From Pseudonocardiales bacterium (lineage in GTDB: Bacteria; Actinomycetota; Actinomycetes; Mycobacteriales; Jatrophihabitantaceae), in the NCBI GenBank assembly GCA_030840445.1, contig JAVEEN010000110.1, forward strand, positions 1 through 36,066: a DNA stretch of 36,066 bases, given 5' to 3'. The translations under genes were made by a program, and so were the position numbers. This document shows positions 1 through 36,066 of the stretch, one piece after another. The notes under the pieces were generated by a model. The model was not told where the DNA came from and did no database searches. It saw only the letters and a list, made by a program, of their open reading frames with translations. Numbering within the stretch: position 1 is the first letter of the stretch; the number at the start of each line of letters is the position of its first letter.

Positions 1-1692
1 CGTCCCGGCGACACCGGGATGCCGGAGGCCGATTCCAACGCAACCGGCGCTCCGACGCTCCATTCCGATTCCAACGGCGTGCCGGCGACCGATTCCGCTC
101 CAGCTGGTGACCCGGCCGGCGCGGCGATCCCGCTGCCCGGCGCGATGCCGGTTGCGCTGCCCGGTCCGTTGCCCGAACAGAGCCCGGCTCCGTCCGAGGG
201 CACCGGCCCGTACCCTGGTGCCTCCCCGTACCAGCCCGGGGACTGGTATCAGCCCGGCGCCACCTACCAGCCCAACGGCCCGTGGGGCCCGACCAACTGG
301 GTGGGGCCGGATGGCCAGCCGTACCAGATCCCGAACGCCCAATACCCGAACACCCAATACCCGAACGCCCAAACCCCCGGCTACCAGCAGAGCCCGTCCT
401 ACGGCGTTCCGGGTCAGCATTGGGCTCCGGCGGCGAACTACTGGGCGCCGCCGCCGCCGCACTCGCCGCCAGCCGGTACGCCGCCGAAGCCGAGGCGCCA
501 CCGGGTGGTGCTCGGATCGGTCGCAGCGGCCGCCGCGGTGGCGATCGCCGTTGGTGCCGTAGCGGTCTCGGTCGAACAGTCCAACCGCAATTCCTCGAAC
601 CAGGCTGCCGTCACCACGCCGAACAGCCAATCCGGCGGCTCCTCGAACGGCGGCTTACCGAACGGCGGTTCGTCCGGCCCGCTCGGCGGTGGCGGTGGCG
701 GCGGCGGCCAGTTCGGCTTCGGTAGCCCCTACGGCTCAGGCGGTTCCGGTACGTCCGGCGCCGGCACAACCGGAACCGCGACGGCCACCCAACAGGTCGG
801 CGTCGTGGACGTCAACACCGTGCTCGATTACGGGACGGGCAAGGCCGCCGGCACCGGCATGGTGCTCACCTCCTCCGGTGAGATCCTGACCAACAACCAC
901 GTCGTGAGCGGCTCGACGAGCATCTCAGTGGTCGTGGTGTCAACCGGCGCGACCTATACCGCGAAGGTGGTCGGCACCGATCCGACCGCAGATATCGCGG
1001 TGTTGCAGTTGCAGAATGCCTCCGGTCTGGCTACGGCGAACGTGGGTACCTCCAGTGGCGTCGCCGTGGGCGATGCGGTCACCGCGGTAGGCAATGCCGG
1101 TGGTACCGGGGGCGCACCCAGCTCGGCCACCGGATCGGTCACAGCGCTCGGTCAGGCGATCACCGCCAGCGACGCTGACGGGAGCAACGCCGAACATCTG
1201 ACCGGACTGATCCAGGTGGATGCGAACATCCAGGCCGGTGACTCCGGCGGCCCGCTGTACAACGCCAAGAACCAGATCATCGGCATCGACACCGCGGCTT
1301 CGACCTCCCGCTCGACCAGCACGGTCGGCTTCGCGATCCCGATCTCCACGGCGACCTCCATCGCCACCCAGATCGAGTCTGGCGTCGAGACGAGCACCAT
1401 CCACATCGGCTACCCCGCGTTCCTCGGGGTGCAGTTGTCGACGACCAGCGCCGGGACCACGGGCGGTGCGACCATCGCCGGCACGGTGAGCGGCTCGGCC
1501 GCGGCCAAGGCCGGACTGGCGGCTGGTGACACGATCACGGCGGTGAACGGCACGTCGGTCACGAGCGCCAGTAGCCTGTCGACCGTGATGGGCAAGTTCA
1601 ACCCGGGCGACCAGGTCAAGGTGACCTACAGCGACTCGGCCGGCGCGTCTCACAGCGTGACCGTGACGCTCGGCAGCGGTCCTGCCGACTGA
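1..1692 (+). CDS. Membrane-anchored HtrA/DegP-like (S1C) serine protease with C-terminal PDZ domain, probably 5'-partial
   Basis: Trypsin-like protease expected to act outside the membrane on misfolded or specific envelope proteins. Residue numbers count from the ATG at 19. A Pro/Gln/Tyr-rich cytoplasmic region (about 1-158) contains a short YPN(A/T)Q repeat. One membrane segment follows (about 163-185), then a Gly/Ser-rich linker (about 190-260). The catalytic triad is readable: His294 in TNNHVV, Asp325 in TADIAVL and Ser409 in GDSGGP. A PDZ domain (about 462-555) ends the protein. The frame is open from base 1 through the ATG at 19 and no convincing ribosome site precedes that ATG, so the true start may lie upstream of the window. 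A strong hairpin follows the stop. The family is clear; the substrate is unknown. Confidence 0.9.
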   Translation, partial: RPGDTGMPEADSNATGAPTLHSDSNGVPATDSAPAGDPAGAAIPLPGAMPVALPGPLPEQSPAPSEGTGPYPGASPYQPGDWYQPGATYQPNGPWGPTNWVGPDGQPYQIPNAQYPNTQYPNAQTPGYQQSPSYGVPGQHWAPAANYWAPPPPHSPPAGTPPKPRRHRVVLGSVAAAAAVAIAVGAVAVSVEQSNRNSSNQAAVTTPNSQSGGSSNGGLPNGGSSGPLGGGGGGGGQFGFGSPYGSGGSGTSGAGTTGTATATQQVGVVDVNTVLDYGTGKAAGTGMVLTSSGEILTNNHVVSGSTSISVVVVSTGATYTAKVVGTDPTADIAVLQLQNASGLATANVGTSSGVAVGDAVTAVGNAGGTGGAPSSATGSVTALGQAITASDADGSNAEHLTGLIQVDANIQAGDSGGPLYNAKNQIIGIDTAASTSRSTSTVGFAIPISTATSIATQIESGVETSTIHIGYPAFLGVQLSTTSAGTTGGATIAGTVSGSAAAKAGLAAGDTITAVNGTSVTSASSLSTVMGKFNPGDQVKVTYSDSAGASHSVTVTLGSGPAD

Positions 1693-1710
1693 TCCGCTCG
1701 ACAGCGATTT

Positions 1711-1748
1711 CAGGGCCCGGATCGGGGTAATCCCCGATCCGGGCCCTG
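1711..1748 (+). terminator. Strong intrinsic hairpin after the HtrA-like gene
   Basis: A perfect 17-bp inverted repeat (arm CAGGGCCCGGATCGGGG) with a TAAT loop starts 19 bases after the stop codon. No long T-run follows, as is common for actinobacterial terminators. It separates the protease from the next gene in the same direction. Confidence 0.85.
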
Positions 1749-1773
1749 CTGTTGGCTTCTAGCGTCTTGTTCC

Positions 1774-2322
1774 ATGAAGGTGACAGCTGCCGCCGGGGCG
1801 GCGCCGCAAGGCCGGCCCGCCGTGGTGGCTCGACGCCCTCGGGTGGCGAATACTGCTGCCGTGCTCGCCGCGGTGTGGGCTGGACTGTTCGGCGTGGCCC
1901 ATGGGTACTGGGCTCTCGGCGGCACCGGACTGCGGCCGCCAGGAATCCGAACGGGTGAATGGCGAACCCTGCTCATCGTCGAGCTGCTCGCCGTTGTGGC
2001 CAGCCTGGTCGGCGTCGTTCTCGCGGTCCGGCTGGCCCGCGGCGGCTATCAGCGATGGCTGTTCGTGCTTGCGGCCACCGGTGCATCGCTGATGTTGTGG
2101 CACGCGAGCTTGAACTACCTGTTCCTGGGCGCGCGGTCGGCTCTCGGACAGCCGGTGACCCCGGACGATCGGTACTACGCCTTCGGTTACGAGCCCTTGT
2201 GGCTCATCGGTGGGGGGCTGTGGCTGGTGGCGGTGTTCCGCTTCCGGGCCGGCCGGTCAGCCCTCCATCGGCTGAGTCCCGGCACCAGCCAGATAGCCCT
2301 CGATTTCGCCCAACACTCGTGA
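1774..2322 (+). CDS. DUF3995-like small integral membrane protein
   Basis: A 182-residue protein with about four hydrophobic segments. The first carries the pattern FGVAHGYWALGG, which I associate with the DUF3995 family of uncharacterised membrane proteins; this is recognition from memory, not a search. No catalytic motif is visible. The ATG at 1774 gives a basic N-terminus followed by the first membrane segment. No good ribosome site is visible, and a TAGCGT hexamer (1760-1765) lies eight bases upstream, so the mRNA may be leaderless or nearly so. Its last 22 codons overlap the 3' end of the deaminase gene on the other strand. That tail is hydrophilic, so a small shift of the stop in ancestry could explain the overlap. 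The function is not known. Confidence 0.75.
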   Translation: MKVTAAAGAAPQGRPAVVARRPRVANTAAVLAAVWAGLFGVAHGYWALGGTGLRPPGIRTGEWRTLLIVELLAVVASLVGVVLAVRLARGGYQRWLFVLAATGASLMLWHASLNYLFLGARSALGQPVTPDDRYYAFGYEPLWLIGGGLWLVAVFRFRAGRSALHRLSPGTSQIALDFAQHS

Positions 2323-3306
2323 CCTGACGTCCTCAGGCGCGAATGAGGCGGTGACCGCATTGCTCGCCAGTGCCGCGATACCAGCCTCGTCCAACCCCAG
2401 CAGGTCCGCGGCGATCGCGTACTCACGGTTGAGGTCGGTGGAGAACATCGGCGGATCATCGGAACCGATGGTCACGACTACACCTGCCTTGACCATATCC
2501 GGCAACGGATGCTGGTCGATGGATGCGACCGCGCGGGTGGCCACGTTCGAGGTCGGGCATACCTCCAAGGCGATCTGGTTCTCCGCCAGATAGGCCAGCA
2601 AGGTCGGGTCGGCCACCGACGAAGTTCCATGGCCGATCCGCTCGGCGCCCAGCACCCGTACGGCGTCCCAGATCGTTTCGGGCCCGGTCGTCTCCCCGGC
2701 GTGCGGCACACTGTGCAGGCCGATGGCGCGGGCGGCATCGAAATACGGCTTGAACTGCGGACGTGGCACCCCGATCTCCGGGCCGCCCAGGCCGAAGCTG
2801 ACCAGCCCGTCGGGAGTCAGCCGAGTAGCGATGTCCGCAGTCAGCTCCGCGGAGGGGAGGCCGGCCTCCCCGGGGATGTCGAAGCACCAGCGTAGTACCA
2901 CACCGAGGTCGCGTTCGGCCGAGATCCGGGCGTCCTCGATGGCCTCCAGGAACGCCTCGGCCGGGATACCGCGGTGGACGGACGAGTACGGCGTCACCGT
3001 CAACTCCGCGTAGCGGACGTTCAAGGCGGCCATGTCCCGCGCCACCTCGTACGTCAGGGTCCGGACGTCCTCGGCATCGCGGATCAGGTCCACCACCGAC
3101 AGGTACACCTGAATGAAATGGGCAAAGTCTGAAAAGGTGAAGTAGTCAGCGAGCAGGTCGACGTCCGTGGGCACACCTGCAGACGGGTGGCGGGCAGCCA
3201 ATTCGGCCACGATGCGGGGTGATGCCGAGCCCACATGATGGACGTGAAGTTCGGCCTTGGGCAGCCCGGCGATGAAGTCCGTGAGCGGCGAGCGGTCGGT
3301 GATCAC
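2257..3306 (-). CDS. Adenosine deaminase-family protein (adenosine or 6-aminodeoxyfutalosine deaminase)
   Basis: A 349-residue zinc-dependent deaminase of the amidohydrolase superfamily, hydrolysing an exocyclic amino group of an adenine-type nucleoside. Zinc ligands and catalytic residues are visible: His21 and His23 in ELHVHHVGS, His202 and Glu205 in VPHAGE, His226 in RIGHGTS, and the Asp pair 283-284 in GSDDPPMF. The usual LHxHLEG is replaced by LHVHHVG, which I associate with an actinobacterial subgroup that includes aminodeoxyfutalosine deaminases of the futalosine menaquinone route; I am not certain of that assignment. The start is GTG with GGGAG about nine bases upstream. It is monocistronic and convergent with the DUF3995-like gene, overlapping it by 66 bp. 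Confidence 0.88.
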   Translation of the reverse strand: MITDRSPLTDFIAGLPKAELHVHHVGSASPRIVAELAARHPSAGVPTDVDLLADYFTFSDFAHFIQVYLSVVDLIRDAEDVRTLTYEVARDMAALNVRYAELTVTPYSSVHRGIPAEAFLEAIEDARISAERDLGVVLRWCFDIPGEAGLPSAELTADIATRLTPDGLVSFGLGGPEIGVPRPQFKPYFDAARAIGLHSVPHAGETTGPETIWDAVRVLGAERIGHGTSSVADPTLLAYLAENQIALEVCPTSNVATRAVASIDQHPLPDMVKAGVVVTIGSDDPPMFSTDLNREYAIAADLLGLDEAGIAALASNAVTASFAPEDVRSRVLGEIEGYLAGAGTQPMEG

Positions 3307-3376
3307 CTCGGCATTCTCCCAGTGCGCTACTTCACCGTTGACAGGTGACCCCGCCGACGCAGCCGATGCACGCTTC

Positions 3377-3382
3377 TACGCT
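3377..3382 (+). promoter_or_regulatory. Candidate -10 element (TACGCT) for leaderless transcription of the aldo/keto reductase gene
   Basis: TACGCT fits the TANNNT -10 pattern and ends exactly six bases before the ATG at 3389. Transcription would then begin at the start codon itself. No ribosome site precedes this ATG, which agrees. No clear -35 is visible. The same six-base spacing recurs at lacI and lutA. Confidence 0.45.
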
Positions 3383-3388
3383 GGCCTC

Positions 3389-4219
3389 ATGACTGTTCCG
3401 AACGTGGTGCTGAACAACGGCGTGGAGATTCCGCAGCTGGGCTTCGGGGTGTTCCTGGTCCCGGAATCGGAAACGAAGGCCGCCGTCAGCTGCGCCCTGG
3501 AGGCGGGTTACCGCCACATCGACACCGCAAAGTTGTACGACAACGAGAAGGCGGTCGGTGCCGCGATCGCCGAATCCGGCCTCCCGCGCGACGAACTGTT
3601 CGTCACGACCAAGGTGTGGAACTCCGAGCAGGGTTACGACGAGGCCCTGGGCTCCTTCGAGGCGTCGATGCAACGACTCGGGCTCGACGTCCTGGATCTG
3701 TTACTCATTCATTGGCCGGCACCCGCCCTGAACCGCTACGTCGACACCTGGCGGGCCTTCGAGAAACTCCAAGCCGATGGCCGGGTCCGGGCAATCGGGG
3801 TGTCCAACTTTCACCCCGAGCACCTCAAGCGCCTGATCGACGAGACCGGTGTGGTGCCCGCGATCAACCAGGTCGAGCTGCATCCCTTGTTGCCACAGCG
3901 CGAAGTGCGGGCCTTCGACTCCGAGCGTGGCATCGTGACCGAGGCCTGGTCACCGCTGGCTCGCGGCGGCTCCGTGCTGACCGATCCGGTGGTGGCCGCC
4001 ATCGCCGCAAGTCATGGCAAGACACCGGCTCAGGTCGTCCTGCGTTGGCACCTCGAACAGGGCATCGTGGCCATCCCGAAGTCGGTCACGCCGTCCCGGA
4101 TCGCCGAGAACATCGATCTCTTCGACTTCACGCTCAGCGATGCCGAAGTGGCGGAAATCTCCGGCCTGGAGACCGGACATCGGATCGGCCCGAACCCGGA
4201 CACCTTCAGCCGCGCGTGA
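3389..4219 (+). CDS. Aldo/keto reductase (2,5-diketo-D-gluconate reductase-like)
   Basis: A 276-residue NADPH-dependent carbonyl reductase with the (beta/alpha)8 AKR fold, acting in the cytoplasm on aldehydes or keto sugars. The catalytic tetrad is complete: Asp45 and Tyr50 in HIDTAKLYDNE, Lys75 in TTKVWN and His108 in LIHWPAP. The AKR signatures GVSNF and IPKSVTPSRI are present. The track ORF begins 44 codons earlier, but that stretch overlaps the start of the divergent deaminase and is not conserved-looking. The ATG at 3389 begins the typical MTVPNVVLNNGVEIPQLGFG N-terminus and gives the usual family length. It has no ribosome site, so translation is probably leaderless. The specific substrate cannot be read from sequence. 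Confidence 0.92.
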   Translation: MTVPNVVLNNGVEIPQLGFGVFLVPESETKAAVSCALEAGYRHIDTAKLYDNEKAVGAAIAESGLPRDELFVTTKVWNSEQGYDEALGSFEASMQRLGLDVLDLLLIHWPAPALNRYVDTWRAFEKLQADGRVRAIGVSNFHPEHLKRLIDETGVVPAINQVELHPLLPQREVRAFDSERGIVTEAWSPLARGGSVLTDPVVAAIAASHGKTPAQVVLRWHLEQGIVAIPKSVTPSRIAENIDLFDFTLSDAEVAEISGLETGHRIGPNPDTFSRA

Positions 4220-4226
4220 AAAACCC

Positions 4227-4273
4227 GATCGTGTAACACCGGGCAGCCTGGCCGTGCCCGGTGTTACACGATC
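4227..4273. terminator. Bidirectional terminator between the convergent AKR and pgm genes
   Basis: A perfect 19-bp inverted repeat (arm GATCGTGTAACACCGGGCA) with a nine-base loop sits between two convergent stop codons. The right arm ends on the first base of the pgm stop codon. The left arm follows an A-run at the AKR end, giving a T-run for pgm transcripts on the other strand. Confidence 0.92.
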
Positions 4274-5937
4274 TAGGCCGTCAGGGCGTCGGAGACGATC
4301 TTGCGGGCTTCCTGCTGGATTTGGGCCAGGTGTTGCGGACCGGCGAAGGACTCGGCGTACAGCTTGTACACGTCCTCTGTTCCGGACGGGCGCGCGGCGA
4401 ACCAGCCCCGCTCGGTAGTCACCTTCAGGCCACCGATCGGCGCCCCGTTCCCCGGTGCCACGGTCAGCCGTGCGGTGATCGGATCGCCGGCCAGTTCGGC
4501 GGCCGACACCTGATCCGGTGAGAGCTTGGCCAGCACCGCCTTCTCCTCGCGGGTGGCAGGCGAATCGATACGCGCATAGGCCGGTGATCCGAACCGTTCG
4601 GTGAGCCTGCGATAGTGCTCGGACGGCGAAGACCCAGTCACGGCAAGGATTTCCGAGGCGAGCAGGCTCAGGATGATGCCGTCCTTGTCGGTTGTCCACG
4701 CCGAACCGTCCCGTTGCAGGAAGGAGGCGCCCGCCGACTCCTCGCCTCCGAAGCCGACCGACCCGTCCAGCAATCCGGGGACGAACCATTTGAACCCGAC
4801 CGGTACCTCGATCAACTTCCGGCCCAGCTCGGCAGCGACCCGGTCGATCATGGACGAGGACACCAGCGTCTTGCCGATCGCGGCATCCGGACGCCAGCCG
4901 GGACGGTTGCCGTACAGGTACTGGATCGCCACCGCGAGGTAGTGGTTAGGGTTCATCAGGCCGGCGTCCGGCGTCACCACCCCGTGCCTATCTGCGTCGG
5001 TGTCGTTGCCGGTGGCGATATCGAACTCGGCGCCGCCGCTCGACATCGTCCGCACCAGCGAGGCCATCGCCGCCGGCGACGAGCAGTCCATCCGGATCTT
5101 GCCGTCCCAGTCCAGGGTCATGAAACCGAACTGCGGATCCACCGTCGGGTTTACCACGGTCAGGTTCAACCCATAACGCGAGCCGATCTCGGCCCAGTAC
5201 GCCACCGAGGCGCCGCCGAGCGGATCCGCACCGATGCGCACCCCTGCGTCACGGATCGCGTCGAGGTCTACCACCGCGGGCAGCGCCGAGACGTAGGCGT
5301 CCAGGAAGTCGAAGCCCTGCACGTACTGCGAGTCGCGCGCCTGCTGGTAGCTCACCCGCTTGACACCGCTGAGCCCGTCTGCGAGCAGCTCGTTGGCCCG
5401 GTCCTGGATCCACCCGGTGATCTCTGTTCCGGCTGGACCCCCGTCCGGCGGGTTGTACTTGTATCCACCGTCGGAGGGCGGGTTGTGGGACGGGGTGACG
5501 ACCACGCCGTCAGCGAAGCCCGAGCCGCCCGGCGCCCTGCCGGCGTTGTGGGCCAGTATCGCGCGCGACACCGCGGGGGTGGGCGTCAGGCCCTCACGCG
5601 AATCGACCAGCACGGTGACCTCGTTGGCCGCGAACACTTCCAGCGCGGAATGCGTCGCCGGGGACGACAGGGCATGGCTGTCCTCGCCCAGATAGAGCGG
5701 GCCGTCGATGCCCTGCCGGGCCCGGTACTCCACGATGGCCTGGCTGGTGGCGAGGATGTGGTCCTCGTTGAAGGTGGCCGTCAGCGAGGATCCGCGGTGT
5801 CCCGAGGTTCCGAAGGACACCCGCTGCTCGGGCTGAGCCACATCGGGGTGCCGCGAGTAATAGGCCTCGATCAGGTTCGCCACATCGACGAGGTCGGACG
5901 GCTGGGCCGGCTGTCCCGCACGGGCTGAGTTCACCAT
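4273..5937 (-). CDS. pgm: Phosphoglucomutase (alpha-D-glucose-1,6-bisphosphate-dependent)
   Basis: A 554-residue enzyme interconverting glucose-1-phosphate and glucose-6-phosphate, linking glycolysis with glycogen, trehalose and cell-wall precursor synthesis. It shows the phosphoserine loop [11 protein letters not shown], the magnesium loop DTDADRHG, the sugar-binding GGEESAG and the phosphate-binding [12 protein letters not shown], in the order of the bacterial Pgm family, which is about 545-550 residues. The track ORF is 193 codons longer upstream, but that extension is antisense to kdpD. The ATG at 5937 gives the typical N-terminus leading to [10 protein letters not shown]. The gene is monocistronic and divergent from kdpD. 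Confidence 0.95.
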
Positions 5938-5943
5938 GACCCG

Positions 5944-5971
5944 ATCCAACCACTGAGGGTGGATTGCGCAA
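5944..5971 (-). promoter_or_regulatory. Possible pgm promoter
   Basis: Read on the minus strand, TTGCGC and TTGGAT are separated by 16 bases, and the second hexamer lies six bases before the pgm ATG. The -10 match is weak (three of six to TATAAT), so this is tentative. No better candidate was seen in this 141-bp divergent region. On the plus strand a TACAGT at 6019-6024 may serve kdpD. Confidence 0.3.
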
Positions 5972-6078
5972 GAACCGCCGGCTGGGCGCGGGGATGATCC
6001 GAACTGGGGTGCCGAAAGTACAGTAAGGGCCGTGACCTGGGATTTCTCCGGGAGCCGCAACGGGATCGGAGCACGAAA

Positions 6079-8757
6079 GTGGCGCAGCGCGGTCGCCTGA
6101 GGGTGTACCTCGGAGCGGCGCCGGGAGTCGGCAAGACTTTCAAGATGCTGGACGAGGGCAACCGGCGGCTGGCACGCGGTACCGATGTGGTCATCGCCTT
6201 CGTGGAGACGCACGGACGCGAGCACACGGCCGAACGCATCGGCGACCTGCCGGTGCTTGCCCGCGACACCGTGACCTACCGGGGTGCGCAGTTCGAGGAG
6301 ATGGATCTCGAGGCCGTCCTCGAACGGCACCCCGAGGTCGCGCTGGTCGACGAGCTGGCGCACACCATCGTCGGCGGCGGTGCTGGTGGCATGACCAAGC
6401 GCTGGCAGGCGATCGAGGTACTGCTCGAAGCCGGCATCGACGTCATCAGCACGGTGAATGTGCAGCACCTGGAATCGCTCAACGATGTGGTGCAGGCGAT
6501 CACCGGTGTGCCGCAAGCCGAAACGGTGCCGGACTCAGTGGTCCGGGCGGCTGAGCAGGTCGAGCTGGTCGACATGACCCCGCAGGCTCTCCAGCGCAGG
6601 CTGGCCCACGGCAATGTATACAGCGCCGACAAGGTCGACGCGGCCTTGTCGAATTACTTCCGGCCCGGCAACCTGACGGCGCTACGAGAGCTGGCGCTGC
6701 TCTGGCTGGCCGACAGTGTTGAGGAGGGCCTGCAGCAGTACCGCGATCAGCACGGCATCGCCTCGACGTGGGAGACCAAGGAACGGGTGGTGGTAGCTGT
6801 CACCGGTGGGCCGGAGGGGGATGCCCTGATTCGCAGGGCGGCAAGGATAGCCGCGCGGGCCACCGGCGGTGACCTGCTCGCCGTCCACATCGCGCGCAGT
6901 GACGGGCTGGCCGGCTCGTCCATCGCTTCCCTGGACCAGCAACGGCTGCTGGTGGAATCACTCGGCGGCACCTTCCACTCGATCATCGGTGATGACATTC
7001 CGGCGGCCGTCCTCGAGTTCGCGAAGGCGAAGAACGCCACCCAGATCGTCATCGGGGCCAGCCGCCGCAATCCGGTTATCGCCGCGTTGACCGGCCCGGG
7101 TACCGGCATGACGATCACCCGCCATTCAGGCACCATCGATGTACATGTGGTGAGTCACGAGTACATCGGCAAGGGTCGGGTGCTACCGAAGCTCACCGGC
7201 GGGCTGACCCTCCGCCGACGCCTCGCGGGCTTGATCGTGGGCGCGATCCTGATGGCCATCCTGGTGCCGGCCTGCATCAGCTTCCGGTCTGATCTGGCCC
7301 TGGGCAGCGACCTGTTGTTGTTCCTGCTGGTCGTCGTCGTCTGTGCGCTCATCGGCGGGTTCTACGCGGCCGTCGCTGCAGCTGTCGTGGCCAGCCTGTT
7401 GCTCAACTACTACTTCGTCCAACCGTTGCACCGGCTCGCCATCGCCAGGCCGGAGAACCTGCTGTCCCTGGTGGTGTTCGTCGTGATCGCCGTGCTGGTC
7501 TCCCGGGTCGTCGACCAGGCCGCCCGGCGTAACGTCGAGTCGGCACGGTCGAATGCCGAGGCCGAGACCCTGTCGACACTCGCGGGCAGTCTGCTGCGCG
7601 GCGAGCAGGCCCTGCCGGCCTTGATGGAACGGGTTCGCGAGACATTTGCAGTGCAGAGTGTGACCCTGCTCCGACGCGAGCCCGATACGGTGCCGCCGGC
7701 CTGGACGACGGTGGCGAGCGTCGGCGACAACCCGCGCTCGCGACCGGACGACCACGAGCACCGTGTCGGAACCGAAGCGGGCGGCGAGACGGGGCTCGCC
7801 GCGCACTCCCAGGTGCCGGTCGGCGATGACCTCGTCCTGGTGTTGCGCGGCCGTAGCCTGGCCGCGGAGGACCAGCGGATGCTCGCTGCCTTCGCAACCG
7901 AGGTAGCTGTGGCGTACCAGCAGCGCCAGCTCACCCAGCAGGCCGACACCGCGCTGGAGCTGGCCGAGACCGACCGGGCTCGGACGGCCCTGCTGAACGC
8001 GGTCAGCCACGACCTGCGGACCCCGATCGCCTCGGCGAAGGCAGCGGTGTCCAGCCTGCTCAGCGACGAGGTGGCCTGGAGTGAACAGGACCAGCAGGAG
8101 TTGCTGCAGAACGCCGATCATGCCCTGGATCGGCTGACCGCGCTGGTGACCAACCTGCTCGACCTGTCTCGGCTGCAGGCAGGAGCCCTTTCGGTCGTGT
8201 CACATCCGGTCGGCCTCGATGACATCGTGAGCCGTGCCTTGCTGCCCTCAGGCTCCGGTCGATCGGCGGTCACCCCGGTCGACGTCGACGTGTCCCCCGA
8301 CCTGCCCGAGGTGCTGGCCGATCCCGGGCTGCTCGAGCGGGTGATCGCCAATCTGGTGGAGAATGCGCAGCGATACAGCCCGCCTGGCCTGCCGGTCCGA
8401 GTGGCGGCCAGTGGGCACGGCGGGACGGTGGAACTGCGCGTGATCGACCACGGTCCCGGTATTCCGGAGGCGGTTCGGGAAGCGGTGTTCGCACCCTTCC
8501 AGCGCCGGGACGATCGGGCGGTGAGCACCGGCGCCGGCGTCGGCCTCGGACTGGCCATCGCGCGCGGGTTCGTGGAGGCCATGCGCGGCAGTATCGCGTT
8601 GGAGGACACTCCCGGAGGCGGGCTGATGGTGAGCGTGAGTCTGCCGGTCGCCCGTCCGGGGCCAGCCGGGGATCCGGCCGCCAACCCCGCCAACCCCGCC
8701 AACCCCGCCAATTCGGCTGATCCGGCCAACCTCCAACTGCCGATGGGAATGCCTTGA
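6079..8757 (+). CDS. kdpD: KdpD sensor histidine kinase
   Basis: An 892-residue membrane sensor kinase that responds to potassium limitation or osmotic state and phosphorylates KdpE. Domains in order: the KdpD N-terminal domain (about 5-215) with Walker-like GAAPGVGKT and VDELAHT; a universal-stress-protein-like domain (about 230-355); a DUF4118 region with four membrane segments (about 380-480); a GAF-like region; HisKA with His644 in [10 protein letters not shown]; and an HATPase with [18 protein letters not shown] and GLGLAI. GTG start, with GGAG seven bases upstream. The tail carries an Asn-Pro-Ala repeat. It overlaps kdpE by one base. The potassium pump genes kdpFABC, usually adjacent, are absent on both sides, so this pair may control them in trans or other genes. 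Confidence 0.95.
8681..8733 (+). repeat. 9-bp in-frame tandem repeat (NPA codons) at the end of kdpD
   Basis: The unit CCAACCCCG occurs three times perfectly (8681-8707), followed by degenerate copies. It encodes Asn-Pro-Ala repeats beyond the ATPase domain. Being in frame, copy-number change would alter only tail length. Confidence 0.8.
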
Positions 8758-9437
8758 TGCGGGTCCTGGTCGTCGATGACGAACCCCAGATCGTGCGGGC
8801 CCTGGTCATCAACCTGCGCGCTCGCGGTTACGAGGCAAACTCGGCGGCCTCCGGGGCAGCGGCCCTGGTGGAAGCGGCCAAGCATCCGCCGGACCTCGTC
8901 CTGCTCGATCTGGGTCTGCCGGACATGGACGGCAGCGAGGTGATCGCGGGGTTACGCGGCTGGAACAGCGCCCCGATAATCGTGCTGTCCGGACGGGTCG
9001 GCGGCGCGGACAAGGTCGCCGCGCTGGATGCCGGGGCGGACGACTACGTGACGAAGCCGTTCGGCATGGACGAGCTGATGGCCCGGATGCGAGCGGTGAC
9101 CCGCCGGGCCTCCTCGGGTACCGGCAACGAGTCGGCCGAGGTCCGGGTCGGTGACCGGCTGATCGACCTCGCCGCGCATCGGATCACCGACGCCGATGGC
9201 GAGGAGATCCGGCTCACCAAGACCGAGTGGGGCTTACTCGAACGGCTCCTCCGGCATCCCGGCAAGCTGATCACCCAGCGGCAGCTACTGACCGAGGTCT
9301 GGGGGCCTGCCTACGCTGACGAGTCCGGCTACCTGCGGTTTCACTTCGGGCAACTGCGCCGCAAGCTGGAAGCCGATCCGGCTCGTCCGAAGCACCTCAT
9401 AACCGAGCCAGGGCTCGGTTACCGATTCGCCGAATAG
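8757..9437 (+). CDS. kdpE: KdpE response regulator (OmpR/PhoB type)
   Basis: A 226-residue transcription factor phosphorylated by KdpD. The receiver domain (1-115) has the acidic pair in VVDDEPQ, phospho-acceptor Asp51 in LLDLGLPDMDG, Ser in VLSGR and Lys in VTKPFG. A winged-helix DNA-binding domain (about 128-226) contains the LTKTEWGLLERLLRHPGKLITQ pattern of OmpR-type regulators. The track start is a TTG one codon earlier. The ATG at 8757, forming TGATG with the kdpD stop, is preferred because it matches the typical [12 protein letters not shown] start and indicates translational coupling. A hairpin with a T-run follows. The target genes are not in the window. Confidence 0.95.
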   Translation: MRVLVVDDEPQIVRALVINLRARGYEANSAASGAAALVEAAKHPPDLVLLDLGLPDMDGSEVIAGLRGWNSAPIIVLSGRVGGADKVAALDAGADDYVTKPFGMDELMARMRAVTRRASSGTGNESAEVRVGDRLIDLAAHRITDADGEEIRLTKTEWGLLERLLRHPGKLITQRQLLTEVWGPAYADESGYLRFHFGQLRRKLEADPARPKHLITEPGLGYRFAE

Positions 9438-9472
9438 CTCGCAGTCGACCGGCGGAGCGATGGTTGCCGCTG

Positions 9473-9497
9473 ACTCATCGCCGGACCGATGAGTTTT
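9473..9497 (+). terminator. Intrinsic terminator after kdpE
   Basis: An 8-bp perfect stem (ACTCATCG and CGATGAGT) with a six-base loop runs straight into TTTT. It lies 35 bases after the kdpE stop and ends the kdpDE transcript. Confidence 0.8.
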
Positions 9498-9572
9498 CGC
9501 GTCCGCCAGCGTTTCATCTTTTGTCGGCGCCCGCTGACTGGACTACAGGCAAACCTCGAAGGAGACTGCATC

Positions 9573-9995
9573 ATGGATTACAAACTGGAGCTGGTACTGC
9601 TTCCCGTCTCGGACGTCGATCGCGCGAAGGCGTTCTACCTTGAGCAGGCCGGGTTCGACCTGCTGGTCGACACCGGTGTGAATGGCGTCGGCCGAGTGGT
9701 GCAGGTGACGCCGCCCGGCTCGTCCTGCTCGATCGGCTTTGGCACCGGAATCACTGACGCGACACCGGGATCTGCGCGTGGCACCCACCTGATCGTCACC
9801 GACATCGAAGCCGCGCGGAAGGAACTGCTCGAACGTAGCGTGGCGGTCAGCGAAGTGCGCCACCTCGATGCCGGCGGCTGGGTAGCGGGACCGCATCCGG
9901 AGCGCGGTGACTACCAGTCCTTCGCCGACTTCAGCGATCCGGACGGGAACAGTTTCGTGCTGCAGGAGGTGGGGCGGCCGACGCGGGACGCATGA
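9573..9995 (+). CDS. VOC (glyoxalase/bleomycin-resistance/dioxygenase fold) superfamily protein
   Basis: A 140-residue single-unit VOC protein. It shows the fold signature LLPVSDVDRAKAFYLEQAGFD at the N-terminus and FSDPDGNSFVLQEV at the end, with a Glu where metal ligands usually sit. The track ORF starts 28 codons earlier, but the ATG at 9573 has AAGGAG eight bases upstream and the expected family start. Its stop overlaps the sigma-factor start (ATGA), so the two are translationally coupled. VOC genes beside ECF sigma factors of this type are a familiar arrangement. The substrate is unknown: it could be an isomerase, an antibiotic-binding protein or a catalytically inert partner. Confidence 0.9.
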   Translation: MDYKLELVLLPVSDVDRAKAFYLEQAGFDLLVDTGVNGVGRVVQVTPPGSSCSIGFGTGITDATPGSARGTHLIVTDIEAARKELLERSVAVSEVRHLDAGGWVAGPHPERGDYQSFADFSDPDGNSFVLQEVGRPTRDA

Positions 9996-10951
9996 GCGCG
10001 GCGACACGGACCTTCGACGATGCCGAATTCGCTTCGTTGACCGAGCGTCACCGGCGTGAACTGCATGTGCACTGCTATCGAATGCTGGCTTCCTTCGATG
10101 ATGCCGAAGACGCAGTGCAGGAGACGTTCCTACGAGCGTGGCGCAGCCGCGACACGTTCGACGGCAGCTCGCTGGTTCGGGCGTGGCTTTATCGGATCGC
10201 CACGAACATCTGCCTGGACCTGCTCCGGCAGAATTCCCGACGCCTGACGAAGCTGACCTCGTTCGCCGAAGTGCCGTGGCTGCAGCCGTACCCCGATGCG
10301 TTGCTGGACGCGAGTGCGCCCAGCGACGACGAGCCCGACGCTGTCGCCGTCGAGCGCGAGACGATCGAACTGGCCTTCCTGGCCGCGATGCAGGTCCTGC
10401 CGCCGAGGCAGCGCGCCGCGTTGATCGTCCGCGATGTGCTCGGCTGGCCCGCGAGTGAGACGGCGTCTTTGCTCGAGACGTCGGTAGCCGCGACCAACAG
10501 TGCCCTGCAACGGGCTCGCGCGACCATGCAGGAGTATTTGCCGGCCCGGCGCACCGAGTGGGCGGCCAAGACACCAACCGTGCAGGAGCGCGAACTCCTG
10601 AGTCGCTTCATCGATGCGCACGAGCGGTGTGACGCCGTGGCGGCCGTCGCCATCTCGGCCACCGACCTGCGTGTGACCATGCCGCCCAACCCGTACCTCT
10701 TCGACGGGCTCGACGCGATAGCGCCGCTGCTCGAGCGCGCGCTGGGCGAGAACCGGGACGGCGACTGGCGCCTTGTGCCAACCTCGGCCAACCGGATGCC
10801 GACCGCTGCCAGTTACCTGCGCCGCCCCGGCGACACGGAGTTCCGGGCTTTCAAATTTGACGTGCTGCGCGTCTCCGGTGGCCTCATCTCCGAAATCACC
10901 ACCTTCGGCCCCGAACTGTTCCCGGTGTTCGGCCTACCGCTGGTTCTCTGA
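9992..10951 (+). CDS. ECF RNA polymerase sigma factor with SnoaL-like C-terminal domain (SigG/TIGR02960-like)
   Basis: A 319-residue alternative sigma factor. Region 2 (about 15-80) shows DDAEDAVQETFLRAWRSRDTF and WLYRIATNICLDLLR. Region 4 (about 130-185) shows LPPRQRAALIVRDVLGW and the helix-turn-helix TSVAATNSALQRARAT. After about residue 200 comes an extra domain of about 120 residues resembling SnoaL/NTF2-like folds, typical of the SigG/TIGR02960 and SigJ types, where the appended domain is thought to control activity in place of a separate anti-sigma factor. No anti-sigma gene is adjacent. It is coupled to the VOC gene by a 4-bp overlap. The signal sensed and the regulon are unknown. Confidence 0.93.
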   Translation: MSAATRTFDDAEFASLTERHRRELHVHCYRMLASFDDAEDAVQETFLRAWRSRDTFDGSSLVRAWLYRIATNICLDLLRQNSRRLTKLTSFAEVPWLQPYPDALLDASAPSDDEPDAVAVERETIELAFLAAMQVLPPRQRAALIVRDVLGWPASETASLLETSVAATNSALQRARATMQEYLPARRTEWAAKTPTVQERELLSRFIDAHERCDAVAAVAISATDLRVTMPPNPYLFDGLDAIAPLLERALGENRDGDWRLVPTSANRMPTAASYLRRPGDTEFRAFKFDVLRVSGGLISEITTFGPELFPVFGLPLVL

Positions 10952-10994
10952 CGGCCTTACGATTGCTGACGCGGAGAGGGTCTGATTCGGGGGC

Positions 10995-11783
10995 ATGATG
11001 ACCGAAGCCGGCGTTGACATGGTCGCCAGGACGACGCTTGCGGCCGGGCGGCATGCGCGCGGTCGGCAGCGACGCCAACGGGCGCTGCTGAGCGTGGCCG
11101 CCCTCGTCCTGGCTCTGCTGTTCGCCGTCGGCGTGTGGGGCGGCTACCAGCTGAACTGGCGCTGGACGGGCTTGTCGAAATCCGTCACCTTGTGGGACTG
11201 GCTGCAGGTGCTCGCCCTGCCGCTCGCGATCGGCCTCGCCCCGGTGCTGTTGCACCATCGCGGCAACCTGACCCGCAAGCACCGTGGTCTGGTGGCGGTG
11301 GCCACCCTCGTCTTCGGGGTGTTGGTGCTCCTCGGTTACCTGGTGCCCCTGCGCTGGACCGGTTTCACCGACAACCGTCTCTGGGACTGGCTGGAACTGC
11401 TGTTGTTGCCGCTGGTGGTGGCCACGGCTTCACTGTGGGCTGACCGCCACCGGATCCGCCGCGGGCACCTGATGGCCGTTGGCGCCCTGGTCTTGGTCTT
11501 CGTCGCCGTCGCGCTCGGTGGCTACCTGGTGCCGTGGTCCTGGACGGGCTTTCGGGGCAACACAGCGTGGGACTGGTTGAAATTGCTGCTCCTGCCGGTG
11601 GTGGTGCCCGCGATTCTGTTGCCGCTCATCCAGCAGCGGATCACCGTTCGGCTGCGGCCTGGCGCTGCGAATCTGGTCGCTGCGGACCGGGACGCGCCGG
11701 GTCGGGGTGCTGCGGACCGGGACGCGCCGGGTCGGGGTGCTGCGGACCGGAATCCGGCGGACTCAGTACCTTCTGAAAGATGA
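10995..11783 (+). CDS. Uncharacterised membrane protein with three WTGF/WDWL two-helix repeats
   Basis: A 262-residue protein made of three homologous units (about 30-85, 96-148, 157-213). Each has a hydrophobic helix, then the pattern GYxxxxxWTGFxxxxxWDWLxLLLLP, then a second hydrophobic helix, giving six membrane segments. The WTG motifs fall at residues 57, 121 and 183, so the unit is about 63 residues and arose by internal triplication. Basic stretches between units (HHRGNLTRKHRG, DRHRIRRG) suggest cytoplasmic loops. The hydrophilic tail holds a perfect 30-bp DNA repeat. I have seen similar WTGF/WDWL motifs in unannotated bacterial membrane proteins but know of no function. Two ATG codons open the frame (10995, 10998). 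The stop overlaps the next gene by 4 bp. Confidence 0.8.
   Translation: MMTEAGVDMVARTTLAAGRHARGRQRRQRALLSVAALVLALLFAVGVWGGYQLNWRWTGLSKSVTLWDWLQVLALPLAIGLAPVLLHHRGNLTRKHRGLVAVATLVFGVLVLLGYLVPLRWTGFTDNRLWDWLELLLLPLVVATASLWADRHRIRRGHLMAVGALVLVFVAVALGGYLVPWSWTGFRGNTAWDWLKLLLLPVVVPAILLPLIQQRITVRLRPGAANLVAADRDAPGRGAADRDAPGRGAADRNPADSVPSER
11681..11750 (+). repeat. Perfect 30-bp tandem repeat in the tail of the WDWL membrane protein
   Basis: Two identical 30-bp units (11681-11710, 11711-11740) and a 10-bp partial third copy encode AADRDAPGRG twice. Complete identity of the units, including third codon positions, points to recent duplication. Confidence 0.9.
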
Positions 11784-12919
11784 CTGACCCGGTCTGGGAC
11801 GTTGTTGTTGTGGGGGCCGGGCCGGCTGGTTGTTCGGCTGCGGCATCGATCGGGAGGTGTGACCCGAGCGCCCGGGTGCTGGTGGTCGATCGGGCCGACT
11901 TTCCCCGGGACAAGGCCTGTGGCGACGGCATTGCCTCCGAGGCGGCGGACCTGCTCGCCGAGCTTGGCTTCGATGTCGGCTCGGTGTTCGCCGGTGCCCC
12001 GCCAGTGTGCCGGCTGGCCTTGCGCTCGCCCGCGGGGATCGAGGTAAACCGGCAGATGCGCCAGCCCGTCCATGTCGTTCCGCGCGAGATCCTCGATGAG
12101 CGACTGGTTGCCGACATCCGCCGGCGCGGCATCGAGGTCAGACGTCACGAGGTACGCACGGTGGCCGTGGATGGACGGGGGCCGGTCGTGCTGGACGGAT
12201 CCCTGCGGGCCAGGTTCGTCATCGGAGCCGATGGTGCCGAGTCTGTCGTCCGGCGTGCCCTCGGGGTGCCCGCCGCGGCCAAGGGCCGGGTCGCCCTCGC
12301 CATTAGGGGATACGCACCCGAGCTTGCCGACCAGGACGGCGCGCAGGTGATTGTCATGACCCAACGGCATTGGCCTGCCTACGCCTGGAGTTTCCCGCTC
12401 GGGGACGGCCGCGCCAACATCGGCTACGGGGAACTGATCGGGCCCGGCCCATTGCGCCGCACCGACATGCTGACCCGGATGGCGGCCTTGCTGCCCGGAC
12501 TCGACTCCCATCCGGACCGGCTGCGGGCCCATCGGTTGCCGCTGTCGTCCGGCCGTCCGGCGATCCGGGCCGGCCAGGTTCTGCTTGTGGGCGATGCCCA
12601 ATCCCTGATCAACCCGTTCACCGGCGAGGGAATTTTCTATGCCGTGGCCTCGGGTGCGCTGGCCGGACAGGCAGCCGCCGAGGCGCTGCGGTCCGGACTT
12701 GATGCCGGGACGGCCTACCGGCGGCTGACGCGCGAGCGACTGGGCCGGCATTTCCTGCACACGTCAGCCCTGGCTCGCCTCGGACGATGGCCGGGACTCA
12801 TCGACGCCGGTATGCGGGCGGCACGTGCGGACCAGCGGGTGTTCGACGACCTCGTCCATTTCGGCTTGGCCGACGGCAAACTGACTGGGCAGATCATCAG
12901 AAACCTCCGGTTCAGCTGA
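11780..12919 (+). CDS. Geranylgeranyl reductase-family FAD-dependent oxidoreductase
   Basis: A 379-residue flavoprotein of the GGR family, which reduces isoprenoid double bonds, for example in menaquinone side chains or lipids, or performs related redox steps. It has the FAD dinucleotide fold VVVGAGPAGCSAA at the N-terminus, the family motif DKACGDGI (about 44-51), FVIGADGAESVVRR and the second FAD motif LLVGDAQSLINPFTGEGI. Its ATG overlaps the stop of the WDWL membrane protein (ATGA), so the two are coupled and may act together at the membrane. It could serve menaquinone saturation, but family membership alone does not fix the substrate. A short hairpin overlaps its stop codon. Confidence 0.88.
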   Translation: MTDPVWDVVVVGAGPAGCSAAASIGRCDPSARVLVVDRADFPRDKACGDGIASEAADLLAELGFDVGSVFAGAPPVCRLALRSPAGIEVNRQMRQPVHVVPREILDERLVADIRRRGIEVRRHEVRTVAVDGRGPVVLDGSLRARFVIGADGAESVVRRALGVPAAAKGRVALAIRGYAPELADQDGAQVIVMTQRHWPAYAWSFPLGDGRANIGYGELIGPGPLRRTDMLTRMAALLPGLDSHPDRLRAHRLPLSSGRPAIRAGQVLLVGDAQSLINPFTGEGIFYAVASGALAGQAAAEALRSGLDAGTAYRRLTRERLGRHFLHTSALARLGRWPGLIDAGMRAARADQRVFDDLVHFGLADGKLTGQIIRNLRFS

Positions 12920-12924
12920 GGTTT
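12901..12924 (+). terminator. Weak hairpin over the end of the GGR-family gene
   Basis: A 7-bp perfect stem (AAACCTC and GAGGTTT) with a ten-base loop spans the stop codon. It may contribute to termination, but it is short and lacks a T-run after the stem. Confidence 0.35.
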
Positions 12925-12960
12925 CCCGGGGTTCCCGACGGTCTCCGCCCGGTTCGTGTC

Positions 12961-12990
12961 AGGTGATCAACTCGCGTTTGGTGGCGCCAT
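12961..12990 (-). repeat. Left half of a split 58-bp palindromic repeat
   Basis: AGGTGATCAACTCGCG and the following bases through GGCGCCAT match the first 30 bases of the reverse complement of the intact repeats at 18029-18086 and 18134-18191. The match stops abruptly at 12990, where the inverted end of the inserted segment begins. Confidence 0.7.
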
Positions 12991-13204
12991 AGAGCCTGTT
13001 GCGTGATTGGTGTGTCTCCCCGGTGGTGGTCGTGGATGGCGGGAGAGTCTGGTAGTTCTCACGGATTTCGAGTGGTGGGGCCGGGATCAGCGGCTCTTGA
13101 TGGCTGCGGATAGGCGCGGGTGGCTGCCTGCTGATGGTTAGGCCGTGGGGCAGCGTTGGAGCCGTGAGATCGAGCGGCTGTGTCACACCGAGGTGGGGTA
13201 ACAG

Positions 13205-13272
13205 CCACGGCGCTGAGATGGCCACGGCACTGAGATGACCACGGCGCTGAGATGACCAGGGCACTGAGTTCA
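13205..13272. repeat. Tandem array of four 17-bp units
   Basis: CCACGGCGCTGAGATGA-type units begin at 13205, 13222, 13239 and 13256. The first three differ at only one or two bases and the last is more degenerate. The period is not a multiple of three and the region is non-coding. Confidence 0.85.
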
Positions 13273-13376
13273 CCCGCCGGTTGGTGCGGCCTCAGGCCGA
13301 GGGTCAGGGCCGTTGGGGTGGGTGACTGTTCCGGTTGGGGTGCACAGCGTGTCACCGGTCGCGTTTGCGCAGCCCC

Positions 13377-13536
13377 CCGTGGGAGACACCCGCCGTGGGA
13401 GACACCCGCCGTGGGCGGCACGCGCCGTGGGCGGCACGCGCCGTGGGCGGCACGCGCCGTGGAGGACACCCGCCGTGGGCGGCACCCGCCGTGGGCGGCA
13501 CCTGCCGTGGGCGGCACCGGCCGTGGAGGACACCCG
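13377..13536. repeat. Tandem array of ten 16-bp units with higher-order structure
   Basis: Ten exact-length units start every 16 bases from 13377, with core CCGTGG followed by GCGGCAC, GAGACAC or AGGACAC. Units 3-6 and 7-10 share the order of three GCGGCAC-type units then one AGGACAC-type unit, so a 64-bp block was duplicated. Each GCGGCAC unit can form GCCG-TGGG-CGGC. The period rotates the reading frame, which creates pseudo-ORFs in all frames. Confidence 0.92.
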
Positions 13537-13740
13537 CACCGGCCGGATGACAAGGCTTCAACGGCCAAACTCCTCGTCAGCAGCGACGCCAAAGCACCCG
13601 AGCGGCTCATCACCCTGGGCACCCGCGAACACGTTGCACCGCCGCGCACTCCCGCCGGTTCGCCCGGCGAGGACTCAGCGCAGCCCCCAGCGAGGTCCGC
13701 TTCGCCGCAGCCGTCACCAACCTGCTCCGGCCGCACTCCC

Positions 13741-13773
13741 ACCCAGCAGCCACCCAGCAGCCACCCAGCAAGC
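13741..13773. repeat. Short tandem array of 11-bp units
   Basis: ACCCAGCAGCC repeats at 13741, 13752 and 13763, the last copy with one change. It lies near the right end of the putative insertion. Confidence 0.75.
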
Positions 13774-13852
13774 CACCCCGGCCTGAATAGCCGCCACCAG
13801 GCCCAAACCTGGACCACCCCCAACCGCACACGCATTACGCAACAGGCTCTTT

Positions 13853-13880
13853 AGCCCCGGAAAATGGGAGTGGATCACAG
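13853..13880 (-). repeat. Right half of the split 58-bp palindromic repeat
   Basis: AGCCCCGGAAAATGGGAGTG and the following GATCAC continue the reverse complement of the intact repeats exactly where the left half (12961-12990) ends. The 30 and 28 bases add up to the 58-bp unit length. Confidence 0.7.
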
Positions 13881-13944
13881 CCCGCGGGGCCCCGAGAACG
13901 GGAGCACCCACACCCCTGGGTTGGCCAGAAACCACGCCTCGGGG

Positions 13945-13973
13945 TTGTCCAATCGGGTCGACCGGCCTATGGT
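13945..13973 (+). promoter_or_regulatory. Likely xylA promoter
   Basis: TTGTCC and TATGGT, each four of six to the housekeeping consensus, are separated by exactly 17 bases. Transcription would start near 13980, just before the candidate XylR operator and about 65 bases before the xylA ATG. Confidence 0.6.
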
Positions 13974-13983
13974 GGACGAATAA

Positions 13984-13998
13984 GTTCAGGCATTAAAC
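13984..13998 (+). promoter_or_regulatory. Candidate XylR (ROK) operator
   Basis: GTTCAGGCATTAAAC is an imperfect palindrome (GTTxA...TxAAC) in an AT-rich patch at the predicted transcription start of xylA. The position suits repression by the ROK regulator encoded at the end of the operon. Assignment rests on position and shape only. Confidence 0.4.
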
Positions 13999-14045
13999 AA
14001 AAGGCCCGGACGACCCGCCCCCGCACTGGTAAAGGTGACATTCCC

Positions 14046-15263
14046 ATGGTCGAGAGCACATCTGGAAAATCTCCCGCCGGCCCGACGCCCACCAAGGCCG
14101 ACCGGTTCTCCTTCGGTCTGTGGACCATCGGCTGGACGGCGCGCGATCCGTTCGGTGATCCCACCCGAGCCCCGCTGGACCCGGTCGAAGCCGTCCACAA
14201 ACTGAACGACTTGGGCGCCTACGGCATCACGTTCCATGACGACGACCTGGTCCCGTTCGGGTCGTCGGTCTCCGAGCGGGACAAGGTCATCGAGCGGTTC
14301 AAGACTGCGCTGGACGAGACCGGCATCGTGGTGCCGATGGTTACCACCAACCTGTTCACCCACCCGGTGTTCAAGGACGGCGGATTCACCAGCAACAACC
14401 GCGACGTCCGGCGGTACGCCCTGCGCAAAGTCATTCGCAATATCGAACTTGCCGCCGACCTTGGTGCAAAGACGTTCGTCCTCTGGGGTGGCCGCGAAGG
14501 CAGCGAGTACGACTCGGCCAAGGACGTCCAGGCGGCGCTCGAGCGCTACCGCGAGGGCATGAACCTGCTAACCACCTTCGTCACCGAGCGTGGCTATGAC
14601 CTCAGGTTCGCCATTGAGCCCAAGCCCAACGAGCCCCGCGGCGACATCCTGCTGCCGACGCTCGGTCATGCGATCGCCTTCACGAACTCCCTCGACCGAC
14701 CCGATCTGGTCGGCGTCAACCCGGAGGTCGGCCACGAGCAGATGGCGGGCCTCAACTTCGCCTCCGGCATCGCCCAGGCGATCTGGCACGGCAAGCTGTT
14801 CCACATCGACCTCAACGGTCAGCGTGGCATCAAGTTCGACCAGGACCTGATCTTCGGTCACGGCGACCTGATGAACGCCTTCAGCCTGGTCGACCTGCTC
14901 GAGAACGGCGGCCCGAACGGCGGCCCGTCCTACACCGGTCCGCGGCACTTCGACTACAAGCCCTCGCGCACTGAGGACTACGACGGCGTCTGGCACTCAG
15001 CTTCGGCCAACATGCGGATGTACCTGATCCTCAAGGAGCGCGCCGCAGCCTTCCGCGCCGACCCGGAGGTACAGGAGGCGCTTGCGTACGCCAGGGTCCC
15101 CGAGTTGTCCGAGCCGACCCTCAACCCCGGCGAGACGTACGCGGACCTGCTCAAGGACACGACTGCCTTCGAGGACTTCGATCCCGATGCGGTCGGTGAG
15201 CCCGGCTACGGATTCGTCCGGCTCAACCAGCTCGCGATCGAGCACCTGACGGGCACTCGCTGA
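14046..15263 (+). CDS. xylA: Xylose isomerase, class I
   Basis: A 405-residue enzyme converting D-xylose to D-xylulose (and glucose to fructose) with two divalent metals in a TIM barrel. Visible landmarks are catalytic His64 in [26 protein letters not shown], the metal-ligand strand [12 protein letters not shown], the metal site [17 protein letters not shown], and [17 protein letters not shown]. Length and motifs match the shorter actinobacterial class I type, about 390 residues. The N-terminus has some 15 extra residues rich in Ser, Pro and Thr. The start ATG has AAAGGTG eight bases upstream. It heads the xylA-xylB-xylR operon behind its own promoter and operator. No xylose transporter lies nearby. 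Confidence 0.97.
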
Positions 15264-15282
15264 TCCAGGTGAGGTAGCGGTA

Positions 15283-15302
15283 AGGCCCCCGATTCGGGGC
15301 CT
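15283..15302 (+). terminator. Hairpin in the xylA-xylB gap
   Basis: A 7-bp perfect stem (AGGCCCC and GGGGCCT) with a six-base loop sits 20 bases after xylA. It may partly terminate transcription or protect the xylA mRNA 3' end. Confidence 0.45.
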
Positions 15303-15335
15303 GCTGGGGCCAAAACCGGTGCCCGCTTGATCTAC

Positions 15336-15371
15336 GCCGCGGATCCGGTGACGATGACTCGGATCCGCGGC
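15336..15371 (+). promoter_or_regulatory. 12-bp inverted repeat before xylB (hairpin or operator)
   Basis: GCCGCGGATCCG and its exact reverse complement are separated by 12 bases. Immediately downstream (about 15372-15397) two mutually exclusive smaller stems, GCTCGG/CCGAGC and CGGTGCT/AGCACCG, can form. The xylB ribosome site AGGGAG lies at 15418-15423. The whole 166-bp gap is therefore structured and may tune xylB expression. Confidence 0.5.
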
Positions 15372-15429
15372 GCTCGGTGCTGTCGCTGCCGAGCACCGTC
15401 GCCTTCGTACCAGTTCCAGGGAGAAACCG

Positions 15430-16821
15430 ATGCCCCTCGTGGCCGGAGTGGATTCGTCTACCCAATCATGCAAGATCGTAATTCGGGACGCCGAGACCGG
15501 ACGGTTGGTTCGTCAGGGTCGGGCAGCCCACCCCGATGGCACCGAGGTCGACCCGGCCGCCTGGTGGTCGGCCCTGCAGCAGGCCATCGATTCGGCGGGT
15601 GGCCTCGATGATGTCGCGGCGCTCAGTGTCGGTGGCCAGCAGCACGGCATGGTGTGCCTGGACGAGGCCGGTGACGTCGTCCGTCCGGCGTTGCTGTGGA
15701 ACGACACCCGGTCGGCGCAGGCGGCCGCTGATCTGACCGCGGAGCTGAGCGCTGAGAAATGGGCTGACGCGGTCGGCCTGGTGCCGGTCGCGTCCTTCAC
15801 CATCACCAAGCTGAGGTGGCTGGCCGAGCACGAGCCGGCGAACGCGGACCGGGTGGCGGCGGTGTGCCTGCCGCACGACTGGCTGACCTGGAAGCTGTCC
15901 GGATCAACCGCTATCCGAGACCTCGTCACGGACCGCTCGGATGCCTCGGGCACCGGATATTTCGATCCGAGGACGAACAACTACCGCCGTGATCTGCTGA
16001 CGCTCGCATTCGGCCGGGACCTGTTGCTGCCCCGGGTAGCGGCACCCGCTGAAGCCATCGCCGGTAACGGCTCGCTGGTGTTCGGACCGGGTGGCGGTGA
16101 CAATGCCGCGGCCGGATTCGGGGTCGACGCCGGTGACGATGCCGTGGTCTCGCTCGGCACCTCGGGCACCGTATTCGCCCGAAGCACCCAGATGGCGGTC
16201 GATCCGACCGGCATCGTTGCCGGATTCGCCGATATGAGCGGGGCATTCCTGCCGTTGGTGTGCACACTGAACGCGGCCCGCGTGCTGGACGCGGCGGCCC
16301 GGATGCTCGGGGTCGATCTGCCCACGTTGAGTGAGCTGGCCCTGCAGGCCGAGCCCGGCGCCCAGGGGCTGACTCTGGTGCCCTACCTCGAAGGCGAGCG
16401 GACCCCGAACCTCCCCGACGCCACCGGAGCGATTCACGGACTGACGCTGGCCAGTGCAACCCGGGACAACCTTGCCCGGGCGGCGGTCGAGGGTATGTTG
16501 CTGGGCCAGGCCGCCGGCTTGGATGCGCTTGCGGCACAAGGGTGTTCGGTGTCCGGGGTGCGCATCGTCGGCGGGGCCGCGCAGTCCGAGGCTGTGCGCC
16601 GGATCGCTCCGACGGTGTTCGGCGTCCCGGTCGAGGTGCCACCGCCGGGCGAATACGTTGCCGACGGCGCGGCGCGGCAGGCAGCCTGGGTGCTGGCCGG
16701 TGGCGCGCAGGCGCCGTCCTGGAGGCCTGGTCTGGAGGATGTTGACCGGTACGAGGCACCGCTGACCCCCGGGCTGCGCGAACGATACGTCCTGGCCTCC
16801 CAGCGGTACCTCGACCGGTGA
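15430..16821 (+). CDS. xylB: Xylulokinase (FGGY family)
   Basis: A 463-residue kinase phosphorylating D-xylulose to xylulose-5-phosphate for the pentose phosphate pathway. It shows the N-terminal phosphate-binding [10 protein letters not shown] with Asp8, the FGGY segments [12 protein letters not shown] and [17 protein letters not shown], and the catalytic-base region [11 protein letters not shown] with Asp224. Ligand-binding [11 protein letters not shown] and the C-terminal [16 protein letters not shown] complete the two-domain fold. The start ATG has AGGGAG about six bases upstream. The last bases overlap the regulator start (GTGA), so xylB and xylR are coupled. Confidence 0.95.
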
Positions 16822-18002
16822 CCGAGGCGCCTGCCCCCGCGGGCCAGCACACCGTGCGGGAGCACAACCTCAAGCTCGTGCTCGCTGAACTTGTGACCGG
16901 CCCGGGATCTCGAGCCGAGCTCGCGCAGCGCACCGGTCTGACCAAGGCAACCGTGGCCAGCCTGGTGGATACCGTTATCGAGCAGGGAATACTGCTCGAA
17001 GCTGACCCGGAGGTATCCGGGCCCGGCAGGCCGTCCCGGATGCTGAGTTTCCATCCCGAGGGGCCGGTGGCGGTCGGAGTGGAGATCAACATCGACTACA
17101 CCGCCATCTGTGAGCTTGATCTGACTGGGAAGTTGATCCGGCACGAACAGCACCCGGTGGACAACCGGGTGGGGACCCTGACGGGCGTGCTCCGGCACAC
17201 CGCGCGCATCTGCCGTGCATTCGTGCAGGGTGGCCGTCGACCGCTGCTGGGTGTTGGTCTCGGCGTGCCTGGTGCCGTCAGCCCAGATGGCCAGGTGCTG
17301 CGCGCCCCGAACCTGCCGGTTCTCAACGGCGAATCGATCGGTCCGAGTTTCAGCCAGCAGCTGGGCCTCAACCTCGGCGCGCCCGTCATCGTGGAGAACG
17401 AGGCAAACCTAGGCGCCCTGGCCCGACTCCGATCGGCGCCGGACGCCGGGCAGGACTTCGTCTACGTTTCAGGAGAGATCGGCGTCGGTGCCGGCCTAAT
17501 CGTCGAGGGCGAGCTGTTCCGAGGCCTCAACGGATTCGCCGGTGAGCTCGGACATGTCGTGGTCGATCGGGACGGACCCGCGTGCGGATGTGGCGGCCAG
17601 GGTTGTGTCGAGCAATATGCCGGACAGGATGTCCTGCTCCGCACTGCCCGTCAGCCTGACGTCGAGGCGCTGCTGGCGGCGATTTCACGCGGGGACTCCC
17701 GTGCCTGGGGCGCCGTCGACCGGGCTGGTGCTGCCTTGGGTGTCGGGCTGGCGTCCCTGCTGAATGTGGTCGATCTACCGATGGTGGTGCTTGGCGGCGT
17801 GTACGCCCGGCTCTTCGATGCGATTACGCCGTCGCTGCAGGCTGAACTCGGCCGCCGCGTCCTGTCGTCCGGGCGGGGCGGCGGTCAGATCCGCCGTTCC
17901 TCGCTCGGCGTGGACGCGGCCGTGCGGGGGGCTGCCGGGCTGGTCATCGACCGGGCCTTGAAGGAGCCTCGCCAGTTGGCCGCGGGGCTCCAGTCGGGGT
18001 GA
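16818..18002 (+). CDS. xylR: ROK-family transcriptional regulator, probable xylose repressor
   Basis: A 394-residue regulator with an N-terminal winged helix (about 12-65; [28 protein letters not shown]) and a ROK sugar-binding domain. That domain has [40 protein letters not shown] and the zinc motif [25 protein letters not shown]. It should repress xylAB in the absence of xylose and, as the third gene, control its own level. GTG start within the xylB stop. Its TGA stop lies inside a partial copy of the dispersed palindromic repeat, so the repeat may have redefined the C-terminus, though the length is normal. The name XylR is inferred from context. Confidence 0.9.
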
Positions 18003-18028
18003 TCCACTCCCGTTTTTGCGGGCCCGTC
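17999..18028 (+). repeat. Partial copy of the 58-bp palindromic repeat at the xylR stop codon
   Basis: GTGATCCACTCCCGTTTTTG is identical to the first arm of the intact copies, then diverges (CGGGCCCGTC). The TGA stop of xylR is part of the repeat arm. The intact copy follows without a gap. Confidence 0.75.
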
Positions 18029-18086
18029 AGGTGATCCACTCCCGTTTTTGGGGGCTATGGCGCGGGTTTTCGCGAGTGGATCACCT
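18029..18086 (+). repeat. 58-bp palindromic (REP-like) repeat, copy 1
   Basis: The ends AGGTGATCCACTCCCG and CGCGAGTGGATCACCT are reverse complements at 15 of 16 positions, with the central region TTTTTGGGGGCTATGGCGC. It matches copy 2 at about 50 of 58 bases; the differences cluster in a GGGTTTT/CCGAAAA block that looks locally inverted. Confidence 0.88.
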
Positions 18087-18133
18087 GGCACCCGGCACCC
18101 ATCACTTGGCTGGTGGTCGGCGGGCCCCCCGCC

Positions 18134-18191
18134 AGGTGATCCACACCCGTTTTTGGGGGCTATAGCGCCCGAAAACGCGAGTGGATCACCT
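18134..18191 (+). repeat. 58-bp palindromic (REP-like) repeat, copy 2
   Basis: Same length and orientation as copy 1, starting 105 bases after it. It ends eight bases before the stop of the convergent siderophore-interacting gene, so the pair may also act as a terminator. The 47 bases between the copies include a GGCGGG/CCCGCC stem. Confidence 0.88.
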
Positions 18192-18199
18192 AGGTACGG

Positions 18200-18913
18200 T
18201 CAGCGGGTGGGACGGGAATTGAGGTTCCAGTATCCCTTGGCGTATACGTCGGACCGGGTCAGGCCAAACCGTGCGAGGCTGTCCCGCAGCGCCACCACCG
18301 CCCGGGATTCGCCGATGACGTAGGCGTATCCGGTGCCGGCACCCGGGCGCACCTCATCCAGCGCCGATGTCAGCAGCCCCACCGAGCCGGCTGGCTGTCC
18401 GTTACGCGGCAGCCACCTGACCGGGGCGTTCGGGGGCAGCGGGTAGACCTCCGCTTCGTCGGCGATCTCGGCGAACACCGGTAGCTCACGTTCGAGCGAC
18501 TCGGCGAGGGCAGCCACCGCGGGCAACCCGGATTCATCGGTGAGGGCAACGACCCAGTCCGCGGTGGGTGGCGGGATCTCGCCGCGCGGTCCGAAGAAGG
18601 TAACCGCATCATCGACCTCCAGCCCCGCTGCCCAGGTCGACCCCGGACCATGCCCGTGCAGGACCGCGTCGACCACCAGGGTGTCCTCGATCACCGAACG
18701 GACGGTGTACCGGCGCCGCACCTCGCGGTTTTCTTCGGTACCGGTCAGGACGATCGCGATGTCACAACCGACCGGCCAGCGCTGTGCGTCGATCGAGGCC
18801 GCGCCTGGCGCCGAGGCGAGCGTGATCCGGCGCATTCGAGGTGACACGGTAGACACTGAGCGGACCCGGGTGAGGAATTGTCCGGTGCGGGTGATGTGTT
18901 GGACAGAAGACAT
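18200..18913 (-). CDS. Siderophore-interacting protein-type FAD/NAD(P)H oxidoreductase
   Basis: A 237-residue cytoplasmic flavoreductase of the SIP family, which reduces ferric siderophores to release iron. It shows the FAD-binding pattern SPRMRRITLA, RRYTVRSV, the VDAVLHGHGPGSTWAAGL stretch, FFGPRGEI and the C-terminal YAKGYWNLN. The usual GDETALPA element appears as TDESGLPA. The track start is 14 codons upstream; ATG at 18913 gives the usual MSSVQHITRTGQF N-terminus and is preferred. No siderophore synthesis or uptake genes are adjacent. It is divergent from ohr across 73 bp and convergent with xylR. Confidence 0.88.
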   Translation of the reverse strand: MSSVQHITRTGQFLTRVRSVSTVSPRMRRITLASAPGAASIDAQRWPVGCDIAIVLTGTEENREVRRRYTVRSVIEDTLVVDAVLHGHGPGSTWAAGLEVDDAVTFFGPRGEIPPPTADWVVALTDESGLPAVAALAESLERELPVFAEIADEAEVYPLPPNAPVRWLPRNGQPAGSVGLLTSALDEVRPGAGTGYAYVIGESRAVVALRDSLARFGLTRSDVYAKGYWNLNSRPTR

Positions 18914-18986
18914 GATGCGTTCAGTTTGCCAGTACCGCCAGGGCTGGCCGAACACACCAACTCATCCATCCGAATGAAGGAGTCAC

Positions 18987-19409
18987 ATGCCCATCGAACT
19001 GACCAAGGTCGCCTACGTCACCTCCGCCACAGCTGTCGGCGGCCGCGCCGGGCATGTCACGAGCGGGGACGGGCTGGTCGACTTTGACCTGGCCCAGCCG
19101 GGCACCACCGGAGAACCGGCCGTCAACCCCGAAACCCTGTTCGCCGCGGGCTACGCTGCCTGCTTCCAGGGTGCTCTGGCAAACCGGGCGAAGACGCAAG
19201 GTATAGACACCTCCGCCTCCAAGGTGACGGCGAACGTGTCCTTCGGGCCGGCCGAAGACGGTGGCTTCGGCCTGGCCGTCGAACTTGAGGTCGAAATCCC
19301 CGGTGTCGAGGCGGCCAAGGCCTACGAGCTTCTCGAGCTTGCGCACCAGTTCTGCCCGTACTCCAAGGCCACCCGCGGCAACATTGTGGTAACCCTGACC
19401 GCCGTCTGA
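18987..19409 (+). CDS. ohr: Organic hydroperoxide resistance protein (Ohr, OsmC superfamily)
   Basis: A 140-residue thiol peroxidase that reduces organic hydroperoxides, usually with lipoyl proteins as reductant. The reactive Cys59 (AAGYAACFQGAL) and resolving Cys123 (HQFCPYSKATRGN) are both present, with Arg20 in GGRAGHV and Glu49 in VNPETLF matching the Ohr active-site Arg and Glu. Length is typical. AAGGAG lies four bases before the ATG, a short spacing. No OhrR-type MarR regulator is adjacent, so control is probably elsewhere. A long GC stem ends the transcript. Confidence 0.95.
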   Translation: MPIELTKVAYVTSATAVGGRAGHVTSGDGLVDFDLAQPGTTGEPAVNPETLFAAGYAACFQGALANRAKTQGIDTSASKVTANVSFGPAEDGGFGLAVELEVEIPGVEAAKAYELLELAHQFCPYSKATRGNIVVTLTAV

Positions 19410-19439
19410 ACCGCATTGCAATCTGAACCCATAGCGTGG

Positions 19440-19480
19440 CCCGAACCCTCGGCCCCCAACGAACAGGCCGGGGGTTCGGG
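19440..19480. terminator. Hairpin terminator between ohr and the convergent transporter operon
   Basis: A 15-bp stem with one mismatch (CCCGAACCCTCGGCC against GGCCGGGGGTTCGGG) and an 11-base loop. It lies 30 bases after ohr and 77 bases beyond the end of the binding-protein gene. Confidence 0.85.
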
Positions 19481-19486
19481 CAGCAC

Positions 19487-19550
19487 AATGCCAACAGCTA
19501 GGTCAGCCAAACAGCTCAGCCAGCCAAACAGCTAGGCCAGCCAGCTAGCC
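19487..19550. repeat. Degenerate 17-bp tandem repeat downstream of the binding-protein gene
   Basis: CAGCCAAACAGCT occurs at 19504 and 19521 with a 17-base period, flanked by more diverged copies. The stretch is non-coding and fills the space between the terminator and the stop of the binding-protein gene. Confidence 0.65.
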
Positions 19551-19557
19551 CAAACGG

Positions 19558-20520
19558 TCAGCCAGTCTTGGCTAGGTCGGCGATCGTCTTCAGGCCGTAC
19601 TTGTCGGCAGTCGCCTTCGTGACGACGATCGCGTCGCTGTCCTGAGCCTGGGCCTTGTCGAGAGCGATCAGGTTCGACGGCAATGCCTTGACCAACGCCG
19701 CGTAGACATCGTCCGGGCTTGTCGCGGTCGCGCTCTTGTCGATGAACTGCAGGATGGTCCCGGTGTACTCGGCGAACAGGTCTATCGATCCGTCCTTCAG
19801 ACCTGCGTAGTACTTCTCTCGGCTACCGATGTTCAGGGTGGTCTTGATCGAGGCACCCTGTGCCTTCAAAGCCTCGGCGTAGATGTCGGCGAGAATCACG
19901 TTCTCCGGGAAGTTGGCCGAGCCCACGGTAAGCTTGACCCCCGAGGCCGACGAGCCGGTACTGGACAGGCCGTTGTCGGTGAGCCACTGCTTGGCCACTG
20001 CGTCAGGATCCTGCTTCTGGTTCTGCACCTTCGTCAACAGCTGGCTGAGGCCGTCAGTGGTCAGCTTGGCCTGGATGCCGTTGAGAATCTTCTTGACCCC
20101 GTCGGTGGCCTTGGCCTTGTTGATGATCGGCACGATGTTCTGGGCCGCGAAGTTACTCTTCGGGTCCTCGAGGATCACGAAGTTGTTGGCCTGGATGGAC
20201 GGGTCGGTGGTGAACAGATCCGCTGCATCGATCTGACCGTTCTTCAGAGACGACACGGTCACCGGTCCGCCCGTGTCGGTCACGGTGTACTTGCCGAAGA
20301 CCACACCGTAGTTTTTCTTCAGGCCGGGCAGGCCATCGGTACGGGTCTTGAACTCCGGGGGACCACCCATGATCAGCTTGCTGGCAATGGTGGTCGTGCC
20401 AGCCGAACCCGAGCTGGTGCTGCCGCCCGTGCTGGTCTTCGAGCTGTCTGCGCCACAGGCGGAGAGCCCGAGAGTGAGGGCGGCCGCCGCGGCGGCAAGC
20501 ATCAAGGTCTTGCGATTCAT
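19558..20520 (-). CDS. Circularly permuted OpuC/OsmF-type quaternary-amine ABC transporter substrate-binding lipoprotein
   Basis: A 320-residue lipoprotein expected to bind a betaine-like solute outside the membrane. The signal peptide ends in the lipobox LSAC (Cys22), followed by a Ser/Thr/Gly linker. Residues 45-184 then correspond to the canonical C-terminal half (LIMGGPPEFKTRTDGLPGL, IDAADLFTTDP, FVILEDPKSNFAAQN). After a second linker SSTGSSASG (186-194), residues 196-320 are the canonical N-terminal half (VGSANFPENVILADIYAEAL, NIGSREKYYAGLKDGSIDLF, EYTG) and the protein stops at KTIADLAKTG, the point that normally runs into the GGPPEF segment. Both halves look complete, so the fold is probably kept with new termini. 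The gene follows the permeases after 68 bp, with a GGAG site. Confidence 0.9.
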   Translation of the reverse strand: MNRKTLMLAAAAAALTLGLSACGADSSKTSTGGSTSSGSAGTTTIASKLIMGGPPEFKTRTDGLPGLKKNYGVVFGKYTVTDTGGPVTVSSLKNGQIDAADLFTTDPSIQANNFVILEDPKSNFAAQNIVPIINKAKATDGVKKILNGIQAKLTTDGLSQLLTKVQNQKQDPDAVAKQWLTDNGLSSTGSSASGVKLTVGSANFPENVILADIYAEALKAQGASIKTTLNIGSREKYYAGLKDGSIDLFAEYTGTILQFIDKSATATSPDDVYAALVKALPSNLIALDKAQAQDSDAIVVTKATADKYGLKTIADLAKTG

Positions 20521-20588
20521 GTCGTCTCCATAGGAATAGGTGAGTTACTAGACATTACCTGGAGTGGTCTGCCCACCGGGCGACGGAT

Positions 20589-21347
20589 TCAGATGGCAGC
20601 CACCTCCGCTTGCGTCACACTTGCCAGCCTGGGGTCGGGTAGCCGCTTCTTTGAGAACCGTCCCGTAAGGCCGCGTGACACGGTGTAGCGCTGGACGAGA
20701 TACAGCAACAGATCCGCGACCAGCGCGAGTGCGGCAACCAGAACGCCACCGCCGATCATCTGCGGGAAGTCCTGCTGGGCCAAGCCGTCGTAGATGAACC
20801 GGCCCAATCCGCCGAGCGGCAGGTACGAGGCGATGGTCGCGGTAGCGATGACCTGCAGGGTCGCGGACCGGAATCCGGAGAAGATCAGCGGCAGGCTGCA
20901 GGGCAGTTCCACCTTCAGCAGTACCTGCTTCCCGGTCATGCCCATGCCTTCGGCCGCGTCCCGGACCGCCGGATCGACGTTCTCTACGCCGGCGAAGGTG
21001 TTGGACAGGATGGAGGGGATGGCCAGCACGATCAGCACGATCTCCGTTGGAATCAGGTAGCCCGTGTCGGTTCGCCCGTAGAAGTGCGGCGCGATAATGA
21101 CGGTGAGCAGGACCAGCACGCCAACCGTCGGCAGCGCTCGGAGCGTGTTGGCGGCTGCGATCAGCCATTTGCCACGGCCGGTGTGTCCGATGACCAGCCC
21201 CAGCGGCAGTGCGATGATGAGAGCCACCAGCAGGGCGAAGGCGCAGAAACGCACATGCGCCGCCAGCTGGGTGGCGATCCCGGTGTCGAAGCGAGTGTCC
21301 TTCCAATGGGCGGGGTCGTTCAGCCACGTGAATACCTCACCGATCAT
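20589..21347 (-). CDS. Quaternary-amine ABC transporter permease (OpuCB/OpuCD-like), second permease
   Basis: A 252-residue integral membrane permease with about six hydrophobic segments and the permease coupling-loop region VRDAAEGMGMTGKQVLLKVELPCSLPLIFSGFRSATLQVIATATIAS, typical of the OpuC/YehW-YehY family. The track ORF extends 202 codons upstream in a frame antisense or out of frame to the first permease. The ATG at 21347, which overlaps the upstream stop (ATGA), is the credible start. With the preceding permease it should form the membrane heterodimer of the importer. The C-terminal 20 residues are basic and hydrophilic. Confidence 0.93.
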   Translation of the reverse strand: MIGEVFTWLNDPAHWKDTRFDTGIATQLAAHVRFCAFALLVALIIALPLGLVIGHTGRGKWLIAAANTLRALPTVGVLVLLTVIIAPHFYGRTDTGYLIPTEIVLIVLAIPSILSNTFAGVENVDPAVRDAAEGMGMTGKQVLLKVELPCSLPLIFSGFRSATLQVIATATIASYLPLGGLGRFIYDGLAQQDFPQMIGGGVLVAALALVADLLLYLVQRYTVSRGLTGRFSKKRLPDPRLASVTQAEVAAI

Positions 21348-22042
21348 GACCGCACCGCCTTTCGCCAGGGGGTCAGCAAGGTGTTGAGGATGATCACGAT
21401 GCGGTCGAGCACCAGCGCCAGCAGCACGCAGAGCACGATGCCGAGCACGATCGGCGGGTAGTACGGCCCGGTGGTCGAATTCTGGAACCCGAGCGTGAAG
21501 AGCTGCCCTAGGTTCGACATGCCGATCGTGCCCGAGACGGCCACGATGCTCACGTTGGCGACGAGTGCCACGCGGAGACCGGCCGTGATGACCGGGACGG
21601 CGATCGGCAGTTCCACCCGGAAGAACCGGCCCAATGGCTTGAACCCGATTGCCGTCGCTGCCTGGACGGTGTCTTCGGAGACCGAGGCCAACCCGTCGGC
21701 CACCACGCGCACGAGCAGCGCAATCGAGTACAGGGTGAGCGCGATCGGGACCTGTTTCGGGTCGAGGGACTTCAGCCCGAACAAGGGCGGGATCAACACG
21801 AACAACGCGATCGACGGGATGGTGTAGATCAGCCCGGTCAGCGAGATCAGTGGCGGGTACACGAATCGGTACCGCCGAGCCAGCCAGCCCAACGGCAGCG
21901 CGACGAGAAGGCCTATCACTACCGGGACGACGGACAGCCAGGTATGCGACCACAGCCAGCTCAGGTCGGTGCTGCGATGGTCCATGAAGTAGCCCCAGAA
22001 GTGCAGGGGAGACGAACTTGACGAGGTGGCGAGTGCGGTCAT
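21344..22042 (-). CDS. Quaternary-amine ABC transporter permease (OpuCB/OpuCD-like), first permease
   Basis: A 232-residue permease with about six hydrophobic segments. It shows the OpuC-family stretches SLTGLIYTIPSIALFVLIPP and VQAATAIGFKPLGRFFRVELPIAVPVITAGLRVALVANVSIVAVSGTIG, the latter containing the loop that contacts the ATPase. It starts three bases after the ATPase stop and overlaps the second permease by 4 bp, so the three proteins are translated in close coupling. Confidence 0.93.
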   Translation of the reverse strand: MTALATSSSSSPLHFWGYFMDHRSTDLSWLWSHTWLSVVPVVIGLLVALPLGWLARRYRFVYPPLISLTGLIYTIPSIALFVLIPPLFGLKSLDPKQVPIALTLYSIALLVRVVADGLASVSEDTVQAATAIGFKPLGRFFRVELPIAVPVITAGLRVALVANVSIVAVSGTIGMSNLGQLFTLGFQNSTTGPYYPPIVLGIVLCVLLALVLDRIVIILNTLLTPWRKAVRS

Positions 22043-22045
22043 GCC

Positions 22046-23176
22046 CTACCTCCGTTCCGACCCGGAGCCGGTCACGGCTGCCGCTCCCGGCCTGCGCTTC
22101 TCGATGAGCCCGAGAACCTCGGCAGCGGTGATGGATCCCAGAAGTGTTCCGTCGGAGTCGACGACCACACCGCGCCCGGACGGCGAGGAGAGGCAGGCAT
22201 CCAAGGCCTCGCGTAACGAGCCGCCCTGAGTCGCCAGGGTGCCGCCCCGATACAGCATCTCGGCGGTGACTGTGGTGTGGTCCGGTCTGAGTTCAGCCAG
22301 GTTCAGCCAGCCCTGCGGGACGTTGGCAGCGTCCACGACCAGGATCCAGTTGTCCAGGTCGGCACGGCTGGGAACGGGGGCGCCCATGGTCACGGTTTGC
22401 TCGTCGTGCACGGCAAGCTCACCAACGGTGGCGAAGGTGAGGGCCCGATACCCCCGGTCGCGCCCGACGAAACCGGCGACGAACTCGTCCACCGGTCGGC
22501 TGAGCAGTTCGGCCGGGGTGGCCAGCTGGGCCAGATGACCCCCGACCCGCAGCACCGCCACCTGGTCGCCGAGCTTGATGGCCTCGTCGATGTCGTGCGT
22601 GACGAACACGATGGTCTTGCCGAGATCGCTCTGCAGCCGGAGGAACTCATCCTGGAGCTGATCGCGCACGACCGGATCGACGGCCGAGAACGGTTCGTCC
22701 ATCAGCATCACGGGTGGATCCGCGGCAAGCGCCCTGGCCACGCCGACGCGCTGCTGCTGACCGCCCGAGAGCTGGGAGGGATAGCGCTTGGCGAACCTGG
22801 GATCCAGTCCCACCCGCTCGATGAGTTCCATCGCGCGGGCCCTAGCCTGCTTCTTGTCGGTGCCCAGCAGGTACGGCACGCTGGCGACGTTGTCGATGAT
22901 GGTGCGGTGCGGGAACAGCCCGGCGTGCTGGATGACGTACCCGATGCCACGCCGGAGTTGGGCCGCGTCGACCTTGGTGACGTCCTGGTCGTCAATCAGG
23001 ATTCTCCCCGCAGTCGGCTCGATCATCCGGTTGATCATCCGCAGGCTGGTGGTCTTACCGCAGCCGGACGGACCCACCAGGACGGTGATCTGGCCAGAGG
23101 GGGCGACGAAGTCCAACTCGTCCACGGCCACGGTGCCGTCGGGGTATCGCTTGGATACCGATTCGAAGCGGATCAC
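22046..23176 (-). CDS. Quaternary-amine ABC transporter ATP-binding protein (OpuCA/ProV-like)
   Basis: A 376-residue ATPase energising the importer. Walker A GPSGCGKTT (35-43), Q-loop Gln83, signature LSGGQ (136-140), Walker B VMLMDE (156-161) and H-loop His194 in FVTHDIDEA are all intact. The last 150 residues include a CBS-like segment (SGRGVVVDSDGTLLGSITAAEVLGLI), as in OpuCA-type ATPases, where CBS domains can sense ionic strength. Only one clear CBS unit is visible, the first being degenerate. GTG start overlapping the iclR stop (GTGA), so regulator and transporter form one operon. Confidence 0.94.
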   Translation of the reverse strand: MIRFESVSKRYPDGTVAVDELDFVAPSGQITVLVGPSGCGKTTSLRMINRMIEPTAGRILIDDQDVTKVDAAQLRRGIGYVIQHAGLFPHRTIIDNVASVPYLLGTDKKQARARAMELIERVGLDPRFAKRYPSQLSGGQQQRVGVARALAADPPVMLMDEPFSAVDPVVRDQLQDEFLRLQSDLGKTIVFVTHDIDEAIKLGDQVAVLRVGGHLAQLATPAELLSRPVDEFVAGFVGRDRGYRALTFATVGELAVHDEQTVTMGAPVPSRADLDNWILVVDAANVPQGWLNLAELRPDHTTVTAEMLYRGGTLATQGGSLREALDACLSSPSGRGVVVDSDGTLLGSITAAEVLGLIEKRRPGAAAVTGSGSERR

Positions 23177-23946
23177 GTTCCAGTCTCCTGTCGAGGGGTG
23201 CGCGCCGGTCCCGGCGAACGTGGTGGGGCAATGCCGAGCTGAGTGCCGAGTGACCGGGCTTCGTCGGCGACGATGTCTCCGTAGCGGTGCAGGGTCTTGT
23301 CATCGATCCGATAGGTCGGACCGAGCAGGCTGAGGGCACCGGCGACGCCGCCGGGCCGCCGGATCGGAGCCACGATGGCCGTCACATCCGGTTCCAGCCG
23401 ATCGCGTTCGGCGACGTACCCAGCCGGGCCGATGTCGTCGAGCAATGCGCGCCCGACCGCCAAGTTGGCCAGCGGTAGCGAGCGACCGACCCAGCTGGTG
23501 TGCCGCACCGCGTGGGTGCCTTCGACCATGGCGATGTAGATAGCGGTCTCGTTGGGCCCGAGGATGGCGAGGTAGGCCGACTCGCCGGTGGCCGCGACCA
23601 TGCGGCGCAGCCCGGGCTCGGCCAGGCGCACGATGCCCTGTCGACCGAGGGCGGATGCGCCCAGCTGGATCAGGCGGGCGCCGGCCCGGAAGGAGCCGTC
23701 GTAGTCGCGATCCACGAAGCCGGATCCCTCGAGGGTGCGCAGCAGGCGCAACGCGGTACTGGCCGGCAACTGGGCTCGGCGGGCGCACTCGGACAGGCTG
23801 ATGGAGTCCTCGGCACACACCTCGGCGAGCAGTGCCAGGGCGCGGTCCACCGTGCGGGTAGTGCTGTTGGACGCGATCGCACCCGACACATCACCTGACA
23901 TATCGCCCGACTCGCCGGTCGATATCGCTGCGGAGAGTCCAGTCAT
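23173..23946 (-). CDS. IclR-family transcriptional regulator, first gene of the transporter operon
   Basis: A 257-residue regulator with an N-terminal winged helix (about 30-90; TVDRALALLAEVCAEDSISLSECARRAQLPASTALRLLRTLEGSGFV) and an IclR effector-binding domain (about 100-245; AYLAILGPNETAIYIAMVEG, LPLANLAVGRALL). The first 25 residues are a polar, methionine-poor extension; ATG at 23946 is used, with an in-frame ATG at codon 16 as an alternative. It is co-transcribed with the ABC transporter and divergent from the ammonia-lyase-like gene. It most likely controls both, with the transported compound or its breakdown product as effector. Confidence 0.92.
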   Translation of the reverse strand: MTGLSAAISTGESGDMSGDVSGAIASNSTTRTVDRALALLAEVCAEDSISLSECARRAQLPASTALRLLRTLEGSGFVDRDYDGSFRAGARLIQLGASALGRQGIVRLAEPGLRRMVAATGESAYLAILGPNETAIYIAMVEGTHAVRHTSWVGRSLPLANLAVGRALLDDIGPAGYVAERDRLEPDVTAIVAPIRRPGGVAGALSLLGPTYRIDDKTLHRYGDIVADEARSLGTQLGIAPPRSPGPARTPRQETGT

Positions 23947-23954
23947 GCTTACCC

Positions 23955-23970
23955 ACCGTCATTTCACGGT
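23955..23970 (-). promoter_or_regulatory. Inverted repeat just upstream of iclR
   Basis: ACCGT and ACGGT are separated by six bases, nine bases before the iclR start. A TATACC that could serve as a -10 on the minus strand overlaps its outer edge. It could be an autoregulatory site or part of the leader; support is modest. Confidence 0.3.
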
Positions 23971-24041
23971 ATAGAAGACGCTTGCCACTGCGCGGTAGAG
24001 TCGCACGGCGGCGGCGTTGGGGGAAGGCTTTGCGGCAAAGT

Positions 24042-24055
24042 TTTCAATATTGAAA
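24042..24055. promoter_or_regulatory. Candidate IclR operator, perfect palindrome TTTCAATATTGAAA
   Basis: A perfect 14-bp AT-rich palindrome in a GC-rich genome, midway between the divergent iclR and lyase genes (95 bases from one start, 63 from the other). Its form resembles known IclR-family operators such as TTTCA...TGAAA types. The only IclR gene in the window is adjacent, so it is the natural candidate for binding and joint control. Confidence 0.6.
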
Positions 24056-24118
24056 CAACCACGTGGGGCTGACAACGGGTGCTACGAGGCCAGCATTCCC
24101 CTGCAACCGGGAGTCGTC

Positions 24119-25612
24119 ATGATCATCGACGGGCGGACGTTGAGCGTTGCCGACCTCCGAGCCGCTGCCGTGCGGCCGGCGGGCGTGTCCCTTTCCGACG
24201 ATGCCCTGGCACGAGCTGCCGCGTCCCATGAGTTCGCACGGCTTGCCGGCGTCCGTCGTCCGATCTACGGTCGCTCGACCGGTGTCGGTGCGAACCGGAC
24301 GGTCAGCATCGCCGACGATCCGGGGGCGCTCCGGCAGGCGGCGCTCGGACTGTTGCGCAGCCACGCGACGTCGGCCGGCGAGCTACGGGCACCCGAGCGG
24401 GTCCGGGCCATGCTCCTCGTGCGGCTCAACCAACTGGCCGCCGCCGGCAGTGGCGCGGACCCGAGATTGCTCGAGGTCCTGGCCGACCTGATCAATGCCG
24501 ATGCACTGCCCCCGATCCGGGAACTGGGCGGGATCGGCACCGGTGATCTGTCCGCGCTCGCCACCACCGCCTTGGCGATCGAGGGCGAGGTCCCCACGCT
24601 GGGTCCGGGCGGGCAGCCGGGTGGGTACCCGGCTGGGTACCCGGCAAGGCCGGCGTTCCGGTTCGGCTTGGGCGACGCGCTGCCCTTTCTGAGCAGCAAC
24701 GCGGCGACGCTGGCCGATGCGGCGCTCGGCCTGGACGGGCTGCAACGGCTGGCCGAAGCGGTGGTGGTCGTCGCGGCGCTCAGTTTCAGCGCGGTGGACG
24801 GCAACGACGAGGCATTCGCCGGTGCGGTCGAGCAGGTGACGCCGTTCGAGGGCGCGCGCTGGGTCTGCCGCTCGGTCCGCGCGATGGTCGACCCGGTGCC
24901 GGCCGCTCGCATCCAGGACCCGTTCGGGTTGCGCACGCTGCCTCAGGTGCACGGCGCCTTCATCGATGCGCTGGCTGCCCTTGAGCGAACGGTCCTGGCC
25001 CTGATGAACACCTCGTCGGAGAACCCGGTGCTGTCACCGGAGCTCGGGGTGGCTCATCACGGTGGGTTCCACGCGGCCTACCTGGCCCAAGCCCTGGACG
25101 CGGTGGCACTGGCGGCCGCGCAATCCGCCCAGCTCTCGTTGGCGCGCCTGACCATGCTGGACGAACCTGCGTTGACCGGCCTGGCGCCGTTTCTCGGGGA
25201 CGGTACGCCGGGCGCGTCCGGCACGATGATCGTGGAGTACGTGTCGGCCTCGGCTCTGGCGGCGTTGCGGGCGCTGGCGGTGCCGGCCAGTCTGCAGACC
25301 GTCACGCTGTCGCGCGGCGTCGAGGAGGACGCCAGTTTCGCGTCGCTGGCAGCTCGCCAGGTGCTCGACTCGGTAGCCCTGTTCCGCACCGTCCTGGCCG
25401 GCGAGTTGGTGGCCGCGGTGCGCTGCATCCGGCTGCGCGGGCTGACGCCTTCGGTCCTAGGGCCCGTCCTCGATGCGGCGGCTGAACTCGGCGGCGAGGC
25501 CGCAGACCGGGATCTCACCGGCGACCTCGACGTCGCCGGGCGCTTGGTGGACGCCCTGCCCGGCTTGCTCGCTCAGATCATGTCGTCCAGCGGACGAAGC
25601 TCGTCGGCATAG
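24119..25612 (+). CDS. Histidine/aromatic ammonia-lyase-like protein with altered MIO motif
   Basis: A 497-residue member of the HAL/PAL superfamily, which eliminate ammonia (or related leaving groups) from amino acids. Family landmarks are Tyr50 in IYGRSTGVGAN, LRSHATSAG, QDPFGLRTLPQVHGA, NTSSENPVL, and VTLSRGVEEDASF where the catalytic Glu region lies. The cofactor-forming Ala-Ser-Gly of typical enzymes is Gly-Thr141-Gly here (GGIGTGDLSALA), so the MIO group may form unusually or not at all. A Gly/Pro/Tyr-rich insert follows (about 162-180). The ATG at 24119 has CGGGAG five bases upstream; the longer track start would include the palindrome. It is divergent from iclR, and its 3' end overlaps the cupin gene by 40 bp. 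The substrate is unknown. Confidence 0.88.
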   Translation: MIIDGRTLSVADLRAAAVRPAGVSLSDDALARAAASHEFARLAGVRRPIYGRSTGVGANRTVSIADDPGALRQAALGLLRSHATSAGELRAPERVRAMLLVRLNQLAAAGSGADPRLLEVLADLINADALPPIRELGGIGTGDLSALATTALAIEGEVPTLGPGGQPGGYPAGYPARPAFRFGLGDALPFLSSNAATLADAALGLDGLQRLAEAVVVVAALSFSAVDGNDEAFAGAVEQVTPFEGARWVCRSVRAMVDPVPAARIQDPFGLRTLPQVHGAFIDALAALERTVLALMNTSSENPVLSPELGVAHHGGFHAAYLAQALDAVALAAAQSAQLSLARLTMLDEPALTGLAPFLGDGTPGASGTMIVEYVSASALAALRALAVPASLQTVTLSRGVEEDASFASLAARQVLDSVALFRTVLAGELVAAVRCIRLRGLTPSVLGPVLDAAAELGGEAADRDLTGDLDVAGRLVDALPGLLAQIMSSSGRSSSA

Positions 25613-26148
25613 GACACCGACTCGCGACGCAACACTCCGGTCGGGCCGACGGTGTATTGGCCCATCCGCCACAGCGGTGGCGAGTAGGCGTGGATCGACA
25701 CGCTGCCCGGGTCGCGTCCGGTCAGCCGGTGGATGTGATCGGGCCCGAAGGAGTACGCCTGCCCGGCGACCACATCGGTGGCCAGGCTGGGACGGTCCAC
25801 CGCGAGGTTGTGTTCGACCAGGCGACCCTGCACGACGGCAATCGCGCCTGAAGAGATGTCGTGGTCATGCCAGCCGGTGTCGTTTCGGGGTGTCCAGCAC
25901 AGTACCCAGATATCGACGTGCGAGTCCCGGTACAGCGAGACGTAGTGCCGTTTGTCGTCGTCGAATGCGATGTGCTGGGTCCACAGGTCCGGCTGCGCGG
26001 CGATGGCCGAGGCCAACTCCAGCAGTTCTCGCCGGTCGAGGTCACGGTTGGGCAGCGTCTGGAGGGTGAGCTGATCTGCGACCGCGCAAGCGGTTGCCCC
26101 GTCAGCCCCGCCGCGGCCCGGCGAGCTGGTATCCATTGCGTTGTTCAT
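25573..26148 (-). CDS. Cysteine dioxygenase-like cupin protein
   Basis: A 191-residue cupin of the cysteine-dioxygenase family, non-haem iron enzymes that oxidise thiols to sulfinates. The iron-binding pattern is visible: His94 and His96 in GWHDHDISSG and His140 in FGPDHIHRL, with IHAYSPPLWRMGQY towards the end. Actinobacterial members of this branch are usually only called cysteine dioxygenase family, so the thiol substrate is not certain. The ATG at 26148 follows the amidohydrolase stop directly (TAGATG), so the two are coupled. The tail overlaps the lyase 3' end by 40 bp. Confidence 0.87.
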   Translation of the reverse strand: MNNAMDTSSPGRGGADGATACAVADQLTLQTLPNRDLDRRELLELASAIAAQPDLWTQHIAFDDDKRHYVSLYRDSHVDIWVLCWTPRNDTGWHDHDISSGAIAVVQGRLVEHNLAVDRPSLATDVVAGQAYSFGPDHIHRLTGRDPGSVSIHAYSPPLWRMGQYTVGPTGVLRRESVSYADELRPLDDMI

Positions 26149-27132
26149 CTAGCGGATTCCCTTCAGGAGTCGGGCCGGGTTGGTCACGGAGATGGCGTGC
26201 CAGGCGGCTTCGCCCAGCTGTGGATCGGTGGGACCGGCGTACGGGCGGTCGCTGCCCAGCACGATCGGGTCGAGGCCCAGCGCCCGGACGAGGGCATCGA
26301 TGCCTTGCCGCCCGTACGAGGACGTGTCGACGTAGACGTTCTTCTGCAACACGGCCGAACTACCGCTGCGGGCCTCGAATCGCTCGTGGTGGACCGCCGC
26401 CAGGCCTGCACCGGCCACGAAGCACACTCGCAGGTCCGGGAGCAGGCTCGGGCCAGCCACCTGCCAGGCCCACCATGCGGCCTGCAACTGGGCCGGATAG
26501 TCGACGACCGCCGGCCACCAGGACGGGGTGCCCGGCTCGGGTGGCCCGCCTCGCCGGCCGCTCGTCGAGCCGACCGGCCCGGGGTGGACGAGAACCGGCT
26601 TGTTCTGCCGTTCGCAGCAGCGCAGCACCGCGGCCATTCGCTCGACTCCGCCCGGATCGGCGAGCTGGGTGGCACTGATCTGAAGGCCGACGAACGTGTC
26701 CGACGTCAGGTCCTGGCTCAATGCGCCGAGATCGGGATCGATCTCGCTCACCGCGGCCCAGCCGGCGAAGGGTTCGGGCAACTCGCGGACGCCGTCCCGC
26801 CAGCCCTCCAGCAACGGCTCAGCCTGGGCGGGCGGGAGTGATTCGATGCCGAGCGGGGTGGACATGGACAGCAGTACCCGAGTGCAGTCGCTGTCCAGCC
26901 GGCTCCGGCGCGACAGGTCATGATCGGCCGGATCGACTTGGTACGGGGCCTCGCCTGCCGTGATGAGTGTCCAGTCACGCAGCATCGGCGCTTCGGTCCG
27001 CCGCCGCAGGCCCTCGAGGAGCTGTTCGGGCCAGAGGTGCTGATGTACGTCGGTGCGCTCCGCGGCGCGCAGCGGTTTGGTCGCCGCCGGTCGGACCGCT
27101 GCCGTGGTGATCGGTGACGCCAGCGAGGTCAC
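26149..27132 (-). CDS. Amidohydrolase-family (amidohydrolase 2-like) protein
   Basis: A 327-residue metal-dependent hydrolase or decarboxylase-like TIM-barrel protein. It has the metal motif TDVHQHLWPE (His30, His32), KPVLVHPGP, the GAGLAAVHHERFEAR helix and the terminal Asp motif LGSDRPYAGP. The first 24 residues are a Thr/Ala/Pro-rich extension. GTG start with GGAGG about eight bases upstream. It is the first gene of a two-gene operon with the cupin, transcribed away from lacI across a gap with two LacI-type operators. The reaction cannot be told from sequence. Confidence 0.85.
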   Translation of the reverse strand: MTSLASPITTAAVRPAATKPLRAAERTDVHQHLWPEQLLEGLRRRTEAPMLRDWTLITAGEAPYQVDPADHDLSRRSRLDSDCTRVLLSMSTPLGIESLPPAQAEPLLEGWRDGVRELPEPFAGWAAVSEIDPDLGALSQDLTSDTFVGLQISATQLADPGGVERMAAVLRCCERQNKPVLVHPGPVGSTSGRRGGPPEPGTPSWWPAVVDYPAQLQAAWWAWQVAGPSLLPDLRVCFVAGAGLAAVHHERFEARSGSSAVLQKNVYVDTSSYGRQGIDALVRALGLDPIVLGSDRPYAGPTDPQLGEAAWHAISVTNPARLLKGIR

Positions 27133-27189
27133 CGGAGCACCTCCGCAGCTGGCATTGCCCTACCTCGCAGAAATCGCCACAAAGAAGTC

Positions 27190-27203
27190 GTGAACCGCTT
27201 CAC
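27190..27203. promoter_or_regulatory. LacI-type operator, site 1
   Basis: GTGAACCGCTTCAC, a near-perfect palindrome with central CG as in LacI-family sites. It is identical to site 2, which begins 25 bases later. It lies 57 bases upstream of the amidohydrolase start. Confidence 0.75.
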
Positions 27204-27214
27204 TGATACGTTTA

Positions 27215-27228
27215 GTGAACCGCTTCAC
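27215..27228. promoter_or_regulatory. LacI-type operator, site 2
   Basis: Second identical GTGAACCGCTTCAC, placed 36 bases before the lacI start codon. With site 1 it positions the regulator to control both the divergent amidohydrolase operon and its own gene. Confidence 0.75.
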
Positions 27229-27252
27229 TGCGACGCTGTCAAGCCTGCCGTT

Positions 27253-27258
27253 TACTGT
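27253..27258 (+). promoter_or_regulatory. Candidate -10 (TACTGT) for leaderless transcription of lacI
   Basis: TACTGT fits TANNNT and ends six bases before the GTG start at 27265, the same spacing as at the aldo/keto reductase and lutA genes. No ribosome site precedes the GTG. Confidence 0.45.
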
Positions 27259-27264
27259 CAATGC

Positions 27265-28275
27265 GTGTCGCAGAAGCAGCGCCGGGTGACCTTGCGCGAT
27301 ATCGCTGACGAGACCGGGCTGTCGCTGGCTGCGGTCTCCTACGCGATGCGCGGGCTCCAACTACCTCTGGAGACCCGGCAACGGGTTCAGGAGGTGGCCG
27401 ATCGCCTGGGCTATCAGGCCGATCCGATTGCCCGGGCACTGGCCTCCGGGCGCACCGGGTACGTCGGCGTGCTGTGCGGCTCACTCGGTGACCTGTGGCA
27501 GCAGGGTATCGCCGCCGCCCTCGGGCGCGGACTTCTGCAGGCCTCGCGGCAGGCGCTGATCGTCGATGCCTCCAACGACCCGGCCCTGGAGGCCTCGCTG
27601 GCCGCGCAACTGGTCGATCAACGCGTCGACGCTCTGATCTGCCTGCCGATCGACCCGGCCGCCGAGCATTGGCGTCAGGTCGCCGAACGCACGGTGCTGG
27701 TTTCCATCGGGGACGCACTGCCCGGGGTCTCCACGGCCGCTGAGGTGGTGTTCGACAACGAGGCCACCGTGTCCAGTGCCCTGGAACAACTCGCGCGGCT
27801 GGGACATCGAAATATCGCGGTCCTGACCCCCGCGACCATCGCCACACCGGATCGTCCGGCCGAGGTCGTCGTGCACCGGCTCGCCGCCGAGCTCGGAATC
27901 CGAGCGACCCTGCACACCTCCCCGTACGAACTGGACGGTGCGCACGCCGTTGCCCGAGAGATCCTGGCCGGCGCTGATCCGCCGACCGCCTTCTTCTGCC
28001 TGGCCGACTCGATGGCGTACGGGGTCTATGCCGCAACACGCGAGCTGGGGCTGCGAGTGCCCGAAGACCTCTCCGTCCTGGGCTACGACGACAACCCGGT
28101 GTCGGGTCTGCTGACCCCGCCGCTGTCCAGCTACCGCTGGCCGATCGAGCTGTTGGTCAGCTCCGTCGTGGAACGGACGGTGCGGGCGATCGATGAGGGC
28201 AAACACAGCCGGCGGAAGGTGCTGGTGCCCATTGCACAGCCCCGGCAGTCAGTTGGCCCACCAAAATCTCGCTGA
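27265..28275 (+). CDS. LacI-family transcriptional regulator
   Basis: A 336-residue regulator. The N-terminal LacI helix-turn-helix and hinge ([43 protein letters not shown]) is followed by a periplasmic-binding-like effector domain with [40 protein letters not shown] and [26 protein letters not shown] at 27265 places the HTH at the usual position; the longer track start would overlap the operators. It probably represses the divergent amidohydrolase-cupin operon and itself, and being 17 bases from sdaA may control that gene too. The effector is not predictable. Confidence 0.9.
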
Positions 28276-28292
28276 GCGAGCAGAATGACATC

Positions 28293-29678
28293 GTGGCCAT
28301 CAGCGTGTTCGATCTGTTCTCCATCGGTATCGGGCCGTCGTCCTCACATACGGTGGGCCCGATGCGCGCCGCGCGTACCTTCGCCGTCGGACTTCACCAG
28401 GACGGCCTGCTCGAGAAGGTCACCAGGGTTCGCGTCGAGTTGTTCGGATCCCTCGGTGCGACCGGTCGTGGCCACGGCTCGGACCGCGCGATCATCCTCG
28501 GACTGGAGGGCGAATCGCCGGAGGACGTGGACACCTCCACGGTGCTGGAGCGGGTCGCTGCGGTGCGGGAGGCCGAATCGATCAGGATGCTCGGCGAGCA
28601 CACGGTGATGCTGCGGGCTGATGACCTCGTGCTACATCGGCGGCAGACTTTACCCTTTCACCCCAACGGTATGCGCTTTACCGCCTACGGCGATAACTTC
28701 GACGACGAGGTCACCGACCCGCTCCGGGAGCGCACCTACTACTCAGTCGGCGGCGGCTTCGTCGTGGACGAGACCGCATCCGGAGCGGACCGGATCAAGA
28801 TGGACGACACGGTGCTGCCGTACCCGTTCACGACCGCGGCCGAACTGTGCCGCACGTGCGCGGAATCAGGGCTGCCGATCTCGCAGGTCATGCTGGAGAA
28901 CGAGAAGGTCTGGCGATCCGAAGACGAGATACGTAGCGGTTTGCTGCACATCTGGGCCGTGATGCAGGAATGCGTTACCAACGGTATCGGCAGTGAAGGT
29001 GTCCTGCCGGGCGGCTTGAAGGTACGCCGACGCGCTCCGGAGCTGCACCGGTACCTGACGACGGATCAGTTGGACACCGATCCGTTGCGGGTGATGGACT
29101 GGGTGAATCTTTTCGCGCTTGCGGTGAATGAGGAGAACGCGGCCGGCGGGCGGGTGGTCACCGCGCCGACGAACGGGGCGGCGGGCATCGTGCCGGCGGT
29201 GTTGCACTACTACCTGCGATTCGTCCCCGGGGCCTCCGACGACGGTGTGGTCAGGTTCCTGCTCGCCGCGGGCGCGATTGGCGTGCTGTACAAGGAGAAT
29301 GCGTCCATCTCAGGAGCCGAGGTCGGTTGCCAGGGCGAGGTTGGGTCGGCCTGTTCGATGGCCGCTGGGGCGCTCTGCGAGGTACTCGGCGGAACGCCGA
29401 TGCAGGTTGAGAACGCCGCCGAGATCGGCATGGAACACAACTTGGGGTTGACCTGTGATCCGGTGGGCGGCCTGGTGCAGGTGCCCTGCATCGAGCGTAA
29501 TGCGATGGCGTCGGTTAAGGCCATCAACGCGGCCCGGATCGCGCTGCGCGGTGACGGCACCCATATCGTCAGTCTGGACAAGGTAATCAAGACCATGCGT
29601 GACACCGGCGCGGACATGATGGTCAAGTACAAGGAAACGTCACGGGGCGGGCTGGCGGTCAACGTCATCGAATGCTGA
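28293..29678 (+). CDS. sdaA: L-serine ammonia-lyase (L-serine dehydratase), single-chain iron-sulfur type
   Basis: A 461-residue [4Fe-4S] enzyme converting L-serine to pyruvate and ammonia. The beta domain comes first ([39 protein letters not shown]), then the alpha domain with [17 protein letters not shown] and the cluster cysteines in [19 protein letters not shown] and [14 protein letters not shown]. Length matches the fused SdaA form. GTG start 17 bases after lacI with only a weak ribosome site, so it is likely co-transcribed with lacI. Its product pyruvate connects it to central metabolism. Confidence 0.95.
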
Positions 29679-29705
29679 GCACCAGTTGCCGTTGCCGCGG
29701 TCGGC

Positions 29706-30956
29706 TCATTGGGTCCTGAGGCCCAATTGGGTCATGGGCGGCAGGGACACGGCGAGCTTGTGGTCCCGGCCGTTTCGGTCCAGCACACTCAGCCGTCCAC
29801 TGGTGCTGGTGAACAGCCACCGACTGTCCGGGGACCACAGCATGCTCGAATCGAAATTGCTCGGGTCCAGCGTCACGGCGATCTGGTGATCTGCTCCGGT
29901 CGTCAGATCGAGCAGGTGAATCGACTGCGAGCTACCGGAGAAGCCGAGGATGGCCGCGAGCTTGCCGTCCGGGGAGATCGCACCCGGGGCATAGTTCAGA
30001 TCGCGCCGTCCAGCCGAAAGCACGGTGCGGGCCCCCGTCGCCCGGTCAATCACCTGGGTCGTGCACTCGTGGCGGTCGTCGCATTCGCCGGTGAGCCACC
30101 GGGTCGGTCCGGCGGCGAGCACCTGCCCGGTGGTGATCCGGCGCATGCCGTGCGGCCCGGCCTCGTAGGTGCCCCCGATGTCGCTGAACATCAGATATCC
30201 CCGACCATCCGGCCACACTCCGCCGGACTGGGGTATCTGCAACACCGGCCCCGTCCGGTGGCCGTTGAAGTCGGCGAGGACCATGGCGCCATCGGGGAAG
30301 CTGGATATCCAGATGTGTGCTGGGTCAGGCCCGGGGAACACCGGTCCACTCGGCATTGAGGCACGGTCCAACTCGCGCGGCAGGCGGCCATCGGGCACGA
30401 AATAGCCGGTGACGGCATCCATCGGCCGGACGATCGCACCACCCTGGCCGACCACGAACGACACCGGGCCACCGGTGGACAGCGGCGGCAGGGCAGTCCG
30501 GGTGATCCGGCCACGGGCGAGTTCGATACGCACCACACCGTCGGCATTCCGCCCGTACAGATCCCAACCTGCAGGGACGTCCAGCAGGGAGCGGTGCAGG
30601 TCCGTGACGGCGATCGGTTCCGGTAGGCCGGCAGAAGTTGCGCTCGCGGTCGGCGACGCGATGCGGGCCGTCGAGGTCGGCGTGCTACTCGGTGACGGTA
30701 GCGGAGTCGGCGCCGCGGAGGGCCGGCCACGCTGCACCAGGCCTACCACGACCAGCACCACGAGGCTGCCCAGGATGAACAGGTACCAGCCGCCCGGTCT
30801 GATCCGCGGCCGGAGGTCAGGGGCTTCGCCGTCCGGCCGGGCGACGAACCCGGCCACCGATGACCAGTTGCCGGACTGCCCAGCCGACGAGTCAGGGTCC
30901 AGCCAGGCCACCGGATCCGGGTCCTCGCCGCGTCGCCGCATCGTTCCATCATTCAC
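29706..30956 (-). CDS. Single-pass membrane protein with extracytoplasmic beta-propeller-like domain
   Basis: A 416-residue protein with a charged cytoplasmic N-terminus (1-55), one membrane segment (about 57-75), a Ser/Thr/Pro-rich linker (78-108) and a large outer domain. The outer domain carries short repeats of the kind seen in TolB/WD40-like propellers, such as GAISPDGKLAAILGF and SMLWSPDSRWLFTSTSGRLSVLDRNG. One Cys pair (GECDDRHECTT) may form a disulfide. GTG start; an ATG six codons later is an alternative. It is divergent from the acyltransferase and may be part of cell-surface assembly, but no specific role is recognised. Confidence 0.78.
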   Translation of the reverse strand: MNDGTMRRRGEDPDPVAWLDPDSSAGQSGNWSSVAGFVARPDGEAPDLRPRIRPGGWYLFILGSLVVLVVVGLVQRGRPSAAPTPLPSPSSTPTSTARIASPTASATSAGLPEPIAVTDLHRSLLDVPAGWDLYGRNADGVVRIELARGRITRTALPPLSTGGPVSFVVGQGGAIVRPMDAVTGYFVPDGRLPRELDRASMPSGPVFPGPDPAHIWISSFPDGAMVLADFNGHRTGPVLQIPQSGGVWPDGRGYLMFSDIGGTYEAGPHGMRRITTGQVLAAGPTRWLTGECDDRHECTTQVIDRATGARTVLSAGRRDLNYAPGAISPDGKLAAILGFSGSSQSIHLLDLTTGADHQIAVTLDPSNFDSSMLWSPDSRWLFTSTSGRLSVLDRNGRDHKLAVSLPPMTQLGLRTQ

Positions 30957-31045
30957 CTCAATCGGCCGTCTCGGCGCGGCATCCGGAACTCGACCCTGCC
31001 TCGTGGAACCATGCGATTGATTCCCAGTTGTCGAACAGCGGATCG

Positions 31046-33070
31046 GTGGATGTGGTGCGGCAGCGGCGGTTCGCGGGGCTGGACGGACTGAGGGCCCTGG
31101 CAGTGATCGCCGTGGTCGTCTTCCATGCGGATCCTGCGTTGCTGCCTGGCGGATTCCTCGGTGTCGACCTGTTCTTCGTGATCAGCGGATACCTGATCAC
31201 CCGCCTGTTGTTGGCCGAACTGGGCCACACCGGTCGACTCGGACTGGTGAGGTTCTACCTGCGGCGGCTGTTTCGTCTGATGCCGGCGCTGCTGGTGCTG
31301 CTCGTCGCGGTGGCCGTGGGCGGATCGCTGATCTGGCGTGATGAGCTGTTCACCCTGCGCGCATCGGTCCTGTCGAGTCTGGGATATGCAAGCAACTGGT
31401 GGCTGATCGAAGCGCACCAGTCCTACTTCGTGGCCTCCGGACGCCCGACGATGCTGCAGCACCTCTGGTCGCTGGCGATCGAGGAGCAGTTCTACCTGCT
31501 GTGGCCGGTGCTCCTGATCGCCATGTCGTCGCGGCGCCGGCGGTTCGGCTGGGTAGCTGTGGTGGCCGGGACGGCCGCGGCGGTGTCGACGGCGACCATG
31601 GCCGTATTGGCGATCCGCTCTGGCGTCCCGTTCGCCGCCGACTCGTCCCGGGTTTACTTCGGTACCGACACTCATTCGATGGGGCTGCTGCTGGGCGCGG
31701 CGATGGGAGCCGTCGCGGAGCGGCTGGATTTCCAGCCCAGGCGGAGCTGGCGGATCAGACCGTGGGCTACCGATCTGGTGGCGATGGCCGCCCTGATCGC
31801 GTTCGCCGGCGCGCTCTGGCGGGTGGACGAGTTCTCGGCCGGCCTGTACCGCGGCGGTTTCGCCGGAGCAAGTGTGCTGGCGGTGCTGGTCGTCTCCACG
31901 GTGACGCGGCCCAGAAGCCTCGTCGGACGCGTGCTCGATTGGGGACCGCTGCGATGGATCGGCGACCGGTCGTATGCGATTTACCTGTGGCACTGGCCGG
32001 TGGTCGTGGTGACCCGCCCGGGAGTGGACCTGCCCCCCACCCGGTGGCTCGCCGATCTGGTTCGGCTGGGGTTGCCGCTCATCCTGGCCGCTCTGAGCTA
32101 CGCCTACCTCGAACGACCGATGCGCAAAGCGGGCGCAGCCTGGCTGGACGCCCGGAGTGAGCGCGCGGCGGCGTCGCTGACGGTCCCGGGCGGACGGCGC
32201 CCGCTGCGCGCCTCGCGGCCCCGGCTGGTCGGCGCTGTGCGACCCCGGCTGGTCGGCCTGAGCCTGTTGGCACTCTGCCTGCTGGCGCTGCTGGCCAGCC
32301 CGTCACCGCGGCCGCATCAACCGGCCGCGGTGAGTTCGGCCGAGGCGCCGCGGGTCACGGCCTCGGCCGAGGCGGCAGTCCGCGCCGCCGGCTCCAGTGG
32401 CCTGGGGTCCGGGTCCTTCGCCGCCTTCGGGCAGGCACCGAAGCCGACAGCGAATGGGGACAGGACGCTCGTGCCGGCCGTGCCACCGTCGACGACGGCA
32501 GCCGAACCATCCGGTGGACCGGCTGGCGGACCGGCGGCCAAGGCTGCGGGCAAGCCGGTCCAGACGGCTACCGGCCGGCTCCCGGCGAGAGCGCCCGCCG
32601 AACCGTCGATCACGGCGTTCGGGGATTCGGTGATGCTCGGAGCGCAGCCGGTCATCGACGCGACCTTCCCGCACAGCGATGTCCGTGCCGTCGAAGGCCG
32701 CCAGCCCTACGTGACCTTGCAGGATGTCCGCACGTTGCAGTCGTCCGGTCGGCTGTGTTCCGTGGTGGTGATTCACACCGGCAACAACGGCATCATCCGG
32801 GCGTCGGACCTCGCCGACACCCTCGCTGCGTTGCGGGACCGGCGGCAGGTGATCTTGTTGACAGACCGGGTACCGATGGACTGGCAGGGGCCCAACAACG
32901 CCACCATCAAGCGGGTCGCGGGCGGCTTCGGCAACGTCGCGGTGCTGGACTGGTTCGCCAGATCCAATGGCAATCAGGACTGGTTCTACGCAGACGGGCT
33001 GCACCTTCGGCCCCCGGGGGCCAGTGAGTACGTCGGGCTGCTCGCCTCGGTGGTCCGCCGACCACAGTGA
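31046..33070 (+). CDS. OafA/YrhL-type membrane acyltransferase with C-terminal SGNH domain
   Basis: A protein of about 674 residues that probably O-acetylates a cell-envelope polysaccharide. The N-terminal acyltransferase-3 domain (about 5-370) has about ten membrane segments, the family start RRFAGLDGLRALAVIAVVVFHAD, and HLWSLAIEEQFYLLWPVLL. After a long Ala/Pro/Ser-rich linker (about 390-520), an SGNH-hydrolase-like domain shows the Ser block ITAFGDSVMLGA, HTGNNG and the Asp-His block ADGLHLRPPGASEY. The track start at 30860 overlaps the divergent gene. In-frame GTG codons at 31046, 31052 and 31055 precede RQRRFAGLDG; the exact start is uncertain. Acyl donor and acceptor are unknown. Confidence 0.9.
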   Translation: MDVVRQRRFAGLDGLRALAVIAVVVFHADPALLPGGFLGVDLFFVISGYLITRLLLAELGHTGRLGLVRFYLRRLFRLMPALLVLLVAVAVGGSLIWRDELFTLRASVLSSLGYASNWWLIEAHQSYFVASGRPTMLQHLWSLAIEEQFYLLWPVLLIAMSSRRRRFGWVAVVAGTAAAVSTATMAVLAIRSGVPFAADSSRVYFGTDTHSMGLLLGAAMGAVAERLDFQPRRSWRIRPWATDLVAMAALIAFAGALWRVDEFSAGLYRGGFAGASVLAVLVVSTVTRPRSLVGRVLDWGPLRWIGDRSYAIYLWHWPVVVVTRPGVDLPPTRWLADLVRLGLPLILAALSYAYLERPMRKAGAAWLDARSERAAASLTVPGGRRPLRASRPRLVGAVRPRLVGLSLLALCLLALLASPSPRPHQPAAVSSAEAPRVTASAEAAVRAAGSSGLGSGSFAAFGQAPKPTANGDRTLVPAVPPSTTAAEPSGGPAGGPAAKAAGKPVQTATGRLPARAPAEPSITAFGDSVMLGAQPVIDATFPHSDVRAVEGRQPYVTLQDVRTLQSSGRLCSVVVIHTGNNGIIRASDLADTLAALRDRRQVILLTDRVPMDWQGPNNATIKRVAGGFGNVAVLDWFARSNGNQDWFYADGLHLRPPGASEYVGLLASVVRRPQ

Positions 33071-33169
33071 CCACGAGCTGCCTCGGCCCGCGGCGATCAG
33101 CCGGCCAGGATTACCACGAGCTGCCTCGGCCCGCGGCGGTCAGCCGGCCAGGATTACCACGAGCTGCCG
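33071..33169. repeat. 43-bp tandem duplication spanning the 3' end of lutC
   Basis: A 43-bp unit beginning CCACGAGCTGCCTCGGCCCG starts at 33071 and again at 33114, with a partial third copy at 33157. The lutC stop lies in the second copy. The two full copies differ by one base. The acyltransferase stop is immediately before the first copy. Confidence 0.88.
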
Positions 33170-33763
33170 CGGTCCGTGAACTCCCTCGACCCGGTTCAGT
33201 TCGATATCGCTGGTGGCGCTCGGTCCGGAGATGAAGGTGAGCGGGCGGGACGGATCGAGCCGCGCCACTCCGTCGGGCACGGTGGGCACCACGTCGGCGG
33301 CTCGGACGACGACGATGTGCAGATCTGGCACCAGGGTGATGACCCGTCGGCCGCACGACGGCGAGGCGTCCAACACGATGGTGCCGGTTTCGGCGATGGC
33401 CACCGCGCTCCCCGTCAAAACTCCCTCGGCCCGGTCGAGGATGCCGACCGTCAGGGGCGGATCGTCTGGCTGGCGGTGCTCCGCGGCCAGCCAGACTTCG
33501 GGCAGTCCGACCGGAACCACCAGTCGGGTGACTGATCGTGCGCTGAGAACGCCGGTGACGGCCGCGGCGATGGCCTGGTCGGAGTCTGCGCAGCGAAGGA
33601 CGGTGGCCTTGTAGTCGATCAGCCGGGCGGTCAGCAACTCCAGCAGGGCCGCCGCTTCCGCCGGCCGGGCACCTGCGTTGTGGTAAGTCCGCTCGATCGG
33701 CAACTCCTCCGATTCCCCGATGGCCTCGCGGACCCGGCCGAGCACCTCATCCCGGGCGTTCAT
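33140..33763 (-). CDS. lutC: Lactate utilization protein C (LUD domain)
   Basis: A 207-residue LUD-domain protein, third component of the LutABC complex that oxidises L-lactate to pyruvate. It has the family blocks AVAIAETGTIVLDAS, RRVITLVPDLHIVVV and the C-terminal FISGPSATSDIELNRVEGVHGPR. Its ATG overlaps the lutB stop (ATGA). The last codons (QLVVILAG) and stop lie in the 43-bp duplicated segment, so the original C-terminus may have been preserved or duplicated by that event. Confidence 0.94.
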   Translation of the reverse strand: MNARDEVLGRVREAIGESEELPIERTYHNAGARPAEAAALLELLTARLIDYKATVLRCADSDQAIAAAVTGVLSARSVTRLVVPVGLPEVWLAAEHRQPDDPPLTVGILDRAEGVLTGSAVAIAETGTIVLDASPSCGRRVITLVPDLHIVVVRAADVVPTVPDGVARLDPSRPLTFISGPSATSDIELNRVEGVHGPRQLVVILAG

Positions 33764-35232
33764 CGGGCGTCACCATGGTTGTCGAGCCACCAGTCGCGGA
33801 ACGTCTGCCCTTGCGGCACCGGCACATCACGGCTCTGTGTCCAGCCGTTCAACGGCGGCGGGAGGGGGACGATGGGCTTGCCCCGCCGAACCGCGAAGCG
33901 GCCGAGCCTGGACAGCCGTCCGGCCAGCCCGAAGCGTCGCGGCGAGGACATCATCCACCGCATGGCCTTCATGCTGCGGGCTTCTGCCGTTCTCGGGCCG
34001 GCCAGATCGACGTGCTCGGTGCGCAGCCGCACCAGCATGGCGGGGATGTCTATCTTCACCGGGCAGGCGTCGAAACAGGCCCCGCAGAGCGAAGAGGCAT
34101 ACGGCAACGAGTCATTCGGGGCGTCGTGACCACCGGTCATGCCGGTCAGCAGCGGCGACAACACGGCACCGATCGGGCCGGGGTAGACCGAACCGTAGGC
34201 GTGCCCGCCGGTGCGCTCGTAGACCGGACACACATTGAGGCAGGCCGAGCACCGGATGCAGTGCAGCGCAGCTCGTCCCACCTCATCGGCCAGCGCCGAC
34301 GTGCGGCCGTTGTCGAGCAGGACCAGGTGAAACGTCGAAGGTCCGTCTCCGGATGTCACGCCCGACCAGGTCGAGGTGTAGGGGTTCATCCGCTCGCCGG
34401 TGGACGAACGGGGCAGCAGTTGCAGGAAGACCTCGAGGTCGCGCCACGTGGGCAGCACCTTCTCGATTCCCATCACCGTGATGAGTGTGTCGGGCAGCGT
34501 GAGGCACATGCGTCCGTTGCCCTCGGACTCCACCACCCCGAGCGTGCCGGTGTCGGCGATCGCGAAGTTGGCGCCGCTGATCGCGACCTTGGCGGTGAGG
34601 AATTTTGCGCGGAGGTGTGCGCGGGCCGCCTCGGCAAGCTCGGCCGGCTCGTCGGTGAGGTCGGGCCGGACGCCGGCCATCTCGGCGAGGAAGATGTCGC
34701 GGATCTCGGTCCGGTTCTTGTGGATCGCGGGGACCAGAATGTGGGAAGGCTTATCGTGTCCCAGTTGGACGATGAGTTCGGCCAGATCGGTTTCGAAGGC
34801 AGCTATCCCTTGTGCGGCCAGGTATTCGTTGAGGCCTATCTCCTGAGTGGCCATCGACTTGACCTTGATCACCTCGTCGGAACCGGTCGCCTTGACCAGA
34901 TCGGCGACAATCCGGTTCGCCTCGGTCGAATCCCGGGCCCAGTGGACTGTGCCACCACGTGCGGTGACCTGCTCTTCGAGCTGCTCCAGCAGTTCGGGGA
35001 GCCGGGCCATCACATGGGCCTTGATCTGGCGGCCGGCTTCGCGAAGCTGTTCCCAATCCTCGACCTCCGCGACCACCTGCGCGCGTTTGGTTCGGATGGT
35101 AGCCGTGGCGTGTCCGAGGTTGCGCCGCAGTTGTCGGTCGGCCAGCGCGGCACGCGCGGCCTGGGGGAAGGGCCGGTCGCCCTGCAGGTCGCCGGTGCCG
35201 CGGGCGGCAGGCATTCCGATGAAGGTGCTCAC
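33760..35232 (-). CDS. lutB: Lactate utilization protein B (iron-sulfur subunit)
   Basis: A 490-residue iron-sulfur protein of the LutABC complex. An N-terminal LUD domain (about 60-300; EVIKVKSMATQEIGLNEYL, GANFAIADTGTLGVVESEGN) is followed by a ferredoxin-like domain with two 4Fe-4S motifs, HCIRCSACLNVCPVY and CGACFDACPVKIDIP. The track ORF is 85 codons longer, in a frame antisense-overlapping lutA. GTG at 35232, forming GTGA with the lutA stop, matches the family start. The C-terminal tail ends in the typical FRDWWLDNH segment. Confidence 0.95.
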   Translation of the reverse strand: MSTFIGMPAARGTGDLQGDRPFPQAARAALADRQLRRNLGHATATIRTKRAQVVAEVEDWEQLREAGRQIKAHVMARLPELLEQLEEQVTARGGTVHWARDSTEANRIVADLVKATGSDEVIKVKSMATQEIGLNEYLAAQGIAAFETDLAELIVQLGHDKPSHILVPAIHKNRTEIRDIFLAEMAGVRPDLTDEPAELAEAARAHLRAKFLTAKVAISGANFAIADTGTLGVVESEGNGRMCLTLPDTLITVMGIEKVLPTWRDLEVFLQLLPRSSTGERMNPYTSTWSGVTSGDGPSTFHLVLLDNGRTSALADEVGRAALHCIRCSACLNVCPVYERTGGHAYGSVYPGPIGAVLSPLLTGMTGGHDAPNDSLPYASSLCGACFDACPVKIDIPAMLVRLRTEHVDLAGPRTAEARSMKAMRWMMSSPRRFGLAGRLSRLGRFAVRRGKPIVPLPPPLNGWTQSRDVPVPQGQTFRDWWLDNHGDAR

Positions 35233-36017
35233 CGGGTGGCCTGCTGCTGCTCGTTGACCAGCTCGGTCGGATGTTCCCGAGTACTGGCCAGGATCTGCGC
35301 CAGGTGCAGCGTTTGGGCACCGGCCCGTATCCGGCCGAGGCCGCCACCGATGTGCATCAGGCAGGACGCGTCCCCGGCGGTGACGACCTCGGCCCCGGTG
35401 TCGGACACCGCGGTGAGCTTGTCGGCAAGCATCGCAGAGGAGGTGTCTGCGTTCTTGACTGAGAAGGTGCCGCCGAAACCGCAACACTGGTCGGCCGACG
35501 GCAGCTCGACGAGCTCGAGGCCGGCCACCGCCCGGAGTAGCGCATACGGTGCGTCACCGACCCGCAGCAGGCGCAGCGAGTGACAGGTCGGGTGGTAGGT
35601 GACCCGGTGCGGAAAGTGCGCGCCCACGTCGGTGAGGTTCAGTTCGTCCACGAGCAGTTGGGAGAGTTCGAAGGTACGTCGTGCCACCAGGTCGGCCCGC
35701 TGGGCGAGGGCCTCGTCGCCGAGATTGCGGGCGACCATGGCGTGCTGATGGCGAACGGATCCGACACAGGATCCGGAGGGCGCCACGATGGCATCGGCGC
35801 CGCCATCCAGGGCGCGCTCGAACACCTCGACATGATGGCGGATCAGTGCTCCCGCATCACGTTGGTATCCGGTGTTGGTGTGCATCTGACCGCAGCAGGT
35901 CTGGTCAGCGGGAAAGGTAACGGTGCAGCCGACGCGCTCGAGCACGGCCACGGTGGATTGTGCGACCCGCGGGTAGAGGACGTCGGCGAGACAGGTTACG
36001 AAAAGCGCGACCTTCAT
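35229..36017 (-). CDS. lutA: Lactate utilization protein A (CCG-domain subunit)
   Basis: A 262-residue protein with two cysteine-rich CCG domains (DQTCCGQMHTNTGYQ and DQCCGFGGTFSVKN), as in heterodisulfide reductase subunit B and GlpC. It is the first gene of lutABC and the predicted electron-transfer subunit for L-lactate oxidation. ATG at 36017 begins MKVALFVTCLADVLYP, the standard LutA start. The start codon is preceded by six C residues and then TATGAT, with no ribosome site, so the mRNA is probably leaderless. No lactate permease or GntR-type LutR is seen before the window ends. Confidence 0.95.
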   Translation of the reverse strand: MKVALFVTCLADVLYPRVAQSTVAVLERVGCTVTFPADQTCCGQMHTNTGYQRDAGALIRHHVEVFERALDGGADAIVAPSGSCVGSVRHQHAMVARNLGDEALAQRADLVARRTFELSQLLVDELNLTDVGAHFPHRVTYHPTCHSLRLLRVGDAPYALLRAVAGLELVELPSADQCCGFGGTFSVKNADTSSAMLADKLTAVSDTGAEVVTAGDASCLMHIGGGLGRIRAGAQTLHLAQILASTREHPTELVNEQQQATR

Positions 36018-36023
36018 GGGGGG

Positions 36024-36051
36024 ATCATATAGGAAATAGGCGGCAGGTCAG
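36024..36051 (-). promoter_or_regulatory. Promoter of the lutABC operon
   Basis: On the minus strand, CTGACC (four of six to TTGACA) and TATGAT (five of six to TATAAT) are 16 bases apart, and TATGAT ends six bases before the lutA ATG. This is the clearest leaderless promoter in the window. Confidence 0.65.
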
Positions 36052-36066
36052 TGCGTGCAAGGCGAA

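What the first reader, a model, noticed from the sequence alone, without database searches (positions are those of the whole stretch)
12961..13880. A 58-bp palindromic repeat split by an 862-bp insertion with inverted ends
Bases 12961-12990 and 13853-13880 are the two halves (30 and 28 bp) of the repeat found intact at 18029 and 18134. Joining them restores exactly 58 bp. The material between has 24-bp ends matching at 21 positions in inverted orientation. This is direct evidence of a mobile, apparently non-autonomous segment targeting the centre of a REP-like palindrome. Palindromic repeats are known targets for some insertion sequences.
Basis: seen in the sequence. Interest (0 to 1): 0.7.

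Follow-up and report, generated by a model that had tools for sequence, protein, structure and literature searches.

The report
Defunct transposon inside a palindromic repeat
The 858-bp segment is a worn-out, non-autonomous relative of IS1182-family insertion sequences that jumped into the centre of a dispersed palindromic repeat, as its sibling copies in this and a sister bacterium also did; this is a clear but fairly ordinary case of a transposon that prefers palindromes.

Summary
A 58-bp palindrome of a family with 22 intact copies in this genome is split by an 858-bp element (12992-13849) whose ends match as inverted repeats (GAGCCTGTTGCGT...). About 14 independent insertions are seen in this genome and its sister G004, a Pseudonocardiales MAG. 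Ten to eleven of them have the same palindrome arm at the same distance from the end. G004 carries the intact palindrome without the element at two orthologous places, the window site and G000:C373. At C373 the flank alignments overlap by exactly 4 bp, so the insertion duplicated the 4-nt palindrome centre (CATA). Its relics encode N- and C-terminal pieces of an IS1182-family transposase, and intact IS1182 copies elsewhere in the order carry the same type of ends, several of them in other palindromes. No intact transposase was found in this genus or family, so the element is an internally deleted, decayed, non-autonomous IS1182 derivative filled with 16/17-bp tandem repeats. Palindrome targeting is documented for IS1182-family and REP-targeting ISs. 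This is therefore a new member of a known kind: well supported, modest interest.

The parts
12961..12991 (.). left half of the split 58-bp palindromic repeat, ending in the left copy of the 4-bp target duplication (CATA, 12988-12991)
   Evidence: intact palindrome at the orthologous locus of G004
12992..13849 (+). 858-bp non-autonomous, decayed IS1182-family derivative
12992..13015 (+). left terminal inverted repeat GAGCCTGTTGCGTGATTGGTGTGT
13826..13849 (-). right terminal inverted repeat GAGCCTGTTGCGTAATGCGTGTGC (complement)
12992..13198 (+). relic of the transposase N-terminus (frame broken); the same stretch in copy C366 is open and hits NF033551 positions 2-37
   Evidence: tblastn alignment spans 12926-13198, E 1.3e-4
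13205..13268 (.). 17-bp tandem repeat, 3.8 copies
13373..13537 (.). 16-bp tandem repeat (CCCGCCGTGGGCGGCA), 10.3 copies, shared with other copies
13566..13754 (+). relic of the transposase C-terminus (matches residues 472-505 of a 505-aa ORF, 56% identity, E 6e-6)
13850..13880 (.). right half of the split palindrome, starting with the decayed right copy of the duplication (TTTA, 13850-13853)
18029..18086 (.). intact copy of the palindromic repeat
18134..18191 (.). second intact copy of the palindromic repeat

Best explanation
The segment is a non-autonomous, internally deleted and decayed derivative of an IS1182-family insertion sequence. A DDE transposase acting in trans on the GAGCCTGTTGCGTAAT terminal repeats inserted it into the centre of a pre-existing dispersed palindrome, with a 4-bp staggered cut that duplicated the palindrome's central tetranucleotide (CATA in the best preserved copies). 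Shown: related copies with shared ends, insertion at the palindrome centre, empty sites in a sister genome, 4-bp duplication, IS1182 transposase relics. Inferred: that the enzyme recognised the palindrome, probably as a hairpin or cruciform tip; that the enzyme came from an IS1182 element since lost or not assembled; and that the family no longer moves in this lineage.
For: About 20 contigs of the own genome and 8 of G004 carry pieces of the family. Of 14 independent insertion sites with a readable end, 10 have the exact arm GTGATCNNCTC 18 bp from the end and one more has it with a single mismatch. The G004 empty site at the window locus has an intact palindrome. At the second locus, C373, the G004 flank alignments overlap by exactly 4 bp (C172:5268-5271), and the occupied G000 site has CATA on both sides; G004:C280 also has CATA on both sides. 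Relic peptides hit NF033551 transpos_IS1182 at 5.2e-10, with the N-terminus at positions 2-37 and a second piece at 261-323. The window element itself matches the last 34 residues of an IS1182-type ORF at 6e-6. Intact IS1182 loci in the order have ends such as GAGCCTGTTGCTTAA (L175), GAGCCTGTCGCGTAA (L166) and GAGCCCGTTGCGTTT (L172). L172, L176 and L183 sit in other palindromes (flank symmetry p of about 2e-4 to 4e-4), and L166, L168 and L172 show 4-bp duplications. Literature: some IS1182 members target palindromes (PMC4923244 and PMC5678879, citing Siguier 2015); ISPse1 of IS1182 has 16-bp IRs and a 4-bp duplication (PMC3281130).
Against: The window copy's own duplication is imperfect (CATA/TTTA), and G4C147 has CTGG/CAGA. 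The G004 empty palindrome at the window locus has a different, longer centre, so the exact pre-insertion sequence there is not read directly. Pfam found no domain in the relics. The comparator intact elements L161, L162, L166, L168, L171 and L178 do not have significantly symmetric flanks, so palindrome preference is not universal in the family.
Confidence: 0.93

Rival explanations
1. The palindrome arms are the outer part of the element's own long terminal inverted repeats, and the solo 58-bp palindromes are deletion remnants of it.
For: In the window the 52-nt arms run continuously from palindrome half into terminal repeat, and the palindrome is itself a dispersed repeat.
Against: Empty sites with intact palindromes lie at orthologous places. 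A 4-bp duplication falls exactly between palindrome half and terminal repeat. Palindromes occur in G007 with no element. Copies C366 and C226 have element ends without the palindrome arm. Arms differ from copy to copy as solo palindromes do.
Confidence: 0.03
2. Stem-loop replacement as described for IS1272: the element replaces the hairpin with no target duplication.
For: Same IS family; hairpins are the targets (PMC5678879, PMC4923244).
Against: Here both palindrome arms are retained, and a 4-bp duplication of the centre is seen at C373 and G4C280. This corresponds to pathway c (loop duplication) in the model of PMC5678879, not to replacement.
Confidence: 0.02
3. Targeting is by primary sequence (the palindrome's own motif) rather than by palindromic structure.
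For: In these two genomes nearly all copies are in one palindrome family.
Against: Intact IS1182 relatives sit in unrelated palindromes (L172, L176, L183), and the arms at our junctions vary. The two views are not fully separable here because this palindrome may simply be the commonest one in the genome.
Confidence: 0.25

Closest known systems
IS1182 family insertion sequences (e.g. ISPse1; actinobacterial IS1182 copies L166, L172, L175)
   Same: terminal repeat type GAGCCTGTTGCG.., about 4-bp duplication, transposase relics match NF033551, palindromic targets in several members
   Different: no intact transposase; 428-858 bp instead of about 1.5-1.85 kb in the intact order copies; internal tandem repeats
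IS1272/TnSha1 (IS1182 family, staphylococci)
   Same: hairpin/inverted-repeat targets
   Different: IS1272 deletes or replaces the hairpin and makes no duplication; here the arms are kept and the loop is duplicated
REP-targeting ISs (IS1397, ISKpn1, IS621, ISPpu9, ISRm22)
   Same: insertion at a fixed position in a dispersed extragenic palindrome
   Different: other families (PMC1525189 lists IS3, IS110, IS4, IS256, IS5); here an IS1182 derivative and a longer 58-bp palindrome
MITEs
   Same: non-autonomous, inverted ends, several dispersed copies
   Different: long, heterogeneous, with recognisable transposase fragments, so closer to a decayed IS than to a classic short MITE

Membership tests
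IS1182 family (as derivative) | transposase homologous to the IS1182 family | tested here: met
   relic peptides vs NF033551 E 5.2e-10; window copy vs intact order ORF E 6e-6
IS1182 family (as derivative) | terminal inverted repeats like those of intact members | tested here: met
   GAGCCTGT[TC]GC.. ends flank intact IS1182 genes in L166, L168, L171, L175 and others
IS1182 family (as derivative) | about 4-bp target duplication in members that make one | tested here: met
   CATA/CATA at C373 and G4C280; 4-bp overlap at the empty site
IS1182 family, autonomous IS | intact transposase gene between the ends | tested here: not met
   only fragments; no NF033551 match at E<=1e-20 in own genus or family and no PF05598 match in the genus
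IS1272-type stem-loop replacement | hairpin deleted, no duplication | tested here: not met
   both arms retained, 4-bp duplication
REP (for the palindrome) | short extragenic palindrome in many copies | tested here: met
   22 intact in own genome, 10 in G004, 10 in G007, 13 in G016; reversed-pattern control 0
REP (for the palindrome) | GTAG/CGTC-type tag and an associated REP-transposase (RAYT) gene | not tested
   no search for a RAYT gene was made

The most novel reading that the evidence does not exclude
An IS1182-type transposase that reads the tip of an extruded cruciform and inserts with a 4-nt loop duplication while keeping both arms, using a dispersed 58-bp REP-like repeat as its near-exclusive landing pad in this actinobacterial genus; a loop-duplicating counterpart of IS1272's stem-loop replacement.
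Probability: 0.3. Interest if true: 0.45.

Novelty: new member of a known kind. Interest (0 to 1): 0.3.

Why it matters
It gives a clean three-step natural series at one locus (C373: no palindrome in G007, palindrome in G004, palindrome plus element in G000) and a direct reading of a 4-bp loop duplication. It extends REP/palindrome targeting to a non-autonomous IS1182 derivative in uncultured actinobacteria. It does not change the general picture, since palindrome targeting is already known for IS1182 and for other IS families.

Tried and rejected
Rejected: chance end similarity (the ends recur with the palindrome). The three non-Pseudonocardiales hits of the genome-contig scan (L153, L154, L157) are chance: no palindrome partner and no second end within 3 kb. 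Considered IS5/IS427, IS6 and IS110 for the ends; dropped when IS1182 relics and IS1182 ends were found. Pfam on the two long ORFs of the element gave nothing, so the 200-aa and 258-aa ORFs in it are not taken as genes. Rfam: no match in 12900-18300. The GAGCCTGTTGCGGCAT hit on C113 is not an element (it does not continue into it).

Full report
The finding was checked on the sequence. The halves of a 58-bp palindrome are at 12961-12991 and 13850-13880, and between them lies an element of 858 bp, 12992-13849, with terminal inverted repeats GAGCCTGTTGCGTGATTGGTGTGT / GAGCCTGTTGCGTAATGCGTGTGC (20 of 24 identical). The insertion is intergenic, between a FAD-dependent oxidoreductase gene ending at 12919 and a TIM-barrel (AP_endonuc_2) gene starting at 14046.

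The element is one of a family. Searching the window's own genome (G000, 402 contigs, 92% complete) with the 862 bp gave 32 pieces on about 20 contigs, and the sister species G004 gave 11. No family member was seen in the other seven genomes of the genus; weak matches elsewhere in the order cover mostly the tandem-repeat region. The palindrome-plus-end pattern occurs in 2 of 397 genomes of the order. Copies with two readable ends are 858 bp (window), 583 bp (C373), 473 bp (G004:C280) and 428 bp (G004:C147). Many others are cut by contig ends, as expected for repeats in a draft assembly.

The element goes to the palindrome centre. At 14 independent insertion sites with a readable end, 10 have the exact palindrome arm GTGATCNNCTC 18 bp from the end, an eleventh has it with one mismatch, a twelfth is degenerate, and two (C366, C226) lack it. 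In the sampled loci a random 38-bp stretch holds the exact arm with frequency 0.0024. Two insertions are shared by G000 and G004 (C235 = G4:C227 and C158 = G4:C205), so they predate the split. The window insertion is not shared.

Empty sites settle the direction of events. At the window locus G004 (flanks 94-97% identical) has an uninterrupted palindrome and no element. At C373, G004 has the uninterrupted palindrome GTGATCCACTCGCGCCTTTCGGTGCCATGGCGCACGAAAACGCGAGTGGATCAC. The two flank alignments overlap by exactly four bases (5268-5271), and the occupied site carries CATA on both sides. In G007 the same intergenic place lacks even the palindrome. So the palindrome arrived first and the element then inserted in its centre, duplicating the 4-nt loop. 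This rules out the alternative that the palindrome arms are part of the element.

The family was identified through the better preserved copies. Copy C366 (L118) reads VAYGSRPIDRDQQFLMAPDMREWLPADHLVWFVLDTLAGLDLAPS at its left end, and copy C145 (L120) reads MKTCTGWVQGFNG...VLGDAGYASLTAE further in. Joined for one search, these fragments hit NCBIfam NF033551, IS1182 family transposase, with E 5.2e-10, at profile positions 2-37 (N-terminal piece) and 261-323. The window copy itself matches the C-terminal 34 residues of an IS1182-type ORF (56% identity, E 6e-6) and, weakly, the N-terminal region. The middle is missing and is occupied by 16- and 17-bp tandem arrays. No IS1182 transposase gene was found in the genus or family, while 36 of 397 genomes of the order have one.

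The intact relatives provide an independent check. Their termini are of the same kind (L175 GAGCCTGTTGCTTAA on both sides, L166 GAGCCTGTCGCGTAA, L172 GAGCCCGTTGCGTTT, L168, L171). L172, L176 and L183 lie in palindromes unrelated in sequence to ours (symmetry test p of about 2e-4 to 4e-4), and L166, L168 and L172 show 4-bp duplications. Six others show no significant symmetry. Palindrome preference is therefore a habit of part of the family. This agrees with the literature: IS1272/TnSha1 of the IS1182 family target hairpins (PMC5678879, PMC4923244), other IS1182 members are reported to target palindromes (Siguier 2015, as cited in both), and ISPse1 has 16-bp IRs with a 4-bp duplication (PMC3281130). 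IS1272 replaces the hairpin without duplication; our element keeps the arms and duplicates the loop, which is pathway c in the scheme of PMC5678879. REP targeting is known for IS3, IS110, IS4, IS256 and IS5 families (PMC1525189).

Mechanism. Most likely an IS1182 transposase supplied in trans bound the GAGCCTGTTGCGTAAT ends and joined them across a 4-bp stagger at the tip of the palindrome. That a transposase did this is inferred from ends, duplication and relics. That it reads structure rather than the arm sequence is a reasonable but unproven step; the unrelated palindromes used by relatives favour it. The divergence among copies (about 71-94% over aligned pieces) and the missing transposase suggest that the family is old and probably now immobile in this genome, although an unassembled autonomous copy cannot be excluded. 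The window insertion itself most simply postdates the split from G004, since precise excision from G004 is the only alternative.

The thing is a new member of a known kind. Interest is modest (0.3).

Noticed in passing
window 18029-18191 and other genomes of the family: Palindrome family GTGATCNNCTC..GAGNNGATCAC: 22 intact copies in own genome, 10 in G004, 10 in G007, 13 in G016 and 4 in G015 (other genera, where it is 64 bp with a longer centre); absent from most other relatives. It has itself spread (absent at the C373 site in G007); what moves it is unknown.
   Followed up: partly
window 13373-13537 and 13205-13268: 16-bp (10 copies) and 17-bp (4 copies) tandem arrays in the middle of the element, also present with different lengths in other copies; they account for much of the element's length variation.
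   Followed up: partly
L128 (G000:C158) 3630-3730 versus L132 (G004:C205): In G000 the palindrome half next to the element is present twice in tandem, and the left flank has extra GTGATCGTCCG repeats, compared with G004.
   Followed up: no
window 18002-18200: Two palindromes sit between convergent genes (ROK-family gene ending at 18002 and siderophore-interacting protein gene ending at 18200), 27 bp and 9 bp from the stops; they might serve as transcription terminators.
   Followed up: no

What the first reader, a model, noticed from the sequence alone, without database searches (positions are those of the whole stretch)
19558..20520. Circularly permuted substrate-binding protein in an OpuC-type ABC importer
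In the usual OpuC/OsmF/ProX-like proteins the segment with GSANFPE, GSREVYY and EYTG comes first and runs through TIADLA into the GGPPEFKTR half. Here the lipobox and linker lead straight into GGPPEFKTR, and the GSANFPE half follows after a Ser/Gly linker, ending exactly at TIADLAKTG. All blocks are present once, only their order is rotated. The internal linker SSTGSSASG looks like a second mature lipoprotein N-terminus, which fits tandem duplication followed by loss of the outer halves. Domain-order differences are known elsewhere among betaine-binding proteins, but I do not recall this permutation in this subfamily.
Basis: partly seen in the sequence, partly recalled or inferred. Interest (0 to 1): 0.85.

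Follow-up and report, generated by a model that had tools for sequence, protein, structure and literature searches.

The report
Circularly permuted betaine-type binding protein
A lipoprotein that catches a nutrient for a membrane pump has had its two halves swapped end to end, while close relatives in the same operon keep the normal order; the swap is real, arose in several bacterial lineages independently, and gives the same order already known in one solved Bacillus protein (OpuAC).

Summary
The 320-aa lipoprotein at 19558-20520 (minus) matches every solved ProX/OpuCC/OsmF/EgtUC protein in two rotated pieces, while the unpermuted ortholog from a same-genus genome, in the same operon, matches them in one piece. 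It is not an assembly error: the same order occurs in about 30 public genomes, including closed or near-closed ones and named isolates (Modestobacter, Streptacidiphilus, Marmoricola, Catenulispora, Nostocoides). Permuted and unpermuted forms occupy the same operon slot (ATPase, two permeases, SBP), often beside an MIO-less histidine-ammonia-lyase-like gene. Trees of the SBP, of each half, and of the ATPase plus permeases fit one origin for this clade. A second clade (L149-L155) was permuted at the same loop independently, and a third (L026-L030) at another site. The predicted fold best matches B. subtilis OpuAC collinearly, so this protein re-created an order already known in that distant relative; by sequence it is not an OpuAC. 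The swap makes lobe 1 continuous and moves the lipid anchor to lobe 2. Pocket residues are unchanged from unpermuted orthologs, so uptake of the same, still unknown, ligand is most likely. Tandem duplication with loss of the outer halves is plausible but not shown.

The parts
20455..20520 (-). Signal peptide and lipobox (residues 1-22, Cys22)
   Evidence: LSAC lipobox read from the ORF; residues 1-40 have low pLDDT in the model
20389..20454 (-). Low-complexity tether, residues 23-44, now attached to lobe 2
   Evidence: sequence; pLDDT under 50 for residues 1-40; lobe assignment from EgtUC domain borders (PMC9732360) through the alignment (inference)
19963..20388 (-). B half, residues 45-186: most of lobe 2 (GGPPEFKTR...), hinge 2, and the former C-terminal helices of lobe 1
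   Evidence: aligned to ProX 134-273 and EgtUC 138-274; PF04069 positions 115-256
19936..19962 (-). Internal linker, residues 187-195, joining the old C and N termini
   Evidence: TGxxAxG pattern conserved across nearly all of the main permuted clade; sits between the last helix of the B half and the first strand of the N half in the model
19561..19935 (-). N half, residues 196-320: lobe 1 core (GSANFPE, GSREKYY, EYTG), hinge 1 and the first strand and helices of lobe 2 (IVVTK...TIADLAKTG)
   Evidence: aligned to the N-terminal halves of ProX/EgtUC/7s7w
20589..21347 (-). Permease B (BPD_transp_1), start at MIGEVFTW
   Evidence: Pfam PF00528; conserved next to permuted and unpermuted SBPs
21344..22042 (-). 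Permease A (BPD_transp_1)
   Evidence: Pfam PF00528
22046..23176 (-). ABC ATPase, ProV-like, with a weak CBS match near the C-terminus
   Evidence: PF00005 and weak CBS; TIGR01186 318.7 bits against cut-off 326.6
23173..23946 (-). IclR-family regulator, first gene of the operon
   Evidence: PF01614, PF09339; present in 14 of 23 permuted loci as labelled
24017..25612 (+). Divergent aromatic-amino-acid-lyase-family gene lacking the MIO-forming ASG triad (GIGTGDL); likely start at ATG 24119
   Evidence: PF00221; aligns with T. denticola ergothionase, which reads SIGEGDI at the same place; next to permuted and unpermuted SBPs, motif conserved

Best explanation
This is the lipid-anchored substrate-binding protein of a ProV/OpuC/OsmF-type ABC importer, circularly permuted in one loop of lobe 2. 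Shown: the halves are rotated, nothing is lost, and the old termini are joined by a short conserved linker. Shown: an unpermuted ortholog holds the same operon position in relatives, including the same genus, and the permuted operons form one lineage in the ATPase/permease tree. Inferred from mapping on EgtUC: lobe 1 becomes one continuous segment, lobe 2 becomes split, and the lipid anchor moves from lobe 1 to lobe 2, while the clamshell pocket and the two hinge crossings stay the same. Inferred: it works as an ordinary venus-flytrap SBP for the same ligand as its unpermuted orthologs. The ligand is probably a small carboxylated, possibly betaine-like compound handled by the neighbouring MIO-less lyase. 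Inferred: the permutation arose by tandem duplication (or an equivalent fusion) and trimming, then spread with its operon by vertical and horizontal transfer.
For: Rotated match to all 27 related PDB sequences against one-piece matches for nearly all of them with the unpermuted profile. AlphaFold2 model confident outside residues 1-40; Foldseek best hits are B. subtilis OpuAC, TM 0.60/0.70 over about 300 columns, with canonical-order EgtUC and Lmo1422 at only about 0.36-0.45. The unpermuted same-genus ortholog gives the opposite result: EgtUC/ProX/OpuCC at about 0.8-0.9, no 2b4l-type OpuAC in the top 50. Same order full length in G004-G007, G010 and G015, 7 genomes of another family and named genomes L069-L093. 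Same operon slot. Both halves fit one clade (AU p 0.70 and 0.86), as does the whole protein (p 0.42); 23 permuted operons are one side of a branch in the ATPase+permease tree (SH-aLRT 94). Pocket-lining positions are the same in permuted and unpermuted proteins.
Against: No ligand, transport or solved structure is known for any member. In the careful SBP tree three unpermuted same-genus proteins (L008, L010, L014) nest inside the permuted clade; holding the clade together is not rejected, but the single origin is not proved. No duplication intermediate was found next to this clade. The change of anchored lobe rests on mapping to EgtUC domain borders, not on a complex structure. Two aromatic cage positions of EgtUC are replaced (Y341 by D296, Y443 by Q127), so a quaternary-amine ligand is uncertain.
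Confidence: 0.9

Rival explanations
1. The rotated order is an assembly or sequencing artefact of a fragmented MAG.
For: The window's genome has 402 contigs.
Against: The same order is found full length in a single-contig genome (G005), in well-assembled isolates of Modestobacter, Streptacidiphilus, Marmoricola, Catenulispora and Nostocoides, and in MAGs from unrelated projects. The linker motif and cut position are conserved. GC3 is even across the gene and its neighbours.
Confidence: 0.01
2. Two halves from different paralogs were fused (domain shuffling) rather than one gene being permuted.
For: Many actinobacterial genomes carry several SBPs of this family.
Against: In separate trees of the N half and the B half the permuted proteins fit one group; the held clade is not rejected in either. 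The two halves are about equally close to the same unpermuted orthologs (52-63%).
Confidence: 0.04
3. The order was inherited from an OpuAC-like ancestor, so the protein is simply an OpuAC and no new permutation happened.
For: Same order as B. subtilis OpuAC; OpuAC is the best structural hit.
Against: A profile of the permuted proteins finds no OpuAC sequence in the PDB even at E up to 10, while it finds the ProX/OpuCC/EgtUC sequences. Orthologs at 52-63% identity in the same operon slot are unpermuted. hhalign with OpuAC is weak.
Confidence: 0.03
4. The permutation marks a change of ligand or docking partner and was selected for that reason.
For: The anchor moves to the other lobe (inference). 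Permeases and ATPase of permuted operons form their own lineage. Same-loop permutation happened again independently (AU p 2e-59 against one clade).
Against: Pocket-region residues are unchanged, the neighbour genes are shared with unpermuted operons, and co-inheritance of an operon explains the permease tree without selection.
Confidence: 0.15

Closest known systems
OpuAC of Bacillus subtilis (PDB 2b4l, 3chg, 5nxx)
   Same: Same overall order, second half before first half, in a lipid-anchored type II SBP; best collinear structural match, TM 0.60-0.70. OpuAC is itself rotated relative to L. lactis OpuAC.
   Different: No sequence relation found by profile search; the window protein's nearest relatives are unpermuted OsmF/ProX-like proteins, so the order arose separately.
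OsmF/YehZ, A. fulgidus ProX, OpuCC/OpuBC, EgtUC (cluster F-III SBPs)
   Same: Homologous over both halves, same fold after rotation, same type of ABC operon.
   Different: All solved ones have canonical order. The window protein lacks two of the four aromatic cage positions of EgtUC and its Lys242 and scores 79.8 against the OsmF cut-off of 400.
TpMglB-2 (Tp0684) of Treponema pallidum
   Same: A natural circularly permuted lipoprotein SBP, reported as a glucose-binding protein (PMC4990184).
   Different: Type I glucose-binding family, other cut position; strands of one lobe are moved and a fourth hinge crossing is added.
Circular permutants among glycine-betaine binding proteins, molybdate binding proteins and CysB (CPSARST)
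   Same: Published rotated relations including 2b4l, 1r9l and 1sw1 (PMC2395249).
   Different: Those pairs share under 24% identity; here permuted and unpermuted orthologs share 52-63% and the same operon slot.

Membership tests
Pfam PF04069 OpuAC superfamily of SBPs | Profile match above the gathering score | tested here: met
   175.8 bits against 21.2, in two stretches
Cluster F-III ProX/OpuCC/OsmF/EgtUC-type SBP | Homology over both lobes | tested here: met
   Both halves match the 27 solved sequences
Cluster F-III ProX/OpuCC/OsmF/EgtUC-type SBP | Canonical order, lobe 1 - lobe 2 - lobe 1 | tested here: not met
   Rotated order; canonical-order structures align at TM of only about 0.36-0.45
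Cluster F-III quaternary-amine binding | Aromatic cage (EgtUC F293, Y341, Y419, Y443) | tested here: not met
   Y252, D296, F103 and Q127 at these places, in permuted and unpermuted relatives alike (alignment, table)
OsmF equivalog (NF049931) | Score of at least 400 | tested here: not met
   79.8 bits
B. subtilis OpuAC | Rotated order with termini in lobe 2 | tested here: met
   Collinear Foldseek alignment over about 300 columns; the exact cut residue was not superposed
B. subtilis OpuAC | Sequence relation to OpuAC | tested here: not met
   Not found at E up to 10 by the profile of permuted proteins
ABC importer SBP | Lipoprotein encoded with cognate ATPase and permeases | tested here: met
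   Lipobox plus operon with PF00528 x2 and PF00005, conserved
ABC importer SBP | Binds and delivers a ligand | not testable with these tools
   Needs binding and transport assays
Ergothionase (for the neighbour gene 24017-25612) | HAL fold without the MIO triad | tested here: met
   PF00221; GTGDL in place of the ASG triad in the window, a G-T-x-D/E variant in close relatives
Ergothionase (for the neighbour gene 24017-25612) | Trimethylamine-lyase activity on ergothioneine | not testable with these tools
   The closest PDB hit by score is a histidine ammonia-lyase; ergothionase ranks third

The most novel reading that the evidence does not exclude
The lobe-2 loop before the GGPPE strand is a natural permutation hot spot: it was used independently by the window's clade, by the L149-L155 clade and by OpuAC, because opening the chain there keeps the pocket and both hinge strands intact while moving the lipid anchor to the other lobe, which alters how the tethered SBP meets its permease.
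Probability: 0.25. Interest if true: 0.72.

Novelty: new variant of a known kind. Interest (0 to 1): 0.52.

Why it matters
Natural circular permutations are usually seen between proteins too distant to compare closely. Here permuted and unpermuted orthologs share 52-63% identity, the same operon slot and even the same genus, and the event happened more than once in one family. That makes a rare test case: whether chain order, or which lobe carries the lipid anchor, matters for an ABC importer. The family also has a lead for ligand discovery, since the transporter is repeatedly paired with an MIO-less lyase. Annotation pipelines that expect collinear profiles may truncate or mis-score such proteins.

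Tried and rejected
Literature searches for permuted OpuCC/OsmF proteins found no paper; the only relevant papers were CPSARST and TpMglB-2. hhalign of the permuted or unpermuted profile against a single OpuAC sequence was too weak to fix the cut residue. No remnant of a lost half was recognised in the DNA around the gene; the repeats found are short and unrelated. One origin for all permuted proteins with this cut was tested and rejected: main clade plus L149-L155, AU p 2e-59 for the whole protein, 0.0014 and 0.005 for the halves. L139, first taken for a possible fused intermediate because of its long match, is two adjacent complete unpermuted SBP genes. Ergothioneine as ligand was considered from the EgtUC similarity and the ergothionase-like neighbour; the cage residues do not support an EgtU-type site, so it is kept only as one candidate.

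Full report
What is there. The minus-strand ORF 19558-20520 encodes a 320-residue lipoprotein. Pfam OpuAC hits it strongly but in two stretches. Against solved structures, residues 45-185 align with the C-terminal half of A. fulgidus ProX (134-273) and residues 196-319 with the N-terminal halves of the iSnFR precursors, EgtUC and their kin; in 7s7w the two pieces meet at the same chain residue. A profile of six permuted homologs finds the same 27 PDB sequences in two pieces. A profile of unpermuted orthologs finds those 27, and nearly all of them in one piece; the exceptions are fluorescent-protein fusions.

Not an artefact. The window's genome holds one such gene. Full-length collinear matches occur in four more genomes of the genus, including a single-contig genome, and in two other genera of the family; in 7 genomes of another family of the order; and in named genomes of Pseudofrankia, Marmoricola, Catenulispora, Nostocoides, Aeromicrobium, Streptacidiphilus and Modestobacter, besides MAGs. 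In 24 held genomes of the family, 7 carry the permuted and 11 the unpermuted ortholog at the threshold used; the genus itself is split.

Same locus, two orders. In the window the gene closes an operon of IclR regulator, ATPase, permease A and permease B, with a divergent lyase gene. In G017 and G022 (same family) the same gene string, on to the CDO-like, amidohydrolase and LacI genes, surrounds an unpermuted SBP, and G002, G003 and G008 (same genus) have the ATPase-permease-SBP core with an unpermuted SBP. Among the 80 named loci, ATPase and permeases accompany nearly all SBPs of both kinds, and the lyase is found next to many of both (the script's class label for L080 and L081 refers to a second SBP there; their main SBP is permuted).

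Structure. The AlphaFold2 model of the window protein is confident outside the first 40 residues. Its five best PDB matches are all B. subtilis OpuAC, aligned over about 300 columns at TM 0.60/0.70; the EgtUC and Lmo1422 chains listed, closer in sequence but in canonical order, reach only about 0.36-0.45. The unpermuted same-genus ortholog (L094) gives the mirror result: iSnFR precursors, Lmo1422, EgtUC, ProX and OpuCC at about 0.8-0.9, and no 2b4l-type OpuAC among the best 50 (entry 5nxy is titled OpuAC there but its molecule is OpuCC). The rotated order therefore equals the order of OpuAC, which is itself rotated relative to L. lactis OpuAC and other solved relatives (the query sequence was recalled and confirmed identical to 2b4l there).

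What changes mechanically. With the EgtUC domain borders (D1 233-331 and 445-506, D2 341-432; PMC9732360) and the alignment, window residues from about 48 to 118 and 296 to 319 form lobe 2, and about 129 to 286 form lobe 1. Lobe 1 is thus continuous, lobe 2 is split, the two hinge crossings remain, and the lipid tether is attached to lobe 2 instead of lobe 1. This is inference from mapping. The old termini are joined by a linker whose TGxxAxG pattern recurs in nearly all of the main clade, and in most members the new termini keep T-I-A-S at the start and I-A-D-L-A at the end.

History. A tree of 113 rotated sequences puts the main permuted group together apart from one long-branch unpermuted row that falls inside it. 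A careful tree of 79 nests three unpermuted same-genus proteins inside it, but holding the group together is not rejected (p 0.42), nor is it with either half alone (p 0.70 and 0.86). The independent ATPase+permease alignment (825 columns) puts all 23 permuted operons on one side of a branch (SH-aLRT 94). One origin with the operon inherited as a unit is the simplest reading; its spread over several families suggests horizontal transfer. Proteins L149-L155, from other families of the phylum, are cut at the same loop but belong to the CPxRPFC-type branch; one clade with the main group is rejected, so the same permutation happened at least twice here, and the OpuAC order is a further case. A third type (L026, L027, L028, L030) is cut between FSSDGxLA and LVVLEDD.

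Ligand. EgtUC positions F293, Y341, Y419, Y443, K242 and R379 correspond to Y252, D296, F103, Q127, A202 and R60. The window's residues are the rule in both permuted and unpermuted relatives. The permutation therefore probably did not change the ligand, but the site is not the published cage. The adjacent lyase family lacks the MIO-forming triad (GTGDL in the window), as does T. denticola ergothionase (PMC13405746 states that ergothionase lacks MIO). This suggests, without proof, that the importer brings in the substrate of that lyase.

Known or new. Permuted SBPs are known (OpuAC versus ProX, PMC2395249; TpMglB-2, PMC4990184). No paper in the held library was found that describes the permutation in this subfamily. 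I rate it a new variant of a known kind, valuable mainly as a natural permuted/unpermuted ortholog series with repeated events.

Noticed in passing
L026, L027, L028, L030 (SBP ORFs): A different circular permutation of the same SBP family: the protein starts near LVVLEDD and ends at FSSDGxLA, a cut in another place of lobe 2, with an extra Cys just before the new first strand and another after the SDLA helix in at least three members (possible new disulfide).
   Followed up: partly
L149-L155 (SBP ORFs): Independent permutation at the same loop as in the window, in the CPxRPFC-type branch of the family, in other families of the phylum; perhaps two events, since unpermuted L157 falls between them with weak support.
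   Followed up: partly
window 24017-25612, and lyase genes in L031-L045 and L070-L114: An MIO-less aromatic-lyase-family gene (GTGDL in place of the ASG triad, TGVGANR motif) repeatedly sits divergently next to this importer; resembles ergothionase but could act on another amine.
   Followed up: partly
window 25573-28275: Cysteine-dioxygenase-like, amidohydrolase and LacI-type genes co-occur with the importer and lyase in G005, G017, G022 and, in another arrangement, G034, which suggests one catabolic pathway.
   Followed up: partly
L139 5669-8360: Two adjacent complete unpermuted SBP genes, 77% identical: the kind of tandem pair from which a permuted gene could form.
   Followed up: partly
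L080 from 7835: A second, distant unpermuted SBP gene of the same family directly downstream of the permuted one in a Marmoricola genome.
   Followed up: no
window 19430-19560: Three copies of a 17-bp direct repeat (AACAGCTAGGCCAGCCA) just beyond the 3' end of the SBP gene, and an imperfect 25-nt inverted repeat at 19430-19490, perhaps a terminator.
   Followed up: no
L072 (Patulibacter MAG contig): A permuted operon very close to those of the window's genus in a MAG filed under a distant group; horizontal transfer or a misbinned contig.
   Followed up: no
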